From Trueperaceae bacterium (GTDB lineage Bacteria; Deinococcota; Deinococci; Deinococcales; Trueperaceae), in assembly GCA_023954415.1 (NCBI GenBank), contig JAMLIB010000001.1:204001-268000 (forward strand): a stretch of DNA of 64,000 nucleotides, read 5' to 3'. The notes beneath the pieces are model-generated. The model was not told where the DNA came from, made no database searches, and was given only the letters and a program-made list of their open reading frames with translations. Shown here one piece after another: positions 1-64,000 of the stretch (its first letter is position 1; each line of letters opens with the position of its first letter). Position numbers and translations under genes: made by a program.

Positions 1-342
1 GAAGCGCTCCGCGGCCCTGCGCCTCGCGTCCCGAACGAGCGGAGTGGCCGCGTTGCACGGCGGGAGCTCGCCGCCGTGCTCGGCGCGGTACTCGTCCAGG
101 AGGCGCGCTTCCTCGGCCTGGGGCACGCGGCTGTACTCGTAGCGCCAGTAGCAGGCGTGCTGCGCGACGCAGCCGCCCTTCGCCAGGTGCTGCCTGATGC
201 GGTTCGGCACGTCGCGCGCCGACTGGCCGATGTAGAGGGTGCGTTTGGTGGCGTCGGCCAGCTCGTAGACGCCGGGCATGGCGTCCCTGCCGCGCGGGGC
301 CGGGAGCCGCTCGAGCGACCGCCAGCGGGCGGCTAGCGCCAA
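1..342 (-). CDS. GIY-YIG-like nuclease domain protein (3' end off the window)
   Basis: The minus-strand frame reads MPGVYELADATK followed by TLYIGQS, then a basic helix with R and H residues (NRIRQHL) and a later conserved-looking ARLLDEY. This has the GVY...YIG layout of the GIY-YIG fold. A TTG at 342 preceded by GAGGGG, 7 nt after the era stop, would add an N-terminal segment reading WRSLERLPAPRGRD; an ATG at 279 is the alternative start. The gene would be read after era. Function is unknown: small stand-alone GIY-YIG-like proteins may or may not be active nucleases. The C-terminus lies beyond position 1. Confidence 0.6.
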   Translation of the reverse strand, partial: MALAARWRSLERLPAPRGRDAMPGVYELADATKRTLYIGQSARDVPNRIRQHLAKGGCVAQHACYWRYEYSRVPQAEEARLLDEYRAEHGGELPPCNAATPLVRDARRRAAERF

Positions 343-349
343 GCGCCCC

Positions 350-1306
350 TCACGGCTCGTAGCCGAGTTCGCGCAAGGCCTCGCGGTCCTCGCGCCACGA
401 CGCGCGCACCACGACCTCGAGCTCCAGGTAGAGCTTCTCCTGGAGGAAGATCTCGAGCTGCTTGCGCGCCATCTTGCCGATCTCCTTGATCATGGCGCCG
501 CCCTTGCCGATGACGATGCGGCGGTGCCCGGCCTTCTCGACCCAGATCTCGGCCGCGATCACGATGGGTCGCCCCTCCTCGGCGTCCTCCCACGACACGA
601 CCTGCACCGCGACGCTGTACGGGAGCTCCTCGCGCAGGTGGATCATGGCGGCCTCGCGGATGAGCTCGGCGGCCCACTGCTCGCGCGACTGGTCGGAGCG
701 GATGTCGGTCGGGAAGTAGAAGGGCCCTTCCTGGATGGCGTCGAGGAGGTCCTCGCGCAAGGCGTACACGGCCTTGGGATCGTTGAGGGCCGAGATCGCC
801 AGCGCGCGGCGCGCCTGCGGCGCCAGGTCCTTGTAGAGCCGGAGCGCCTCCTCCGGGTACTTGGCCGCGTCCACCTTGTTGCCGACGATGATCAGGGGCG
901 TGGCCGGCCCGAGCGAGCTGCCGAGCAGGCGCGCGACCGACTTGTCCTCGTCGTTGGGCGGCCTGCGGAGGTCGACGACCCAGAGGACCGCGTCGACGTC
1001 GACGATGGCGTCGCGCACCTCGCGGTGCATGGCCTGGTCGAGCGCGCTGCCGCCGCCCTTGTGGAAGCCCGGGGTGTCGACGAACACGAGCTGGCGGTCC
1101 TCGGACGTGTAGATGCCGCGTACGCCGCGCCGGGTGGTCTGCGGCTTGGGCGTTATGGGCGCCACCTTGACCCCGAGCAGCGTGTTGAGGAGCGTCGACT
1201 TGCCGACGTTCGGCTTGCCGACGATGGCGATGAAGCCGGAGCGCGTGACCGGCCCCTCGGCGCCCGGCGCGTCGCCGGCGGTCTCGTGGTTCGTGGTGTC
1301 GCTCAA
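350..1306 (-). CDS. era: GTPase Era, 16S rRNA/30S assembly factor
   Basis: Era binds the 3' end of 16S rRNA and couples GTP hydrolysis to 30S subunit maturation. Visible motifs are the P-loop GKPNVGKS (about residues 30-37), switch I T-T-R-R, G3 DTPG, G4 NKVD and G5 SAL, followed by a C-terminal KH domain with the VIGKGG loop. The chosen TTG start at 1306 has an AGAGGA site about 10 nt upstream and gives 318 residues, close to the ~300 of the family. A GTG at 1372 would add 22 residues without a ribosome site. It lies downstream of the MFS gene and just upstream of the GIY-YIG gene on the same strand. Confidence 0.95.
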
Positions 1307-1499
1307 GCGCGTGGTTCCTCTCGCGGCCGTATGGCCTGACTCGATGTTAGTGCGTAACTCGGCCGAGCGCACGTCATGGCGGCGGCGCCTTGCCCGGCGC
1401 CCGGCGGCACGGCCACGCCGCCTGTGGGGCGGACGTTGTCACGCCGAGCGCCGGAGGGGCTTCGGCCCGCCACCGCGCCATCCGCCGGTGATCCCGCCC

Positions 1500-2801
1500 T
1501 CACGCCGCGCGCCGGCGGAACGCCAGTCGCAGGGCCGGGTAGCTGAGCAGCGACAGGACCAGGAGCCCGAGCGCGAACGGTAGGGGCCCGCGGTCGGCGA
1601 ACGCCGCTATGAGGCTGCCGAGCGCGGTGCCGAGTGAGAGCTGGGCGAACCCCATCAGCCCGGACGCCATGCCTGCCCGCTCCCGGTGCGGGTCGAGGGC
1701 CACCGTGGTGCCGTTGGCGAGGGTGAGGGAGAACGACATGAAGAAGGCCATGAGGTTGAGCGTGAACAGGGGCAGGGTCGCCACGCCCAGCGCGACCTGG
1801 GCGACGAGCACCGCGCTCACGACGACGAACAGCGGCACGGAGAAGCGCAGGATGCGCTCGGGGGAGGCCACGCGCAGGAGCCTCACGTTGAGCGGCTGAA
1901 CGAGGAAGGTCATCGAGGCGATGACGGCGAAGACGAGGGCGAAGCCGCCCTCGTCCAGGCCGAAGTGGTTGATGAAGAGCGTCGGCGCGGAGAGCAGGTA
2001 GGCCATGAGGCCGCCGTAGACCAGGGCGAGCACCACGACCGTCCAGGCCGAGACCGGGTCGGTGAAGATCGACTTGGCGTTGCGCCAGACGCCTGGGAGG
2101 CTGAGCGCGCCCGCGTCCTTGCGGGGCGCGGTCTCCGGCAGGACCAGCCACACGAGGAGTGCCAGCACGACCGCCACGAGCACGAGGAAGGCGAAGATGG
2201 CCTGCCAGTGACCGAGCCTCAGGAGCAGGGCGCCGACGGCGGGGGCCAGGAGCGGGGCCGCCCCGAAGAAGATCATGGCGAACGAGAGCATGCGCCCGAG
2301 CTCCCGCCCCTGGTAGAGGTCGCGGAGCACGGCCCGCGAGAGGATCGGGCCGGCGGACGCGCCGAGGCCCTGCACGAAGCGGCCGAGGAGGAGGGCGGTG
2401 AGCGACGGGGCCGCCCAGGCGATCAGGCCGCCAAGGAGGTAGACGCCCAGTCCGATGAGCAGCACGGGGCGCCTGCCGAAGCGGTCGGCGAACGAGCCGA
2501 CGATGAGGTGGGGAAGGGCGTAGCCGAGCATGAAGACGCTGACGACGCTCTGGATGGCGGCGTCCGAGACGCCGAAGTGCGCCGCCATGGCGGGGAAGGC
2601 CGGCAGCATGGCGTCGGTCGCGAGGGCGCTGACGGTCATGAGCGCTCCGACCACGACGAGGAGGGTGAGCGGGGCTATGCCCTTGCGACCGCTGTGCGAG
2701 GCTTCTGGGCCGGCCGGGGCGCCACGGGCGCCTGCCCGTGCCGACGCGGGCTCGGGTCGTGAGGCGGTGGGTGCGGTCGATCGCGCTGCGGTGTCGTTCA
2801 A
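1500..2801 (-). CDS. Bcr/CflA-type MFS multidrug efflux transporter
   Basis: Predicted 12-helix inner-membrane drug:proton antiporter. The sequence shows the family features: MLPAFPAMAAHFGVS after TM1, the MFS motif A ADRFGRRPVLL in the TM2-3 loop, and GRFVQGLGASAGPILSRAVLRD in TM4-5, typical of the DHA1 Bcr/CflA subgroup. The N-terminal ~40 residues are Ala/Pro-rich and cytoplasmic. Start chosen at TTG 2801, with GGGAGG 10 nt before it; a GTG at 2819 overlaps that site and is less likely. Substrate cannot be told from sequence. A weak TACAGT -10-like box lies near 2854-2859. Confidence 0.85.
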   Translation of the reverse strand: MNDTAARSTAPTASRPEPASARAGARGAPAGPEASHSGRKGIAPLTLLVVVGALMTVSALATDAMLPAFPAMAAHFGVSDAAIQSVVSVFMLGYALPHLIVGSFADRFGRRPVLLIGLGVYLLGGLIAWAAPSLTALLLGRFVQGLGASAGPILSRAVLRDLYQGRELGRMLSFAMIFFGAAPLLAPAVGALLLRLGHWQAIFAFLVLVAVVLALLVWLVLPETAPRKDAGALSLPGVWRNAKSIFTDPVSAWTVVVLALVYGGLMAYLLSAPTLFINHFGLDEGGFALVFAVIASMTFLVQPLNVRLLRVASPERILRFSVPLFVVVSAVLVAQVALGVATLPLFTLNLMAFFMSFSLTLANGTTVALDPHRERAGMASGLMGFAQLSLGTALGSLIAAFADRGPLPFALGLLVLSLLSYPALRLAFRRRAA

Positions 2802-2900
2802 GGCCTGGTCGCCTCCCACGGCGGGCTGACTAACGGGGCACGAGCTGCTTCAACTGTAGGCGCGTAGGTAGCCAGGGCGCTTACGGCAGTAGGACGTTTC

Positions 2901-2937
2901 GTAGAAGAACACAGGGCCACCGGCGGGTGACCCTGTG
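2901..2937 (-). terminator. Intrinsic terminator of tRNA-fMet
   Basis: Read on the minus strand, CACAGGGTCACC pairs with GGTGGCCCTGTG (12 bp, one G-U) around a CGCC loop, followed by TTCTTCT. It lies 9 nt beyond the tRNA CCA end. Confidence 0.85.
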
Positions 2938-2945
2938 AACGGTGT

Positions 2946-3022
<77 letters not shown>

Positions 3023-3072
3023 CCGCAAGCGGGCGTCCTCGCGGCCTCGGGGCCGTCGGCGACGCAAAAGCA

Positions 3073-3102
3073 AGTGTACTAATCCGGGCCGGCGCATGTC
3101 AA
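3073..3102 (-). promoter_or_regulatory. Consensus promoter of tRNA-fMet
   Basis: TTGACA (3102-3097), an 18-nt spacer and TACACT (3078-3073) on the minus strand. Transcription would start near 3066, about 44 nt before the mature tRNA 5' end. Confidence 0.85.
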
Positions 3103-3194
3103 GGTGATACGAGCATGCGGCCTCGGTTCTCATGCCTAGCGGATGATGCGTTACTCAGGACGGGACCAACCGCTTCCCGGGTGGTGGGCGCCGC

Positions 3195-3785
3195 TCAATC
3201 CAGCTCGACCCCGGCCGCCGCGAGCAGCGCCGCCGCCTCCGGCAACCGCACCCGCAAGCCCCGCACCTCGTTCGCCTGGAGCGAGAAGACGTAGTTGCGC
3301 GCCGTGCGCAGGTCGGTGGCGCGCAGGTCGTTGCGCGTGAGGACGCACCTGGCCAGGTCCGAGCCGCTGAAGTCCACGGCGCGCAGGTCGCAGCCGACGA
3401 ACTCGGCTTCGAGGAAGCGGCACGACGTGAAGGCGAACTCCCTGAGGTCCATGCGTTGGAAAGAGGTGTAGCTCAGGTCGCACTCGTCGAACCTGGCGCT
3501 AGGCACGATGGGCAGCTGGCTCAGCGTCTCGAAGTGGGCGCCCGTCAGCCGGCAGGTGGAGAACTCGAGGGACTGGAAGACCGCGTCGGCGAGGTCGCAG
3601 AGCGCGAGCTCGCAACCGACGAAGCGGCAGTCCGAGAGGTTGGCGCCCTTCAGCGAGACCTCGGTGAGGTCGCACGAGGCGAACTCGCAGCCGATCACGA
3701 TGGCGCCCGCCAGGGGGAGCTCAGCCGGGGAGAGCCCGACGAAGCGCTGGTCCGCGTAGCGCAGCGGCTCCTTCGGCGGTCTCAT
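3195..3785 (-). CDS. Pentapeptide-repeat protein (Qnr-like size)
   Basis: 196 residues made mostly of A(D/N)LxX-type repeats such as CDLTEVSLKGANLSDCRF, CDLADAVF, CDLSYTSF and CDLRAVDFSGSDLARC. These predict a right-handed quadrilateral beta-helix. The non-repeat tail NYVFSLQANEVRGL...LL is typical of the Qnr/MfpA size class, some of which protect DNA gyrase from quinolones or toxins. Start ATG overlaps the stop of the DUF1801 gene as ATGA, so the two are translationally coupled. Repeat architecture is certain; a gyrase-linked role is only inference. Many Cys residues fill the first repeat position. Confidence 0.85.
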   Translation of the reverse strand: MRPPKEPLRYADQRFVGLSPAELPLAGAIVIGCEFASCDLTEVSLKGANLSDCRFVGCELALCDLADAVFQSLEFSTCRLTGAHFETLSQLPIVPSARFDECDLSYTSFQRMDLREFAFTSCRFLEAEFVGCDLRAVDFSGSDLARCVLTRNDLRATDLRTARNYVFSLQANEVRGLRVRLPEAAALLAAAGVELD

Positions 3786-4204
3786 CCCCCGTAGCGCTGC
3801 CGCGTCACCTCGATCGAGGTGCGCACCAGCTCCTCGAGGACCGCCACGTCGACGTCGGAGAGACGCTTGATGTAGAGGCACCCCTTGCTGGCCTTGTGCT
3901 TTCCGAGGCGCTGCAGGTCGGCGTTGCCTTCCGCGAACCCCGGCGTCAGGTAGACGACCGTGTTGCCCTTGCGCGGCGCGAAGCCTGCCAACGGGGCGTC
4001 GCCCTCGTGCCCGCTCTCGTACTTGTAGTGGTACCGCCCGAACCCGACGATGCTCGGCCCCAACATCTTCGGTTCCTCGCCCGTCAGGCGGCGCATCATC
4101 TGTACGAGCGCCTCCGCGTCGGCGCGCTGCTCCGGGCGCTCGAGGGCGGCCAGGTGGGCAGCGACGGCCACGTCGGTCGGGACGAGCTTCGGCGTCTTCG
4201 TCAT
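3782..4204 (-). CDS. DUF1801 (YdhG-like) domain protein
   Basis: 140 residues. The pattern of an N-terminal VPTDV, the GFGRYHYKYESG strand, the GFAPRKGNTVVYL strand, and KASKGCLYIKRLSDVD near the C-terminus matches the DUF1801 family of small cytosolic proteins. Their biochemical role is not established. The ATG has GGAGGAACGCC directly upstream, and a TATGCT -10-like box lies at 4239-4234. It overlaps the pentapeptide gene by 4 nt. Several positions are conserved family residues (G-F-G, K-G-N, K-G-C-L-Y-I-K), so the family call is firm while function is open. Confidence 0.85.
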   Translation of the reverse strand: MTKTPKLVPTDVAVAAHLAALERPEQRADAEALVQMMRRLTGEEPKMLGPSIVGFGRYHYKYESGHEGDAPLAGFAPRKGNTVVYLTPGFAEGNADLQRLGKHKASKGCLYIKRLSDVDVAVLEELVRTSIEVTRQRYGG

Positions 4205-4243
4205 GGCGTTCCTCCCGGGGCGGTCATGTCAGGAGCATACAGG

Positions 4244-4277
4244 CGGTGGGGTCGGGGAGACGCTCCCGACCCCACCG
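4244..4277 (-). terminator. Perfect 13-bp inverted repeat, terminator or operator
   Basis: CGGTGGGGTCGGG (4244-4256) and its exact complement (4265-4277) flank an 8-nt loop. It lies 26 nt past the stop of the small 4304-4531 gene, as a terminator would, but has no U tract. It also covers the -35 region of the DUF1801 promoter box (TATGCT 4239-4234), so an operator is equally possible. Confidence 0.6.
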
Positions 4278-4303
4278 CGGTAGTGGGGAGGCGCCCCGCA
4301 TCG

Positions 4304-4531
4304 TTAGATGCCGCCGGAGCGGTGCGAGTGCCTCTGCAGGCGCCAGGCGTTCGCCGCGCGCTGTTCCAGCTCGGCGAGCTCCGCGCGGACGGCGGCGAGG
4401 GCGCTCTCCCGTGCGCGCCTGCGCTTGTCGGCGAGTACGGCGAGGGCCACGGCGCGCTGGGCGGCCTGGCCTCGCAGGTGGCTCACGCGTTCTTCCGCGG
4501 CGCGAAGCCTCGAGTGGCTGAGCTCTAGCAT
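4304..4531 (-). CDS. Small helical protein, possible coiled coil
   Basis: 75 residues, not recognised. The sequence is a single charged amphipathic helix rich in Ala, Arg, Glu and Leu (heptads such as LRAAEERVSHLRGQA and AAVRAELAELEQR), with a short His/Ser-rich tail. GGAGGG lies 9 nt before the ATG, a good ribosome site. A strong inverted repeat follows the stop. It may be co-transcribed with the 42-residue ORF upstream. High-GC composition makes spurious helical ORFs easy to find, so reality rests mainly on the ribosome site and the flanking signals. Confidence 0.5.
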   Translation of the reverse strand: MLELSHSRLRAAEERVSHLRGQAAQRAVALAVLADKRRRARESALAAVRAELAELEQRAANAWRLQRHSHRSGGI

Positions 4532-4702
4532 GGTGGTTGCCCTCCAGATGGCGCTCGAACCGGCGGCAGCGGACCTACGAGCGTCTGCGCTCGCGAGGCG
4601 CGGCTACTTGGCCGAGCGGACGGCGTGAGAGAACGGTTGCGGGGACTTACGGAAGAAGGGTCGCTGTGGAGCGCGGTGCGTCTTGGGACGGCGTGCCGAA
4701 GG

Positions 4703-4831
4703 TCAAGACAGCGTGCCGAAGACGGCGCGGAGTCCGCGCGGAGCGTGGCGGCTGGCGACGACGTGTGCCTGCTGCGCCCCACTAACGGGCTCGCTCGCCC
4801 CAATGCCGGGCTCGAGATCTGCTCTGGTCAT
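4703..4831 (-). CDS. Short ORF behind a consensus promoter
   Basis: 42 codons starting MTRADLEPGIGASEP and ending VFGTLS. Not recognised. It is proposed because GAGGAGGTGA sits 4-5 nt before the ATG, one of the best ribosome sites in the window, and because a consensus promoter lies about 80 nt upstream at 4916-4944. It could be a real small protein or a leader peptide for the 75-residue gene 171 nt downstream. The 4532-4702 gap between them holds nothing else that I can identify. Confidence 0.4.
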   Translation of the reverse strand: MTRADLEPGIGASEPVSGAQQAHVVASRHAPRGLRAVFGTLS

Positions 4832-4915
4832 CGCTCACCTCCTCGCTTTCGCCCACTAACGTCGCGGGCATGCCGCGCTGACGCGGCTGGGAGCCTCGGG
4901 CTCCCGAGAGGCATG

Positions 4916-4944
4916 ACAGTAGCAGCCGGCCGGCCGACTGTCAA
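4916..4944 (-). promoter_or_regulatory. Consensus promoter for the small-ORF unit
   Basis: TTGACA (4944-4939), 17-nt spacer, TACTGT (4921-4916) on the minus strand. A small GGGAGCC/GGCTCCC hairpin (4889-4905) lies just downstream in the leader. Confidence 0.75.
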
Positions 4945-5078
4945 CTGCATACGCGAGTCCGATGCGTCACAAGCCGTGCACCGGCGGTTGTTTATCGTGG
5001 GCTCGAAAGCCCGATCGGCGACCAGGCGCCACCCAGTCGCGAGGCAAGCGCGTCGCCCACCATCAGGAGGCAACGCCC

Positions 5079-6335
5079 ATGAGGATCACCCGCCTTCACG
5101 CGCTCACCGCGATCGTCCTACTGTCGGCCCTGGCGAGCTGCACGACGCCCGCGCCGCCGCCCCCGCTACCTACGCCGACCCTCGACCCCGCCGGCCCGCT
5201 CACGGCCAAGGTCGGTTCGCACGTGCTCTTCGAGAGCCAGAACCTCGTCGGCGCCGTCGAGTGGTCGGTGAACGACCTGATCGGGGGGTCGGCGGCCGCC
5301 GGCACCGTGGCCGGCGGCGACTACCAGGCGCCGGCCAGGGTACCGACCGACCCGGTCGTGACCGTGGCGGCCGCCCAGGTCACCGACCCGGCCCGGCGGG
5401 CAAGCGCGCAGGTGACCGTCACCGCGCCAGGCACCCTCTACGTGCTTGACACGGCTGTGTACGTCTACGACGACATGGACGGCGCGACCGGCGACATCGC
5501 CCCTGACCGCAGTTTCCGCATCGACGGCGTCGACCCGGCCACGGATTACTACGAGCTGGTCGTCGCTCCGGCTCGCGACGCGGCCTTCATCGGGGTCCAG
5601 GCGTCCGGCACCAACGTCTTCAGGGTCGACGACGTGTCGAGCGCCTCGGGCGACGTGACCGCCACCGGCTTCTCCTCGTTGGGGCACGAGAACCCCGCCG
5701 GCATGGCTTACGACGCGGAGAGGGACATCCTGTACGTCGCCTTCTCTTACGCGCTGGTGGCCTACGACGACGCGTCGACGGCGGCGGCCGGCAAGGAGCC
5801 CGACCGCGTTCTCGAGGGCCCGAACGTGAGCGGCCTCGTCTCGGAGTTCGACACCCGCCTGCGCCTGGACGTCGCCAACGACCGTCTGTTCGTCTCGAAC
5901 GTCGACGGGAAGGTAGGCGTCTACGACGACGCCTCGACGGTCGTCGGCGACGCCGCGCCCGCTCGGTTGGTTGAGCTCGACGCCTCGGTCTCCTACATCT
6001 GGGGCGCGGCCTACGACGCCCGGCGCGACGACCTGTACCTCGCGGACCAGTCCACCGACGGGGTCTACGTGATAGCCAACGTCTCCAGCATCGCCGGCAT
6101 GGTGCTGCCCGACAGGCACGTCACCGGCCCGGCTACGCAGTTCGTCGGACTCTCGCAGGTCTCCTACGACCTGGCCAACGACCGGCTCGTCGTCATCGAC
6201 GCCGATGGGAACGACGTCAAGGTGTTCGACAACGCCTCGACGCTCGACGGCGACGTTGCCCCCACGCGCGTCATCGGCGGCGTGGAGCTGCCGCTCGCCT
6301 ACCCGTACGGAGGCTACCTGGACCCGAGCCAGTGA
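5079..6335 (+). CDS. Lipoprotein with beta-propeller-like repeats
   Basis: 418 residues. The N-terminus MRITRLHALTAIVLLSALASC ends in a LASC lipobox, so it should be a lipid-anchored envelope protein. After a Pro-rich linker comes a small Ig-like stretch (residues ~30-110). Then repeats follow in which a strand containing VYDDAST or VFDNAST precedes GD(A/V)AP.R, each coupled to a motif like D.ANDRL(F/V)V or DARRDDLYLA. About five to six repeats are visible, suggesting an NHL/YVTN-type propeller. AGGAGG lies 8 nt before the ATG. Function is unknown; such proteins usually bind proteins or polysaccharides outside the cell. Confidence 0.85.
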   Translation: MRITRLHALTAIVLLSALASCTTPAPPPPLPTPTLDPAGPLTAKVGSHVLFESQNLVGAVEWSVNDLIGGSAAAGTVAGGDYQAPARVPTDPVVTVAAAQVTDPARRASAQVTVTAPGTLYVLDTAVYVYDDMDGATGDIAPDRSFRIDGVDPATDYYELVVAPARDAAFIGVQASGTNVFRVDDVSSASGDVTATGFSSLGHENPAGMAYDAERDILYVAFSYALVAYDDASTAAAGKEPDRVLEGPNVSGLVSEFDTRLRLDVANDRLFVSNVDGKVGVYDDASTVVGDAAPARLVELDASVSYIWGAAYDARRDDLYLADQSTDGVYVIANVSSIAGMVLPDRHVTGPATQFVGLSQVSYDLANDRLVVIDADGNDVKVFDNASTLDGDVAPTRVIGGVELPLAYPYGGYLDPSQ

Positions 6336-6412
6336 GCGCACGGCTGGCCGGATAGGCCGAGGCACGGCGAACGCGAACCGCCACGCGCGCCGGTCGGGCA
6401 GACCCCGCTGGT

Positions 6413-7708
6413 TCAGCCGCCGCTGCCCCGCTCGAACACGAGCGGCTCAGGCGCGGCGGACTCACCGACCTCGTAAGCGTCCGTGAGGAGCGCGGTGGCC
6501 GCCTCCAGGCCGCGTCCACCGCGGTGCCAGAGGGTGGCGAGGGCCTCGCCCGTCGCGACCGGGTCGCCAACCTTGGCGTGCAGCTCGATGCCCACGCCCG
6601 CGTCGATCGCCTCGCCCTTCTTGCTGCGCCCGCCGCCGAGCACCCCGGCGGCGCGGCCGACGGCGAGCGCGTCGAGCCGGCTGACCACCCCGGCGCGGCT
6701 CGCGCTCAGCGCGAAGGTGTCGGGCGCGCGCTCGAGCTTGTCCAAGCTGGTGACGTCGCCACCTTGCGCCCCGATCCAGCGCTCGAAGCGCTCGAAGGCA
6801 CGACCGCTCGCGACGGTGTCTAGGAGCGCGGCGCGCGACACGGGCAGCCCTGCGGCCGTGAGCACCTCCTCGGCGAGCACGAGGCAGAGTTCCAGGAGGT
6901 CGTCCGGCCCGTCGCCGCGCAGGCACGCGATGGCCTCCTCGACCTCCATCGCGTTCCCGACCATGCGCCCGAGCGGCTGCGCCATGCCGGAGAGGATGGC
7001 GCGGACGTTGCGCCCCGCGAGCGTGCCGATGGCGACCATCGCGGCCGCGAGCGCGCGCGCGTCGTCCAGCGTCTTCATGAACGCCCCGCTGCCCACCTTG
7101 ACGTCGAGCACGATCGACTTGGCGCCGCCCGCGAGCTTCTTGCTCATGACGCTGCTGGCTATGAGGGGTAACGACTCGACGGTGCCGGTCGTGTCGCGCA
7201 GCGCGTAGAGCAGGCCGTCGGCCGGCGCGAGGTCCTTCGACTGGCCGGTGACGACCACGCCGACCTCGCGCGCCACGCGCCTGAACTCCTCGTCGCCGAG
7301 GCCCGCGCGGAAGCCTGGGATGCTCTCGAGCTTGTCGACGGTGCCACCAGTGTGCCCAAGGCCGCGACCGCTCATCTTGGCTACCGTGCCGCCCATGGCG
7401 GCCAGGAGCGGCGCGAGGACGATCGTCGTCTTGTCGCCCACGCCGCCCGTGGAGTGCTTGTCGACCGTGTTCGGTAGGTCGCCAAGGTCGAGGATGTCGC
7501 CAGAGCGGGCCATCGCCAGCGTCAGCGCCGCCGTCTCCGCGTCCGTCATGCCCCGCCAGCACACGGCCATGAGCCAGGCCGCGACCTGGTAGTCGGGCAC
7601 GGCGCCTTTCACGTAGCCCGCGATGAACGCCTCGAGCTCGGCGGCCGAATGGGCGCGCCCGGCGCGTTTGGCCAGGATCATGTCGATGGGTCGCGGCTCG
7701 ACGCTCAC
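6413..7708 (-). CDS. pdp: Pyrimidine-nucleoside phosphorylase
   Basis: Cleaves uridine, deoxyuridine or thymidine with phosphate to base and (deoxy)ribose-1-phosphate. [11 protein letters not shown] (about 83-93) is the phosphate-binding loop, and [11 protein letters not shown]...DKLESIPG (about 113-132) is the family signature. The C-terminal PYNP domain ends with HAKVGDPV. From the GTG at 7708 it has 431 residues, matching the 433 of Bacillus Pdp; KxSxxE-type choice between Pdp and DeoA is not certain. It lies downstream of murE and the deoxynucleoside kinases, consistent with nucleoside salvage. Confidence 0.9.
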
Positions 7709-7821
7709 GCGCGCGCCACCGCTCTCGCCCACGCCGAGGTGCACACGGGCGCTTTCGCGCCCCTGACGGGTCTGGATGTGCTCATGCGCCAACTGTAGCG
7801 AAAAGCCGCGCGCCGGGTTGG

Positions 7822-9411
7822 TTACGCGCCCGCGCCGGCCAGGGCGGCGCGGGCCTCGCTCGCCTCGTCCCACGCGAGCGTCTCGCCGGAGCGCTCGAGG
7901 GTGCGCTCGTGCCCCTTGCCTGCCAGGAGCACGACGTCGCCGGGGCGTGCGAGCTCGACGCCCCGGCGGATGGCCGCGCGCCTGTCCGGCTCGAGGACGT
8001 AGTCGACGCCCTCACGACCACCTGCCGCGGCGGCCCCCGCCCCGATCTCGGCGAGGATGGCGGCCGTGCTCTCCGAGCGCGAGTCCTCCTCCGTGAACAC
8101 GGCGACGTCGGCCCCGAGGCGCGCCTCCCGGCCGATGGGCGCGCGCTTGCCCGGGTCCCGCTCGCCGGCGGCGCCCACCACGACGATGAGCCGGTGGCCT
8201 TCGCGGCGCACGGCCGCGAGGGCCTTGGCGAGGGCGGGGGCGGTATGCGCGAAGTCGACGATCACCGTCGCGGGCTCCGCCTGGACGACCTGCATGCGGC
8301 CGGGCACGCCGGGGAACGTGGCGAGGCGTGCGACGGCCGCCTCCGGTGCCACCCCCTCCACCACCGCGGCCGCCACCGCCCCGGCCGCGTTCCAGGCGTT
8401 GAAGGCGCCGACCATGGGCAGGCGCGCGGTCGCGCGCTCGCCGAAGACCTCCAGCTCGAACTCGAGCCTCCCTGGTGAGCTGCTCAGGTGTCCGATCCGC
8501 ACGTCGGCGCCCGCCGCCGACCCGAAGGTGACGGTCCGCCGGCCGGCCGCGCGCGCCGCGGCGAGGAAGTAAGGCGAGTGCTCGTCGTCGAGGTTCACGG
8601 CGGCCGTGGCGGCGCGGCGCACGAGGGTGGCCTTGGCGTCGCGATAATCGGACAGCGTGCCGTGGTGGTCGAGGTGCTCGGGGGTCAGGTTGGTGAACAC
8701 GCCGACGGCGTACTCCACCGCGTCGAGCCGGTGCAGCGAGAAGCCGTGCGAGCTGGATTCGAGCACGACGTGGCTCGCCCCGCCCCGGAGGAACCGCCCG
8801 AGGAGCGCCTGGACCTCGGTGGCCTCCGGGGTCGTGAAGTGGCCGCTGAGCGGTTCGAGCTCGACGTGACCCAGCCGGATGCCGGCCGTGCTGAGGAGCG
8901 CCGCCTCCCTGCCTGCGAGCAGCAGCCAGTGCAGGAGGTAGCTCGTCGTCGTCTTGCCGTCCGTGCCCGTGACGCCGAGGACCCGCATGCGCGAGGACGG
9001 GTGACGCTCGAACGCCGCCGCCAGGTGGGGGAGGGCGGCGCGGGTGTCGGGGACGCGGAGGTACGGCACCGTGGGCGCGTGGGCGAGCTCATGGGCGCCG
9101 AGCTCGCCTACGAGCGCCGCCGCGCCGGCGCGCGCGGCCTCCGGCAGGAGGGAGTGCGCATCGAACTTGGCCCCCCGCCGCGCCACGAACAGGGCGCCCG
9201 GCCTCACCGCGCGGTGGTCCTGGGCCACCGCCGTGATCCGCGTGGCGTCCAGCCCCTCGAAGGTGATAGCTAGACCGGTCTGTACTGCCGATGCCAGCGG
9301 CGGGATCGCCGCGGGGCCGGTTACGGCCGCCGCGCGCCAGAGGTCACCCAGGGGGAGGGGACCCGGGCCGGCGTCCCACAACGGCGCGCGCTCGTTCCGG
9401 GGCATGCTCAT
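7822..9411 (-). CDS. murE: UDP-N-acetylmuramoyl-tripeptide synthetase MurE
   Basis: Adds the third amino acid to UDP-MurNAc-L-Ala-D-Glu in peptidoglycan synthesis. Visible are the Mur ligase N-domain with the A-(V/F)-x-G loop region, the ATP loop [11 protein letters not shown] (about 147-156), LESSSHG, HLD.HG, the carbamoyl-Lys motif YRDAKATLV, and the C-domain GERDPGKR. The residues that correspond to DNPR in meso-DAP enzymes read EDSR here (about 442-445), so the substrate need not be meso-DAP; ornithine is plausible in Deinococcota. 529 residues. Located between two deoxynucleoside kinases and pdp. Confidence 0.93.
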
Positions 9412-9439
9412 CGCCCGACCCCCGACCGCCGCGCCCCGC

Positions 9440-10078
9440 TCACCTGACGACCGGAGCCGTCAGCCCGCTCCGTTCCAGCAGGTCGAGCACCTTCTTGAGG
9501 TCGGCCTGGTCGTTCACGAAGTCGAGGTCGTCCGCCGGGACCACGACGACCGGGGAGAGGGAGTAGTCCTCCACCCACCGCTCGTAGAGGTCGCCCAGGC
9601 GCAGGAGGTAGCCGTCCTCGATGTTCGCCTCGTACGCCCGGCCGCGCTGGGCGATGTGGCGCTTGAGCGTGCCCAGTCCGGCGCGCAGGTAGATGAGCAG
9701 GTCCGGCGGCCTGAGGGCCGCCAGCACGGCGTGGTAGAGGGTGCGGTAGGAGGCGTGGTCGCGGTCGTCCATCACCCCGTCGTCGTGCAGCAGCCGCGCG
9801 AAGATCGCGGCGTCCTCGTACACGGTCCGGTCCTGGATCACGCGCCTGCCCGGGTTCACCTCGCGCAGGTGCTGCTTCAGGCGCGCCGCCAGGAAGAAGA
9901 CCTGGGAGTGGAAGGCGTAACGGCGCATGTCCGAGTAGAAGTCCTCGAGGTAGGGGTTCTCGTCGACGGCCTCGTAGACGGGTGACAAGTGATAGCGGCT
10001 GGATAGCACCTTGGTGAGGCTCGACTTGCCCGCGCCGATGTTGCCGGCCACGGCGACGTAGATGCCGTCCTGGTTCAC
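9440..10078 (-). CDS. Deoxynucleoside kinase, subunit 1
   Basis: Phosphorylates deoxynucleosides for salvage. P-loop GNIGAGKSS near residue 11, substrate region ENPYLEDFYSDMRRYAFHSQVFFL, the DR motif in VIQDRTVYED, and the lid RGRAYE. 212 residues, the size of the dNK (dCK/dGK) family. The GTG start overlaps the stop of the upstream kinase gene as GTGA. Tandem kinases of this type form a dAK/dGK pair in lactobacilli, and paired genes occur in Deinococcus, so a heterodimer is likely. Which nucleoside each subunit uses cannot be read from sequence alone. Confidence 0.9.
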   Translation of the reverse strand: MNQDGIYVAVAGNIGAGKSSLTKVLSSRYHLSPVYEAVDENPYLEDFYSDMRRYAFHSQVFFLAARLKQHLREVNPGRRVIQDRTVYEDAAIFARLLHDDGVMDDRDHASYRTLYHAVLAALRPPDLLIYLRAGLGTLKRHIAQRGRAYEANIEDGYLLRLGDLYERWVEDYSLSPVVVVPADDLDFVNDQADLKKVLDLLERSGLTAPVVR

Positions 10079-10677
10079 GCTATCCCGGCCCAGCCGCGGA
10101 TGTCTCGGATGAGCGCCGCGCGCTCGCCTTCGTTGACGACGAAGTCGATGGCCCCGGCGTCGACCGTCCGCACCTGGACGGCGGAGTGGGCGAAGTAGTC
10201 GTCGTACGCGGCCGAGATGCGCTCCAGGTACGCCGCCTGGATGTCGGCCTCGAACGGGCGGCCACGCTTGGCGATGCGTTCGAGCAGCAGCCGCGGCTCC
10301 GCGCGCAGGTAGACGATGAGGTCGGGGGTTGGCAGGCGCGAGCGGAGCTGATGGAAGAGGTCGGAGTAGAGCTCGAACTCGGCGCCTTCCAGCGTCAGGG
10401 ACGCGAATAGAAAGGTCTTGTCGAACACGTAGTCAGCCACCGTGTGCCGCTGGAACATGGACGCCTGCGCGAGCTCGGAGTGCTGCCTGAAGCGCGACAG
10501 GAGGAAGAACGTCTCCGTCTGGAAGGCGTAGCGCGCTGGGTCCTCGTAGAACTGGGCGAGGAAGGGGTTCTCCTCGACGACCTCGACGAGGAGGCGCGCG
10601 CCGAGGTCCTCGGCCAGGTAGCGCGCGAGGCTCGTCTTCCCGACTCCGATCGGTCCTTCCACGACGATGGTCGCCAT
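10075..10677 (-). CDS. Deoxynucleoside kinase, subunit 2
   Basis: 200 residues, paralogue of the next gene. P-loop GPIGVGKTS, ENPFLAQFYEDPARYAFQTETFFLLSRFRQ, the DYVFDKTFLFA region where many dNKs have DRS, and lid RGRPFE. The motif difference from the partner subunit suggests a different preferred substrate. No Shine-Dalgarno is visible; a TATGCT box at 10694-10689 lies 8 nt before GTG (10680) and 11 nt before ATG (10677), so a leaderless transcript starting at either codon is likely. This is the first gene of the unit that continues through murE and perhaps pdp. Confidence 0.9.
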   Translation of the reverse strand: MATIVVEGPIGVGKTSLARYLAEDLGARLLVEVVEENPFLAQFYEDPARYAFQTETFFLLSRFRQHSELAQASMFQRHTVADYVFDKTFLFASLTLEGAEFELYSDLFHQLRSRLPTPDLIVYLRAEPRLLLERIAKRGRPFEADIQAAYLERISAAYDDYFAHSAVQVRTVDAGAIDFVVNEGERAALIRDIRGWAGIA

Positions 10678-10688
10678 CACGTGGACGG

Positions 10689-10694
10689 AGCATA
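10689..10694 (-). promoter_or_regulatory. -10 box of leaderless dNK operon
   Basis: TATGCT on the minus strand, 8-11 nt before the start codon of the first kinase gene; no Shine-Dalgarno follows. Confidence 0.5.
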
Positions 10695-10830
10695 CCGCGC
10701 TCCGGGCGGGCGCCAGACGGGCCGCCTGCGCGCGTGCGGCCGCCGCGTCCGAGGGGTCGCCGGGCGGCGGCGACCACCTCCGGCGTGCGGGCGACCGAGT
10801 CGCCCGGGGTCCGGCCGGGGCTCGAACGCG

Positions 10831-10839
10831 TGCTACAAT
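10831..10839 (+). promoter_or_regulatory. Extended -10 promoter before the CNNM gene
   Basis: TGC-TACAAT, an extended -10 element, ends 11 nt before the ATG at 10851. The transcript would have almost no leader. Confidence 0.65.
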
Positions 10840-10850
10840 CCCCACAATCG

Positions 10851-12332
10851 ATGGAAGACAACCCTCCGGACCGATCGCGGCGCTCGACGCGCGCCCCACT
10901 AGCCCTACTCGTACTCACAGCCTCTAGCCTGGCCCTCGCGCAGGCGCCCGCGACCATGTCGGCGCCCGCCCCGGCCGTCACAGCCGTCCAGGTCGTCGCG
11001 ATGGTGGCGCTCCTCCTCGCTTCCGCGTTCCTGTCCACCGCGCATACGGCCCTGACGGCGGTCGGCGAGTGGAAGCTCCGGCGCTTGCGCGACGACGGCG
11101 CGGAGCCGTCGGGCGCCCTCGCCACGCTGGAGCGCAACCCCGCCCGCTTCATCAGCACCCTGCTCATCGGCAACACCTTGGTGAACGCCGGCCTGGCCGT
11201 GCTCGTCACGAACCTGCTCTTGCACAACGCCGCCGCCATCGGCGTCGGCACGGGCGGCGCACTGGTGCTCGCCGCAGTCCTGACGAGCGTCCTAGTCCTC
11301 CTCTTCGGCGAGCTCGCCCCGAAGTCGGTCGCGGCGCACGACCCGCTGAGGGTCACCCGCCTCGTGCTGCGGCCGGTGTTCGCCCTCTCCGTCGTCCTCT
11401 ACCCGCTCGGGCTCGCCTTCAACTGGCTGACCGGCCAGTTCCTCCGCGTCTTCCGCATCACGCCCAACAGCGCCGCCCTGATGTCGGAGAGCGAGCTCCG
11501 CCTCATGCTCCAGAACGCGGAGGAGTCCGGCGTGATCGAGGCGCAGGAGCAGGCCATGATCAAGGGCGTCATCGACCTGGAGGAGACGGTCGTGCGCGAG
11601 GTCATGACGCCACGCGTCGACGTCGTCGGCATCCCCGCCGACGCCGGCCTCCGCGAGCTGCAGGCGGTCGTCACCGAGCACGGCTACAGCCGCCTCCCCG
11701 TCTACGGCGAGGGCGTCGACGACATCAAGGGGATGGTCTACGCGCGCGACCTGCTGCCCTACCTCGGCAGGCCGGAGGCGCTGGACGGCACGAAGGTCGT
11801 CGACCTCATGACGGCCGTGCAGTACGTGCCGGAGACGCTCTCCGTGATGAGCCTCCTGCGCGAGATGCGCGTGCGCAAGAACCACCTGGCCGTGGTCGTC
11901 GACGAGTTCGGCGGCACGTCCGGCATCGTGACGCTCGAGGACATCATCGAGGAGATAACGGGCGAGATCTACGACGAGACCGACGAGGACGAGGTCGAGG
12001 ACGTCGTCGCCCTGCCGGACGGCAGCTTCCGTCTCCAGGGCGGGACGCATATCGAGACGATCGCCGATGCCCTCAAGCTGTCGTTCGACCCGAACGGCGA
12101 TTACGACACGGTCGCAGGCTTCCTCATAGACAAGCTCGACCGCATCCCGCGCTCGGGCGAGGAGGTCGACTTCCAGGGCGTCAAGTTCGTCGTGGACGAG
12201 GCGGACGAGCGGCGCGTGATCAGCGTGATCGCCACGCCGATCGTCGAGCCGAGCCCGCCGGGGGCGGCCGAGGAGCCCGCGGAGGAGCCCACGGAAGAGG
12301 TCGCGGCGGTGGCGGAAGCCGCCGACGGCTGA
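10851..12332 (+). CDS. CNNM/CBS/CorC-HlyC membrane protein (hemolysin family)
   Basis: 493 residues. A signal-like first helix ending ALAQAPA is followed by the CNNM transmembrane domain (about residues 35-190, with FLSTAHTALTAV and GELAPKSVAAHDP), a CBS pair (about 235-355; VMTPRVDVVGIPAD, then NHLAVVVDEFGGTSGIVTLEDIIEEI), and a C-terminal CorC_HlyC domain (about 365-455). The acidic stretch DETDEDEVEDV follows the CBS pair. Members bind ATP/Mg at the CBS module and take part in Mg or Co efflux; the hemolysin name is historical. The C-terminal 30 residues are Glu/Ala/Pro-rich. Confidence 0.93.
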   Translation: MEDNPPDRSRRSTRAPLALLVLTASSLALAQAPATMSAPAPAVTAVQVVAMVALLLASAFLSTAHTALTAVGEWKLRRLRDDGAEPSGALATLERNPARFISTLLIGNTLVNAGLAVLVTNLLLHNAAAIGVGTGGALVLAAVLTSVLVLLFGELAPKSVAAHDPLRVTRLVLRPVFALSVVLYPLGLAFNWLTGQFLRVFRITPNSAALMSESELRLMLQNAEESGVIEAQEQAMIKGVIDLEETVVREVMTPRVDVVGIPADAGLRELQAVVTEHGYSRLPVYGEGVDDIKGMVYARDLLPYLGRPEALDGTKVVDLMTAVQYVPETLSVMSLLREMRVRKNHLAVVVDEFGGTSGIVTLEDIIEEITGEIYDETDEDEVEDVVALPDGSFRLQGGTHIETIADALKLSFDPNGDYDTVAGFLIDKLDRIPRSGEEVDFQGVKFVVDEADERRVISVIATPIVEPSPPGAAEEPAEEPTEEVAAVAEAADG

Positions 12333-12393
12333 CGAGCGCCGCGGAGAGGCCGCGGCCTGCGTCAGCCCCGGTGGGGGCCGCGGCCCGCGAGCG

Positions 12394-13500
12394 TCAGCCG
12401 AGGTACTCCCGCTCGACGCGCGGCATCACCCGCGTGATGAACTCGTAGGCGACGGTGCCGAGCTGGCTCGCGAGCTCGTCGGCGCTCGGTCCGTCGCCGC
12501 CCCAGAGGGTCACGCGGTCGCCAGGCGCCACGCCGGCGGCCGTGCTCGCGTCCACGATGAGCTGATCCATGCACACCCGCCCGACGATGGGGCAGCGCGC
12601 GCCGTTCAGGCTCGCCCACGCCTTGCCCGTGAGCATGCGCGGGTAGCCGTCGGCGTAACCGATGCGCACGGTCGCCAGCGTCGCGTCGTCGGCGGCCGTC
12701 CAGAGCTGCCCGTAACTCACGCTCGTGCCGGCCGGAACGCGCTTCACGAACGTCACGGGCGCGCTCAGGCGCATGCTGGGCCTCACGCGCGGCTCGGCGG
12801 CGGCGAACTCCGCGCTCGGCGCGTAGCCGTACAGGAGGATGCCCGGCCGCACCACGTCGAAGTGGGCCTCCGGGTAGGCCAGGATGCCGGCCGAGTTGCA
12901 GGCGTGCCGCAGCGGAACCCGCAGGCCCCTGGCCGCCGCGGCGTCGAGCGCCTCGACGAAGCGCTCGATCTGCCGGACGGTCGTCCCTCGCTCCGGTCCG
13001 TCCGAGTCGCTGAAGTGCGTCCACAGCGCCTCGAGCTCCAGGCCGGGCGCGCGCGCGACTGCCTCGGCCACGCCGGCCGCCGCGGCGGGGGGCAGGCCCA
13101 GCCGCCCCATGCCGGTATCGACCTTCACGTGCAGCCGCAGGGGCTTGGGGAGGTCGGCGGCCTGGTAGCGCTCGACCGACGCCTCGTCCGTGGCCACGAG
13201 CGCCACGTCGAGGTCGCACAGGCGGGTGACGAGGCCCGGGTCCATGATGGGGCTGAGCAGCAGCACGTTGGCGCGCACCCCGGCAGCCCGCAACGCGAGC
13301 GCCTCGCCGGGGGAGGCCACGCCGAACCACTCGCTGCCGGCCGCCGCCAGGCGCTTGGCGACCGCCTCGATGCCGTGGCCGTAGCCGTCGGCCTTGACCA
13401 TCGCCATGGTGGCTACGCCCGGCGCGACGTGCTCCCTGACTATCCGGTAGTTGTCGTCCAAGACGGCAAGGTCGACGTGAGCGACGGGGCTCTCTCGCAT
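12394..13500 (-). CDS. alr: Alanine racemase
   Basis: Interconverts L- and D-Ala for peptidoglycan using PLP. The PLP lysine is K36 in MVKADGYGHG; the second catalytic base is the Tyr of RIGYADGYPR; HVKVDTGMGRLG, HFSDSD and CMDQLIVD are conserved family segments. 368 residues, normal length. The ATG is 6 nt after a TAGACT box and has no Shine-Dalgarno, so the mRNA is probably leaderless. Stand-alone gene between the CNNM gene (convergent) and the ABC permease. Confidence 0.95.
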   Translation of the reverse strand: MRESPVAHVDLAVLDDNYRIVREHVAPGVATMAMVKADGYGHGIEAVAKRLAAAGSEWFGVASPGEALALRAAGVRANVLLLSPIMDPGLVTRLCDLDVALVATDEASVERYQAADLPKPLRLHVKVDTGMGRLGLPPAAAAGVAEAVARAPGLELEALWTHFSDSDGPERGTTVRQIERFVEALDAAAARGLRVPLRHACNSAGILAYPEAHFDVVRPGILLYGYAPSAEFAAAEPRVRPSMRLSAPVTFVKRVPAGTSVSYGQLWTAADDATLATVRIGYADGYPRMLTGKAWASLNGARCPIVGRVCMDQLIVDASTAAGVAPGDRVTLWGGDGPSADELASQLGTVAYEFITRVMPRVEREYLG

Positions 13501-13506
13501 GGCGAG

Positions 13507-13512
13507 AGTCTA
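13507..13512 (-). promoter_or_regulatory. -10 box of leaderless alr
   Basis: TAGACT, 6 nt before the alr ATG. Confidence 0.6.
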
Positions 13513-13628
13513 TCAAGCCGCCCAGGACCGCCTACGCCCCGCCAGAGCGGAAGGGGAACCCAGAGCAGGTGGGCGGGGGCACGCCGGGCGCTCTTCGCCC
13601 GGGTCGGGGTAGCGAGCCCCAGGAACGC

Positions 13629-14858
13629 TCAGCGCGACCAGGAAGTGCGGCGCTCGACGGACTTCGCCAGCGACGACGCCATCAGGGTGAGCACGATGTA
13701 GAGGATCGCCACCGTGTTGAAGGGCGGGAACACCTCGAAGTTCGCCGCCTGGAACTCGCGGGCGCGCTGCGTGATGTCGCGCACGGAGAGGACCGAGAGG
13801 AGCGACGTGTCCTTCAGCATCGCGATGAACTCGTTGCCCAAGGGGGGCACGACGATGCGCAGGGCCTGCGGGAGCACGACGAACCTGGCCGTCTGCCAGG
13901 TCGTGAGGCCCAGGCTGCGGGCCGCCTCCGTCTGGCCCCTGCCGATGGCCTCGATGCCGGCGCGGAAGATCTCGGCGAGGTAGGCGGCGTAACCGAAGCT
14001 GATGCCGACGATGCCGCGCGTCACGCGCGACATGTCGATGAAGCCGCCCGTGGCGTCGCGGATGGCCCCTTGGAGCGGGAAGCCGACGTAGAGGATGACG
14101 ACGAGCATGGGGATGCCGCGCAGGACATCGACGTAGAGCTCCGAGACGAGCCGCAGAGGGTGGGTGCCGCTCTGCCATGACGCGAACGTGAGCGCGAGCC
14201 CGAGCAGACCGAGGACGAGCAGGAGCATGCCGGGCCGCTTGAGGGCCGGGGCGAGGAAGGACGTGCGCCACATGACGGTAGCGCCTTCCGGCACGCCGGC
14301 GACCGGGATGAGCGCCGAACTGACCTGCCCCGTCTGCAGGCGGTCGAGCGCGGCGGCCAGGTCCGTGACGGCGCGCACGGCCTGGGGCGCCTCGGCGCCG
14401 GGGTAGTTGCCGAGCTTCACGGGGTCCGAGGCCGAGACGGGCGTGCCCTGGATGATGGCGACGCGGCCGCCGCCCTCGCCGATGAGGGCGTACTGCTCCT
14501 GCGGCCTGGTGAGCAGCAACGTTGCGCCGAGCAGGAGCACGACCGAGCCGATCAGGTAGTTCCGCGCCGTGCGTTCGCCCTGTTTGAGGAGCTGGAAGCC
14601 GGCGAGGACGAGGCCGAGCGCGCAGGCGGCGACGTACGCGACGACCGTAACGAGCGCCGTGGTGCCGAGCCCGGGGAGCAGGAACTTCAACGCCGCCTGG
14701 TAGCGGTCCGAGGAGGCGAAGAGGTAGACGACGAACGGCAGGGCCGTCAGCAGGATGAGGTAGCTAGGGCGGATGTTCTTGAGGAAACCGCGGCGCGCGG
14801 CGAAGCTGGTAGCGGTGCCTTGCCCGCTACCAGCCGCCGCGCGCTTGCGAGGTTCCAT
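13629..14858 (-). CDS. Polar amino-acid ABC permease with extra periplasmic domain
   Basis: 409 residues, far longer than the ~220 of HisM/GlnP permeases. The C-terminal half (about 195-405) is a standard permease: YVDVLRGIPMLVVILYVGFP, and the EAA loop EAARSLGLTTWQTARFVVLPQALRIVVPPLGNEFI. The N-terminal half has a hydrophobic helix at ~30-47, another at ~57-87, one at ~100-112, then a soluble segment (about 115-190: RVAIIQGTPVSASDP...ALDRLQTGQVSSALIPVAGVPEG). That soluble part resembles a fragment of a substrate-binding fold. It lies 24 nt downstream of its binding-protein gene; no ATPase gene is nearby. Confidence 0.9.
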   Translation of the reverse strand: MEPRKRAAAGSGQGTATSFAARRGFLKNIRPSYLILLTALPFVVYLFASSDRYQAALKFLLPGLGTTALVTVVAYVAACALGLVLAGFQLLKQGERTARNYLIGSVVLLLGATLLLTRPQEQYALIGEGGGRVAIIQGTPVSASDPVKLGNYPGAEAPQAVRAVTDLAAALDRLQTGQVSSALIPVAGVPEGATVMWRTSFLAPALKRPGMLLLVLGLLGLALTFASWQSGTHPLRLVSELYVDVLRGIPMLVVILYVGFPLQGAIRDATGGFIDMSRVTRGIVGISFGYAAYLAEIFRAGIEAIGRGQTEAARSLGLTTWQTARFVVLPQALRIVVPPLGNEFIAMLKDTSLLSVLSVRDITQRAREFQAANFEVFPPFNTVAILYIVLTLMASSLAKSVERRTSWSR

Positions 14859-14882
14859 GCGTGTCAGCTACTTAGTCTTGCT

Positions 14883-15638
14883 TCAGTCGGCCTGCTCTAC
14901 GAGCCACTTCTCCACGAGGGCATCGAGGGTGCCGTCCGCCTTGATGGCCGCGAGGCCGTAGTTGAGCGCGTCGACGAGCTCGTCGCCTGGCTGCACGGCG
15001 AAGCCGAGGGTGTCGCCGGACTGGACGTTGCGGATGGCCGCCACGATCTGGCCGGCGTACTGCTGCACGAAGGCGTCGGCGGAGGTGTCGTCGATCATCA
15101 CGCCGTCGACGTCGCCGTTGATGAGGGCGAGGATGGCCGCGTTGAAGTCGTCGTAGATGCGCAGGCGGTCGCGGCCGACGAGCTCCTCGGCGAGGATGGC
15201 GTTCGTGGTGCCCGTCTGGGCGCCGAGGATGAGGCTGCCGTCCGTGAAGTCGGCGAGCGTGAGGTCACCGTCGTCCGTGCGCACGGCGACGGCCTGGCTG
15301 ACCTCGTGGTACGGGTCGGTGAACTCGACGACCTGGGCGCGCTCCTCCGTGATGCTGATGCCGGACGCGATCATGTCGAACTCGCCGTTGGCCATGGCGG
15401 CGAAGATGCCGTCCCACGCCGTCGTCTGGAACTGGGCGACGCAGTTGACGACCCCGCAGATGGCGTTCACGACATCCACGTCGAAGCCGACGATGTCGCC
15501 GTTCTGGTCGACCGTCTCGAAGGGCGGGTAGGTCGTGTCGGAACCGACGATCAGGGTGCGGCCGCCGAGGTCGTACTGGGCGAAGGCCAGCGAGCCGGCC
15601 ATGACTAGGGCGAGCAAGGTACCGATGGTGCGCTTCAT
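14883..15638 (-). CDS. Amino-acid ABC transporter substrate-binding protein
   Basis: 251 residues, family 3 solute-binding protein. Signal peptide MKRTIGTLLALVMAGSLAFA with cleavage before QYDL. Core motifs are VGSDTTYPPFE, GFDVDVVNAIC, WDGIFAAMANGEFDMIASGISITEERAQVVEFTDPY, and GAQTGTT. The ATG was chosen because GGAGGACGACCAC precedes it. Probably delivers a polar amino acid to the downstream permease. C46/C51-like cysteines in ICGVVNC could form a disulphide. The ligand is not predictable. Confidence 0.93.
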   Translation of the reverse strand: MKRTIGTLLALVMAGSLAFAQYDLGGRTLIVGSDTTYPPFETVDQNGDIVGFDVDVVNAICGVVNCVAQFQTTAWDGIFAAMANGEFDMIASGISITEERAQVVEFTDPYHEVSQAVAVRTDDGDLTLADFTDGSLILGAQTGTTNAILAEELVGRDRLRIYDDFNAAILALINGDVDGVMIDDTSADAFVQQYAGQIVAAIRNVQSGDTLGFAVQPGDELVDALNYGLAAIKADGTLDALVEKWLVEQAD

Positions 15639-15785
15639 GTGGTCGTCCTCCAGAGGTTGCGTGCGCCCCCGATGGGCACACGAAGGGTTGTTCCGTCCGG
15701 TCAAGGATACGCGCGTCCTCGGGGCCGTGGCAACCTTCCCGGAGACGGGGTCGGCTCCGGGTTAAGGACGCATGAGGCGCTGGCG

Positions 15786-15791
15786 TAGACT
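15786..15791 (+). promoter_or_regulatory. -10 box of leaderless recG
   Basis: TAGACT, 9 nt before the recG ATG; no ribosome site in between. Confidence 0.6.
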
Positions 15792-15800
15792 CGCAGGGCG

Positions 15801-17864
15801 ATGGGCACCGTCTTCGACTTGGACGCGCGGTTGGACTCGCGCGCTATCGACCTGGGCGCCCAGGCGCCCAAGAAGCTCGCCGAGGTCGGCGTCACGACGT
15901 ACCGCGAGCTCCTCTTGCACCTGCCGAGGCGCTACGAGGACCGGCGCGTGCTCCCCGATTACGGCAGCCTCGAGGACGGCGCGGTCGCCACCGTCTCCGG
16001 GCAGGTGACGAGCAGGATCGGCAACCGCACCAAGCGCGGCCTGCACGTCACGCGCGCGGCGCTGGCCGACGGCAGGGGCGCGCGGCTCACGGCCGTATGG
16101 TTCAACCAGCCGTGGCTCGAGAAGCAGCTGTTCCCCGGAGTGAAGCTCGTCCTCTCCGGCAAGGTGAAGCGCCACGGGCGGCTCCTGGAGCTGAGCGTGC
16201 AAGGGTTCGAGGTCGACGACGACAGCGAGTCACTCTCCTTCGGGCGCATCGTGGGCATCTACCCGACGACGCAGGGGCTGAGCCAAGCGTACTTGCGGCG
16301 CGCGGCCAGGCGCCTCCTCGACGCCCTGCCGACCGTCCCGGACTACCTTCAGCGCTCCATCCTCGAGGACAACGGCCTCGTCCCCCTCGACACGGCCGTG
16401 CGCTCCGCCCACTTCCCCGCGGGCGAGGAGGCCCTGAAGGCCGCCCTACGCCGCCTGAAGTTCGACGACTTCCTGTTCTTCCAGCTCGCCGTCCTGCGGA
16501 GCCGCGACCGCGCGGCCGTCTCGCGGGCCTTCGAGGTGCGGCAGGAGTACCTGGACGACTTCTTCTCGACCCTGCCGTTCAGCTTGACGGAGTTCCAGGC
16601 GCGAGCGTTGCGCGAGATCCTCGCCGACCTCGCCCAGCCAAGGCAGATGGCGCGGCTCCTGCAGGGCGACGTCGGGTCGGGGAAGACCGCGGTGGCCGCC
16701 GCGGCCGTGTACGTGGCCGTGCGCAACGGCGCCCAGGCCGCCCTGATGGCCCCGACCGAGATCCTCGCGAGGCAGCACTTCGCCAACCTCCGGCACTACC
16801 TCTTCCCGCTCGGGGTCCGCATGGAGCTGCTCACGGGCGCCATGACGGCCGGCGAGCGCCGGGCGGCCAGGGAGCGCATCGGCTCCGGCCAGTCCGACTT
16901 CGCTGTCGGCACGCACGCGCTCATCCAGGAAGGCGTCGCCTTCAAGGACCTCGGGCTCGCGGTCATCGACGAGGAGCACCGCTTCGGGGTCGAGCAGCGG
17001 CGCGCCCTCATCAAGTCGATGCCCGACGTGCTCGTCATGAGCGCCACGCCGATCCCCAGGTCGTTGGCCCTCACGGACTACGGCGACCTGGAGCTCACCA
17101 CCATCGCGGGCCTGCCGCCCGGGCGGGTGCCCATCAAGACGGCGCTCATGAGCGCGAACAAGCGGCGCGACGTCTACCGCTTCGCCTGGGAGCAGGTCCG
17201 CGAGGGGCGTCAGGTGTACGTCGTCACGCCCCTCATCGAGGAGAGCGAGGCGCTCGACGAGGTGCTGGCCGCCACGCGGTTGGAGGAGGACCTGCGCCAG
17301 ATCCTGCCCGAGGCGGTCCGCATCGGGCTCCTGCACGGCCGCATGAGCTCGGCGGAGAAGGACGCCGTGATGGGCGCCTTCCGGCGGCACGACCTCGACC
17401 TGCTCGTGACCACTACCGTCATCGAGGTGGGGGTCGACGTCCCGAACGCCACCGTCATGATCGTCGAGAACGCCGAGCGCTTCGGCCTCGCGCAGCTCCA
17501 CCAGCTCCGCGGCCGGGTCGGGCGCGGCGCGCAAGCCAGCCACTGCGTGCTCGTCGCCGGCGACACGAGCCGCAAGACGCGCGAACGCCTGAACGTCCTC
17601 GTCAAGCACGCCGACGGCTTCACGATCGCCGAGGTCGACCTGCGTCTCAGGGGCCCCGGCGACCTGCGCGGCACCCGCCAGTCGGGCCTGCCCGAGCTGA
17701 CGGTCGGCGACATCGTCGAGGACGGCCCCATAATCGAGGCGGCGCGCGCGCTGGCCCAGCGCATGCTCGAGGCCGACCCCGACCTCGAGGCGGCGTGGGC
17801 GGCGCGCCTCGTCACCGAGCTGCGGCGGCGCAGCCGCGCCGTGATGGTCAGGGAGGTCATATAG
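15801..17864 (+). CDS. recG: ATP-dependent DNA helicase RecG
   Basis: Branch-migrates and regresses stalled replication forks. 687 residues: a wedge/OB domain (about 60-165), then helicase motifs I LLQGDVGSGKT, Ia APTEILARQH, II DEEHRFGVEQR, III MSATPIPRSLALT, IV-VI (LLHGRMSSAEKD, TTTVIEVGVDVPNATVMIVENAERFGL, HQLRGRVGRG). The C-terminal TRG region (RLRGPGDLRGTRQSG) needed for duplex translocation is present. Motif II reads DEEH where most RecG have DEQH. N-terminus is short compared with E. coli RecG. Likely transcribed without a leader. Confidence 0.95.
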   Translation: MGTVFDLDARLDSRAIDLGAQAPKKLAEVGVTTYRELLLHLPRRYEDRRVLPDYGSLEDGAVATVSGQVTSRIGNRTKRGLHVTRAALADGRGARLTAVWFNQPWLEKQLFPGVKLVLSGKVKRHGRLLELSVQGFEVDDDSESLSFGRIVGIYPTTQGLSQAYLRRAARRLLDALPTVPDYLQRSILEDNGLVPLDTAVRSAHFPAGEEALKAALRRLKFDDFLFFQLAVLRSRDRAAVSRAFEVRQEYLDDFFSTLPFSLTEFQARALREILADLAQPRQMARLLQGDVGSGKTAVAAAAVYVAVRNGAQAALMAPTEILARQHFANLRHYLFPLGVRMELLTGAMTAGERRAARERIGSGQSDFAVGTHALIQEGVAFKDLGLAVIDEEHRFGVEQRRALIKSMPDVLVMSATPIPRSLALTDYGDLELTTIAGLPPGRVPIKTALMSANKRRDVYRFAWEQVREGRQVYVVTPLIEESEALDEVLAATRLEEDLRQILPEAVRIGLLHGRMSSAEKDAVMGAFRRHDLDLLVTTTVIEVGVDVPNATVMIVENAERFGLAQLHQLRGRVGRGAQASHCVLVAGDTSRKTRERLNVLVKHADGFTIAEVDLRLRGPGDLRGTRQSGLPELTVGDIVEDGPIIEAARALAQRMLEADPDLEAAWAARLVTELRRRSRAVMVREVI

Positions 17865-17878
17865 ATGAGGCCAGCTGT

Positions 17879-18364
17879 ATGAGGCTACTGTTACGCTTCG
17901 GGTTCCTGGCCGCGTTCGCAGGCCTCCTCGTCGGCCTCGCCCTGCGCGTGGCGCTCACGCGGCGGCGGTTCGTGGCGCTCGCCGCCATCGCCCTCGCGCC
18001 GCTCGTCGCCCACGCCGGCTACCTCGTCGGCCTCGCGAGCCGGGCCGGGCTGCCGGGCACGCGCGTGCTCGTCTTCGTCGCCGGCGCGCTGCTCATCGTC
18101 GTCTCGGCGGCGATCGGCGCCGGCCCGCTCACGCGGAAGCGCCCCTGGTTGGCCGTGGTCATGCCCCTCCTCGCCACCCTCGCCTACGCGGTGCTGGAAG
18201 CCGTCACGCTCGGTCCGGCGTGGGGGCCCAAGGAGTACGCCCCTGACGCGCTCGCCGGCGCGGCGTACGTGTTGGCCAGCGTCTTCTTCGCGGCGCTGCT
18301 CGTGCCGTTCGCGCCGGCCGCACGCGCGCCGAGCGAGCCCACCGGTGAGCGGCGGCAGCCGTGA
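17879..18364 (+). CDS. Small membrane protein, four predicted helices
   Basis: 161 residues, not recognised. Hydrophobic stretches at about 5-25, 38-58, 64-84 and 90-112, with a fifth weaker one at ~130-150, and a short Pro/Arg-rich cytoplasmic tail. GAGG lies 8 nt before the ATG and the gene begins 14 nt after the recG stop, so it is probably read from the recG promoter. No charged residues within helices hint at transport. Confidence 0.7.
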   Translation: MRLLLRFGFLAAFAGLLVGLALRVALTRRRFVALAAIALAPLVAHAGYLVGLASRAGLPGTRVLVFVAGALLIVVSAAIGAGPLTRKRPWLAVVMPLLATLAYAVLEAVTLGPAWGPKEYAPDALAGAAYVLASVFFAALLVPFAPAARAPSEPTGERRQP

Positions 18365-18376
18365 CGGCGCGGATAG

Positions 18377-18382
18377 TAGACT
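18377..18382 (+). promoter_or_regulatory. -10 box before the LEA-type lipoprotein gene
   Basis: TAGACT, 9 nt before the GTG start. Confidence 0.55.
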
Positions 18383-18391
18383 CTAGCCATC

Positions 18392-19318
18392 GTGGGGTAT
18401 AGGTCCGTCTCTCACCATCCCGCCGCCCTCTGGCTGCTGCTCGCGGCCCTCGCGGCCTGCGCCCCGCGCACGGAAGTGCGCACGGTCGAGGCCATCGGCA
18501 CCGCCTTGCCGGTCGAGTTCGAGCTCGTGCCCGGGCAGACGAGTATCGAACGCTTCGATCCGCCCGGCGCTGGTGGGCGGCTGGAGCTCACGATCGGGGC
18601 GCTGGCGCGTAACCCCAACGAGTACGGCATAAGGCTCCAGACCGTCACGTACGTCGTCTACCTGGAAGGGAAGCAGGTGGTGCGCGGCGCGCTCGCGCCG
18701 GACGTCTATCTCGAGGCCGCCTCCACCACGCCCATGAAGTTCGACATCGCCACCTCGCTAGCCGGCCAACCGGACCTGCTCGGCGCGGCGGCACGGGCGT
18801 TCGCCGGCCGGCCCCTGCAGTTCAGGGTCGAGGGCGTCATGCGCTTCTCCACACCCACGCACGTGTACGAGACCCGCAGCAAGGTCCTGGTCAGCGGCGC
18901 CACCCTGGCGCGGCAGACCGTCCAGGCGCCGCTGCTGCGCCTCGACGAGGCTGAGAGCCGCGTGTTCATGCTCCGCCCCGACGTGCCCGTCGTGCAGCTC
19001 GTGCTCCAGGCCGTGAACCCCGGCGACATCGGCTACTTCCTCTACGGCAAGGACCTGACGCTGGCGCTCGGGCGGTGGCACGTGGCCTCCGAGGACATGA
19101 GCCCCGTGCCCCTGGCCGCGGGCGAGTCGTCGCGCGTCGACCTCACGTTCTACCCGGTGCTCACCGACCTGGGCGAGGAGGCGCGCGCCACGCTCGAGGC
19201 CGCGCTGGCCCACCACGTCACGTTGGCCCAACTCGAGGGCGACCTCTTCATGGACGTCCTGGGCGTGGACTCCTTCCCGGTGCCCACCGGCTGGACCGTG
19301 ACGGGCTTCATCCGCTGA
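18392..19318 (+). CDS. LEA type 2/WHy-domain lipoprotein
   Basis: 308 residues from a GTG start. The N-terminus has a hydrophobic helix ending LAALAAC, a lipobox, so it is likely lipid-anchored. Two WHy-like halves follow: ELTIGALARNPNEYGIRLQTVTYVVYLEGKQVVRG (about 62-100) and VVQLVLQAVNPGDIGYFLYGKDLTLALG (about 195-225). The N-P-(N/G) motif in each half is the WHy hallmark. Related LEA14 proteins are linked to desiccation and stress tolerance, but the bacterial role is not known. Confidence 0.75.
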   Translation: MGYRSVSHHPAALWLLLAALAACAPRTEVRTVEAIGTALPVEFELVPGQTSIERFDPPGAGGRLELTIGALARNPNEYGIRLQTVTYVVYLEGKQVVRGALAPDVYLEAASTTPMKFDIATSLAGQPDLLGAAARAFAGRPLQFRVEGVMRFSTPTHVYETRSKVLVSGATLARQTVQAPLLRLDEAESRVFMLRPDVPVVQLVLQAVNPGDIGYFLYGKDLTLALGRWHVASEDMSPVPLAAGESSRVDLTFYPVLTDLGEEARATLEAALAHHVTLAQLEGDLFMDVLGVDSFPVPTGWTVTGFIR

Positions 19319-19427
19319 GGCGGCGGTAGTCCAGGGCCGCGTCCGAACGGCCCTTCGGGGTCGCCGGCGGGTCGAGGCCGCGACGCGCGCGGCCCCTGCC
19401 GCCCCCGACATGCTCCGGCGAAAGTAG

Positions 19428-19433
19428 TAGAGT
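19428..19433 (+). promoter_or_regulatory. -10 box of leaderless serA operon
   Basis: TAGAGT, 8 nt before the serA ATG at 19442; no Shine-Dalgarno. Confidence 0.6.
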
Positions 19434-19441
19434 CGCGCGGT

Positions 19442-21013
19442 ATGATGCGCATCCTCGTCACAGATGACATCCAACTCGGGGTGCTCTCCGATCCCGGAGC
19501 GACCTTGGACGACCGCGCCGGCATCGGCCGGGCCGAGCTCCTGCGAGTGATAGGCGATTACGACGCCATCATCACCCGCAGTCGAACGCAAGTGGACGAG
19601 GAGCTGCTCGAAGCCGGCAAGCGGCTCAAGGTCGTCGGGCGCGGCGGGGTGGGGGTCGACAACATCGACCTGGACGCGGCGAGCAGGCGCGACATCCTGG
19701 TGGTCAACGCTCCGGACGCGAACAACGTCTCGGCGGCCGAGCTCGCCATCGCGCTCATGCTCGCGGCGGCGCGCGGCGTGGCGCGCTCCGACAAGCTCCT
19801 CAGGAACGGCAAGTGGGACCGCGCCTACCTCGGGCGCGAGGTCGAGTCGGCGCGGCTCGGGGTGATCGGCCTCGGGCGCATCGGCTCCCTCGTGGCGCGC
19901 AAGGCGCAGGGCCTCGGGATGCAGGTGGCGGCGTACGACCCGTACATCAACCGACGTAGGGCCGACGAGCTGAAGGTCGAGCTGTTCGACGACTTGCACG
20001 CCATGCTGGCGCGGTCGGACTTCCTGACCGTCCACACGCCGCTGACGGACGAGACGCGCGGCATGGTCGGCGGCGAGGAGCTCGCCGCCCTGCCGGTCGG
20101 GGCCGTGGTCGTCAACGCCGCGCGTGGCGGCATCATCCAGGAGGACGCGCTCCTCGCCGCCCTCGAGTCCGGGCGGCTCTTCGGAGCGGGGCTCGACGTC
20201 TACGTGCTCGAGCCGCCGCGCCCCGACCATCCGCTGCTGCTACGCGACGATGTCGTGCTGACCGCGCACCTGGGCGCCAACACGCGCGAGGCGCAGCACC
20301 GGGTCGGGGAGCAGATACTCGAGCGGACGCTGGCGGTCCTGCAGGGCGACTACTCGGTCGGCATCGTCAACGCCCCCGCCCTGGCTCCGAGCGTCATGGC
20401 CGCGCTCGGCGTCCACCTCACCCTAGGAGAGCGCCTGGGCGGCATGGCGACGCAGCTCGCCCGCGGGCGCGTCCACGCCGTCGAGGTGGAGTTCTCGGGC
20501 GACTTCCCCCTGGACCCCGACCCCATCGCCACCGCCGTGGTGAAGGGCCTCATGGAGCCTTTCCTCGACACCCCGCCAAGCTACGTGAACGCGCCGTCGT
20601 TGGCCCGCGACCGCGACATCCGGGTCAGCAAGGCGACCTCGACCGCCAACCGCGGCTACACGACCCACGTGCTTGTCACGGTCGAGGCGGCCGAGGGCGT
20701 CACGCGCGTAGGCGGCACCGTCCTGGCCGGTCAGCCGCGCATCACGAGCATCGAGGGCTACAACCTCGAGATCCGCCCGGAGGGCGCCATGCTCGTCTGC
20801 ACGAACGTCGACAGGCCCGGGGCCGTCGGCCGGGTCGGGACCGTGCTCGGCGACGCCGGCGTGAACATCAACAGCATGCAGCTCTCCAGGGTGAGCGACG
20901 ACGGCCTGGCCATGTTCGTCGTCAGCCTCGACTCCGCGCCGAGCGAGGCGGTGCTCGAGGTGCTCGCCGGCATGACCGACGTGATCCGTAGCCTACGCCT
21001 GGTGCGCCTGTGA
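19442..21013 (+). CDS. serA: D-3-phosphoglycerate dehydrogenase
   Basis: First step of serine synthesis, 3-phosphoglycerate to 3-phosphohydroxypyruvate with NAD. 523 residues, the long SerA form: substrate domain, Rossmann segment LGVIGLGRIGSLVARKAQG, catalytic Arg in NAARGGIIQEDAL, Glu in DVYVLEPP, His in LTAHLGANTREAQ, then an intervening ASB-type domain (about 315-445) and a C-terminal ACT domain (VCTNVDRPGAVGRVGTVLGDAGVNINSMQ). Serine feedback through ACT is likely. First gene of a three-gene operon with 4-nt overlaps. A second ATG is the next codon. Confidence 0.97.
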   Translation: MMRILVTDDIQLGVLSDPGATLDDRAGIGRAELLRVIGDYDAIITRSRTQVDEELLEAGKRLKVVGRGGVGVDNIDLDAASRRDILVVNAPDANNVSAAELAIALMLAAARGVARSDKLLRNGKWDRAYLGREVESARLGVIGLGRIGSLVARKAQGLGMQVAAYDPYINRRRADELKVELFDDLHAMLARSDFLTVHTPLTDETRGMVGGEELAALPVGAVVVNAARGGIIQEDALLAALESGRLFGAGLDVYVLEPPRPDHPLLLRDDVVLTAHLGANTREAQHRVGEQILERTLAVLQGDYSVGIVNAPALAPSVMAALGVHLTLGERLGGMATQLARGRVHAVEVEFSGDFPLDPDPIATAVVKGLMEPFLDTPPSYVNAPSLARDRDIRVSKATSTANRGYTTHVLVTVEAAEGVTRVGGTVLAGQPRITSIEGYNLEIRPEGAMLVCTNVDRPGAVGRVGTVLGDAGVNINSMQLSRVSDDGLAMFVVSLDSAPSEAVLEVLAGMTDVIRSLRLVRL

Positions 21014-22224
21014 CCGGACCCCAGCGCCCCGCCGGCTCCAACGGCGCGCCGAGGGCCCAGCGCGCAGGGGGAGCCGCGGGCTTCAGGGAGCGCCTCCTCG
21101 CCCCCGGCCCGGTCGAGGTACCGCCCGCCGTCCTGGAGGCCGTAGCGCGCCCCGTGCCCCATCACCGCGCCGCCGCGGCGCGCGAGACGTTCCTCAGCGC
21201 CAGGTCGCGCCTGGCCCGGGTCTTCATGGTGCCGGGCGACGACGTGCTGATCGTGACGGGCAGCGGCACCGCCGGTTTCGAGGCGGCCCTCGTAAGCAGC
21301 GTGCCGGCCGGTGGCACGGTGCTCGCCCTACAGGCCGGCAAGTTCGGTGAGCGCTGGGCCGGCATGGCCGAGCGCCTCGGCTACGCCGTCGAGCGCTTCA
21401 CGGCCGAGCTCGGCGCGGAGTTCGACGCCGCCGCGCTGGCGGACAGGCTCCGCGCCTTGCCTGACCTGGCCGCCGTGACGCTCGTGCATAGCGAGACCTC
21501 GACGGGCGCCCTCCACGACGTGAAGGCCCTCGCCGCGCTCGTGCGCGCCGAGCGGCCCGACGCGCTCGTGCTCGTCGACGCCGTCACGAGCCTGGCGTGC
21601 GCCGAGCTGCGCCCGCGCGAGTGGGGGTTGGACGCCGTCGTGTCCGGCTCGCAGAAGGGCGTGATGACGCCGCCGGGGCTGGCGTTCGTCTGGCTCTCGG
21701 AACGCGGCTGGGAGCGCGCCGCCAAGAGCGCTCAGCCGCGCTACTACCTCGATCTCCACCGGGAGCGGCGCAAGCAGGCCGCGGGGGAGACGGCGTACAC
21801 GCCGGCGGTGTCGCTCGTGGCGGGCCTCGACGTCGCCCTCGGGCTCCTGCTCGCCGAAGGTCTCGAGGCGGTGTGGCGGCGCCGGGCGGCGCTGAACGCC
21901 GGCCTTCTCGCCGCCGGCGTCGCGCTCGGCATGCGGCCGCTGGCGCACCGCCCGAGCCCCGCCGTGGCGGCGCTGCTCGTGCCGGACGGCGTGAGCGCCC
22001 CCGACGTCGTCAAGGCGGCCCGCGCGCGCGGCGCGGTAGTGGCCGGCGGCCAGGACGAGCTCGGGCCCGTGCTCCTGAGGCCGTCGCTGCTCGGGCACGC
22101 CGACCGTTACGACGCCATCGGCGCCGCCCAACTCCTCGAGGACGCGCTCGCGGACGTGCAGGTCGGCGCACCCCGCGGGGTGGCGGCGGTCGCCGCCCTG
22201 CGCGCCATGGACGAGGCCGAGTGA
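21010..22224 (+). CDS. Class V aminotransferase, phosphoserine aminotransferase candidate
   Basis: 404 residues; PLP fold type I, alanine-glyoxylate/serine-pyruvate aminotransferase family. LLAPGPVEVPPAVLEA at the start, TGSGTAGFEAALVS, HSETSTG, DAVTSLACAELR (PLP Asp), and the Schiff-base Lys in SGSQKGVM. The GTG start overlaps the serA stop as GTGA. Its position directly after serA argues that it makes phosphoserine from phosphohydroxypyruvate, as the distant SerC-like enzymes of this family do. By sequence alone a glyoxylate transaminase is also possible. Confidence 0.85.
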   Translation: MTGPQRPAGSNGAPRAQRAGGAAGFRERLLAPGPVEVPPAVLEAVARPVPHHRAAAARETFLSARSRLARVFMVPGDDVLIVTGSGTAGFEAALVSSVPAGGTVLALQAGKFGERWAGMAERLGYAVERFTAELGAEFDAAALADRLRALPDLAAVTLVHSETSTGALHDVKALAALVRAERPDALVLVDAVTSLACAELRPREWGLDAVVSGSQKGVMTPPGLAFVWLSERGWERAAKSAQPRYYLDLHRERRKQAAGETAYTPAVSLVAGLDVALGLLLAEGLEAVWRRRAALNAGLLAAGVALGMRPLAHRPSPAVAALLVPDGVSAPDVVKAARARGAVVAGGQDELGPVLLRPSLLGHADRYDAIGAAQLLEDALADVQVGAPRGVAAVAALRAMDEAE

Positions 22225-22862
22225 GCGCGGCCAAGACCGCCGCCCCTGATGCTGCCGCGCGGGGTGGCGGCGAGCTCGTGCTGGTGCGGCATGCCCCCAC
22301 GACGCCCGTTCCCGGCGCGGCCGCCGCCACGTGGCGGCTGGCGCCCGGCGCGATGGAGCTGACGGCGGCGCTCGGCATGGCGCTCGCCGGCGTGCGGCTT
22401 GCGGCGCCCGCCGGTGGCTCCGGTGGGCCGGTGGACGCGGTGGTCTCCAGCCACGAGCCCAAGGCCCTGGCCACGGCACGCACCCTCTCGCTCGTCCTTG
22501 GCGTTCCGACCACGACCGGCACGGACCTGGAGGAGCACCACAGGGACGACGTCCCGTTCATGCCGGAGGCCGAGTTCCTGCGTACCGTGAAGCGTTTCTT
22601 CGGCCGCCCTGACGTCCTCGTGTTCGGGAGCGAGACTGCGCGGGAGGCCGAGGCGCGCTTCCGCCGGGGCGTCGCCGACGCGTTGACTACCAGACCCGGC
22701 AAGCGGGTAGCGGTCGTGTCGCACGGCACGGTGATGGCGCTCGCCTTGGCGGGCTCGAACGGGCTCGAGCCGTTCGAGCTCTGGCAGTCCTTGAAGCTCC
22801 CTGAGGCGATCGTCGTGAGGCGCGACCTCACGATCGTCGAGCGGCTCTCGTTGGAGGTGTGA
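22221..22862 (+). CDS. Histidine phosphatase family protein, phosphoserine phosphatase candidate
   Basis: 213 residues. The GELVLVRHAPTT segment carries the catalytic RH pair, SSHEPKALATA is the second phosphate-binding region, and VAVVSHGTVMAL holds the second catalytic His. Start is GTG 22221, overlapping the aminotransferase stop as GTGA. No other phosphatase is in the operon, and a metal-independent phosphoserine phosphatase of the phosphoglycerate-mutase family is known from Hydrogenobacter. So this gene may supply the last step of serine synthesis. The classic RHG reads RHA and the RA.ETA reads KALATA, so it is divergent. Confidence 0.82.
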   Translation: MSAAKTAAPDAAARGGGELVLVRHAPTTPVPGAAAATWRLAPGAMELTAALGMALAGVRLAAPAGGSGGPVDAVVSSHEPKALATARTLSLVLGVPTTTGTDLEEHHRDDVPFMPEAEFLRTVKRFFGRPDVLVFGSETAREAEARFRRGVADALTTRPGKRVAVVSHGTVMALALAGSNGLEPFELWQSLKLPEAIVVRRDLTIVERLSLEV

Positions 22863-22941
22863 GGGGCTCTTCGGGCCCGGCGGCTTGAGGGGGCGGAGAG
22901 CCGGGGCGCTCTCGAGCGCTCCGGCGCCGCCTCGACCGCCC

Positions 22942-23682
22942 TTACGCCCCGCGCTTGCGGGCGATCCCGACGATGCCGAGACTGCCTGCGAGCCAGCGTC
23001 CGAGGTCGAAGCCGCCGTACAGCCGGACGTCCGCGAAGCCGGCATGCCGCAGCGCCCTCTCCAGCTCGAACCGCCCGAAGTAACGCTGCGTCAGGGTCGC
23101 TGTCCTGCGCGTGAGCCTGCCGTCGTCCCCCTGCTCGTCCAGGTAGTAGCGGCTCTCCACGAGCTGGCGCTCCGCGTCGTGCTCCTGCACCAGGAACAGG
23201 TCGGCGCCCCTCCCCAGACCGGCCACTAACGCGCCCTCGCGCCGGAGCACGCCCACCTGACCGAGGTGCGGCTGGTAGACGTCGAACGCGAACGTGCCAG
23301 CCGGCTCGAGGTGGTCGAGCACCGCCGCGAGCGCGCGGTCCTGGTCCGGAAGCGTGTAGAGGTGCATGAGGGTGTTGAAGGGCGCGACGGCGAGCGGGAA
23401 GGTGCGCCCGAGGGACAGCTCGCGCATGTCGGCGTGCACCAGGCTCACCTGGTCGTGCCCGGCCAGGCGCTCCGCCGCGCGCTCGAGCATGGGAGCGGAG
23501 GCGTCGACGGCGACGACGGCGTGACCGGCCCTGGCCAGCGCCTCCGTCACCCTGCCGGTGCCGCACCCCAGCTCGAGCACCGGGCCGCCGTACTCGTCGG
23601 CCAGGCGCAGGTAGAACGGTAGGTCGTCGCGGTACGTGGCGTACTGGAGGTCGTAGATATCGGGCGCCGTGTCGTAGATCAT
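22942..23682 (-). CDS. SAM-dependent methyltransferase
   Basis: 246 residues, class I Rossmann methyltransferase. Motif I VLELGCGTGRVTEALA, acidic loop VVAVDASAPMLERA, and LVHADMREL. Start ATG overlaps the ABC exporter stop as ATGA, making it the last gene of the mreB-lpx operon. A YDLQYATYRDDLPFY N-terminus resembles small-molecule rather than rRNA methyltransferases. The substrate is unknown; by position it might modify the glycolipid or a precursor, but that is inference only. Confidence 0.85.
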   Translation of the reverse strand: MIYDTAPDIYDLQYATYRDDLPFYLRLADEYGGPVLELGCGTGRVTEALARAGHAVVAVDASAPMLERAAERLAGHDQVSLVHADMRELSLGRTFPLAVAPFNTLMHLYTLPDQDRALAAVLDHLEPAGTFAFDVYQPHLGQVGVLRREGALVAGLGRGADLFLVQEHDAERQLVESRYYLDEQGDDGRLTRRTATLTQRYFGRFELERALRHAGFADVRLYGGFDLGRWLAGSLGIVGIARKRGA

Positions 23683-25541
23683 GCGTCGGCTCCGGTAGAG
23701 GCGACGACGAGACGCTCGGCGGCGCGCGCCAGCGCCGGTCGATGGGTTACGGCGAGCACGAGCCTGTCGGAGGCCAGGCGCACGAGGAGCGCCACGATCT
23801 CCGCCTCGCTGCCGTCGTCGAGGTTCGAGGTCGGCTCGTCGAGCAGCACGGCGTCCGGCTTGCCGAGCAGGGCCCTGGCTATGGCCAGGCGTTGACGTTG
23901 GCCACCGGAGAAGCCGCCGCCGTCCTCGCCAAGCGGCGCGTCCAGCCCGCCGGGCGTCGCCCTGACGGCGGCCGCCATGCCCACGCCCTCGAGCGCCCAC
24001 CACAGCTCCGCCTCTCCGACGGCGCGGCCCATGCTCAGGGCGTCGCGCAGGGCGCCGGAGAGGAGCTCGTGACCCTGCGGCACGTACGCGAGGCGAGCGC
24101 GCAACTCCGCCTCCGGCACGTCGGCCAGCGCCAGCGCGCCTGGCGCGCGCGCCGGCGGACCGCCCGTGCGCAGCTCGATCGTGCCCGCGCTGGGGGCGGC
24201 GAAGCGCAGGAGGAGGCGCAGGAGGGTGGTCTTGCCGCTCCCGCTCGCGCCAGTGACGACGACGAGCCCGCGGCGCGGCAGCTCCAGGTTCACGCGCTCG
24301 AGCACGGGCACGCCGGGCACGTAGGCGTAGGCGACGTTCCGCAGGACGATGAGGGGCGGGTCGGTGTCATCGGGGCGGTCGGCGGGAGCGCCGACCGACC
24401 CGCCGACCGCGCCGGCGCCTCGTGCGCCCGGCTCGGAGCCGGCGCGCCGGCGGTCCGGGTCGGTCGCGATGTCCAGGAGCTCGAAGGTCGTGGGCCTGGC
24501 GCTCATGGCCGCTCGGGCGCGGTCGTCTGCCGCGCCAGCGCTCGCGTCGAGAGCGCTCGCGTCGAGAGCGCCCCCGGCCAGCGCCCCCCCGTCCAGCGCC
24601 CGCAGCCTCCGGGCGGCAGCACGCGCCTCGCGGTACATGGCGTAACTATGCGGCAGGAGCTGCAGGGGGGCGGCCGCGAGGGCCACGAGCGTCAGGAACG
24701 CCACCACGTCCCCCACCGTCAACGTGCCGCGCCCGACGGCGTCGACGAGGATCACGACGAGGACGCCGATGGCGGCGAAGACGAGCACCTGCGTGGCGGG
24801 CACCTGCAGGCCGGCGATCAGGCTGCGCCGCGCGCTCTGGACCTCCACCTGGCGGTTGGCGGCCCCGAAGCGCCTGAGCATCTCGTCACCGGCTCCGAAC
24901 GCCCGCACGAGCTCGTGGTGCTTGAGGCCTTCCTGGAGATGATGGCCGACCGCCTCGCTGCCTTCGAGCGCGCTGCGGCTCGCCCGCTCGAGCTTGCGGC
25001 CCAGCAGGCGCAGGATGCCGGCCGCCGGCAGCGCCAGCGCCACGAGCGCCAGCGCGGCGCGGGGGTCCGCCCGCAACAGGAGCGCGAGGATGAGGCAGAG
25101 CGTCGCCGACTCGGCGATGAGCGCGCCCAACCCGAAGCGGTAGAACGTCTCGACCTCGCGCAGGTCCGTGACGATCCTGCCGGAGAGCGCCCCGCTCGTC
25201 GCGGGGAGCGTGCCCGGCTCCGCGGCGAGGAGGCGCGCGTACAGCCGCTCGCGCCAGCGCGCGCCAACGTGGGCCGCCGCGCGCCCGAGCAGGGCGTCCT
25301 GCGCCCAGAGTGCGAGGCTGCCACCCACCGCGACGGCCCCCGCCGTGAGCAGGACGCGCGGCAGCGCGGCGACGTCCTGGGAGCGCAGCACCTGGTCGAA
25401 TAGCGGCGTGACGAAGAGAGGCACGATCGCCACCCGCAACGCCGCGCCGACGAGGGCCGCGGCCGCGCCGAGCCACGCCGCCGTGGAGCGGGGGCGGAGG
25501 AGGTCGCCCGTCCGGTCCGGGGCGGCGGTCGGAGCGGTCAT
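23679..25541 (-). CDS. ABC exporter half-transporter (MsbA-like position)
   Basis: 620 residues: six-helix ABC transmembrane domain (about 20-315), then NBD (about 400-610) with Walker A GASGSGKTT, Q loop YVPQGHEL, signature FSGGQRQRLAIARALL, Walker B AVLLDEPTS and switch His in VTHRP. Between domains is a ~75-residue Ala/Gly/Asp-rich insert containing a duplicated DASALDASA. Homodimer or heterodimer exporter. It overlaps the lpxB-like gene by 4 nt, so the most economical role is flipping the lipid A-like product across the inner membrane, as MsbA does. Sequence alone does not separate it from CydC/drug exporters. Confidence 0.9.
   Translation of the reverse strand: MTAPTAAPDRTGDLLRPRSTAAWLGAAAALVGAALRVAIVPLFVTPLFDQVLRSQDVAALPRVLLTAGAVAVGGSLALWAQDALLGRAAAHVGARWRERLYARLLAAEPGTLPATSGALSGRIVTDLREVETFYRFGLGALIAESATLCLILALLLRADPRAALALVALALPAAGILRLLGRKLERASRSALEGSEAVGHHLQEGLKHHELVRAFGAGDEMLRRFGAANRQVEVQSARRSLIAGLQVPATQVLVFAAIGVLVVILVDAVGRGTLTVGDVVAFLTLVALAAAPLQLLPHSYAMYREARAAARRLRALDGGALAGGALDASALDASAGAADDRARAAMSARPTTFELLDIATDPDRRRAGSEPGARGAGAVGGSVGAPADRPDDTDPPLIVLRNVAYAYVPGVPVLERVNLELPRRGLVVVTGASGSGKTTLLRLLLRFAAPSAGTIELRTGGPPARAPGALALADVPEAELRARLAYVPQGHELLSGALRDALSMGRAVGEAELWWALEGVGMAAAVRATPGGLDAPLGEDGGGFSGGQRQRLAIARALLGKPDAVLLDEPTSNLDDGSEAEIVALLVRLASDRLVLAVTHRPALARAAERLVVASTGADA
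24537..24566. repeat. 15-bp in-frame tandem duplication
   Basis: AGCGCTCGCGTCGAG repeated twice exactly, with a third partial copy, inside the linker of the ABC exporter. Encodes a duplicated ALDAS-type pentapeptide. Confidence 0.85.
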
Positions 25542-26773
25542 ACGGTCGGGCTGGGCGTGACGGCGCGCAGGAGCTCGGCGGCCGCGCCGCGCCGCGGCAT
25601 CGTCTCCGCCAGCCGCTCCCGCCTGCGCGCCAGGTCGGCCTCGTCGCGGAGCAGGGTGAGCGCGGCGTCGGCCACCCGCTCCGGGTCGACGTGGCCGCTC
25701 AGCTCGACCATGAGGTCCTCGCCGCTCACGCGGTTGGGCAGCGAGACGGGGACCTTGAGGCGCGTGACGAAGAGCCGCACGGCGTGCCGCTTGAGGTACT
25801 TCCCGACGACCGGTACGAGCCCGAGCCAGTGCCCGGCCCCCTCGAGCGGGATGAGCTCAGGCTTGTTCAGTGGCAGCAGGACGAGGGCGGGAGTGCCCGC
25901 GATGCCGAGCTCGAGCGTGTTGGTGCCCGGGATCGTGACCGCGAGGTCGGCGGCGCGCATGTGCCGGTAGCGGTCCTCCTCGGGCACGAGCTCCAGGAAC
26001 GCGCCGCCGGGCGTAGCGATGACATCGCCGTGCTCGCCCCGCGCGAGGGTGCCGGCGACGCCGCCGAGCGTCGCGGCGTGGCGTCCGGCGACGCCGTCCG
26101 CGATGGTGCTCGCCTGGAGCAGGCGGCTGACGGGCCATACGAAGCGCGCCCCGGGCAGCGCCACGGCCAGCCGGTCGACGGTGGCGATGAGGAGCGGGAT
26201 GACGTGGACGGCGAACGCGTCGCGGCTGCCGGCGAACAGGAGCACGTGGGGCCGGCCCGGCTCCGGCTCCGGCACGGAGTCGCCGACGGCGTCCGCTACC
26301 AGGTTGCCGACCACGCGCACGCGCTCGCTCGGCGCGCCGTGCCGCACCGCGCGCCGGCGCACCGCGTCGTCTGGTACGAGGAGCGCCTCCAGCCCCGGGT
26401 GCCAGTTGGGCTCGAAGCTGTAGCGGAACGCCGGGTAGCCGAGACGCTTGCCGAGCCCGGCCGCGTACGCCGCGCCGCCGCCGAGGCCGACGACGGTTCC
26501 CGGCACGCCCGGCTCGCTGGGGCGGAGCTCGTCAGGGACGCCGCCGCGGGCGGCGGCGCGCAAGTACTGGGCGGGCGTGGTGAGCGCGTCGGGGGCGAAC
26601 GTGGCCGCGATGCTCGCCTCGTTGCCGCCGGCGAACTGGCACGGGACGAGGCAGATGGCCACGCGGGTGTTAGGGGCCGCTCTCCTGGCCTCCTCGATGA
26701 CCGGCCTCACCCAGGTGTACAGCTCGCCCGGCCCGTTGCTGACGAGCACGAGCTGGAACTCCTCCCGAGCCAT
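25538..26773 (-). CDS. lpxB: Lipid-A-disaccharide synthase-like glycosyltransferase
   Basis: 411 residues, LpxB-related family (GT19/GT-B). N-terminal LVLVSNGPGELYTWVRPVIEEARR matches the divergent LpxB-like group rather than the canonical SAGEPSGD start. The C-terminal nucleotide-sugar region has TIPGTNTLELGIAGTPALVLLPLN, close to the canonical SGTATLE...P.VV. Would join UDP-diacylglucosamine and lipid X to give the disaccharide core. Its ATG overlaps the lpxA stop by one base (TGATG) and its stop overlaps the ABC gene (ATGA). Family is firm; activity is inferred from context. Confidence 0.85.
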   Translation of the reverse strand: MAREEFQLVLVSNGPGELYTWVRPVIEEARRAAPNTRVAICLVPCQFAGGNEASIAATFAPDALTTPAQYLRAAARGGVPDELRPSEPGVPGTVVGLGGGAAYAAGLGKRLGYPAFRYSFEPNWHPGLEALLVPDDAVRRRAVRHGAPSERVRVVGNLVADAVGDSVPEPEPGRPHVLLFAGSRDAFAVHVIPLLIATVDRLAVALPGARFVWPVSRLLQASTIADGVAGRHAATLGGVAGTLARGEHGDVIATPGGAFLELVPEEDRYRHMRAADLAVTIPGTNTLELGIAGTPALVLLPLNKPELIPLEGAGHWLGLVPVVGKYLKRHAVRLFVTRLKVPVSLPNRVSGEDLMVELSGHVDPERVADAALTLLRDEADLARRRERLAETMPRRGAAAELLRAVTPSPTV

Positions 26774-27636
26774 CAGCCGGCCGTGACGAAGCGCAGCACG
26801 CCGCGCCGGCTTGAGGCGACGAACTCCAGGAGCTCCCGGGCGTCGGCGTTCGTGGCGGCGAGCTCGGCGAGCGCCGCGTGGTCCTTACGGCGCATGAAGC
26901 GCATGGCCCGCTCCAGGTCGCGGTAGCGCTCGCCCGCGAAGCCGTTGCGCTTGAGGCCGACCGCGTTGAGGCGGTAGTGCCGCGCCGGGTTCCCGCGCGC
27001 CATGCTGAAGGGCAGGACGTCCTGGTTGGTGGCGCTGCCGGCGCCGAACATGGCGTAGGCGCCGACCCGCGCGAACTGGTGGACGAGCGCTCCGGAGCCC
27101 AGCACGGCGTGGTGACCGACCTGCACGTGGCCGCCCAGCTGCACGGCGGTGGTGATGACACAGTGTTCGCCGACGCTCGTGTTGTGCGACACGTGCGCGT
27201 AGCTCATGACGAGCGCGCCTCGCCCGACGCGGGTCTCGCGCCCCTCGCCGGTGGCGCGGTGGACGGTGGCGAAGTCGCGCAGGGTCACGTCGTCCTCGAG
27301 TACGGCCAGGCTCGGTTCGCCGTGGAAGGCGGTGTCCATCGGCTCCGCGCCCACGACCGCGTAAGGCCCGAGCGTGCAGCGCCGCCCGACGCGGCTGCCG
27401 GAGAGCAGCACGGTGCCCGGCAGCAGGCGCGTGCCTTCGCCGACCTCGACGTCAGCTTCGATGGTCACGAACGGGCCGATCTCGACGCCCCGGCCCAGCC
27501 TCGCGCGAGGGTCGACGGCGGCCGGTGCCCCGGTGCGGCCGGCTGGTTTGCCGGCGCGCTCGGCCCCGGCGGCGACGAACTCGTCCGGCCCCCCGGGACC
27601 GGCGAGCCGCTCGTCCGACCGCTCGCGCTCCGCCAT
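26773..27636 (-). CDS. lpxA: UDP-N-acetylglucosamine acyltransferase LpxA
   Basis: First lipid A step: moves a 3-hydroxyacyl chain from ACP onto UDP-GlcNAc (or its 3-amino analogue). 287 residues. After a ~40-residue low-complexity N-tail, hexapeptide repeats begin (VDPRARLGRGVEIGPF). MSYAHVSHNTSVGEHC contains the catalytic His equivalent to H125 of E. coli LpxA; GSGALVHQFARVG and the FSMARGNPARHYRLNAVGLKRNGF segment are conserved, the last being diagnostic of LpxA. The C-terminal helical domain is present. Start ATG overlaps the fabZ stop by one base. Confidence 0.93.
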   Translation of the reverse strand: MAERERSDERLAGPGGPDEFVAAGAERAGKPAGRTGAPAAVDPRARLGRGVEIGPFVTIEADVEVGEGTRLLPGTVLLSGSRVGRRCTLGPYAVVGAEPMDTAFHGEPSLAVLEDDVTLRDFATVHRATGEGRETRVGRGALVMSYAHVSHNTSVGEHCVITTAVQLGGHVQVGHHAVLGSGALVHQFARVGAYAMFGAGSATNQDVLPFSMARGNPARHYRLNAVGLKRNGFAGERYRDLERAMRFMRRKDHAALAELAATNADARELLEFVASSRRGVLRFVTAG

Positions 27637-28064
27637 CAACGCGCGTACATGAACGACAGGTTCGCTTCGGCCGCCACCTCGTCGCCGACGAGCGCCCGCG
27701 CCTCGACCTTGCAGAGGCCGCGCCTGAACAGGACGATGGTGCCCGTGAGGCGGAGCTGGTCGCCCGGCACGACCTTGCGCCTGAACTTGGCGCCGTCGAC
27801 GCCCGTCAGGTAGCCGACGCCGGCGCCGCCCCCGACACCGGCGCCCTCGCGCACCGCCACCCCGACGGCCGCGGCCTGCGCGAGCGCCTCGAGGATCAGC
27901 ACGCCCGGCATGACGGGCTCCTGGGGGAAGTGCCCGACGAAGAACGGCTCGTTGTAGCTGACGTTCTTGAGGCACTCGAAGGTGTCGCCCTCCTGCTTCA
28001 CGAAGGCGTCGACGAGGAGGAACGGGTAACGGTGCGGGAGGATGCCGCGGATGTCTACGGCCAT
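27636..28064 (-). CDS. fabZ: 3-hydroxyacyl-ACP dehydratase FabZ
   Basis: Dehydrates 3-hydroxyacyl-ACP, competing with LpxA/LpxD for the same substrate. 142 residues, hot-dog fold: ILPHRYPFLLVD, NEPFFVGHFPQEPVMPGVLILEALAQ with catalytic His and Glu. A Gly-rich loop (AGVGGGAGVG) extends the middle. It begins 5 nt after the oxidoreductase stop with no Shine-Dalgarno, but a TACACT box lies 7 nt upstream, so it may have both coupled and leaderless expression. Location inside the lpx set is common in proteobacteria. Confidence 0.95.
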   Translation of the reverse strand: MAVDIRGILPHRYPFLLVDAFVKQEGDTFECLKNVSYNEPFFVGHFPQEPVMPGVLILEALAQAAAVGVAVREGAGVGGGAGVGYLTGVDGAKFRRKVVPGDQLRLTGTIVLFRRGLCKVEARALVGDEVAAEANLSFMYAR

Positions 28065-28069
28065 GTCCG

Positions 28070-29065
28070 TCAGTGTACAGGTACGCTCTTGCCTTCTCGC
28101 ATCGCGGCGAGGATGCGAGTGGCGAGCTCGAGCGAGCGCATGTCGTCGTCCAGGGTGCCGATCGGGTCGGTCGTGCCCCTGATGCGCGCGAGGAAGTGCT
28201 CCAGCTCCTTGCGCAGCGGGTTCTCGTCGTGCACCAGGTGCCGGTCGAGCTTCACGTGTCCCGAGTGGGCGGCGCTGCCCGGCGTTCGGAAGAACTGCAC
28301 CTCGCTGTACGGCTCCTTGGCGAAGTCGACGCGCACCGTCTTGTCGCGCTCGGCGATGAGCATGGTGCGTTCGGGGTCGGGCGACACCCGGCTGGCGAGG
28401 AAGCGGGCGAGGCAGCCGTTCTCGAACTTGATCTGGGCGACGGCCACGTCCTCGAGGGGCGAGCCGTTGAGCGGCAGCCCCGAGGCCACCACCTCGACCA
28501 CGCCGTTGCCGTTGCCCATCAGCCCGAACACGATGTCGATGTCGTGGATCATGAGGTCCAGGACCACGCCGACGTCCTTCACGCGCTGGGAAGGGGAGAG
28601 GCGGCGCGCCTCGATCAGGTACGGCTGCCTCACCTCGCGTGCCAACATCTGCACCGCGCTGTAGAAGCGCGTGATGTGGCCGACCTGGAGCACGAGCCCC
28701 TGTTCCGCGGAGAGGCGGGCGAGGGCGTGCGCCTGGGCCACGTCCGTGGCGACCGGTTTCTCGACCAGGACGTGTACGCCGGCCTCGAGCAGGGTCCGCG
28801 TGACCCGGTAGTGGAGGCTCGTCGGCACTGCCACGCTGGCGGCGTCGATCTCCTCGTGGGCGAGGAGTTCCGCGAGCGTCGCGTAACCGGCGCAGCCGTA
28901 GGCTTGCTGGGCCTCGTGCCGCCTGCCCTCGTCGACCTCGACGACGGCCGCGATGCGGACCTTGGGGAGGGTCGCGTAGTTCGTGGCGTGGTAGCGCCCC
29001 ATGACGCCCGTACCGACGACGGCCACGCGCAGCGGCGCGTCCGGGACCAGGTCGTGGGCGCTCAC
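28070..29065 (-). CDS. Gfo/Idh/MocA oxidoreductase, GnnA-like (UDP-GlcNAc 3-dehydrogenase candidate)
   Basis: 331 residues. NAD(P) motif VAVVGTGVMGRYHATNY, EKP motif VLVEKPVAT, and the C-domain QVGHITRFYSAV, RRLSPSQRVKDVGVVLDLMIHDIDI typical of the group often annotated UDP-N-acetylglucosamine 3-dehydrogenase. In Acidithiobacillus, GnnA of this family sits among lpx genes and with the aminotransferase GnnB makes UDP-GlcNAc3N, giving amide-linked lipid A. No GnnB is in this window. GTG start overlaps the lpxC stop as GTGA. The specific substrate is inferred from position and motif pattern. Confidence 0.85.
   Translation of the reverse strand: MSAHDLVPDAPLRVAVVGTGVMGRYHATNYATLPKVRIAAVVEVDEGRRHEAQQAYGCAGYATLAELLAHEEIDAASVAVPTSLHYRVTRTLLEAGVHVLVEKPVATDVAQAHALARLSAEQGLVLQVGHITRFYSAVQMLAREVRQPYLIEARRLSPSQRVKDVGVVLDLMIHDIDIVFGLMGNGNGVVEVVASGLPLNGSPLEDVAVAQIKFENGCLARFLASRVSPDPERTMLIAERDKTVRVDFAKEPYSEVQFFRTPGSAAHSGHVKLDRHLVHDENPLRKELEHFLARIRGTTDPIGTLDDDMRSLELATRILAAMREGKSVPVH
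28072..28077 (-). promoter_or_regulatory. Possible internal -10 box before fabZ
   Basis: TACACT, overlapping the last codons of the upstream oxidoreductase gene and 7 nt before the fabZ ATG. Confidence 0.4.
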
Positions 29066-29832
29066 GACGCGGCCGCCATGGCCACGGCGCGCGCGAGCTC
29101 GTGATGGAGGGCGTGCGAGCCGCGCTCGATGGCGATCCGCGCCCGCACGGGGCGGCCGAGGAGCGCCAAGTCCCCGACGGCGTCGAGGGCCTTGTGGCGT
29201 ACGGGTTCGTCTGGGTGGCGTAGAGGACGAGTCGGGCCGTCCATCGCGAAGACGATAACATGCGCCTCGCTCGCCCCCAGCGCCAACCCCCGCGCCTTGA
29301 GGGCCTCCCAATCGCGCTCGAAGCCGAACGTGCGCGCGCTCAGCAGGTCGGCGTAGGCGCCTGGTCCGCCCTCCCACGCCTGCACGCCGATGGCCGGGTG
29401 CTCGAACGCGACCGTGTACGCGAGGGCCTCCTCGCCGGGCGTCGCTCGCGCCCGGCCGCCTCGCAGCGCGACCTCGACCTCGCGCTCAAGAACGAGCGCT
29501 GCCGGCGCGGGCGGCGGCGGTCCGAGCTCCGCGACGGCCGCGGTCCAAGGCTCGGCCGAGCCGTCGAGGATGGGCAGCTCGTCGCAGCTCGCCTCGATGA
29601 CGACGCCCTCGAAGTAGCCCGCCACGCGCAAGGCCGCGAGGAGGTGCTCGACCATGTGTACGCTCGCGCCGTCCGCCGAGAGGCTCGTGGCGCGCTCGGC
29701 GCCGGACAGGTGGGCCAGGTCGGCGGGCACCTCCGTGCCGCCGCGCAGGAACCGCAGGGGGCCGCTCGCGCGGTGCAGCGTCACGCTGCTCGTCAGGCCG
29801 GAATGGATGGTGCGTCCCGTCACCGTCGTCAC
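29062..29832 (-). CDS. lpxC: UDP-3-O-acyl-GlcNAc deacetylase LpxC
   Basis: Zinc hydrolase, committed step of lipid A synthesis. 256 residues, about 50 shorter than E. coli LpxC. N-terminal GRTIHSGLTSSVTLH, catalytic Glu and zinc His in HMVEHLLAAL, zinc His/Asp in HKALDAVGDLALLG, and the late catalytic His in GSHALHHEL. LDGSAEPW matches the conserved (I)LDGSA.P(F/W). The shortening is in loops and the N-terminal fold. GTG start 6 nt after lpxD. Key residues are all present, so it should be active. Confidence 0.92.
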   Translation of the reverse strand: MTTVTGRTIHSGLTSSVTLHRASGPLRFLRGGTEVPADLAHLSGAERATSLSADGASVHMVEHLLAALRVAGYFEGVVIEASCDELPILDGSAEPWTAAVAELGPPPPAPAALVLEREVEVALRGGRARATPGEEALAYTVAFEHPAIGVQAWEGGPGAYADLLSARTFGFERDWEALKARGLALGASEAHVIVFAMDGPTRPLRHPDEPVRHKALDAVGDLALLGRPVRARIAIERGSHALHHELARAVAMAAAS

Positions 29833-29838
29833 GGGCGC

Positions 29839-31002
29839 TCAGGCGTCCTTGGCCGCGTCGCCCGGGTGCTCGGCGGCTGCGCCGTCGTGGTCGGACGCGG
29901 GGCCGGAGCCGACGCGCCCGGCGGCCTCACCCGCGGCCTCGCCCACGGTCCTGCCGGCGCGCGCCCGGCGCCACAGCTCCTCGAGCTTGCCGAGCAGGTA
30001 GAGCTCGCGCACGAACTCGCGGTGGGGGCGTGCGGGGAAGCCGGCCCACGTGGCGCCGGGCGGCACGTCCTTAGTGACTCCGCTGCGGCCGGCTATGCGC
30101 GCGCCGTCGCCGATGCTGACGTGATCGCTGACGGCCACGTACCCCCCGAGGATCACGCCGGAGCCGATCCTCGTGCTCCCCCCGATGCCCGCCATGCCCG
30201 CGATGAGCGTGTCGGACCCGATGACGACGTTGTGCCCGATCTGGCAGTGGTTGTCGATCTTGGTGCGCGCTCCCACCGCCGTGTCGAGGAGGGTGCCGCG
30301 GTCGAGGCACGTGTTGGCGCCGATCTCGACATCGTCACCCAGCACGACGCCTCCCAAGTGGTGGACCTTGAGCGCGCCGCGCGGTGAGGCGGCGTACCCG
30401 AACCCGTCCGCTCCGACGACGCTCCCGGCATGGACGATGACGCGCCGGCCGAGCACGGTGCCCGGGTACAAGGTCACGTTCGGGTGGAGCCGGCAGTCCG
30501 CGCCGAGCTTGACGCCCTCGCCGACCACGGTTCCCGCGTCGATCACGCAGCCCGCGCCGAGCTCGGCGTCCGCCCCTATCACGGCGCCCGCCGCTATCCG
30601 GACGCCCTCCCCGACGCTCGCGCTCGCGGCGACGCTGGCCAGCGGGTGGACGCCGGCCGCGGGCACGTACGCGCGCGCGAAACGCGCGCTCAGCACCGCG
30701 AGCGCGAGGCGCGCGTCCGGTACCTCCAGCAAGCCGGCGCCGTAGTCGGCAGCCCAGCCCGTGCCTGTCGGCACGACGAGGAGCGCCGGCCGGCTGGCCG
30801 GCGGCCCCGCCGCGGCCGCCTCCTTGCTCATGACGCACGCGGCGTCCACGAGCACGGCCTCGGGGTGCCGCGTGACGGTGGCGTCGACGAGGCGCCGGAT
30901 GCGCGCGCCGCCCGGCGGTGGGGCGTCGGCCGTGGCCGCGCCCGCGAGCGCCGCGAGCTCCGCCGCCAGCTCGGCGTACGCGTGGCCGGCCGTCTCAGCC
31001 AT
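29839..31002 (-). CDS. lpxD: UDP-3-O-acylglucosamine N-acyltransferase LpxD
   Basis: Adds the N-linked 3-hydroxyacyl chain. 387 residues, slightly long. N-terminal uridine-binding domain (about 1-110, SRPALLVVP), then left-handed beta-helix hexapeptides: VGEGVRIAAGAVIGADAELGAG, GSVVGADGFGYA, TCLDRGTL, KIDNHCQIGHNVVIG (catalytic His in IGHNV), and GRSGVTKDVPPGATWAGFPARPHRE. The tail of ~50 residues after LEELWRR is Ala/Glu/Gly-rich. ATG overlaps the upstream S55 peptidase gene by 8 nt. Confidence 0.93.
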   Translation of the reverse strand: MAETAGHAYAELAAELAALAGAATADAPPPGGARIRRLVDATVTRHPEAVLVDAACVMSKEAAAAGPPASRPALLVVPTGTGWAADYGAGLLEVPDARLALAVLSARFARAYVPAAGVHPLASVAASASVGEGVRIAAGAVIGADAELGAGCVIDAGTVVGEGVKLGADCRLHPNVTLYPGTVLGRRVIVHAGSVVGADGFGYAASPRGALKVHHLGGVVLGDDVEIGANTCLDRGTLLDTAVGARTKIDNHCQIGHNVVIGSDTLIAGMAGIGGSTRIGSGVILGGYVAVSDHVSIGDGARIAGRSGVTKDVPPGATWAGFPARPHREFVRELYLLGKLEELWRRARAGRTVGEAAGEAAGRVGSGPASDHDGAAAEHPGDAAKDA

Positions 31003-32776
31003 CCGCGCCGCCGGTCGTGCCCTCGCCCTCGTCGCCGGGACCCGGTCGCTCCGGCTCCGCGTCCGGTTGCGCCGTGGTCACGGTGACGGTCAGCTCCTCG
31101 TTGCCGTCGATCACGAAGGCGAAGGGGGTGCGGAAGAGCCGCCTGACCTCGCCCGCGTCGGTGATCGCCTCGACGACGAGCTCGCTCGCCTGCACCTGCT
31201 GCCTGAGGGCGTCGAGGAGCTCGGGGAACGACCGCGGCTTGTCGACCTCCTGCTCGTCGACGCGGGCGTCGCCCGTGTCGCGCGGGACGTCGCCGCCCCG
31301 GATCAGGATCGTGAGCTCGCCCTCGACGTCGTCCGGGATCGGCACGCTGATGGTGCGGACGATGGCGTTCTGCCGGTACGGCTGCAGCCGTAGGTGGATC
31401 AGCGCGTTCTCCCCGGCCGCCACCACGTCCTCCTCGGCGATGGCCTCCTCGAGGCTGGCGATGCGCTGCCTGTCCTCTAGGCGGATCGCGACGGAGACGT
31501 GGTCTACGCCGCTCTCGCGGAACTCGTTGTCGGCCAGGATGACGAGCGGGGTCATCGTCAGGACCGCGGCGCGGTACGCGATGTCGTCGGTGGCGTTCGT
31601 CTGCTCGATGACGTTGACGCGCTCGCCGCCGCTCAGGCCGATCTCCCACGCGACCTCCGCGTAGCCCGCCGTGGTGGCGGCGAGGTGCCGGTCCAGGAGC
31701 GAGAGTACGCCGGTGCCGACCAGGGTGGGGTAGAGCCGGTCGTCGGCCGGGACCGCGAACGAGTACGAGGCCGTCGGACCGACACCCACGACGCTCAGGT
31801 CGACCTGCAGGCTGCGCGGCACGACGCCCAGGCGGCCGGAGATGGCGCCTGGCCGGTCCTCCTCGATGGCGCCGAGCACCTGCGTGCCGACGTTCGCCAG
31901 CTTGAAGGGCACGTCCGAGGACGGGACGATGGCGGTCACGTAGGCCGGCGTGATGGGCAGGGAGACGGAGCCGATCCCGAGGAACGGGTGACCGAACGCG
32001 ATGACCTCGCCGCCCTCCACCGCCGTGACCGTGCCTACGGCCTGCATGGCGACGTCGCCCCAGGCCAGCGAGACGGCGAGCGGGGCGCCCGGCTCGAGCG
32101 CGTACTCCGCCTGATCGCCGGCCGCGCCGGCCGCCCCGCCGCCCGGGACGGGGAAGGCGGCGACATCCGCCGACCTGAACAGTGGTGCGAGCAGGGTGGC
32201 GGCGCGCGCGCTCACGCCCGTCATGAGCACGGGCGTGGCGGCGCTCGTCGCGACCCCGACTCCGGGCACCTCGACGAACGGGGGGAGAGGACCGCCGCTC
32301 GTGCGGCGCATGACGGAGATGGGCGTGACGAGCGCGAGGTCGTGGTCGGCGCGTGGGAACACGTAGCCGATGGCGCCGAGGAGGGCGTCGCCGGCCTCGG
32401 TGGCGATGTACACGGGGCTGCCGCTCATGCCGGCCGCGACGCCGCCGGCCGCCTCGATGACCGGACCGCCGGCGCGCACGAGCACGAGCGGGAAGCCGGA
32501 ACCGGCGTCCCACTGCACGGCGAGCACCTCGACCGTGAAGCGTTCGAGCCGGTTGCCCGCCGCGGCCGTGACGCCGTGACCCCTGTCGCCTACGACCACC
32601 GCCTCTACGGGTAGGTCGGCGGCGGAGCGGGCGGGCTGGGCGAGCGCCGCAGAGCAGGCGAGGAGGGCGCTGCAGGCGAGGAGGCGCGAGGAAAGCGCGG
32701 ACCGCCGGGCACGCCTCGCGTGACCAGCGGCCCCTTCACTGTCGGCATTCCGCTTGGCGCGCGTGTGCGCCGCCAC
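30995..32776 (-). CDS. SpoIVB-type (S55) serine peptidase-like envelope protein
   Basis: 593 residues from a GTG start 2 nt after mreB. A basic N-tail and hydrophobic segment (about 27-47, RLLACSALLACSAALAQ) serve as signal; LLAC could also be a lipobox. The S55 domain shows RGHGVT (candidate catalytic His), RFTVEVLAVQ, GMSGSPVYI (about 116-124, candidate Ser), LLGAIGYVFP...LVTPI and GEVIAFGHPFLGIG. A C-terminal region of beta-rich repeats follows, ending in an acidic low-complexity tail. SpoIVB cleaves a regulator in spore formers; no sporulation genes are here, so the target must differ. Overlap with lpxD suggests an envelope role. Confidence 0.8.
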   Translation of the reverse strand: MAAHTRAKRNADSEGAAGHARRARRSALSSRLLACSALLACSAALAQPARSAADLPVEAVVVGDRGHGVTAAAGNRLERFTVEVLAVQWDAGSGFPLVLVRAGGPVIEAAGGVAAGMSGSPVYIATEAGDALLGAIGYVFPRADHDLALVTPISVMRRTSGGPLPPFVEVPGVGVATSAATPVLMTGVSARAATLLAPLFRSADVAAFPVPGGGAAGAAGDQAEYALEPGAPLAVSLAWGDVAMQAVGTVTAVEGGEVIAFGHPFLGIGSVSLPITPAYVTAIVPSSDVPFKLANVGTQVLGAIEEDRPGAISGRLGVVPRSLQVDLSVVGVGPTASYSFAVPADDRLYPTLVGTGVLSLLDRHLAATTAGYAEVAWEIGLSGGERVNVIEQTNATDDIAYRAAVLTMTPLVILADNEFRESGVDHVSVAIRLEDRQRIASLEEAIAEEDVVAAGENALIHLRLQPYRQNAIVRTISVPIPDDVEGELTILIRGGDVPRDTGDARVDEQEVDKPRSFPELLDALRQQVQASELVVEAITDAGEVRRLFRTPFAFVIDGNEELTVTVTTAQPDAEPERPGPGDEGEGTTGGADG

Positions 32777-32778
32777 GT

Positions 32779-33822
32779 TCAGCGCCTCAGGAAGTTGTCT
32801 GAGATGAGCGCGTCCTGCAGCACGTGGATCATGTCGAGCGCCTGGCCGGTGCCCAGCGCCACCGAGTCCGTGGCGTTCTCAGCCACCATGACCGGGATGC
32901 CGGTCGTCTGGCGCAGCAGCTCGTCGAAGTTGCGCAGGAGCGCCCCGCCGCCCGTCATGATGATGCCGCGGTCGATCACGTCGCTGACGAGCTCGGGCGG
33001 CGCCTGCTCCAGGACGCGCCGCACGCCGTCGGCGATCTTGGCGATCGGCTCCTTGAGCGCTTCTACGACGTCCCTCGTGGTCACCGTGATGCTCTTGGGC
33101 AGGCCGTTGATGAGGTCGCGCCCGCGGACCTCGAGGCTCTGGTCGTCGCCCGGACCGCGCAGCATGGCGGCTCCGACCTCCATCTTCACGGCCTCGGCCG
33201 TGCGGTCGCCGATGAGCAGGTTCTCCTTGTGGCGGATGTGCCTGATGATCGACTCGTCGAACTCGTTGCCGGCGATGCGCAGGCTTTCGGAGACGACGAT
33301 GCCGCCGAGCGAGATGATGGCGATGTCCGTCGTGCCGCCCCCGACGTCGACGATCATCGAGCCGGTCGGCTCTGCGATGTTGACGCCGGCGCCGATGGCG
33401 GCGGCCAGCGGCTCCTCGATGAGGAACGCCTTGCGGGCGCCCACCTCGCGCGTGGCCTGCAGCACGGCGCGGCGCTCGACCTCCGTGACGCCGGACGGCA
33501 CGCACACCATGATCTGCGGCTTGAAGAGGCGGCTCGGGCCCGTGAGGACCTTGCGCACGAACGCCTGGAGCATCTTCTCGGTCAGGTCGTAGTCGGCGAT
33601 GACGCCGTCGCGCATCGGACGGACCGCAACGATGTTGCCCGGCGTCCGGCCGAGCATCCGGTAGGCTTCCTCGCCGACGGCCTTCACTTCACCGGTGTCG
33701 CGGACCATCGCGATGACGGACGGCTCGCGCAACATGATGCCTTGGCCCTTCACATAGATGAGGACGGTCGCCGTGCCGAGGTCGACCCCCATCTCTTTTC
33801 CGAGTCTGAAGAACATACTCAC
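32779..33822 (-). CDS. mreB: Actin-like cell-shape protein MreB
   Basis: 347 residues. Phosphate 1 GVDLGTATVLIYVKGQGI, phosphate 2 IVDVGGGTTDIAIISLGG, adenosine motif TGGGALLRNFDELL, and ALGTGQALD at the C-terminus. Directs elongation-type peptidoglycan synthesis along the membrane. Start GTG 33822 has GGAG 5 nt upstream; ATG two codons later is an alternative. mreC and mreD are not adjacent; instead the lpx operon follows within 2 nt, an unusual partnership. A TATACT box at 33945-33940 gives it a promoter separate from tsaB. Confidence 0.95.
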   Translation of the reverse strand: MSMFFRLGKEMGVDLGTATVLIYVKGQGIMLREPSVIAMVRDTGEVKAVGEEAYRMLGRTPGNIVAVRPMRDGVIADYDLTEKMLQAFVRKVLTGPSRLFKPQIMVCVPSGVTEVERRAVLQATREVGARKAFLIEEPLAAAIGAGVNIAEPTGSMIVDVGGGTTDIAIISLGGIVVSESLRIAGNEFDESIIRHIRHKENLLIGDRTAEAVKMEVGAAMLRGPGDDQSLEVRGRDLINGLPKSITVTTRDVVEALKEPIAKIADGVRRVLEQAPPELVSDVIDRGIIMTGGGALLRNFDELLRQTTGIPVMVAENATDSVALGTGQALDMIHVLQDALISDNFLRR

Positions 33823-33939
33823 TTCCGCTCCACGGCGCTTCCGGCTACCACGACGGCCAACGGGCCTCACCGCCACTGGGGCAAGAAAGCCCTTCGTCGC
33901 GGTGCGGTCCGCGAGGACGCCGTAGTCTCGCGGTGAGGC

Positions 33940-33945
33940 AGTATA
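33940..33945 (-). promoter_or_regulatory. -10 box of the mreB-lpx operon
   Basis: TATACT just past the tsaB stop, about 118 nt before mreB. No clear -35. The leader contains an exact 10-bp inverted repeat (33864-33873 against 33930-33939). Confidence 0.5.
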
Positions 33946-33948
33946 ACG

Positions 33949-34581
33949 CTACAGGTAGTGAGGTTTGGGCGGTTCGTCCGCGCCGCCCGCGGCCCCCGCC
34001 GCACCCCAGGCCAACGCGCTGGCTTCCGGTACCACGGGCGTCGCGGTGCCGTTCGCCGCGACGACGGTGCCGTACTCGAGGAGGGGGACGCCGGGATACG
34101 CGGTGGCCAACTCCGAGCGAGCGAGCTTGCGTGGCGCCTCCAGCTCCGCATAGCTCACCGCCCACGGCTGCGGGTCGCGGCGCTCCAGGAGCTGAGCGTA
34201 GGCGTTGCCGCGGCGCGCGTCGCTCGCGGCGACGACGCGCGCGCTGGGGGCCACCAACGCGGCCGGCATGGCGGCGAGGCTCGAGACCCCGACGCACCGG
34301 ACGTCCCAGGCGCGGGCGATGCCGAGGGCGGTCGCCACGCCCACACGCACGCCCGTGTACGAGCCGGGCCCGACCCCGACGCCGACGGCGGCGAAGTCGC
34401 GCGCCGCGGCGCCGCTGGCGCGGAGCAAGGCCGCCAGCGCCTCGACGACGAGCGCAGCGTGCGCGCGGCCCACGTCGTCGGACGTGGCCGCCAGCGTGCC
34501 GCTTCCCGGGTCTACGACGGCGAGGGCCAGGTGCGTCGTCGAGCAGTCGATCCCGAGCAGCAGGGGGCCGCCGCCGCTCAC
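33949..34581 (-). CDS. tsaB: tRNA t6A biosynthesis protein TsaB
   Basis: 210 residues, inactive ASKHA-fold partner of TsaD in N6-threonylcarbamoyl-adenosine synthesis at tRNA A37. LLGIDCSTTHLALAVVD at the N-terminus, GVGPGSYTGVRVGVATALGIA and VVAASDARRGNAYAQ are diagnostic. GTG start overlaps the tsaE stop as GTGA. The C-terminal region is short, as is common in TsaB. tsaE lies directly upstream; tsaD and tsaC are not in the window. Confidence 0.92.
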   Translation of the reverse strand: MSGGGPLLLGIDCSTTHLALAVVDPGSGTLAATSDDVGRAHAALVVEALAALLRASGAAARDFAAVGVGVGPGSYTGVRVGVATALGIARAWDVRCVGVSSLAAMPAALVAPSARVVAASDARRGNAYAQLLERRDPQPWAVSYAELEAPRKLARSELATAYPGVPLLEYGTVVAANGTATPVVPEASALAWGAAGAAGGADEPPKPHYL

Positions 34582-35105
34582 GCTCCGGTACTCTCCTTCG
34601 CGGTGCCGGTCTGGTCGTCGCCGGTGCCGGTCCGTTCGTGCGTGGGGCCGTGCGTCCGCAACCAGCGCGCCTGGCGCGACGGTCCCGCCGTGCCCGGCGC
34701 GGCGGGCGCGAACGAGAAGGCCAGCTGCCACGCTTCCGGGTAGGCCTCCAGCAGCCCCTCGCCCCACTCGACCACGACGAGGCGTGCCCGGGAGCCGTAG
34801 TCGTCGAGCATGGCGCCCGCCAGACCCGCGCCCCCGGCGAGCCGGTAGGCGTCCAGGTGGACGAGGGGACCTTCCGGCGATGGGTACTCGTGCACCAGCG
34901 TGTAAGTAGGGCTCGTCACGGGCGCCGCAACGCCCAGGTGAGAGGCGAGCGCCTGGGTGAACGTCGTCTTCCCGGAACCGAGCGGCCCTGAGAGCACGAG
35001 CAGCGCGCCGGGCGGCAGCGCCGCCAGCGCCTCGCCGGCGAGGCGCTCGGTGTCTCCCAGCGTGGTCAGGGGGATGGGCCGCTCCGCCTCCGCCCCGCCG
35101 CTCAC
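34578..35105 (-). CDS. tsaE: tRNA t6A ATPase TsaE
   Basis: 175 residues. Walker A LSGPLGSGKTTFTQALA, switch region SPTYTLVHEY, the HLDAYRL motif and VVVEWGEG (Walker B-like) are all typical. Binds the TsaB-TsaD dimer and uses ATP to reset it. The C-terminal ~35 residues (TGTGDDQTGTAKESTGA end) are a low-complexity Thr/Gly tail beyond the usual length. GTG start overlaps the coiled-coil gene stop as GTGA, so tsaE is coupled to the roadblock locus. Confidence 0.93.
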   Translation of the reverse strand: MSGGAEAERPIPLTTLGDTERLAGEALAALPPGALLVLSGPLGSGKTTFTQALASHLGVAAPVTSPTYTLVHEYPSPEGPLVHLDAYRLAGGAGLAGAMLDDYGSRARLVVVEWGEGLLEAYPEAWQLAFSFAPAAPGTAGPSRQARWLRTHGPTHERTGTGDDQTGTAKESTGA

Positions 35106-37969
35106 GGCTCGGAGCTACCCGCTAGCGGCCAGCCGCGGGCGTCGCGCCGCACCCGGCGCACCAGGGCGCCGGCGTGGTCGGCGTCGAACGTGCGCAGCAG
35201 GATCCGCTCCCCGTTCGCCAGGAGGACGAGGAGGAGGACCTCGTCGCCGTCGTGCGCTTGCAGCGCGTCGATGCCGGGCAGCTCGGCGGCGGCGGCCCGC
35301 GCGAGGCGCACCATGCCGGCCGCCGGCGACTGCTCGTCGTCCCGGCCCTCGTGGGCGAGGACACTCCCGTCGCTCGCCAGCCACGTGGCGCTCGTCAGGC
35401 GCTCGTCGTCGACGTAGTCGGCCAGCACCTGGCCGCGTTCGAACGCCGGCTCGGTGGCCGGCCTCGACCCCGTGACCTTCAGGAGACCGAGGACGTCGTC
35501 GAGCAGGCCGCCGCTGACGACCCTGTCAGCGACGAGCCTGGTCGCCTCGTACTCGTCCTTGAGGTCGACGAGCATGCGCTCGGCTTGGGAGAGGGCGCTG
35601 TCCAGCTGGAGCTGGAGGCCACGGGAGAGGCGCGGGAGCGCCTCGCGCTGCGAGTCGAGGTGGCTGAGGATCCGGCGCACCGTGGTCACGCCGTCGCTGT
35701 TCAGCTTCGCGACGGGCTCGAGGGCCACGAGGGCGGCGTCGAGGCGGGCGGGCATGCCGGCCAGCGTCTGCTCGGCGGCGCGCTCCAGCTCCGCGAGGCG
35801 CTCGGCCGCCCGCTTGAGGGTGTGCGGGGCCTCCCCGGCCTCGAGGTCGCGGCGCGCCTCGGCAAGGAGGTCCTTGAGCTCGGCGCCGGCGCCGGAGTTC
35901 TCGAACGGCGAGGCGGCTTGCGAGAGGCGTTTGAGCTCGTCGACCTGCTCCTGGCGTTGCGCCTCGCGTTCGTAACGCAGCGCGGCGTGGAGCTGCGCCA
36001 GGTCCGGGTAGCGGTCGAGCTCGAGGCCGAGGAGCGCCTTCTGGATGTGCTCCATGAGCGGGTGGTTGCCGAGCTCGGTCGCCTCCTCCGCCAGACGCAT
36101 CAGGCGCCCGCGGAGGCTGCCGCTCAGCTCCTCCCTCAGCGCCTCGATCTCCGTGCCGAGCGACTCGATGTCGGAGTCCTCCAAGGGCGCTGCGGCCTTG
36201 CGCTCGTCGAGGAGCAACCCAGCGACGGCCGCCGCGCTCTCCTGCTCGTCGATCAGACGCGTTACCTCGCTGCGGAGCGCGGCCGCGCGGTCGCCGAGGG
36301 TCGCGGTGACCGGCAGGCGCTCCAGCTTGGCCCTGAGGGCGTTGAGCCGCGCCAGGCGCCGCTCGCTGGCCTCGGTGGCGCGCTCGGCGAGGCTCCGCTC
36401 CAAGGCCTCCTCGGCCTCGCGCGCCGCCGAGACGAGGTCGTGGGCCACGGCGCTCTGCTCCTGCGCCAGCCGCAGCTGGTCGATCTCCGAGCGCAGCCGT
36501 TCCACGTGCTCGCGCACGCCTTCGTCGTCCTGGCGGTTGGTCAGCGTGGCTTCCAGCCTGACGAGCAGCTGGGCCTGCGCCTCCAGGCTCTGCTCGCGCG
36601 CCTCGTCCTCGCGGTCCATGACCTCGGCCTGCTCGCTGGCGAGCTGGTGCAGGCGCCGGACGTGCTCGACGTCCGTGTAGCTCGGCAGGCCGGACTCGAG
36701 GATCCCGAGCGTGACGCGCACGGCCTGCCCGAGCTCCGTAGTGTCGACCTCGGGCCGCAGCCCGTCGATAGCCGAGCGGAGCTCGGTGAACTCCTCCTTC
36801 AGGTCGGTGCGCAGCGCGGCGCCCGTCGCTTCGAGGTCCTGCCTGAACCCGGTGAGCTCGCCGGCCACCGACCGCTCCGCTTCCAGCTCGCCGCGCAGCT
36901 CCGCGAGCCGCTTGCCGAGCTCGGGGTAGTACTCGATGACGGCGCCGAACTCGCCCTCCATGGCCCGGAGGTCGTGGCGTTCTGCCGCGATGTCGAGGAG
37001 CCGCATGCGGTCCTCGAACTCGGCGTCCCGCACGCTAGGTGGCACGACGTCGAAGGTCCGCGGCGCCGGCGTGTCCGCGAGCGCGGCCGCATCCGGTTCC
37101 GGCCCCGACCGCTCCGGTTCGGTGCGGCCGGCGGCCGACGCCCCGGTCGGGGCGGCACCGGGCCGCGCGTGGCGGTCGGCGCCCTGCTCGGCCACGCCGT
37201 CAGGCGCCTCGACTTCGGGCGTAGGCGTCGCGTCCGCCGCGGTCGTTCCGGCGCCATGGACCGCCCCGCCCAGCTGCGCGGCCTCGGCTTCTGCTGCGCG
37301 CCTGAGCTCGCGCGCCTGACGATGGGCCCGTTCGAGCTCGGCGGGCGCGAGCTGGCGCTGAGCTTGCGCGGCCTGTACCTGGTTGACGAGGGTCTCGAAG
37401 CGCCGCACGCGCGGGCCGCCCAGCTCCCTGACGGCCTCGAGCGTCTCGGCGAGCTCCCCCAGGTCGCGGGCTTGCAGGACGAGCTGGTCCTCGAGCTTCT
37501 GCTTGACGACGACGAGCTGCTCCTCGGCCTCCTGCAAGACGGCTAGGGCCGAGCGCCCCGCGCCGTACTCGCCGTCGACCAGTTGCACCTGCGCCCGCAG
37601 CTTCTGGACCTCCGGCCACTCGAAGTAGAGGTTGAACGGCCGCAGCTCCGCCTGGACGGCGGCGAGCCGCTGACCGACGGCCTCGAGGCTCGACTCGGAA
37701 GCGCTCGCGTCGCCCGGCGTGGCGGCGGAGGTGCCCGTGAGACGCTCCAGGATGCCGGCGACCGTCTCCTTGGCTTGCGTCACGGGCATCATGACCTGGA
37801 GCTGCCTGAAGACCTGCGCCTTCATGACCCTCTCGATATCGGCGAGGTCGGCGGTCTCGGGGGCGCGTCCGAGCTGGCGCAGGCCGTCCTTGAGCGCGCG
37901 GGAGACGATCCTCGGGGAGAGCACCGACTCTAGTTCCATCACGGCGGCCTGGTAGACGGAAGTGGTCAT
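35102..37969 (-). CDS. Large coiled-coil protein with roadblock-like C-terminus
   Basis: 955 residues, function unknown. Residues 1-75 form a helical domain (SVYQAAVMELESVLSPRIVSR...) that resembles the N-terminus of the 39923-40789 protein. Then come long coiled coils (about 85-230 and 330-840), broken by a Pro/Ala/Glu-rich disordered stretch (about 235-310). The last ~100 residues (LTSATWLASDGSVLAHEG, ALQAHDGDEVLLLVLLANGERILLRTFDADHAGALVRRV) look like a roadblock/LC7 fold. No membrane segment. Start set at ATG because MTTSVY aligns with MPNDVY of the paralogue; a GTG 9 nt upstream is possible. It is coupled to tsaE. Confidence 0.8.
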   Translation of the reverse strand: MTTSVYQAAVMELESVLSPRIVSRALKDGLRQLGRAPETADLADIERVMKAQVFRQLQVMMPVTQAKETVAGILERLTGTSAATPGDASASESSLEAVGQRLAAVQAELRPFNLYFEWPEVQKLRAQVQLVDGEYGAGRSALAVLQEAEEQLVVVKQKLEDQLVLQARDLGELAETLEAVRELGGPRVRRFETLVNQVQAAQAQRQLAPAELERAHRQARELRRAAEAEAAQLGGAVHGAGTTAADATPTPEVEAPDGVAEQGADRHARPGAAPTGASAAGRTEPERSGPEPDAAALADTPAPRTFDVVPPSVRDAEFEDRMRLLDIAAERHDLRAMEGEFGAVIEYYPELGKRLAELRGELEAERSVAGELTGFRQDLEATGAALRTDLKEEFTELRSAIDGLRPEVDTTELGQAVRVTLGILESGLPSYTDVEHVRRLHQLASEQAEVMDREDEAREQSLEAQAQLLVRLEATLTNRQDDEGVREHVERLRSEIDQLRLAQEQSAVAHDLVSAAREAEEALERSLAERATEASERRLARLNALRAKLERLPVTATLGDRAAALRSEVTRLIDEQESAAAVAGLLLDERKAAAPLEDSDIESLGTEIEALREELSGSLRGRLMRLAEEATELGNHPLMEHIQKALLGLELDRYPDLAQLHAALRYEREAQRQEQVDELKRLSQAASPFENSGAGAELKDLLAEARRDLEAGEAPHTLKRAAERLAELERAAEQTLAGMPARLDAALVALEPVAKLNSDGVTTVRRILSHLDSQREALPRLSRGLQLQLDSALSQAERMLVDLKDEYEATRLVADRVVSGGLLDDVLGLLKVTGSRPATEPAFERGQVLADYVDDERLTSATWLASDGSVLAHEGRDDEQSPAAGMVRLARAAAAELPGIDALQAHDGDEVLLLVLLANGERILLRTFDADHAGALVRRVRRDARGWPLAGSSEP

Positions 37970-38024
37970 GACGGTCACGTGGCGCCGCCACCACTCGACC
38001 GCTCACCGCGGCTGCCGTATGGCA

Positions 38025-39926
38025 TCAGAACTCCTCGTCCCAGTCGATGGTGGTGTTGCCGGTGCTGCTCTTCTTGGGCACCGCGGCGGCGGGCGCCGGG
38101 GCGACGCTCTTCTTCTGGCCGCCGAGGAGGCCGAACTGCACGCAGATGCCGCGCAGACCCACGATCGCGAGCACGAGCGCGACGAGGACGAGCACGGCCC
38201 ACACGGCCTGGCCCGTCAGGCCGCCGAACATCGACCAGCGGCCGAGGTCGGGGAGCCACGCCATGTCGACGTAGCCGGAGAGGAGGTCGACCAAGGCCAC
38301 GATCCCCTGGTAGAAGGTCGGGACCAGGAGGAGGAACAGCGCCCAGCCGACGAGCCGCCAGTTGCGGTTGCTGCCGCCGAAGGCCATCTTCAGGAGCACG
38401 AGCGGGACGATGGCCAGGAGCGCGAGGACGATGTACACGACGTTGCGAGGCAAGCCGGACCAGGCGGTCGCGACCGTCGTCTCGACGGCGTCAGCGACGC
38501 CGACGGGCTCGCCGGCGAAGGCGCCCCTGATGATGCCGGTCCTGGCGCCGACCAGCGCGGCGTCCGTGGTGGACAGGCGCGCCGTGTCGGCGAGCGTGGC
38601 GAGGAGGTCATCGGTGCCTTGCGCCACGTCCGGGGCGACCTGCCTCAGGCTCGGCGCCAGGACGGCGCCGTAAGTCGAGGCGATACCGGTCAGGGCGGCG
38701 TGGGCCTCCGTCTGGTCCCCGCGCCGGACGCCGGCGAGCATGCGGCCCGCGCCCGCGTCGAGCTCGGTGAAGACGGCCCCTAGGTCGGCGAAGCCGGCGT
38801 CGACGACGCGCTCCGCCTCGCGGCCGGCCAGGGCGCGCGGGACGCCGGCCCCGACGAGGTCGAGGCTCACCGCGTCCACGTGCGTCCGGCGCTCCTCGGC
38901 CTCGATCTCCGCCAACCGGGCGGCGACGGCTTGTTCCAGGTCCGGGCCCGTGAGGGCGCCGTCGCCCTGCGCCTCGGCCGGTTGCGCGGCGGTCTCGGCG
39001 GTCTCGGCGGTCTCGACCGTGGCCGGCTCCTCGGCGACCGGCTCGCTCTGGGCGCCGGCCACCACCTCCGGTAGCACGTCAGGGGCGAGGGCGGCGGGTT
39101 CCTGCGCCGCGACCTCGTCCGTGGGCTGGGTAGCGGTCTGGTCGGCGGCTCCGGCGTCGGTCGCGGCGCTGCGGGCGGCGGCGGCCAGGCGGGTGAGGGA
39201 GGTCGTGGCGCGCTCGGTGGCGGCGTCGAGCTCCGCGCGGTCGCCGGCGACGAGCGCCTGCGCCGCGCCGACGAGGTCGCGGTTCAGCGTGGCGTCGACG
39301 CGCGGGGAGTCCTGCACGAGCAGCGAGTCGCCGTAGGCCTTGGCGAGGCTGACGTACGCGCCGTCGCGGTCATCGTCGAAGAGCCGCGCGGCCACCTCGA
39401 GCTCGGCAGCCACGGCGTCGGCGGCGCCCGCCTCGAAGGCGAGCCTGAGCGCTGCGGAGGAGCCGGCGCTCGTGATCTCGGAGACGGCGTCCGCGCTGAA
39501 CGCGAGACTCCTGGCCAGGTGCTCGAGGCGTCCGCGCGCGAGGGCGAGGTCGCCGTCGGCGTTCGAGAACGCCGAGTCGAGGACGAGGCGGCTGAAGCCG
39601 CCACCGAGCACGGCGGTCTGGACGGCCATGTCGGTGCGGCTCTGGTTCTCGACGGCCACGCGTGTGCGCTCGAACGTGCGCTCCATCGCTTGCACGAGGT
39701 TAGAGCTGGTGGCGTCGCGCGAGAGGGTCAGGAGCGCGTTGAGGGCGCGCTCCAGCTCGTCGCGCGCTTGCAGGCCGTCACCCGGCACCGAGGCGGTGGC
39801 GACCTGCAGGTTCTCGAGGGCTAGGTCGTAGCGCTGGAGAAGCGAATCCTCCTGCGCGAACGCGGCTCCCGACCAAAGCGCCACGACCAGCACCGCGGTG
39901 GCGAGAGAGAGTTGACGGCGGATCAT
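38025..39926 (-). CDS. Membrane protein with large exported helical domain
   Basis: 633 residues, not recognised. Signal peptide about 1-24 (WSGAAFA|QED), an exported all-helical region of ~240 residues rich in Ala, Asp and Arg, a disordered Glu/Ala/Thr-Pro linker (about 265-335, with TAETAETAA), a second helical segment (about 340-490), then three hydrophobic stretches near 505-525, 535-570 and 590-615. A cytoplasmic tail with Lys/Pro and the acidic end TTIDWDEEF follows. ATG overlaps the upstream roadblock gene as ATGA; 55 nt separate it from the coiled-coil gene. It may be the membrane anchor or sensor of the locus. Confidence 0.75.
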   Translation of the reverse strand: MIRRQLSLATAVLVVALWSGAAFAQEDSLLQRYDLALENLQVATASVPGDGLQARDELERALNALLTLSRDATSSNLVQAMERTFERTRVAVENQSRTDMAVQTAVLGGGFSRLVLDSAFSNADGDLALARGRLEHLARSLAFSADAVSEITSAGSSAALRLAFEAGAADAVAAELEVAARLFDDDRDGAYVSLAKAYGDSLLVQDSPRVDATLNRDLVGAAQALVAGDRAELDAATERATTSLTRLAAAARSAATDAGAADQTATQPTDEVAAQEPAALAPDVLPEVVAGAQSEPVAEEPATVETAETAETAAQPAEAQGDGALTGPDLEQAVAARLAEIEAEERRTHVDAVSLDLVGAGVPRALAGREAERVVDAGFADLGAVFTELDAGAGRMLAGVRRGDQTEAHAALTGIASTYGAVLAPSLRQVAPDVAQGTDDLLATLADTARLSTTDAALVGARTGIIRGAFAGEPVGVADAVETTVATAWSGLPRNVVYIVLALLAIVPLVLLKMAFGGSNRNWRLVGWALFLLLVPTFYQGIVALVDLLSGYVDMAWLPDLGRWSMFGGLTGQAVWAVLVLVALVLAIVGLRGICVQFGLLGGQKKSVAPAPAAAVPKKSSTGNTTIDWDEEF

Positions 39927-40789
39927 GCAGCCTCCTCGAGAGCGGCGCGCGCGTTCAGGACGGCACCGATGTTGACGGTTCCTTGCGTGACGACGACCAA
40001 GCTGTCCTCACCGAACGGGAACAGGAAGAGCACACCGCTCGGGTGCTCGACCGACAGGGCGCGCAAGTCGCTCGAGCGCGCCAGAAGGTGACGAGAAGAA
40101 AGTACCAGACCGGGGAGGCGTTCCGGGTCGACGCCTTCCCCGCGTTGCAGGAGGATGGCGCTGCGCCGGAGCACGACGACCTGCCGGACCGCCTCGATGT
40201 CGCCGAAGAGCTTCAGCACCCTGCCGAGCGCCGGCTCGGCGAGGCGGGCGACCTTGCGCCGCGGCGCCGGCTCGGCGGCGCGGGACGTGCGGCGCCGCTT
40301 CCGCGGCACGACGGGCGCGCGACCGGCCAGGCGGCCGTCTGCGGCGTCGGGAACGAACTGGGTGCTCGGCAACGTGGCGAGGGGGCCGGTCTGGGCGGTC
40401 GTCGGCGCGGGCAGGGTGGGCCCCGGGTCCGTCGTGAGCTCGACGGCGGCCAGTCGCTCGGACGTCAACGAGACGTACGCGCGTTCGGCCTCGGCCTCCG
40501 CGATCAAGGCGTCGGCCACGGGCGTGCGGTGCTTGGGCTGAGGTGGCGCCGAGGCGGCCAGCTCGTCCGCTAGGAGCTTCAGGTGGTAGGTGAGGGCGGC
40601 ACGCGGGAACGTGCCGGCGAGGCCCTTGCGCACGGCGCCCGCCAGGAGGTGTCGCATGGTCGAGACGGTCACGGAGTCACCGTCGTAGCCGGCGGAGGCG
40701 ATGGCCTGGTCGAGGACCCCGGCCGCGACCCGTGGCGAGACGATGGCGGAGAGCGCCGTGTGCGTCTTGACGTAGACATCGTTCGGCAT
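39923..40789 (-). CDS. Roadblock/LC7-like protein with paralogous N-terminal domain
   Basis: 288 residues. N-terminal helical domain (about 1-75: NDVYVKTHTALSAIVSPRVAAGVLDQAI...) shared with the coiled-coil protein, a basic Pro-rich linker (about 110-190; VPRKRRRTSRA), and a C-terminal roadblock/LC7-like domain (VRQVVVLRRSAILLQRGEG, SGVLFLFPFGEDSLVVVTQGTVNIGAVLNARAALE). LC7 proteins in bacteria (MglB type) pair with small GTPases; no GTPase is seen here. AAGGAGGGCT precedes the ATG. TATGCT at 40943-40938 is a possible -10 with a ~140-nt leader. Confidence 0.75.
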   Translation of the reverse strand: MPNDVYVKTHTALSAIVSPRVAAGVLDQAIASAGYDGDSVTVSTMRHLLAGAVRKGLAGTFPRAALTYHLKLLADELAASAPPQPKHRTPVADALIAEAEAERAYVSLTSERLAAVELTTDPGPTLPAPTTAQTGPLATLPSTQFVPDAADGRLAGRAPVVPRKRRRTSRAAEPAPRRKVARLAEPALGRVLKLFGDIEAVRQVVVLRRSAILLQRGEGVDPERLPGLVLSSRHLLARSSDLRALSVEHPSGVLFLFPFGEDSLVVVTQGTVNIGAVLNARAALEEAA

Positions 40790-41010
40790 AGCCCTCCTTC
40801 GTGCCGCGCCGGTCACGGCTTGGTGGGGTGCGAGGCGCTGCCCTACTGGGAGCGGGACGCTCACGGTGCGCGACGCTTGCTCACGTGCGCCCGGTTCACG
40901 CACGGCTCCCGCCAGCGAAGGCGTCCACCCGTCAAGGAGCATAGTGCCGCGATGGGCGCGTTCGTTGTGAGATATTCCGTTGGCCAACGCCTCGTAGGCG
41001 TACCTCCCGG

Positions 41011-42060
41011 TCAGGCTCTACCGGGGCGCTCCAAGGCGCGGGCCAGGCCCTGCGCTACCGAGAGCGTCTCCGGGTAACGCATCCGTGCCGGCCCGACGAT
41101 GGCCAGGTGACCGCTCGAGCGCCCGAGCGAGAAGGAGGCCCCTACGCGCGCTACGCGCTCGTCGAGGTCGACGAAGAGCTCACCCTCGGTGCCGCGACCG
41201 GCCGGCTCCCTACCCGCCGCGGAGCCTGCCGCGCCCGCCGGAGGTACCGGCTCGGAAGCGTCGGCGTAGTCGCTCATGCCCTTGGCGCCGCGGAGAGACG
41301 CGTTCCTCGACTCCGACTCGAGCGACTCGAGGGCCAGGCGCATGAAGCTCGGGTCCGCGCCCTCCGGCTCGTCCAGCAGGTGGCTGAACCCCTCCCTGAA
41401 GACGCGCGGCGGCTGCAGGTCGTGCCAAGCGCGCGCGAGCGCCACGAGCGTGCGGCTCAGCTCGGCGTCGGCGCGGTTGGCGAGCTCGAGCAGCGCGGAA
41501 GGGACCTCGCCGACCGGTTGGGCCAGTTGCCTCAGGTTGCGCTCGGCGTCGTCGATCACGTCGCCGTGCGGGGCGGGGTCGACGGTGACGCCGAGCTGGC
41601 GCACGAGGCCGTTCTCGAGGACGACGACCGCGAGGAGTCGGTTGGAGGCGAGCTGTGACAGGTGGATCTCGAGGATGTGCAGCGCGTCGTCCGCCGGCAG
41701 GTGGATGGTGACGGCGTAGCCGGACAGCTCCGCCGCCAGGCGCGAGGCGAGGGCGAGCAGGTCGTCGCCTTCCGCGCCCTTCAGGTGCTCGTCGAGGCGG
41801 CTCTGTTGGGCGGCGCGCAGGGGGCGCGGCGGCAGGAGGCTCTTGGCGTACACGCGGAAGCCGAGCGCGGTCGGGATGCGGCCGGCCGAAGTATGGGGCT
41901 GCTGGAGCAGGCCGGCGCTCTCCAGCGAGCCGAAGTCGTAGCGGACGGTGGCGGGGCTCACCTCGAGGCGCGCGGCGATGTGGCCTGACGCTACGGGGTG
42001 GGCGGTGGCGATGTACGACTCGGCCACCAGCTCGAGGACCCGTGTCCTACGCTCCTTCAT
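41011..42060 (-). CDS. hrcA: Heat-shock repressor HrcA
   Basis: 349 residues. Winged-helix N-terminus RTRVLELVAESYIATAHPVASGHIAARLEVSPATVRYDFGSLESAGLLQQPHTSAGRIPT is the family hallmark; the GAF-like dimer domain follows (about 105-325, with HLPADDALHILEIHL, ASNRLLAVVVLENG and ending VGPARMRYPE). Represses groE/dnaK by binding CIRCE. No CIRCE element and no chaperone gene is visible here. The ATG is 8 nt after a TAGCAT box, so probably leaderless. A Ser/Gly/Ala insert (about 265-300) lengthens the middle. Confidence 0.93.
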   Translation of the reverse strand: MKERRTRVLELVAESYIATAHPVASGHIAARLEVSPATVRYDFGSLESAGLLQQPHTSAGRIPTALGFRVYAKSLLPPRPLRAAQQSRLDEHLKGAEGDDLLALASRLAAELSGYAVTIHLPADDALHILEIHLSQLASNRLLAVVVLENGLVRQLGVTVDPAPHGDVIDDAERNLRQLAQPVGEVPSALLELANRADAELSRTLVALARAWHDLQPPRVFREGFSHLLDEPEGADPSFMRLALESLESESRNASLRGAKGMSDYADASEPVPPAGAAGSAAGREPAGRGTEGELFVDLDERVARVGASFSLGRSSGHLAIVGPARMRYPETLSVAQGLARALERPGRA

Positions 42061-42068
42061 GCTTGAGG

Positions 42069-42074
42069 ATGCTA
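42069..42074 (-). promoter_or_regulatory. -10 box of leaderless hrcA
   Basis: TAGCAT, 8 nt before the hrcA ATG. Confidence 0.6.
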
Positions 42075-42187
42075 CCACCACGCGCGAACGGCCGGGTGTG
42101 CCGGGCTTCGCGTGCCGCCCGGGCCTAAGGGCGACATGCTGGGCCGGCCCTCGGTCAGCCACCCCCGCGCCTGCCGTGCACCGGGCC

Positions 42188-42649
42188 TCAGGCCGCCGCC
42201 AGCTCCTCGACCCGCTTGGCGTGCTCCGGCTCGACGGGCATGACGCTCAGGCGGTTGCCGCGGGCGAGGAGCTGCATGCTCTCGAGGCGGGGGTCTGCGC
42301 GCATCTCCTCGAGCGTGACCGGTCGTTCGAGCGGCCTGACCGGCTCGAGGTCGACGAGGTACCAGCGCGGGGCCGCCGCCGTCGCCTTCGGGTCGTAGTA
42401 CTCGTTGGCGGGGTCGAACTGCGTGGCGTCCGGGTAAGCCTCGGACGCGACCTTGGCCAGCCCTACGACGGCAGGGACCGCCGTGCTCGAGTGGTAGTAG
42501 AGGACGAGGTCGCCGACCCGCATGTCGTCTCGCATGTAGTTGCGGGCCTGGTAGTTGCGGACGCCCTCCCAGGCCGTGCGGCCGTCCGCGACGAGTTGGT
42601 CGAACGAGTAGCAGTCGGGTTCGGACTTGACCAGCCAGCAGCGTGCCAT
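42188..42649 (-). CDS. EVE-domain protein
   Basis: 153 residues, essentially one EVE (PUA-like) domain. CWLVKSEPDCYSFDQL, TAWEGVRNYQARNYMRDDMRVGDLVLYYHS, DP.NEYYDP and WYLVDLEPVRPLERPVTLEEM are all typical of the THYN1-like group. EVE domains bind modified bases in DNA or RNA (for example methylated or hydroxymethylated pyrimidines), so a reader role is likely, but the ligand is unknown. TAGAGT lies 6 nt before the ATG, leaderless. Stand-alone gene next to guaA. Confidence 0.92.
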   Translation of the reverse strand: MARCWLVKSEPDCYSFDQLVADGRTAWEGVRNYQARNYMRDDMRVGDLVLYYHSSTAVPAVVGLAKVASEAYPDATQFDPANEYYDPKATAAAPRWYLVDLEPVRPLERPVTLEEMRADPRLESMQLLARGNRLSVMPVEPEHAKRVEELAAA

Positions 42650-42655
42650 GCCAAG

Positions 42656-42661
42656 ACTCTA
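42656..42661 (-). promoter_or_regulatory. -10 box of leaderless EVE gene
   Basis: TAGAGT, 6 nt before the ATG. Confidence 0.6.
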
Positions 42662-42719
42662 CCCGGCGTCGGCCGCGCGCGGTCGTCGTCCGCCGGCGAC
42701 CGGGCCGGCGTGGTGGACG

Positions 42720-44288
42720 TCACTCCCACTCGATGGTGGCCGGCGGCTTGCTGGTGATGTCGTACACGACGCGGTTGACCTCGGGCACGCCGTTGACGAT
42801 GCGGTTCGCGACCGTGGCGAGGAACTCGCTCGGCAGGCGCGTCCAGTCGGCCGTCATGCCGTCGACGCTCGACACGGCGCGCAGGGCGACGGTGTTGGCG
42901 TAGGTGCGGGAGTCGCCCATGACGCCGACGGAGCGCAGCGGGGTCAGGACCGCGAAGGCCTGCCAGGTGTCGTGGTAGAGGTCGAACTCGCGCAGTGCCG
43001 AGATGAAGACGTCGTCGACGCGCCGCAGGACCTCGAGCTTCTCGCGCGTCACGTCGCCGATGATGCGCACCGCCAGGCCGGGGCCGGGGAACGGGTGCCG
43101 GTCGCGCAGGTGCGGGGGGAGGCCCAGGCGTTCCGCCACCTCGCGCACCTCGTCCTTGAAGAGCGCCCTGAACGGCTCCAGCAGCTCGAAGCCGAGGTCC
43201 TTCGGCAGGCCGCCGACGTTGTGGTGCGACTTGATGTTGGCCGCGCCCGGCACGCCGGCCGACTCGATGACGTCGGGGTAGAGGGTGCCCTGGGCGAGGT
43301 AGCGGATGGGCCCGGCGTCCTGCTGGCGCCGCGCCTCCTGCGAGAACACCTCGACGAACTCCCGTCCGATGATCTTGCGCTTCTCCTCCGGGTCGGTGAC
43401 GCCGGTCAGCGCGGCGAGGAACCGGTCGGCCGCGTCGACGACGGTGAGGTTGACGCCGAGCGAGCGCAGGGCACGCTCCACCTCCTCCGCCTCGCCGAGC
43501 CGCAGCAGGCCGTGGTCGACGAACACCGCCACGAGCCGGTCCCCGAGCGCCCGGTGCAGCAGCAGGCCGAGCGTGGTGGAGTCGACGCCGCCGGAGATGC
43601 CGAGCAGCACGCGTTCGTTCGCGCCGACCGTCCTGCGCACGCTCGCGATGCTAGCCTCGACGATCGCGTCAGGCGTCCAGTCGCGCGCCACGCCGGTCAG
43701 CTCCACGAAGCGCTCGAGCACGGCCATGCCCTTCGCCGTGTGGTGCACCTCGGGGTGGAACTGCAGGCCGTACAGGTGTCGTGCCCGGTCCTCCATCGCG
43801 GCGGCGGCCCCGCCCTCCGACACGGCGGTGACGGTGAAGCCCGACGGCACGCGCGTCACCGAGTCGCCGTGGCTCATCCAGGCGATGAACTTGCCCTCGA
43901 CGCCCGCGAAGAGCTCGCCGGAGTAGCGCTCGAGGGGCGCCTTGCCGTACTCGCGCGCGCCGCCGCCACCCACGTTGCCGCCCAGCTCCTTGGCGAGGAG
44001 CTGCATGCCGTAGCACACGCCGAGGACGGGTAGGCCGAGGTCGAGCAGCCCCTGCGTCAGGCGCGGCGCGCCGGCGTCGTTCACGCTGTTCGGCCCTCCC
44101 GATAGGATCACGCCGGCCGGGGCGTGCGCCGCGATCTGCTCCGCCGTCGCCGCCGCCGGGACGAGCACGGACAGGACCTGGAGCTCGCGGAGGCGCCGCG
44201 TTATGAGGTGGCTGTACTGCGAGCCGTAGTCGACTACGACGATGCTGGTGCTGGTGCTGGTGTTGGCGCTGGTCTTGGCGTCAGGCAT
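42720..44288 (-). CDS. guaA: GMP synthase (glutamine-hydrolysing)
   Basis: Converts XMP to GMP. 522 residues. Class I amidotransferase domain with [10 protein letters not shown], nucleophile C92 in GVCYGMQ, His/Glu in [11 protein letters not shown]-PPase loop [12 protein letters not shown]; dimerization domain with [23 protein letters not shown] and the C-terminal [15 protein letters not shown] 44288 is preferred because GGAG lies 8 nt before it; a GTG 9 nt upstream is possible. The first 15 codons contain ACCAGC repeats coding an STSTS stretch. Confidence 0.97.
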
Positions 44289-44375
44289 GCGTGACACTCC
44301 GTGCGGCGGCCTCGGAGGGCCGGTCTAGGGTTCGGGCGAGAGCGGTGGAGTCGGCCGGCGACGCCGCGGCGGCCG

Positions 44376-45959
44376 TCACGGCGCCGGCGGTGTCGGTTCC
44401 GGGAAGGAGAGCGTGATCACGACGTCGTCGGGGACGTGCAGCGTGACGTGCTCGCTTGAGCGCCCCTGGAACTGGGCGTGCACGACCCAGGCGCCGTTGG
44501 CGTCGAAGGCGACGCGCCGGGGTACCGAGCCGATGATCGTGCCGGGCTTGTAGCCGGAGCCGTCCGGGCTCGCGTCCACCACGAGGCTGACGGGCGGCAG
44601 GTTGGTCGGGTCGACGCGCACGTCGACGAGGTGCCTGACGGCGCCGGCTCCGACCTGACCGAGGTTGCTGGCGCGTTGGGCCCTCAGGGCAAGGAACGTC
44701 CCGAGGGCCACGAGGAGCACCAAGAGCACGAGCAGCGCGGGGCCGCGCCACGAGCGCCTGCGGATCACGGGCGAGAACGTGTCGGTCACGCGGATGGGCG
44801 CGGGTCGCGGGGCGTCGTCCAGCGTGCCTGGCCGGTAGGTAGCGCCGGGTGGGAGGTGCTTCACGAAGCCGGTCTCGCCCTCGCTCCCCCGCGGTCGCGG
44901 CTCCGCCGGTCTCGGCTTGCCCGTTGCCGCTGGGCGCGTGCCCGGGTCGCTCAGGACGGTGATGGGGTCCGGCTCCGATGGCGTCGGGCGGCCCCCTTGC
45001 GAAGCCGGTCGGCTCGGCTCTTCGGCCGGTCGCGCGGGCGGCTGATCGGGCGGAACCCTAGGGGTCGGCGTGCCTCGGGCGGGCGTTCGCGTGGGGGCGG
45101 TCCATAGGTCGCCCGCCTGGTCGGGGTCGCCGTCCTCGCCGGCGAAATCGAGGTTCAGGACGTCGTCCGACCGGACGACAGGCGGCGTGCGGGTCTCCGG
45201 ACGCGGCGGCGAGCCGGAGGGCGGGCCCTCCGACGGGAACTCGAGCGCGTCGAACTCGGGAGAGCCCGACCTGGCGGGTTGGGTGCCCGAGGTGGTCGGT
45301 AGCACGATGTCGGCGAAGCCGGCCGACGGGACCGTGACGGCGCCGCCGGCGAGCCGTCTGAGCGTGGCTTGAAGGCCGCCGGCGTCGGTGTTGCTCGAGC
45401 CGGCCGCCGCCGCGCGCAGTACGGCCATGACCTCGGCGCTCAAGGTCCGTTCGCCCAGCTGCGCGAGCGCCTTGACGGCGTTGCGTAGGTCGGCTTGCAG
45501 CGCCGCGGTGAGCGCCGCCGGCACGGGAGCGCCTTTCTGAGGCACGGGCAGGCCTGGGCGCCAGGGGACGCCGTACCCTTCGAGGTAGAGGGCGCCGCCC
45601 GACCAGAGGAAGCGCCCAGGCCCGAGGTCGCCATGCGCGATGCCGCGCCTCGCCGCATCGCGCAGGATGGTGGCGGCGCGCAGCGCGAACTTGTCGTCTA
45701 TCACGCTCTCGCCCGGAGCGACGAGCGTAGCGTCGTTCGGGTACGCCACCACGAGGCAGCCGCGACCGTCGGCGGCGGAGGCCGCGAGCACGGCCGGGAT
45801 ACCGTCGAGCTCGGCTTGACCGGGGGTGAGCGTGGGGGAGCCCGGGAAGTCGTAGACGAGGACCGGTAGTCCGGTCACCACGTCGACGCCGACGTTCGTG
45901 ACGACATCGCCGTCGCGCCTGAGCTCCTGGTTGCGCTGGAAGCGACCCGTTTGTTCCAC
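44376..45959 (-). CDS. Pseudokinase-like membrane protein with PEGA-like exterior
   Basis: 527 residues. N-terminal ~200 residues look like a degenerate protein-kinase fold: GIAHGDLGPGRFLWSGGALYLEGYGVPWRPG has the spacing of a catalytic loop and DFG region, but HRD reads HGD and DFG reads EGY, and no glycine-rich loop or lysine is clear. A long Pro/Arg/Thr linker (about 240-390), a TM helix (about 413-435) and a beta-rich PEGA-like domain (VDPTNLPPVSLVVDASPDGSGYKPGTIIGSVPRRV) follow. Start is GTG, 9 nt after TATACT. Likely a non-catalytic membrane sensor, inferred from motif loss. Confidence 0.7.
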   Translation of the reverse strand: MEQTGRFQRNQELRRDGDVVTNVGVDVVTGLPVLVYDFPGSPTLTPGQAELDGIPAVLAASAADGRGCLVVAYPNDATLVAPGESVIDDKFALRAATILRDAARRGIAHGDLGPGRFLWSGGALYLEGYGVPWRPGLPVPQKGAPVPAALTAALQADLRNAVKALAQLGERTLSAEVMAVLRAAAAGSSNTDAGGLQATLRRLAGGAVTVPSAGFADIVLPTTSGTQPARSGSPEFDALEFPSEGPPSGSPPRPETRTPPVVRSDDVLNLDFAGEDGDPDQAGDLWTAPTRTPARGTPTPRVPPDQPPARPAEEPSRPASQGGRPTPSEPDPITVLSDPGTRPAATGKPRPAEPRPRGSEGETGFVKHLPPGATYRPGTLDDAPRPAPIRVTDTFSPVIRRRSWRGPALLVLLVLLVALGTFLALRAQRASNLGQVGAGAVRHLVDVRVDPTNLPPVSLVVDASPDGSGYKPGTIIGSVPRRVAFDANGAWVVHAQFQGRSSEHVTLHVPDDVVITLSFPEPTPPAP

Positions 45960-45968
45960 GCGCCTGTG

Positions 45969-45974
45969 AGTATA
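45969..45974 (-). promoter_or_regulatory. -10 box of leaderless pseudokinase gene
   Basis: TATACT, 9 nt before the GTG at 45959. Confidence 0.55.
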
Positions 45975-46044
45975 GCCGCGCCGCCCATGGGTCACAAGGC
46001 GACTTGGGTAAAGTGCGCGGCAGCCACCCGCCCACTCACGCTGG

Positions 46045-46050
46045 TACGCT
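46045..46050 (+). promoter_or_regulatory. -10 box before mrp
   Basis: TACGCT, 10 nt before the ATG at 46061; divergent to the TATACT at 45974-45969. Confidence 0.5.
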
Positions 46051-46060
46051 CTTGCTCAGC

Positions 46061-47116
46061 ATGGACGTCACTCGCGACCGCGTACTCGAGGCCCTCAAGG
46101 GCGTCAACGATCCGGAACTCAACCAGGACCTCGTCACCCTCGGCATGGTGGACTCCGTCGCCGTCGACGGCGACGCCGTCAAGCTCCAGATCACCCTCAC
46201 GACGCCCGCCTGCCCCCTCAAGGCGAAGATCGAACAGGACGTGCGCACGGCCGTCGCTAGGCACACGGGCGCGACCGCCGTGGAGATAGTCTTCGGCTCC
46301 AAGGTCCGCGGACCGGCGCAGATGCCGCTGCCGGGGGTGCGCAACGTCATCGCCGTCGGCTCGGGCAAGGGCGGGGTGGGCAAGTCGACCGTGGCGGCCA
46401 ACCTGGCGGCCGCCCTGCACCTCGAGGGGGCGCAGGTCGGCCTGCTCGACGCCGACATCTACGGTCCGAGCCAGAGCAAGATGTACGGCGTCGAGGGCAA
46501 GCGCCTCATGGCGGACGACGAGAAGCACATCCTCCCCCTGCGCAACCACGGTGTGAAGGTCATCTCGATCGCCAACCTGGTCGAGGACGGCCAGGCGCTC
46601 ACGTGGCGCGGCCCCATCCTCCACGGCACCCTCACGCAGCTCCTGAAGCAGACGGTGTGGGGCGAGCTCGACTACCTGATCGTCGACCTGCCGCCCGGCA
46701 CCGGCGACGTGCAGCTCTCGCTCTCCCAGCTCGTGCCGGTCACGGGCATGGTGCTCGTCACCACCCCGCAGGCGGTGGCGCTCGTCGACGTCAAGCGCGC
46801 CTACACGATGGCGCGTAAGACGCACATCCCGGTGCTGGGGGTGATCGAGAACATGAGCTACTACGCGCTGCCGGACGGCACCCGCGACTACATCTTCGGC
46901 GAGGGCGGGGCCGCCGGCTGGGCCGAGAGCGAGCGGCTGCCCCTGCTCGGCCGCGTCCCCATCACGCGCAGGCTCCGCGAGAGCGGCGACGGCGGCGTGC
47001 CGATCGTCGTCTCGGACCCCGAGAACGCCAGCTCGATCGAGCTGCGGCGCGCGGCGCGGCTGACGGCTGGGCAGATCAGCATCCAGTCGCAGAACGCCCT
47101 ACCCATGGTGGGGTGA
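46061..47116 (+). CDS. Mrp/ApbC-family P-loop ATPase lacking CxxC
   Basis: 351 residues. N-terminal MIP18/DUF59 domain (VNDPELNQDLVTLGMV, TTPACPLK), then ATPase domain with deviant Walker A GSGKGGVGKST, DADIYGPSQSKM, LPPGTGDVQLSLSQ and ENMSYY. Mrp proteins carry Fe-S clusters to apoproteins through a CxxC placed just after ENMS; here that place reads ALPDGTRDYIF and the whole protein has one Cys, in the DUF59 domain. So cluster binding would have to differ, or the role is different. The stop is followed by a terminator hairpin. Confidence 0.88.
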   Translation: MDVTRDRVLEALKGVNDPELNQDLVTLGMVDSVAVDGDAVKLQITLTTPACPLKAKIEQDVRTAVARHTGATAVEIVFGSKVRGPAQMPLPGVRNVIAVGSGKGGVGKSTVAANLAAALHLEGAQVGLLDADIYGPSQSKMYGVEGKRLMADDEKHILPLRNHGVKVISIANLVEDGQALTWRGPILHGTLTQLLKQTVWGELDYLIVDLPPGTGDVQLSLSQLVPVTGMVLVTTPQAVALVDVKRAYTMARKTHIPVLGVIENMSYYALPDGTRDYIFGEGGAAGWAESERLPLLGRVPITRRLRESGDGGVPIVVSDPENASSIELRRAARLTAGQISIQSQNALPMVG

Positions 47117-47134
47117 GTCGGGCCGTCGGTGAAT

Positions 47135-47160
47135 ACCCGGGCCGTCCCTGACGGCCGGGT
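47135..47160 (+). terminator. Hairpin after the mrp gene
   Basis: GGCCGTC (47140-47146) pairs with GACGGCC (47150-47156) around a CCT loop; ACCC/GGGT extend the stem past one bulged G. No U tract. Confidence 0.6.
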
Positions 47161-47176
47161 GAGCTCGCCGGGCCGG

Positions 47177-47185
47177 TGCTATCAT
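47177..47185 (+). promoter_or_regulatory. Extended -10 promoter of the T-box/valS unit
   Basis: TGC-TATCAT. Transcription would start near 47192, at the beginning of the T-box leader. Confidence 0.65.
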
Positions 47186-47190
47186 CCTGG

Positions 47191-47475
47191 CAGCGGGAAG
47201 AGTAGGCGCACCCGCCCCGCCAGAGAGTCCGTGCCGGCGCTTTGCCGGGTGCGAGCGCGGACCGGGAGCGAGCGCCGAACGTCGCCCGTCGGGCGGTTCG
47301 CCGCCCTGGGGTAGTGGGCCGGCCTGGAGAAGCCAGCGCGTGCCCGGCGCCCCCGCGGGCTGCCGCGCCTGAGAGCAGCGACCTAGAGTGCCCCCGCGGC
47401 GCGGGGGAAATGCGGTGGTACCGCGGGGTCACGCACGTGCCTCGTCCGCAACGAGCCGGACGGGGCGTTCTCGTA
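47191..47475 (+). ncRNA. T-box leader, tRNA-Val sensing
   Basis: Leader RNA that controls valS by reading tRNA charging. The stem I base GAAGAGTAGGCG and an AGAGAG box near 47223-47228 lead to a candidate specifier GTC (47281-47283, in CGAACGTCGCC), a Val codon. The T-box core GCGGTGGTACCGCGG (47412-47426) has the UGGU bulge that matches ACCA, the 3' end of tRNA-Val. Just after it, GCCTCGTCCG (47439-47448) pairs with CGGACGGGGC (47457-47466) in a terminator-like stem followed by GTTCTCG. Specifier assignment is by sequence context only. Confidence 0.82.
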
Positions 47476-47526
47476 ACCCGATGCCCCTCCGGCGGGCGCC
47501 ACGAGCGCCCGGACACGGAGGAGTCC

Positions 47527-50196
47527 ATGGCCGAGCTCATCCAAGCCGACGACCTGCCGAGCCGCTACGACCCGGCCGCGCTGGAAGCGCGCTGGGCGGA
47601 GCGCTGGGCGCGCGAGCCGTTCGCCGCCGACGCGCGCAGCGCCAAGCCGCCCTTCTGCATCGTCATCCCGCCGCCCAACGTCACGGGCAACCTGCACTTG
47701 GGGCACGCCTTCGACAACACCATCATCGACGTCCTCATCCGCTTCAAGCGCATGCAGGGGTTCGAGGCGCTGTTCCAGCCCGGCACGGACCACGCCGGCA
47801 TCAGCACGCAGGTGCAGGTCGAGAAGGCGCTGCGCAAGGAGGGGACGAGCCGCCGGGAGCTCGGGCGCGAGGCGTTCCTCGAGCGCGTCTGGGAGTGGAA
47901 AGAGCGCTACGGGGGGATCATCCTCGAGCAGCTCCAGCGCCTCGGCGTCAGCGCCGACTGGACGCGCGCCCGCTTCACAATGGACGAGGGCCTGTCGCGC
48001 GCCGTCCGCCGCCAGTTCGTCGAGCTCTACCACGCAGGGCTCGTCTACCGCGGCGAACGCATCGTCAACTGGGACCCGGTCAGCCGGACGGTCCTCTCGG
48101 ACCTGGAGGTCGACCGCGAGGAGCGGCCGGGCAAGCTCTACGAGCTGGCCTACGCGCTCCAGGCACCCGACGGGCGAGGCCACGACGGCGAGATCACGAT
48201 CGCCACCGTGCGCCCCGAGACGATCTTCGCGGACGTGGCCGTGGCCCTCCACCCGGACGACCCGCGCGCGGCGGCCCTCGTGGGGCGGCGCGCGCGCATC
48301 CCCCTCACGGACCGCTACGTTCCGATCATCCTCGACGAGGCCGTGGAGCTCGGCTTCGGCACCGGCGCGTTGAAGATCACGCCGGCGCACGACCCGACGG
48401 ACTTCGAGATCGGCGAGAGGCACGGCCTCCCGCGCCCGAGCGTCATCGACCTGGACGCGCGCCTGGCCGGCGAGCTGGTGCCGGAGGAGCTGCGCGGCCT
48501 CGACCGCTTCGAGGCGCGCGCCGAGGTCGTGGCGCTGCTCGCCGCCGGCGGTCACCTGCGAGGGGAGCGCGATCACGCCATCGCCCTCGGCCTGTCGCAG
48601 CGCACGGGCGAGCCCGTCGAGCCCATCCTGTCCTTGCAGTGGTTCTACGACACGGACTCCATCGCGGCGCGCGCGCTCGCCGGGCTGGAGGCCGGCGAGA
48701 TCGCGGTGGTGCCCGAGCGCTACGCGAAGGTGAACAAGGACTGGCTCGCGAAGCTGCGCCACTGGACGATCTCTCGCCAGCTCTGGTGGGGCCACCGCAT
48801 CCCCGCTTGGTACGACGCGGACGGCAACGTCTACGTGCCGCCCGTGGACCGGCCCGACCTCGACCCCACGGACGACCCCCGCTACGCCGGCATCGAGCTG
48901 CGGCAGGACGAGGACGTGTTCGACACGTGGTTCTCCTCCAACCTCTGGCCGTTCAGCACCCTGGGGTGGCCCGACGAGGCGGACCCGTTCTTCCTGAAGT
49001 TCTACCCGACGAGCGTCCTCGTCACGGGCTACGACATCCTGTTCTTCTGGGTCGCGCGCATGGAGCTCGCCGCCTACCAGTTCACGGACCGCAAGCCGTT
49101 CGACACGGTGGTGCTGCACGGCCTCGTGCTCGACGCCAACGGGCAGAAGATGTCCAAGTCGAAGGGCAACGGCATCGACCCGCTCCAGGTCATCGAGCAG
49201 CACGGCGCGGACGCCCTGCGCTTCGCGATGGGGTATGCGAGCACGGGCGGGCAGGACGTGCGCTGGGACGACCGGCGCGTGGAGATGGGCAGGAACTACG
49301 CCACCAAGCTCTGGAACGCCGCCCGGTTCGCCCTCCTCAACCTCCAAGGCGAGAGCCCGCGAGACGACGGGGGGGCGTTGCGCCCCGTCAAGCTGGCCGA
49401 CCGGTGGATCTTGAGCCGCCTGCAACGCACGATTAGGGTCGTGACGGATGCGCTCGAGGCCTTCGACCTCGGGGCCGCCACGCGCGCGCTCTACGACTTC
49501 ACCTGGTCGGAGTTCTGCGACTGGTACCTCGAGGCGGCCAAGCCGGCCCTCAAGGAGGCGGACGAGGCGACGCGCGCCACCCTGAGGCGGGTGCTCGAGG
49601 CCGTCCTCGCCATGCAGCACCCCCTCATGCCGTTCGTGACGTCCGAGCTGTACGCGGCCCTGGGGCACGAGGGCCAGCTCGCCCTCGCCGAATGGCCGCG
49701 CGGCGACGAGAGCCTGGTCGACCAGGCGGCCGAGGACGACTTCGCGCGCCTGCAAGGGGCGATCCAGGCGGTACGCAGCCTGCGCAGCGAGGCCGACCTG
49801 TCGCCCACCGCGCGGCTCGTCGTGAGCGTGGCTGGTGAGGGGGCGGCCCTGATCGAGCGCGAGGCGGCCGTGTTCGAGGCCGTGGCGCGCGCGCGGCCCG
49901 AGCCCCGCGCCGCCGACGCCGGTCCGAGCCTCACGAGCGCCCTGCCCGGGCTCGAGGTGCGCCTGCCCCTCGCCGGTCAGGTCGACGTGACCGAGTACCT
50001 CGCGCGGCAGCGGAAGCGGCTCGCGAGCCTCGAGGAGGAGCGCCTGCGCTCCGAGCGCAAGCTGGGCAACGAGAAGTTCGTGGCGAACGCGCCTGCCGAG
50101 GTCGTGGCAGAGGAGCGCCGCCGCGCGGCGGAGGCCGGGGAGCTGGCGGCGCGTTTGCGCTCGCTGTTGGCACGGTTGGGAGGCGATGAGGCTTGA
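47527..50196 (+). CDS. valS: Valyl-tRNA synthetase
   Basis: 889 residues, class Ia. HIGH-type motif NLHLGHAFDN, editing CP1 domain with TVRPETIFADVAVALHPDD and ITPAHDPTD, the VNKDW..KLRHWTISRQLWWGHRIPAW segment, EDVFDTWFSSNLWPFSTLGWP, the KMSKS loop QKMSKSKGNGIDP, anticodon-binding domain and a C-terminal coiled coil (EYLARQRKRLASLEEERLRSERKLGNEKFVANAP). GGAGGAGTCC precedes the ATG. Behind the T-box leader. The stop overlaps the hutH start as TTGA, so the downstream gene is coupled to it. Confidence 0.98.
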   Translation: MAELIQADDLPSRYDPAALEARWAERWAREPFAADARSAKPPFCIVIPPPNVTGNLHLGHAFDNTIIDVLIRFKRMQGFEALFQPGTDHAGISTQVQVEKALRKEGTSRRELGREAFLERVWEWKERYGGIILEQLQRLGVSADWTRARFTMDEGLSRAVRRQFVELYHAGLVYRGERIVNWDPVSRTVLSDLEVDREERPGKLYELAYALQAPDGRGHDGEITIATVRPETIFADVAVALHPDDPRAAALVGRRARIPLTDRYVPIILDEAVELGFGTGALKITPAHDPTDFEIGERHGLPRPSVIDLDARLAGELVPEELRGLDRFEARAEVVALLAAGGHLRGERDHAIALGLSQRTGEPVEPILSLQWFYDTDSIAARALAGLEAGEIAVVPERYAKVNKDWLAKLRHWTISRQLWWGHRIPAWYDADGNVYVPPVDRPDLDPTDDPRYAGIELRQDEDVFDTWFSSNLWPFSTLGWPDEADPFFLKFYPTSVLVTGYDILFFWVARMELAAYQFTDRKPFDTVVLHGLVLDANGQKMSKSKGNGIDPLQVIEQHGADALRFAMGYASTGGQDVRWDDRRVEMGRNYATKLWNAARFALLNLQGESPRDDGGALRPVKLADRWILSRLQRTIRVVTDALEAFDLGAATRALYDFTWSEFCDWYLEAAKPALKEADEATRATLRRVLEAVLAMQHPLMPFVTSELYAALGHEGQLALAEWPRGDESLVDQAAEDDFARLQGAIQAVRSLRSEADLSPTARLVVSVAGEGAALIEREAAVFEAVARARPEPRAADAGPSLTSALPGLEVRLPLAGQVDVTEYLARQRKRLASLEEERLRSERKLGNEKFVANAPAEVVAEERRRAAEAGELAARLRSLLARLGGDEA

Positions 50197-51728
50197 CCAA
50201 GACCTTTCAGCTCGGTTCCGAGCTGACCCTGGCGGCGCTCGAGGGCGTGGCGCGCGGCGACTGGCGCGTGGTGTTGCCGCCCGCCGTCGAGCAGCGGCTC
50301 GCGTCCAACCGCGCGTTCGTCGACGCGCTGCTCGCGCGCGGCGACACGGCGTACGGCGTGACCACCGGCTTCGGGCGCTTCGCGACGACGCGCATCGGCC
50401 CGGCCGACGTGAGGACGTTGCAGCGCAACCTCCTCCTCTCCCACGCCGTCGGCGTCGGCGAGCCGTTCCCACCCGAGGTCGTGCGCGCCATGCTCCTCCT
50501 GCGCGCCCAGTCCTTGGCGCACGCCGCTTCGGGCGTGCGCCCCGCCGTCGTTGCCCTGCTCGCGCAGCTCCTCGAGCGCCGTGTCCACCCGGTGGTGCCG
50601 TCGCAAGGCTCGGTCGGGGCCTCCGGCGACCTGGCGCCGCTCGCGCACATGGCGCTCGTCCTCATCGGCGAGGGCGAGGCCGAGGTCGAGGGGGAGCGCC
50701 TGCCCGGCGCCGCCGCCCTCGCGCGGGTCGGTCTCGAGCCGCTCACGCTCGAGGCGAAGGAGGGGCTCGCGCTCATCAACGGCACGCAGGCGATGACCGC
50801 GCTCCTCGCCCTGGCGCTGCTCGACGCCGAGCGGCTCGCCGCGGCGGCCGACGTGGCCGCCGCGATGACCATCGAGGCGCTCCTGGGCAGCCACGCCCCG
50901 TTCGACCCGGCCGTCACCCGCCTGCGCCCGCACTCGGGGGCGCTCGCCGTGAGCGCCAACATGCGCGCCATCCTGGCCGACTCTCAGGTCGTCCTCTCCC
51001 ACGCCGACTGCGACCGCGTGCAGGACCCGTACTCCCTGCGCGCCGTGCCCCAGGTCCATGGGGCCACGCGCGGGGCGCTCGCGCACGTGCGCGAGGTCGT
51101 CGAGACGGAGCTCGCCTCCGTGACGGACAACCCCCTGATCGTCACGGACGACGGCCACCAGCGCGTCATCAGCGCCGGCAACTTCCACGGTCAGCCCCTG
51201 GCGCTGGCCGCCGACTACGCCGCCATCGCGGTCGCGGAGCTGGCCAACATCTCGGAGCGGCGCGTCGAACAGCTCGTCAACCCGGCTCTGTCCGGCCTGC
51301 CCGGCTTCCTGACCGAGCACGGCGGCCTCGACTCCGGCCTGATGGTGGCGCAGTACACGGCCGCGGCCCTCGTGAGCGAGAACAAGGTACTGGCCCACCC
51401 GGCTTCCGTGGACTCCATCCCCACGAGCGCCAACCAGGAGGACCACGTCTCCATGGGCGCCCACGCCTGCCGCAAGCTGGGGTCCGTGTTGCGCAACGCG
51501 CGCTACGTGATCGCCGTCGAGCTGCTCGCGGCGGCGCAGGGGCTCGACTTCAGGGCGCCCCTCGTGCCCGGTAGGGGCGCGGCGGCCGCCCACGCGCACA
51601 TCCGCGAGCGCGTGCCGCACCTGGGCCACGACCGTTACCTCAAGCCCGACCTGGAGGCCGTCCACTCGACCCTGGCAGACGGCGGCCTCCTGGCCGCGGT
51701 GGTCGCCGCCGGCGTGGAGCTCGCGTGA
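50193..51728 (+). CDS. hutH: Histidine ammonia-lyase
   Basis: Deaminates histidine to urocanate. 511 residues. The MIO cofactor triad Ala-Ser-Gly is in GSVGASGDLAPLAHM; YGVTTGFG, NGTQAM, VQDPYSLRAVPQVHGA, SAGNFHG and SANQEDHVSMG are conserved HutH segments. Starts at a TTG that overlaps the valS stop by 4 nt; no better upstream start in the frame. The link to valS under a T-box is odd for a catabolic enzyme. A phenylalanine/tyrosine ammonia-lyase is less likely, given HutH-like substrate segments. Confidence 0.93.
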   Translation: MTKTFQLGSELTLAALEGVARGDWRVVLPPAVEQRLASNRAFVDALLARGDTAYGVTTGFGRFATTRIGPADVRTLQRNLLLSHAVGVGEPFPPEVVRAMLLLRAQSLAHAASGVRPAVVALLAQLLERRVHPVVPSQGSVGASGDLAPLAHMALVLIGEGEAEVEGERLPGAAALARVGLEPLTLEAKEGLALINGTQAMTALLALALLDAERLAAAADVAAAMTIEALLGSHAPFDPAVTRLRPHSGALAVSANMRAILADSQVVLSHADCDRVQDPYSLRAVPQVHGATRGALAHVREVVETELASVTDNPLIVTDDGHQRVISAGNFHGQPLALAADYAAIAVAELANISERRVEQLVNPALSGLPGFLTEHGGLDSGLMVAQYTAAALVSENKVLAHPASVDSIPTSANQEDHVSMGAHACRKLGSVLRNARYVIAVELLAAAQGLDFRAPLVPGRGAAAAHAHIRERVPHLGHDRYLKPDLEAVHSTLADGGLLAAVVAAGVELA

Positions 51729-52735
51729 GCGGCGCCCGGCACACGGAGTTGCCGTTCACTGGGCCCGCCACGTTCTTCAAGGCGCCGTTCGTGCCGGTGG
51801 CCGAGCTGGCCGAGTTGGCCGCGCCGGAAGGCGCGCGCTCCGGCGACGCCGGCTCCGGGCGGCCGGGCCTGGCGCCGGTCGGCTACGACGTGGGCCTCCT
51901 CGGTGTGCCCTTCGACTTCGCCGTCGGCTTCAGGCCGGGCGCGCGCTTCGCCCCGGCCGCCTTACGCGCCGCCAGCGGCCGGTACGTGCTGCCGCCCGAG
52001 GGCTTCTACGACCAGGAGACGGACACGTTCCGTCTGGCGGGCGCGCGGCTGGTGGACGCCGGCGACGTCGACGTGGCGCAGCTGGAGACGGCGGTCAGCC
52101 ACGACAGGATCACCGCGGCCGCGCGAGCGCTGCGCGCGGCCGTCGGGTTGCCCGTGTTCGTGGGCGGCGACCACTCGGTGAGCTATCCGCTCCTGCGGGC
52201 GTTCGACGACGTGCGCGAGCTGCACGTCGTGCAGCTCGACGCCCACCTCGACTACTCGGAGGCGCGCAACGCCACGCGCTACGCGAACTCCAGTCCGTTC
52301 AGGCGCGCCGTCGAGGCCCTGCCTGGCCTGAAGCACATCACGGTCGTCGGGCTGCGCGGGGTCCGCGCCGACGCCGAAGCCTTCCGCGCCGCTCGTGCAC
52401 GCGGGCACAAGCTCCTGGGCGCGCGCGCCGTGCGCGCCGGGCTCGCGGAGGCGGTCGAGGGCCTGCCGCGGGGCGTCGACGTCTACCTGAGCGTCGACGT
52501 CGACGCGCTGGACGCCGCGGAGCTGCCCGGCACCGGCAGCCCCGAGCCCGAGGGCCTTACCTACGGCGAGCTGCGCGACCTCGTGACCGCTACGTTCGCC
52601 CGCAACCGCGTGGTGGGCATGGACCTCATGGAGCTGGCGCCCGAGTTGGACCCGACCGGCAGGAGCGCGCTCCTCGCGGCGCGGCTGCTGGCGGAGGCGT
52701 TGGCGGCGTGGTGGGAGACTCGGGGCTCGAAGTAG
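51725..52735 (+). CDS. hutG: Arginase-family hydrolase, formimidoylglutamase candidate
   Basis: 336 residues, ureohydrolase fold with Mn ligands in GGDHSVSYP, LDAHLDYS (D-x-H-x-D) and SVDVDALDA. GVPFDFAVGFRPGARFAPAALRAA at the start is typical. Next to hutH (GTGA overlap) a formimidoylglutamase of the Hut pathway is the likely role; agmatinase or another guanidino hydrolase is possible on sequence. HutU and HutI are not in the window. ~60 residues at the N-terminus are longer than usual and Pro/Ala-rich. Confidence 0.78.
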   Translation: MSGARHTELPFTGPATFFKAPFVPVAELAELAAPEGARSGDAGSGRPGLAPVGYDVGLLGVPFDFAVGFRPGARFAPAALRAASGRYVLPPEGFYDQETDTFRLAGARLVDAGDVDVAQLETAVSHDRITAAARALRAAVGLPVFVGGDHSVSYPLLRAFDDVRELHVVQLDAHLDYSEARNATRYANSSPFRRAVEALPGLKHITVVGLRGVRADAEAFRAARARGHKLLGARAVRAGLAEAVEGLPRGVDVYLSVDVDALDAAELPGTGSPEPEGLTYGELRDLVTATFARNRVVGMDLMELAPELDPTGRSALLAARLLAEALAAWWETRGSK

Positions 52736-52813
52736 CCGCTCTGTTCCCACTGACGTCGGCTCCTAGTGCCGACCGAGGCGGGTTGGCCGAACACAGCCAC
52801 GCTCGGCCGGTCG

Positions 52814-52857
52814 GAAAAGGGTCGCGGCCGGGCCGTGGGAGCAGCCCAGCCGCGACC
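52814..52857 (-). terminator. Strong terminator of the LuxR-type gene, between convergent genes
   Basis: GGTCGCGGC (52820-52828) pairs exactly with GCCGCGACC (52849-52857), with an inner GGGC/GCCC; on the minus strand TTTT follows. It lies 20 nt past the LuxR-type stop and may also stop the hut transcript. Confidence 0.8.
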
Positions 52858-52876
52858 GGCGTTCTGGGAGCCCGCC

Positions 52877-53419
52877 CTATGGGACGGCAGGGTGATGGGC
52901 GACGAGCGCCGCCAGGTACTGAGTGCGCGACTCGAGGCCGAGCTTGCTGAGGATGTTCGAGACGTGCGCGTTGACGGTCTTCTGCGCCACGCGCAGGTGG
53001 TCGGCGCTGGCCGCGGTGTCGAGACCCTGGAGGAGCAACCTCGTGACTCGCAGCTCCATGTACGTCAGGCCGCTGCGCCACTGGTACGTCTTCAGCGAGG
53101 AAGCCGCCGCGTAGATGCCGGCCACCAGCATGCGCATGTCGCCGACCTCGACGACGCCCGAGACGTGGTGGCTCGCCAACATGTCGAGGTAGGCGGGGTG
53201 GCTGCCTTGGGTGACGACCACCGTCTTGGCGCGCTCCACGCTGTTCATGTCGGTCATGCGCGTCATGGCCCAGGTCAGGGGGAAGTCGAGAACCAGCTGT
53301 GCCGCGGCCGCCTGCCACCTCGGCGGGGACGCCGTGACCTGGTCGAGAGCTTCCTGCACCAAGCGGTGGTAGCTCTCGTCAGCTGCGATGATGTTGACCG
53401 AGGGTGGCTTGCTGGCCAT
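52877..53419 (-). CDS. LuxR-type HTH regulator with pseudo-receiver domain
   Basis: 180 residues. C-terminal HTH (about 115-170): LTYMELRVTRLLLQGLDTAASADHLRVAQKTVNAHVSNILSKLGLESRTQ, a GerE/NarL-type DNA-binding domain. The N-terminal ~105 residues have receiver-like layout (NIIAADESYH..., TVVVTQGSHPAYLDMLASHHVSGVVEVGDMRMLVAGI) but no clear phosphoacceptor Asp, so it is probably phosphorylation-independent or protein-binding. GGGAGGAAAGATC precedes the ATG. A GTAAC-N6-GTTAC repeat near 53477-53492 in the upstream region could be an operator. Confidence 0.88.
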   Translation of the reverse strand: MASKPPSVNIIAADESYHRLVQEALDQVTASPPRWQAAAAQLVLDFPLTWAMTRMTDMNSVERAKTVVVTQGSHPAYLDMLASHHVSGVVEVGDMRMLVAGIYAAASSLKTYQWRSGLTYMELRVTRLLLQGLDTAASADHLRVAQKTVNAHVSNILSKLGLESRTQYLAALVAHHPAVP

Positions 53420-53599
53420 GATCTTTCCTCCCGAGCTGGTTTTCCCTTATGGGGCTCTCATGTTTCATGCCTCCGGGTAACACGCTCGTTACAGCCGGAG
53501 CGCGACAAAGCTCGGTGCGCGCGGCTCGGATTCGTCATCGGACGCAGGCCGGCCGCCCGAGGAGGGGCGCCTAACTGTCTTGGGCGGTTGCCTAACGCG

Positions 53600-54424
53600 T
53601 CATGCCCGCGGGTCCCACAGGTCCCTCAACCCGTCGCCTAGGAGGCTCCAACCGAGGACCGTCCACACGATGGCGAGGCCGGGCACGAGGGCGGGGTAGG
53701 GGCTCATGGCCATGAAGCCTTGCGCCTCGCGCAGCATGTTGCCCCAGCTCGGCACGTCCGGCGGGGTCCCGAGGCCGAGGAACGAGAGCGCCGCCTCGGC
53801 CAGAACGGCCACGGCGAGGCTGAGGCTCGCTTGCACGATCAGTGGCCCCAGTGCGCCCGGGAGGATGTGGCGCAGCAGGAGCCGGCCGCTCCGCACGCCG
53901 AGCGCGCGGCCGGCCTCGACGTAGTCGCGCTCCTTCAGGCTGAGCACGCTCGAGCGGGCGATGCGCGCGAAGATCGGCACCGACGCGATGCCGATGGCGA
54001 CCATGGCTGTCAGGGTGCCGGGCTTGTAGACGGCGGCGAGGAGCAGCGCCATCAGGATGGCAGGGAAGGCGTACGCCACGTCGACGAGACGCATGACGAC
54101 CTCGTCGAGCACGCCGCCGAGGAAGCCGGCGACGGCGCCGAGGAAGCCCCCGACGCTCAGGGCGAGGCCGACGGCGATGAAGCCGACGTAGAGCGTGGAG
54201 CGCGCCCCGACGAGTACGCGCGAGAGCAGGTCGCGGCCGAAGTGGTCGGTGCCGAGGAGGTACTTGCCCGAGGGCGGCTTGAGCTGGCTCACGAAGTCCA
54301 TCTTCAGCGGGTCGGTAGGCAGCCAGGCGAAGCTCAGGAGCGCGGCCGCAGCGACGACGCCTACGAGCACCGCTCCCACTATCAGGTTGCCGCGCCCCGC
54401 CAAACGCGCGCCTCGCCCGGCCAT
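53600..54424 (-). CDS. Peptide/nickel-type ABC permease, DppC-like
   Basis: 274 residues, six TM helices. LLGTDHFGRDLLSRVLVGARSTLYVGF and the EAA loop EAGRALGVRSGRLLLRHILPGALGPLIVQASL are diagnostic of DppC/OppC. The end LVPGLAIVWTVLGWSLLGDGLRDLWDPR is typical. ATG overlaps the dppB-like stop by one base (TGATG). Pairs with DppB and the family 5 binding protein. No ATPase genes (DppD/DppF) follow; the operon ends here. Confidence 0.93.
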   Translation of the reverse strand: MAGRGARLAGRGNLIVGAVLVGVVAAAALLSFAWLPTDPLKMDFVSQLKPPSGKYLLGTDHFGRDLLSRVLVGARSTLYVGFIAVGLALSVGGFLGAVAGFLGGVLDEVVMRLVDVAYAFPAILMALLLAAVYKPGTLTAMVAIGIASVPIFARIARSSVLSLKERDYVEAGRALGVRSGRLLLRHILPGALGPLIVQASLSLAVAVLAEAALSFLGLGTPPDVPSWGNMLREAQGFMAMSPYPALVPGLAIVWTVLGWSLLGDGLRDLWDPRA

Positions 54425-55368
54425 CAGGAGTACCGGATGCGCGGGTCGAGGAGCCCGTACGAGAGGTCGACGAGGAAGCCGAGGAAGACGATGGTGGCCG
54501 CGTACACGAGGATCTCGCCCTGGAGCAGGGGGAAGTCGCGCGTGCCGATGGCCGTTATCGCCAGCCGGCCCATGCCGGGCAGCGCGAACACCTGCTCGAT
54601 GACGATCGAGCCGATGAAGACGTTCGTGAGGGAGAGGCCGAGGATCGTGATGATGGTGACCATGGCGTTGCGCAACGCATGCTTGAGCACCACGCTGCGC
54701 CGGCCGAGCCCCTTGGCCCGGGCGGTACGCACGAAGTCCTGGTTGAGGACCTCGAGCATGGCGGCGCGCGTCATGCGCACCATGACGGCCGCCTGGCCGA
54801 GGCCGAGCGCCAGCATGGGCAGGACGAGGCTCTTGAACCACTTGGCGGGGTCGGTGGCGAACGGCGTGAAGCCGCCCGCCGGGAAGAGCCGCAGCTCGAC
54901 GGCGAAGTAGAGGATGAAGATGAGCCCGAGCCAGAAGCCGGGTATGGCTGCGCCAAGCTGCGAGAGCGCCACGACGAGCGGGTCGACGAACGTGCCGCGC
55001 CGCACCGCCGCCAGGATGCCCAACGGGATGGCGAGCAGCGTGGCGACGAGGGCCGCGCCCAACGACAGGGGCACGCTCACCTTCAGCCGACCGCCGATCA
55101 GCTTGGCGACGGGCTGCTGGTAGTTGAGGCTCTCCCCGAAGTCGCCCCTGAGCACGCCGCCGAGCCACGCCACGTAGCGGCGGGGCGCCGGCACGTCGAG
55201 CCCGAGCTTCGTGCGCAGGGCAGCGCGCGCTTCCTGGCTGGAGTTGAGCCCGAGGATGATCTCGGCCGGGTCGCCCGGGATGGCCACGATCGCAGAGAAG
55301 ACGACGAGGCTGGCCAGCCACACGCTGACGATGGCGGTGAGGAAGCGTCTGACGGCGAAGGCCAGCAT
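54424..55368 (-). CDS. Peptide/nickel-type ABC permease, DppB-like
   Basis: 314 residues, six TM helices. LTAIVSVWLASLVVFSAIVAIPGDPAE at the start, LGLDVPAPRRYVAWLGGVLRGDFGESL, and EAA loop RTARAKGLGRRSVVLKHALRNAMVTIITILGL, all DppB/OppB marks. No clear ribosome site; expression may depend on upstream read-through past a hairpin. Start ATG was chosen from the MLAFAVRRFL N-terminus usual in the family. Confidence 0.93.
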   Translation of the reverse strand: MLAFAVRRFLTAIVSVWLASLVVFSAIVAIPGDPAEIILGLNSSQEARAALRTKLGLDVPAPRRYVAWLGGVLRGDFGESLNYQQPVAKLIGGRLKVSVPLSLGAALVATLLAIPLGILAAVRRGTFVDPLVVALSQLGAAIPGFWLGLIFILYFAVELRLFPAGGFTPFATDPAKWFKSLVLPMLALGLGQAAVMVRMTRAAMLEVLNQDFVRTARAKGLGRRSVVLKHALRNAMVTIITILGLSLTNVFIGSIVIEQVFALPGMGRLAITAIGTRDFPLLQGEILVYAATIVFLGFLVDLSYGLLDPRIRYS

Positions 55369-55440
55369 CGGGTTGCTCGGGTCTCCTGGGCGTGGGCGTC
55401 GAGCGGCTCGCGCGGCGCGGCGCGAGGGTTCAGAGGCGCG

Positions 55441-55472
55441 GTCGGGCGGCGCCGCGGAGGGCACCGCCCGAC
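55441..55472 (-). terminator. Intercistronic hairpin between binding protein and permeases
   Basis: GTCGGGCGG (55441-55449) pairs exactly with CCGCCCGAC (55464-55472), with an inner GCC/GGC. No U tract. Such hairpins commonly raise the level of binding-protein mRNA over permease mRNA. Confidence 0.6.
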
Positions 55473-55516
55473 GCGCGGGCTAGCGGGAGCGTTCGGCTGC
55501 AAGGAACGCCCGAGGC

Positions 55517-57043
55517 TCAGTTCGTCTTGAACACCTCGGTCACGTCGATGGCCGGCGTGGGCTGGTCGGTCCAGAAGCCGTAGACGTTCTGCTTGGCTGC
55601 CATCAGGACGGGCGGCGAGAAGAGCCAGACGTTCACCGCGTCGTTCGCGATGACCTTGGCGATCTCCTGGTAGGCGGCCGTCTCGGCCTCGGTGCTGCCG
55701 GCGGCGTCCGCCTCGCCGAGGAGCTCGCCGATGCGCGGGTTGTCGTAATGGTAGTAGTAGCCGGGGTTGGCGTAGACGTTGATGTCGCGGGGCTCGGAGT
55801 GCCCGATGATCGTCATGTCGTAGTCGCCACCGAGGAAGATGCGCTGGATCCAGGTGCCCCACTCGACGACGCTGAGCTCGACGTTTATCCCGACCTCGCG
55901 CAGCATCTGCGCCACGACCTCGCCGCTACGGCGCTCGATGTTGTACGGCTCGGGCAGCTCGAAGTGGATGGTGAAGCCGTCGGCGTAGCCGGCCTCGGCG
56001 AGGAGCTCCTTGGCGCGCTGCGGGTCGTACGGGTACGTGCCGGAGAGGTCGATGTAGTAGGGCTCGGACGGGCTCATGTGCGAGCCGATCACGGTACCGA
56101 GGCCGAAGAAGGCGCCCTGCACGATGGCCTGCTTGTCGATGGCCATGGTGATGGCTTGCCGCACGCGCACGTCGTCGAACGGCGCGCGGGTGTTGTTCAT
56201 GGCCACCGTGATCTCGGTGGTCATGGTGCCCTCGGTGCCCTTGAGCTCGGGGTTGCCGCCCAGCACGAGGTACTGCTCGGAGGTCACGCCGGTCAGGTCG
56301 ATGTCGCCGGCCTGCAGCGCCGCGAAGCGCGTGTTGGGATCGCCGATGATCTTGAAGACGGCCTTGTCGAGGTACGGCACGCCGGCGACGTAGTAGTCGG
56401 CGTTGCGCTCGAGCACGACCTCGCTGCCTTCCGTGTAGGAGGCGAACTTGAAGGGGCCCGTGCCGATGGGCTGCGAGCGCTGCGTGTCGGCCTTCGCGGC
56501 TGGGTAGATGATCGAGTCGGGCCGCGCGAGGTTGTACAGCAGGCCGCGGCTCGGCTGGCTGAGCGTGAAGACGACGGTGTGGTCGTCGGGCGCCGCGATG
56601 CCTGCGATGGCCGCGTAGTACTCTGGGTGGGTGTGACCGGACTCTGGGTCGCGGGCGCGCTCGAACTTGGCCACGACGTCGGCCGCCGTGAAGGCGCTGC
56701 CGTCGTGGAACTTCACGCCCTGGCGCAGGTGGAACGTCCAGGTGAGGCCGTCGCTGCTGATGTCGTACGACTCGGCGAGGCCCGGCACGATGGCGCCTGT
56801 GCGGTCGAACTTGACGAGGCCCTCGAAGACGTTGTTGTACACGACGCGCGGGATCTCCTGCGAGGTCGAGGCCGTCGGGTCCCAACCGGGCGGGTCGGCC
56901 GTGATGGCGACCGTGAGGGTGCCTCCCGTGACCGGGGCGGGGTCCTGGGCGAAGGCGCTGCCGAGCAGAAGCGCGCTCGCAAGCAACGCCGCGGCGAGCG
57001 CCTTGCCGCCGAGACGAGCGAGCGGGAAGCGGATGGCGACCAT
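55517..57043 (-). CDS. Family 5 (peptide) ABC substrate-binding protein
   Basis: 508 residues. Signal peptide ends ALLLGSAFAQ; then the SBP_bac_5 layout: GGTLTVAITADPPGWDPT, VYNNVFEGLVKFDRTGAIVPGLAESYDISSDGLTWTFHLRQGVKFHDGSAFTAADV, IGTGPFKF, NADYY, and VRQAITMAIDKQAIVQGAF. GGAGGACACCTT precedes the ATG. Likely binds peptides or a related oligomer; an M20 peptidase upstream supports peptide or acyl-amino-acid use. First of the transport genes. Confidence 0.95.
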   Translation of the reverse strand: MVAIRFPLARLGGKALAAALLASALLLGSAFAQDPAPVTGGTLTVAITADPPGWDPTASTSQEIPRVVYNNVFEGLVKFDRTGAIVPGLAESYDISSDGLTWTFHLRQGVKFHDGSAFTAADVVAKFERARDPESGHTHPEYYAAIAGIAAPDDHTVVFTLSQPSRGLLYNLARPDSIIYPAAKADTQRSQPIGTGPFKFASYTEGSEVVLERNADYYVAGVPYLDKAVFKIIGDPNTRFAALQAGDIDLTGVTSEQYLVLGGNPELKGTEGTMTTEITVAMNNTRAPFDDVRVRQAITMAIDKQAIVQGAFFGLGTVIGSHMSPSEPYYIDLSGTYPYDPQRAKELLAEAGYADGFTIHFELPEPYNIERRSGEVVAQMLREVGINVELSVVEWGTWIQRIFLGGDYDMTIIGHSEPRDINVYANPGYYYHYDNPRIGELLGEADAAGSTEAETAAYQEIAKVIANDAVNVWLFSPPVLMAAKQNVYGFWTDQPTPAIDVTEVFKTN

Positions 57044-57111
57044 AAGGTGTCCTCCAGTCGACCGGTAGTCGAGGAGTGGTCCCTGACGGTTCAGGGCACC
57101 GGCTCCGGTCT

Positions 57112-58371
57112 TCAAGCGTGTGACGAGAGATAAGTTACCGCAGCCGCGGCGTACAGGCGAGCGCTGGTCACGACCTCGCTCAGGCGCACGAACTCGTCCA
57201 CCTGGTGCGGGATCGTCCTGTCGCCGGGTCCGATCGTCACCACCGGGATGTCGCGCCACGCCCAGAGGAACGTGCCGTCCGTCGCGCCCGGCACGCCGCC
57301 GTAGCGCGGCGGCGTGCCGAGCACGGCCGGGTAGACGCTCTCCAGCGCGCGCACCAGCGGGTCGTCCGCCTCGGTCCGGGTCCAGGGGCGCGACTCGAAC
57401 ACGTCCAGGTGGAAGCGCAGGCGCTCCGTGAGCGCCTCGAGCCCGGCCGCGATGCGGCGCAGCTCCGCCTCGATGGCGGCGTGGTCCTGGCCCGGCACCG
57501 TGCGGATGTCGAGCGCCAGGTACGCCTCCTCCGGCATGACGTTGAGCTGCGCCTCGCCCGAGGCGGGGGAGCGCACCACGGTCGGCGTGATCCACGGCAG
57601 GCCGAGGTGCTCGTGCGAGCCGAGGCGCTCCTGCTCGCGCCGCTCGAACTCGCGCAGGGCGACGATGAAGTCGGCGACGCCCCGGTTCGGGTTCACGCCC
57701 GCGTACGGCATGGCGCCGTGGCTCATGACGCCGACGACGCGCACGTTCACGCGCATGGCGCCCTTCTGGAAGAGGCAGAGCTCGTTCTCCTCGGGCTCGG
57801 CCACGATGCAGCCGTCGACGGCGTCCGCCCAACCGTTGTTTATGAAGGCCTTGATGCCGAGCATCATGCCCTCCTCGTCCGCCACGATGCCGAGGCGGAT
57901 GCGGCCGGTTAGGTCCGGCGCCACGCGCATGACGGCCTCGAGCGCCGCTATGCACGCGGCCACCCCGGCCTTCATGTCGGCGCTGCCGCGCCCGTGCAGC
58001 ACGTCGTCGCCGTCGCGCCGCTCGATGCGCCCCTCGAAGGGCGGGACCCGCCACTTGCCCGGGTCGCCCTCCGTTACGACGTCCGTGTGCCCCTCGAACA
58101 TGAGCGTGCGGTGCCTGGACTCGTCGAAGCCCGTGCCGTGCCAGTCGCAGATGACGTTGGGGCGGCCGGGGGCCGCCTCCTCGACCACGGGCGCGAGGCC
58201 GAGCGCCCGCAGCTGGTCGGCCACGAACGCGGCCGCGTCCGCCTCCGTCGTGCCGAGGGCGGCGTCGTAGACGCTCCTGACGCGCACGAGCCCCTGCGCT
58301 AGCTCGGCCACGCGCGCCGGGTCGACCGCGGCGGCGGCCCGCTCCGAGAGGTCGCTGGGGTAGGAGTTCAT
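57112..58371 (-). CDS. M20 family metallopeptidase (ArgE/DapE/ACY1 type)
   Basis: 419 residues. Metal ligands and catalytic residues: FEGHTDVVTEG (H, D), GRGSADMKAGVA (bridging D), VADEEGMML (E-E), and a C-terminal GGVPGATDGTFLWAW and PGDRTIPHQVDEF (H). The lid domain with VVGVMSHGAMPYAGVNPNRG is between. Hydrolyses an N-acyl amino acid or peptide; the exact substrate is not readable. Starts at ATG 58371 with a weak upstream site, 46 nt after the SDR gene. Likely processes what the downstream ABC system imports. Confidence 0.93.
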   Translation of the reverse strand: MNSYPSDLSERAAAAVDPARVAELAQGLVRVRSVYDAALGTTEADAAAFVADQLRALGLAPVVEEAAPGRPNVICDWHGTGFDESRHRTLMFEGHTDVVTEGDPGKWRVPPFEGRIERRDGDDVLHGRGSADMKAGVAACIAALEAVMRVAPDLTGRIRLGIVADEEGMMLGIKAFINNGWADAVDGCIVAEPEENELCLFQKGAMRVNVRVVGVMSHGAMPYAGVNPNRGVADFIVALREFERREQERLGSHEHLGLPWITPTVVRSPASGEAQLNVMPEEAYLALDIRTVPGQDHAAIEAELRRIAAGLEALTERLRFHLDVFESRPWTRTEADDPLVRALESVYPAVLGTPPRYGGVPGATDGTFLWAWRDIPVVTIGPGDRTIPHQVDEFVRLSEVVTSARLYAAAAVTYLSSHA

Positions 58372-58417
58372 AGCGGGCGGCCGGCGGTCCGCGTGGCCGG
58401 TGTCCTCGTCGCGGTGC

Positions 58418-59197
58418 TCACAGGGGCGGGGTGAAGCGGCCGTCCTGCGCGGTCCAGCCGCCGTCCACATAGAGGAGGGAGCCGGTCACGAACGAGGCCG
58501 CGTCGGACACGAGGAAGACGACCGCGCCGACGAGCTCGCTCGGCTGCGACCAGCGCCCGAGCGCGCTCTTGTCGGCGTAGGCCCGGTACCACTCCGGCCG
58601 GTCCTTGATCTGCTGCGTGAGGGGCGTCTCCACGACGCCGGGCGCCACCGCGTTCGCCCTGACGCCTTTCGGGCCGAGCTCGGAGGCCAACGCCCGGATC
58701 ATCTGGAGCGTGCCGGCCTTGGTCGCGGCGTAGACGCCCTGACCGGGCTCAACGACCTGCGAGCGGATGCTCGAGAAGAAGACGAGGCTGCCCTTGCCCT
58801 GCTCGGCCATGCGCTTGCCGGCCGCGCGCATCACGTTGAAGCTGCCCTTGAGGTTCACGTTGATGACGCGGTCGAACTCGTCGCCGTTCAGGTCGAGGAG
58901 CTGCTTGCGGACGTTGATGGAGGGCGTGCACACGACGGCGTCCAGCCGCCGCATGCCGTCGACCAGCTCGCTCACGGCGGACGCGTTCGTGATGTCGACC
59001 GCGGCGGCGCCGGCCGAGTAGCCGGCCGCCCCCAGCTCCGCGGCGGCGGCCTGCGCGGCGCTCCCGTTGCTGTCGGCGCACGTGACGAGCGCGCCGAAGT
59101 CGGCCAGGCCCTTGGCGGTGGCGCGTCCGATGCCGGAGCCGGCACCGATGACGAGGACCTCGCGTCCCGTGAGGTCGAACAGTTCCCGGTAGTTCAT
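58418..59197 (-). CDS. Short-chain dehydrogenase/reductase
   Basis: 259 residues, classical SDR: GAGSGIGRATAKGLA (NAD(P) motif), NVNLKGSFNV, catalytic Ser in VFFSSIRS and Tyr/Lys in YAATKAG, and LLYVDGGWTAQDGRF at the C-terminus. The usual NNAG motif is replaced by CTPSIN. GGAAGGGAAACAGCTG precedes the ATG. First gene of the SDR-M20-dpp operon, with a 22-bp palindrome and a TACAAT box upstream. Substrate unknown; perhaps a hydroxy acid released from the imported compound. Confidence 0.93.
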   Translation of the reverse strand: MNYRELFDLTGREVLVIGAGSGIGRATAKGLADFGALVTCADSNGSAAQAAAAELGAAGYSAGAAAVDITNASAVSELVDGMRRLDAVVCTPSINVRKQLLDLNGDEFDRVINVNLKGSFNVMRAAGKRMAEQGKGSLVFFSSIRSQVVEPGQGVYAATKAGTLQMIRALASELGPKGVRANAVAPGVVETPLTQQIKDRPEWYRAYADKSALGRWSQPSELVGAVVFLVSDAASFVTGSLLYVDGGWTAQDGRFTPPL

Positions 59198-59271
59198 CAG
59201 CTGTTTCCCTTCCGAACAAGGTTCGAGAGCTTCAGGCGCGCGTCTAGGTGGACGGCGCTCCCGTGGTCTTG

Positions 59272-59293
59272 CAACGAGGACGCGTCCTCGTTG
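59272..59293. promoter_or_regulatory. Perfect 22-bp palindrome, candidate operator
   Basis: CAACGAGGACG followed at once by its exact reverse complement. It lies 17 nt downstream of the TACAAT -10 box (59316-59311) and about 75 nt before the SDR start, so a repressor bound there would block the operon. Confidence 0.6.
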
Positions 59294-59310
59294 GCCAGGT
59301 GGCTGTCGCG

Positions 59311-59316
59311 ATTGTA
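59311..59316 (-). promoter_or_regulatory. -10 box of the SDR-M20-dpp operon
   Basis: TACAAT on the minus strand; no clear -35. Confidence 0.5.
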
Positions 59317-59387
59317 GCCCCGCGTGGCGCCGGCGCCCAGGGCGCCCGGTCGTCGAGGTGGCCGGACCCGGCGCCGTGCTGCCGGGC

Positions 59388-60323
59388 TCAGAGGTCCGCG
59401 CCGCCGGGCGGTGGCCACGCGCCCCCGAGGCGCAGCCAGGCCTCGACCATGTCCGTCGGGACCTGCGCGATGAACGTGACGGCCTGGTCGTCGCGCGGGT
59501 GGGGCACGGTCAACCGGTAGGCGTGCAGCGCCTGGCGCCCGAGGGCGGCGGACGGTTGGCCATACACCTCGTCCGCCAGGATGGGCGCCCCGACGTGGGC
59601 GAGGTGCACGCGGATCTGGTGCGTGCGCCCCGACCTGGGGATCGCCTTGATCAACGTGTGCCCCGGGAGCCTGCCCAGGACGCGGAACTGCGTCGTCGCC
59701 GCCTTCTGGTTCTCGCCGCCGACGGTCATCATCTGGCGCTTGACGGGGTGGCGGCCGATGGGCGCGTCGATCATGAGGCCGTCCGCGACCTCGCCGACCA
59801 CGATCGCGACGTACTCCTTCTGCGTGAAGCGCTTCTTGAACGAATGCGAGAGGTGGCGGTGCGCCTCGTCGTTCTTGGCGACCACCATGACGCCGGACGT
59901 GTCCTTGTCGAGCCGGTGGACGATGCCGGGTCGGTAGGCCTCGTCGCTCGGGTCCTGCCACTCCTTGGAGAGCGGCATGCGCCCGAGCAGGGCGTTCACG
60001 ACCGTGCCCGAGCGCAGCGTCGCCGTCGGGTGCGCGACCATGCCGGGCGGCTTGTCGATGGCCACGAGGTCGTCGTCCTGGTAGATGATGTGGAAGTCCG
60101 CGTCCTCGGGCTCGACGAGCATGGGGCGCGGCGGAGGCAGGACGACGGAGACGATCTCCGTGCCGGTCAGCTTGGCGCTCGCCTTGCCGACCGGACGCCC
60201 GTCGACCGTGACGTACCCTTCGCTGACGAGCTCCTTGGCGTAAGTGCGCGAGAGCTCGAGCGCCTGGGCGATGGCGACGTCGAGCCGCTCGCCGGCTGGT
60301 GCCGAGAAGGTCCTGAACTCCAC
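59388..60323 (-). CDS. RluA/RluD-family pseudouridine synthase
   Basis: 311 residues. S4 domain at the N-terminus (ERLDVAIAQALELSRTYAKELVSEGYVTVDG), then the synthase domain with IIYQDDDLVAIDKPPGMVAHP, the catalytic Asp in RPGIVHRLDKDTSGVMVVA, and PRSGRTHQIRVHLAHVGAPILAD. S4 plus this core is typical of RluD, which modifies helix 69 of 23S rRNA, but RluC-type specificity cannot be excluded. GTG at 60323 was chosen because TATGCT lies 7 nt upstream, implying a leaderless transcript; no ATG fits as well. Confidence 0.93.
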   Translation of the reverse strand: MEFRTFSAPAGERLDVAIAQALELSRTYAKELVSEGYVTVDGRPVGKASAKLTGTEIVSVVLPPPRPMLVEPEDADFHIIYQDDDLVAIDKPPGMVAHPTATLRSGTVVNALLGRMPLSKEWQDPSDEAYRPGIVHRLDKDTSGVMVVAKNDEAHRHLSHSFKKRFTQKEYVAIVVGEVADGLMIDAPIGRHPVKRQMMTVGGENQKAATTQFRVLGRLPGHTLIKAIPRSGRTHQIRVHLAHVGAPILADEVYGQPSAALGRQALHAYRLTVPHPRDDQAVTFIAQVPTDMVEAWLRLGGAWPPPGGADL

Positions 60324-60330
60324 TTGTGAG

Positions 60331-60336
60331 AGCATA
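60331..60336 (-). promoter_or_regulatory. -10 box of leaderless rluD-type gene
   Basis: TATGCT, 7 nt before the GTG start. Confidence 0.6.
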
Positions 60337-60402
60337 GCGCTCGCGCACGCGGCCGCCGGCTCCTGCCGGAGCATCCCGGGCGCGCATGCGGGTCGGCGGC
60401 GC

Positions 60403-60408
60403 TATACT
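60403..60408 (+). promoter_or_regulatory. -10 box of leaderless plsX
   Basis: TATACT, 8 nt before the plsX ATG; divergent from the rluD-type promoter. Confidence 0.65.
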
Positions 60409-60416
60409 GACGCCGC

Positions 60417-61499
60417 ATGGGGCAACCGAACGACGTCCAGGACACGCGAACCGACAGGCAAGTCAGCGCGGCGGGCCCCCTCGCCGGACCCGTGGCGCTC
60501 GACGCCATGGGCGGGGAACGGATGCCGGAGGCGGCCGTGGTCGGCGCGCTCGCCGCGCAGCGCCTCGGTCACCCGGTCGTGCTCGTCGGCGACGAGGCCG
60601 CCTTGCGCGAGGAACTGAGGAGGCACGGCGGCGACCTGCCGGTCGTGCACGCGCCGGACGTCATCGGCATGGACGAGCACGCGACCGACGTCAGGCGGCG
60701 CAAGGAGTCGAGCGTCATGGTCGCCATGCGCCTCGTCAAGGAGGGCAGGGCCGCAGCGTGCGTCTCCATGGGCCACTCCGGAGCGACGATGGCGGCCGCC
60801 ACGTTCGAGCTCGGCCGCGTGGCGGGCGTCGACCGCGCCGCCATCCTCGCCGCGCTGCCGACGGCCAAGGGCGCCACCGCGCTCATCGACGCCGGCGCCA
60901 ACGTCGACTGCAAGCCCCAGTACCTGCAGCAGTTCGCCGTGATGGGCAGCGCCTACGTCCGCACGACCTGGAACGTCGCCGAGCCGACGGTGGGGCTCAT
61001 CTCCAACGGCGAGGAGCCCGGCAAGGGCAACGAGCTCACGAGGGCGGCGCACGAGCTCCTGCGCGCGACGAGCGGGATCCGCTTCGCGGGCAACGTGGAG
61101 GGCAGGGACCTCTTCACCGGGGCGGTCGACGTCGTCGTGACCGACGGCTTCACGGGCAACGTGATCCTCAAGCAGGCGGAGGGGGAGGCCAAGGCCATCT
61201 TCTCCTGGGTGAAGGATGCGCTCGGCTCGAGCTTCGGCGCGCGCCTCGGCGGCCTCCTCGTCCGGCCCGCGCTGCGTGGCCTCGCTAAGCGCCTCGACCC
61301 TTCCGAGTACGGCGCGCAGCCGCTATTGGGCGTGAACGGCTACGCCTTCATCGGCCACGGCTCGGCCGACGCCAAGGCGGTGACGAGCGCGGTCGTGACC
61401 GCGCGGAAGGCGCTGGCGGCTCTGGCCGTCGAGCGGCTGACCGCCGCGATGACTTCGCTGCAGGGCCAGCGGCAGCCGGCGGCTGACGCGGCCCCTTGA
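60417..61499 (+). CDS. plsX: Phosphate acyltransferase PlsX
   Basis: Makes acyl-phosphate from acyl-ACP for phospholipid synthesis with PlsY. 360 residues. VALDAMGGERMPEAAVVGAL, VSMGHSGATMAAATFELGR, ALIDAGANVDCKPQYL, GLISNGEEPGKGNEL, FAGNVEGRDLFTGAVDVVVTDGFTGNVILK, and YGAQPLLGVNGYAFIGHGSADAKAV are all family signatures. N-terminal ~24 residues precede the usual start. Stand-alone, not followed by fabD/fabH. Likely leaderless. Confidence 0.95.
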   Translation: MGQPNDVQDTRTDRQVSAAGPLAGPVALDAMGGERMPEAAVVGALAAQRLGHPVVLVGDEAALREELRRHGGDLPVVHAPDVIGMDEHATDVRRRKESSVMVAMRLVKEGRAAACVSMGHSGATMAAATFELGRVAGVDRAAILAALPTAKGATALIDAGANVDCKPQYLQQFAVMGSAYVRTTWNVAEPTVGLISNGEEPGKGNELTRAAHELLRATSGIRFAGNVEGRDLFTGAVDVVVTDGFTGNVILKQAEGEAKAIFSWVKDALGSSFGARLGGLLVRPALRGLAKRLDPSEYGAQPLLGVNGYAFIGHGSADAKAVTSAVVTARKALAALAVERLTAAMTSLQGQRQPAADAAP

Positions 61500-61552
61500 T
61501 CCACCGGCCGGCCGGGCCTTACCGGCGGTCCGTTAGGTGACGTCGGGGCGCG

Positions 61553-62800
61553 CTAGGGCGTGTCAGGCAGCCTGGCGCGCACCCACGCTATGGCCCCGAC
61601 GGGCCTGCCGCCGCTCGTCGGTAGCGTGAGCTCCGGGACGCTGACGGTCGCCGTGCGCAGGTCCTCGTCGTAGAGGTCCCTGCCGCTCAGGAAGTCGATG
61701 AGCAAGACGCCGCGCTGCCCGAGCACGTACCCGAAGCTCAGGATGGGGTCGGTGGTGGCCGCGGCGGCGGCGAACGCAGCCGAGCCGACCTCCGGTCCCG
61801 TCGGCGTGCGCAGGACGGTCGTCCTGCTCGGGTCGAGCACGACGAGCTCCGAGGCCACACCGGAGGGGTCGGCGACCAGGCGCGACCCGAGCTGCGCACC
61901 GTTGCCGAGGCTTACGGGCGAGCGCGTCGCCGTCGGCTCGCCGAGGTCGACGGAGCCGACGCGGGCAGTGCTCAACCCGGACAGCACCCGCGCGCCGCCG
62001 GCCACCTCGCTGCCCGCCATGTCGAGGAACGTGGCGCCGGACTCGCCAGTGATTATCCGCGCGTTCTCGTACCAGGCGCCGGAGCCGGGGGCGTCGACCG
62101 ACAGGTCGACGGCGAAGACCTGGGCGTCCCAGGTCGCGCGGACGAGGAAGTACGCCGACTCGCCGCCCTGCGACTGGTCCGTGTACGGGCTCGTGGCCAG
62201 GACCTCGGTGTCGCCGCCGAGCGGCGTGGCCGTCCGCTCCCGCGTGTCTACGAGCCACTGGACGGGGAAGCCCGCCAGACCGCACACCGCCGGGTCGTCC
62301 AGCACCACCGCCCACCGCCCTAGGCGCGACACCTGGAGCGCCGTCGGGCACGCCTGCCTGGCGATGCTCGGGTTCACGAGCAGGCCCCCGCCCGGCTCGC
62401 TCAACGTTAGGGCCGCGGCGGCGTCCTCGGCGAACGCGGTCGGGGAGGCCACGTCGATCCCCTCGACGTCGAAGCGCTGCAGGTACGCGCTCACCTGCGG
62501 CGTTCCGCCGGCGGACGCCACGCTGCGCGACAGCACCCAGGCGGCCGCCCGCGCGCCCGCGCGGTCCTCGAAGTCGATGGCCACGGCGTTGGCCGAGAGC
62601 ACCCTCTCGCTCCCCGCCACGTAGCGGAGCCGCGGGCTGGCCTGTGGGCCGGCGTCCTCGAGGAGCACCAGCTCCGGACCGCCGGCGCCGGTGATGCCGA
62701 CGATCAGCATGGTCGGCGGGCGCGGTTCCGAGGTTCCCGTGCACGCGCCGAGGAACAGGACGGCGGCGCAGGCCAGCAGCCGGATGCGGTGAGCGTTCAT
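61553..62800 (-). CDS. Envelope lipoprotein of unknown function
   Basis: 415 residues, not recognised. N-terminus MNAHRIRLLACAAVLFLGAC ends with a lipobox (LGAC), then TGTSEP. The remainder is beta-rich with several V-rich strands (WVLSRSVAS, QVFAVDLSVDAP, ELVVLDPSRTTVLRTP), suggesting a propeller or sandwich. Its ATG overlaps the LptD-like stop as ATGA, so the two are coupled. It could be a partner of the beta-barrel, by analogy to LptE with LptD, but there is no sequence likeness to LptE. Confidence 0.75.
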   Translation of the reverse strand: MNAHRIRLLACAAVLFLGACTGTSEPRPPTMLIVGITGAGGPELVLLEDAGPQASPRLRYVAGSERVLSANAVAIDFEDRAGARAAAWVLSRSVASAGGTPQVSAYLQRFDVEGIDVASPTAFAEDAAAALTLSEPGGGLLVNPSIARQACPTALQVSRLGRWAVVLDDPAVCGLAGFPVQWLVDTRERTATPLGGDTEVLATSPYTDQSQGGESAYFLVRATWDAQVFAVDLSVDAPGSGAWYENARIITGESGATFLDMAGSEVAGGARVLSGLSTARVGSVDLGEPTATRSPVSLGNGAQLGSRLVADPSGVASELVVLDPSRTTVLRTPTGPEVGSAAFAAAAATTDPILSFGYVLGQRGVLLIDFLSGRDLYDEDLRTATVSVPELTLPTSGGRPVGAIAWVRARLPDTP

Positions 62801-64000
62801 GGTCGCCTTTCCGGTATCACCCAGCCAGTGTCGAACACGTGGCCGAGGCCCTGGGTCGTGCCGGGGGTCGTCAGCGTGATGGCCAGGGCGCCGGTCCTGG
62901 AGTCCCAGGAGCCGTACAACGCCCAGCAGCAACGGTTCCAGACCGCGACGAAGCGCGGCCTGAGGTCGATGCCGGTCGCCGAGCCGCCGGTCAGGTTCCA
63001 GACGTCGTCTATGACCATCCCGACGTAGAGGGTGTCCAGCGGCCGCGCCATGAGCGCCACTTCCTGCAACGTCAGGCGCCCGGTCGCGACCGCCTCGGCC
63101 GCGTAGTCGTACGTCCCCGTGTAGCCGACCGTGCCCTGGAGCCCGACCCTGTCCCAGAGGTCGACGCCGAACGTCAGGTTCGCGCGCCGCAGGTACGTCG
63201 TGGGCTGCTGCTCGTCGTGCCATAGGAGCTCGACGAAGCCGTCGACGCCGAAGCGCACTGGTCCGGCGACGCGGTCGACGACGAGCGCCCTCCCCGTCAA
63301 CGTCGAGGACCGGTAGCCCAGCGCCCGTCCCGCAGGGGCGAGCGCCGGGTCGGCGATCGTCGTGTAGCGCACTTGCCAGTCGGGGCTACCGGAGGCGGGG
63401 GCGCCTTCCAGCGTGAACGCGAGCTGGCGCGCGTACGGCTCCGGCTGCGGCAGGCCGAGCCAAGCGGTGTCGAGCCAGAGGAGGCCCTCGGCCTGCGCGG
63501 CGGCGACCCCGGGCCACACCAGGCGCAGCTTGCTGGCGGACAACCGGCCGCTCGGCAGCGCGATGCGCTCGCTCGCGTCGAACTGCAGACCGCCGAGGGT
63601 GGCGGCGGCCTCGACCCCGAAGGCGCTCACCTGCCCCAGATCGAGGTCGCGCGCGTAGGTGACGGCGAGGCCCGGCACGGCGTCCGTATGCGCCAGCGTG
63701 CCGAGCGTCAGCTTGACCTCGAGGTCGTCGAAGTGATCGGCGGGCTGGCCGGCGGCCGGGGTCAGTGGCGAGTACCGGTAGGCCGTGGTGGCGCTGAGCT
63801 CCACGACGCCTTGCACCCCGATGCTCGCCGTCGCCGAGGTCTCCGTCGTGTCGTGCGGCTCGCCCGTGAGCCGGTCGGGCGTGCGCATGAGGTCCTGCGA
63901 GTGCTCGACGGTGAGGCTCGCCCGCACCGTCCCCCGGCTCGTCAGCGTGAGCGTCGTATCCAGCGTGCCCGGATCGCCGGCCTTCAAGTCGTACGCGTTC
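62797..64000 (-). CDS. LptD-like outer-membrane beta-barrel, C-terminal part
   Basis: At least 401 residues; the 5' end lies beyond the window. Alternating amphipathic strands fill the sequence (e.g. LTLTSRGTVRASLTVEH, VELSATTAYRYSPLTP, LTFGVDLWDRVGLQGTVGYTG). Near the C-terminus AVWNRCCWALYGSWDSRTG resembles the adjacent-cysteine strand of LptD proteins. The end, HVFDTGWVIPERRP, is hydrophobic-aromatic-poor relative to a classical BamA signal. LptD inserts LPS into the outer membrane, which would fit the lpx operon. A different large barrel is possible, as the N-terminal OstA domain is not visible. Confidence 0.7.
   Translation of the reverse strand, partial: NAYDLKAGDPGTLDTTLTLTSRGTVRASLTVEHSQDLMRTPDRLTGEPHDTTETSATASIGVQGVVELSATTAYRYSPLTPAAGQPADHFDDLEVKLTLGTLAHTDAVPGLAVTYARDLDLGQVSAFGVEAAATLGGLQFDASERIALPSGRLSASKLRLVWPGVAAAQAEGLLWLDTAWLGLPQPEPYARQLAFTLEGAPASGSPDWQVRYTTIADPALAPAGRALGYRSSTLTGRALVVDRVAGPVRFGVDGFVELLWHDEQQPTTYLRRANLTFGVDLWDRVGLQGTVGYTGTYDYAAEAVATGRLTLQEVALMARPLDTLYVGMVIDDVWNLTGGSATGIDLRPRFVAVWNRCCWALYGSWDSRTGALAITLTTPGTTQGLGHVFDTGWVIPERRP

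Follow-up and report, generated by a model that had tools for sequence, protein, structure and literature searches.

A conserved, undescribed three-gene system of Deinococcota whose distribution follows that of the polarity GTPase MglA

Three consecutive genes, here called g1, g2 and g3, occupy positions 35102-40789 on the minus strand of the window (the whole 64,000-nucleotide stretch of DNA that was analysed), where the initial annotation had placed them. The g1 and g2 genes overlap by ATGA (39923-39926) and the GTGA overlap reported between g3 and tsaE is present (35102-35105). The hrcA gene lies upstream of the trio, and tsaE, tsaB and mreB lie downstream. The genome belongs to Deinococcota, its named relatives being MAGs of Trueperaceae, Deinococcales and Thermaceae. 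The features are as follows.

39923..40789, minus strand: g1, 288 aa; N-terminal helical domain, variable linker and roadblock/LC7 domain
40541..40789, minus strand: g1 N-domain (residues 1-83); homologous to the g3 N-domain, five helices in the AF2 model
39926..40237, minus strand: g1 LC7 domain (residues 185-288); AF2 fold, Foldseek and profile match
38025..39926, minus strand: g2, 633 aa; exported membrane protein with three TM helices
39144..39845, minus strand: g2 periplasmic helical domain 1 (residues 28-261), with a VQDSPR motif; AF2 pLDDT about 97
38457..38945, minus strand: g2 periplasmic helical domain 2 (residues 328-490); from AF2, missing in Truepera
38136..38453, minus strand: g2 membrane domain; TM1 492-516, TM2 521-550, TM3 570-597
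38028..38051, minus strand: g2 C-terminal peptide TIDWDEEF; candidate docking motif
35102..37969, minus strand: g3, 955 aa; N-domain, conserved helical segment, long helical middle and LC7-like C-terminus
37718..37969, minus strand: g3 N-domain (residues 1-84); hhalign match to the g1 N-domain
37286..37678, minus strand: most conserved segment of g3 (residues 98-228), PFNLYFEWPEVQKLRAQ...QKLEDQLVLQARDL; invariant columns in alignments A2 and A5
35120..35458, minus strand: g3 C-terminal LC7-like domain (residues 838-950); profile matches and homology to the g1 LC7 domain
34578..35105, minus strand: tsaE; GTGA coupling to g3, genomic context outside the trio system

The relationship proposed between the N-domains of g1 and g3 was borne out by hhalign over 86 gap-free columns (E=3.6e-13, or 6e-14 with a larger g3 alignment). 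The ~85-residue helical domain common to g1 and g3 is a new domain. The roadblock/LC7-like C-termini claimed for both proteins were also recovered. The AF2 model of g1 has a mean pLDDT of 79.8, with its domains around 90, and its C-domain follows the order a-b-b-a-b-b-b-a of the LC7 fold, mostly at pLDDT >90. Foldseek gave 114 matches to this domain at E<=0.001 (best E=4e-6), the best 50 of the 114 all being roadblock/LC7, and the g1 family profile matched the LC7 chain 7f8m (E=1.8e-4). The LC7 assignment of the g3 C-terminus comes from profiles, which matched CvnB5 (E=2.6e-4) and an Asgard Robl_LC7 (6.7e-4), while the profile-profile comparison of the g1 and g3 C-domains gave E=1.1e-7 and its negative control, an N-domain compared with a C-domain, returned nothing. 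The window proteins had no PF03259 match in Pfam; weak matches appeared in 6 of 27 g1 family members (best 4.6e-4) and in 1 of 24 g3 members (best 0.0046).

Between the g1 domains, the linker described as basic and Pro-rich is unconserved within the family. The long coiled coils ascribed to g3 stand as a helix-rich middle, where family-averaged hydrophobicity has a period of about 3.5 in a number of segments, though not in every one; the heptad signal is weak in the single sequence and better in the family average. A filament-like nature had also been proposed, and we found nothing behind it except this helical content. Longer g3 proteins of 1057-1130 aa occur in loci L037, L054, L064 and L091, and in at least L037 and L054 the extra length is a long insert rich in E/R/A/Q, within the helical middle, that resembles a long single helix. 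Locus L080 (4147-6522, minus strand) encodes a third N-domain protein of 791 aa, whose middle is acidic and which does not match LC7. Its gene has typA and a SpoU methylase gene as neighbors, and its genome also has the full trio.

The AF2 model of g2 is of high confidence. For this protein we could confirm a signal peptide, exported helical domains (two in the model), three TM helices and, in the cytosol, an acidic end, which is modeled as a disordered tail. Conserved motifs on the cytosolic side are a loop GGxNRNW (516-526) and GLRGICxQFGLL at the exit of TM3. A Foldseek search of the g2 model against PDB folds returned nothing at E<=0.001; chemoreceptor-type helical bundles were considered as the fold and, since their matches were weak, were not used. 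WDEEF or a close variant, which the initial annotation had not named, ends g2 in all 77 intact copies from g3-bearing genomes and in none of the three copies from g3-less genomes, and the linker ahead of it is unconserved. Short C-terminal peptides that bind partners are familiar from SSB and FtsZ, which the g2 tail resembles in kind and not in sequence. In L042 (8065-10085, minus strand), from a single-contig genome, a frameshift splits g2 into two ORFs and the WDEEF tail is kept. We also noticed an invariant FEWPE-type motif in g3 (window 37589-37639, minus strand) that is loosely like the WDEEF tail and might act as an internal competitor for the same site.

The neighborhood search that the initial annotation had suggested as a check found the trio throughout the phylum. 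Our sample comprised 111 Deinococcota genomes, none identifiable as Deinococcus, among which g2 occurs in 107 and g3 in 104; the g1 profile hits 86 of the 94 genomes that are >=85% complete, a count that includes g3 N-domains in a few genomes. Trueperaceae and several further families have the order hrcA - g1 - g2 - g3 - tsaE. The Thermus-like and Meiothermus-like genera (g20 and g25) keep g1 next to g2 and have g3 at another site, where it adjoins mscS and a RelA/SpoT gene or different genes; that g3 is kept though separated from g1-g2 speaks for a functional bond and not for linkage. In L085 (9792-10475) and L090 (5054-5314), hrcA is separated from g1 or g2 by ThiS/MoaE-like and MoaD-like genes. 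Searches of Pfam, NCBIfam and PDB sequences gave no names for the trio proteins, tblastn against plasmids gave no match, and no description of the trio was found in the literature searched, the coverage of which stops short of subscription papers.

Bacterial LC7 proteins usually pair with a small GTPase, and the initial annotation had remarked that none is present. This is true of the locus, but the genome encodes mglB-mglA on another contig (C6, the trio being on C1); a Ras match on contig C5, considered as a small GTPase, proved to be IF-2. Across the loci seen, mglA never adjoins the trio. We scanned the phylum with MglA itself as the query, a PF00025 scan being dominated by translation GTPases. 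Six genomes that are 89-98% complete have no MglA, nor do six others of <=85% completeness, and the former six are exactly the genomes from which g3 and g1 are both absent. Among the 91 genomes at least 86% complete, a cut set after the data had been seen, 84 have both g3 and MglA, six have neither, none has g3 without MglA, and the single one with MglA and no g3 has a contig edge there. The cooccurrence of g3 and MglA is significant in Fisher tests that ignore ancestry (p=1e-8 at >=86% completeness; p=2.7e-6 over all 111 genomes). In an IF-2 tree, the losses fall in two clades, one made up of G007 and G008 and the other of four genomes from genus g7, in whose sister G034 nothing has been lost, so that we count two co-loss events and not six, both within Trueperaceae. 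The g7 losers retain the type IV pilus (T4P) ATPases, so that the link of the trio is with MglA and not with pili themselves. By its distribution, which follows MglA within Deinococcota only, the trio is a candidate part of the MglA module, and we regard this link as strong but correlative.

Partner loss has also dissected g2 in nature. Genomes G011, G023 and G031 keep EVE-hrcA-tsaE-tsaB-mreB together with g2, and only g1 and g3 are gone. The leftover g2 proteins retain 34-37 of 48 conserved periplasmic positions, compared with 33-34 in divergent intact copies, and on the cytosolic side they retain 1/5 positions of the loop, 2-4/8 of the TM3 exit and 0/5 of the tail. Truepera has lost g1 and retains g3 and MglA; its g2 keeps 4/5 of the tail, 1-2/5 of the loop and 0-1/8 of the TM3-exit motifs. 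This pattern of sequence decay suggests the tail of g2 as the docking site of g3 and the loops of g2 as that of g1. Each pattern represents one lineage, and the Truepera g2 is also without the second periplasmic domain, so that the decay of its loops may not be owed to the loss of g1.

Based on these results, we find it somewhat probable that the trio forms an envelope complex of Deinococcota acting together with the Ras-like GTPase MglA, with pilus polarity as its probable output. In our working model, g2 would sit in the inner membrane with its two helical domains outside and its short motifs inside, acting as an anchor and perhaps as a sensor. The g3 protein would dock on the WDEEF tail and g1 on the membrane-proximal cytosolic loops, and their LC7 domains would pair with each other or with MglB, yielding a platform that binds or regulates MglA. 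The activity of MglA, probably in type IV pilus polarity, would thereby be tied to the place or state of the envelope. Physical binding, regulation of MglA and the pilus output are what we infer from computed domains, homologies, conservation, co-loss and motif decay. In favor of the model, g1 and g3 carry LC7, the known fold of MglA partners. Against it count the separation of mglA from the trio and the small number of loss events, all in Trueperaceae, since genome-wide loss could coincide. So does the g3 of G027 and G033, which stops in frame before the LC7 domain (L058:5071-7566 and L060:4902-7364) while MglA stays. A genus mate of these two genomes has a longer g3 (L059). More tentatively, the trio could represent a new class of envelope-to-GTPase coupler, in which g2, a receptor with a new periplasmic fold, would offer two separate docking sites in the cytosol, one to each of two paralogous LC7 partners with a new N-domain in common, and the complex would thereby inform MglA of the places at which the envelope can take pili.

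The trio could instead be a general scaffold of the envelope or of cell shape that does not act via MglA, both having been lost as two lineages changed lifestyle. The trio is indeed near-universal and more widespread than any single behavior, the Trueperaceae loci end in mreB, and G007 and G008 have lost the T4P ATPases as well, as a change of lifestyle could also explain. However, the g7 losers keep MreB, tsaE, tsaB and hrcA, the 3.2-Mb genome of G007 is not a reduced one, and both losses match MglA exactly, which makes a general scaffold rather unlikely in our view. We give still less credence to the idea that the partner of g1 and g3 is a different small GTPase, or that they have no GTPase partner, LC7 being used for dimerization only, as in many LC7 scaffolds. 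Among the g1 Foldseek matches listed, most are Ragulator or other LC7 scaffolds and not MglB; a single MglB sequence aligns with neither C-domain profile, a single-sequence comparison that is uninformative; and Meiothermus has a second Arf-like ORF of 164-209 aa. This second GTPase is not phylum-wide, whereas MglA is and has been co-lost with g3. Finally, that the trio is a conserved operon of unrelated, ordinary neighbors, as the surrounding housekeeping genes hrcA, tsaE and tsaB could suggest, is scarcely credible and largely refuted by the g3 retained unlinked in Thermus and Meiothermus and by the homology of g1 and g3 at both ends, and g2 motifs decay when partners are lost. A complex working with MglA remains our preferred reading, and the membrane-anchored polarity scaffold of the initial annotation, which is partly supported, fits it in all but its filament-like part and gains independent support from the co-loss. 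The outcomes that the initial annotation had named as refuting its reading did not occur, as the N-domains match, both C-termini have LC7 and the trio is conserved.

Several known systems resemble the trio. The MglA/MglB module with RomY or MglC in Myxococcus xanthus, and MglA/MglB in Thermus thermophilus, are alike in having LC7 proteins and a presence tied to MglA; the trio differs in the new N-domain of g1 and g3, the long helical middle of g3 and a membrane receptor of its own that carries the candidate docking peptide. None of the family libraries used places the trio in MglB, MglC or RomY, the latter two being set apart via these libraries; g1 and g3 were further rejected as MglB, as they do not adjoin mglA and have an N-domain beyond the one LC7, and g3 has 955 aa. 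LC7 is the known fold of MglA partners, and a further likeness to the module is that the genes do not lie beside mglA (PMC4316618). Actinobacterial conservons (CvnA-D) likewise combine LC7 and a membrane protein in one operon, and CvnB5 is the best match of the g3 C-terminus, but the trio operon is without histidine kinase, CvnC and GTPase. Ragulator/LAMTOR, which provides the top Foldseek matches of g1, is similar in that its LC7 domains form a membrane-anchored small-GTPase platform; it differs in being eukaryotic and lysosomal, with single-domain LC7 proteins on lipidated p18, and has no membrane subunit in common with the trio. FimV/HubP shares with g2 a periplasmic domain, a TM and an acidic cytosolic part, and functions in polarity and pili (PMC12918733); g2 was not assigned there, having three TM helices, no PDB fold match and no LysM/FimV Pfam match in 24 members.

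RomY was itself discovered through cooccurrence (PMC9481161), and the trio may extend the MglA polarity module much as RomY or MglC does. Orphan MglB-type proteins were flagged as uncharacterized in 2014 (PMC4316618), and MglA/MglB of T. thermophilus affect pilus position, the mechanism of the monopolar bias being described as unclear (PMC12393216, PMC12024867). Together, our results identify the trio as a real, conserved and undescribed system with a specific, testable tie to MglA, whose function we infer. It offers three named genes, found in practically all of the Thermus and Meiothermus genomes sampled, and predictions for a 5-residue peptide and two loop motifs that are specific enough for a tractable strain. 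Its disappearance along with MglA makes the trio a candidate for the missing component by which these cells know their front end.
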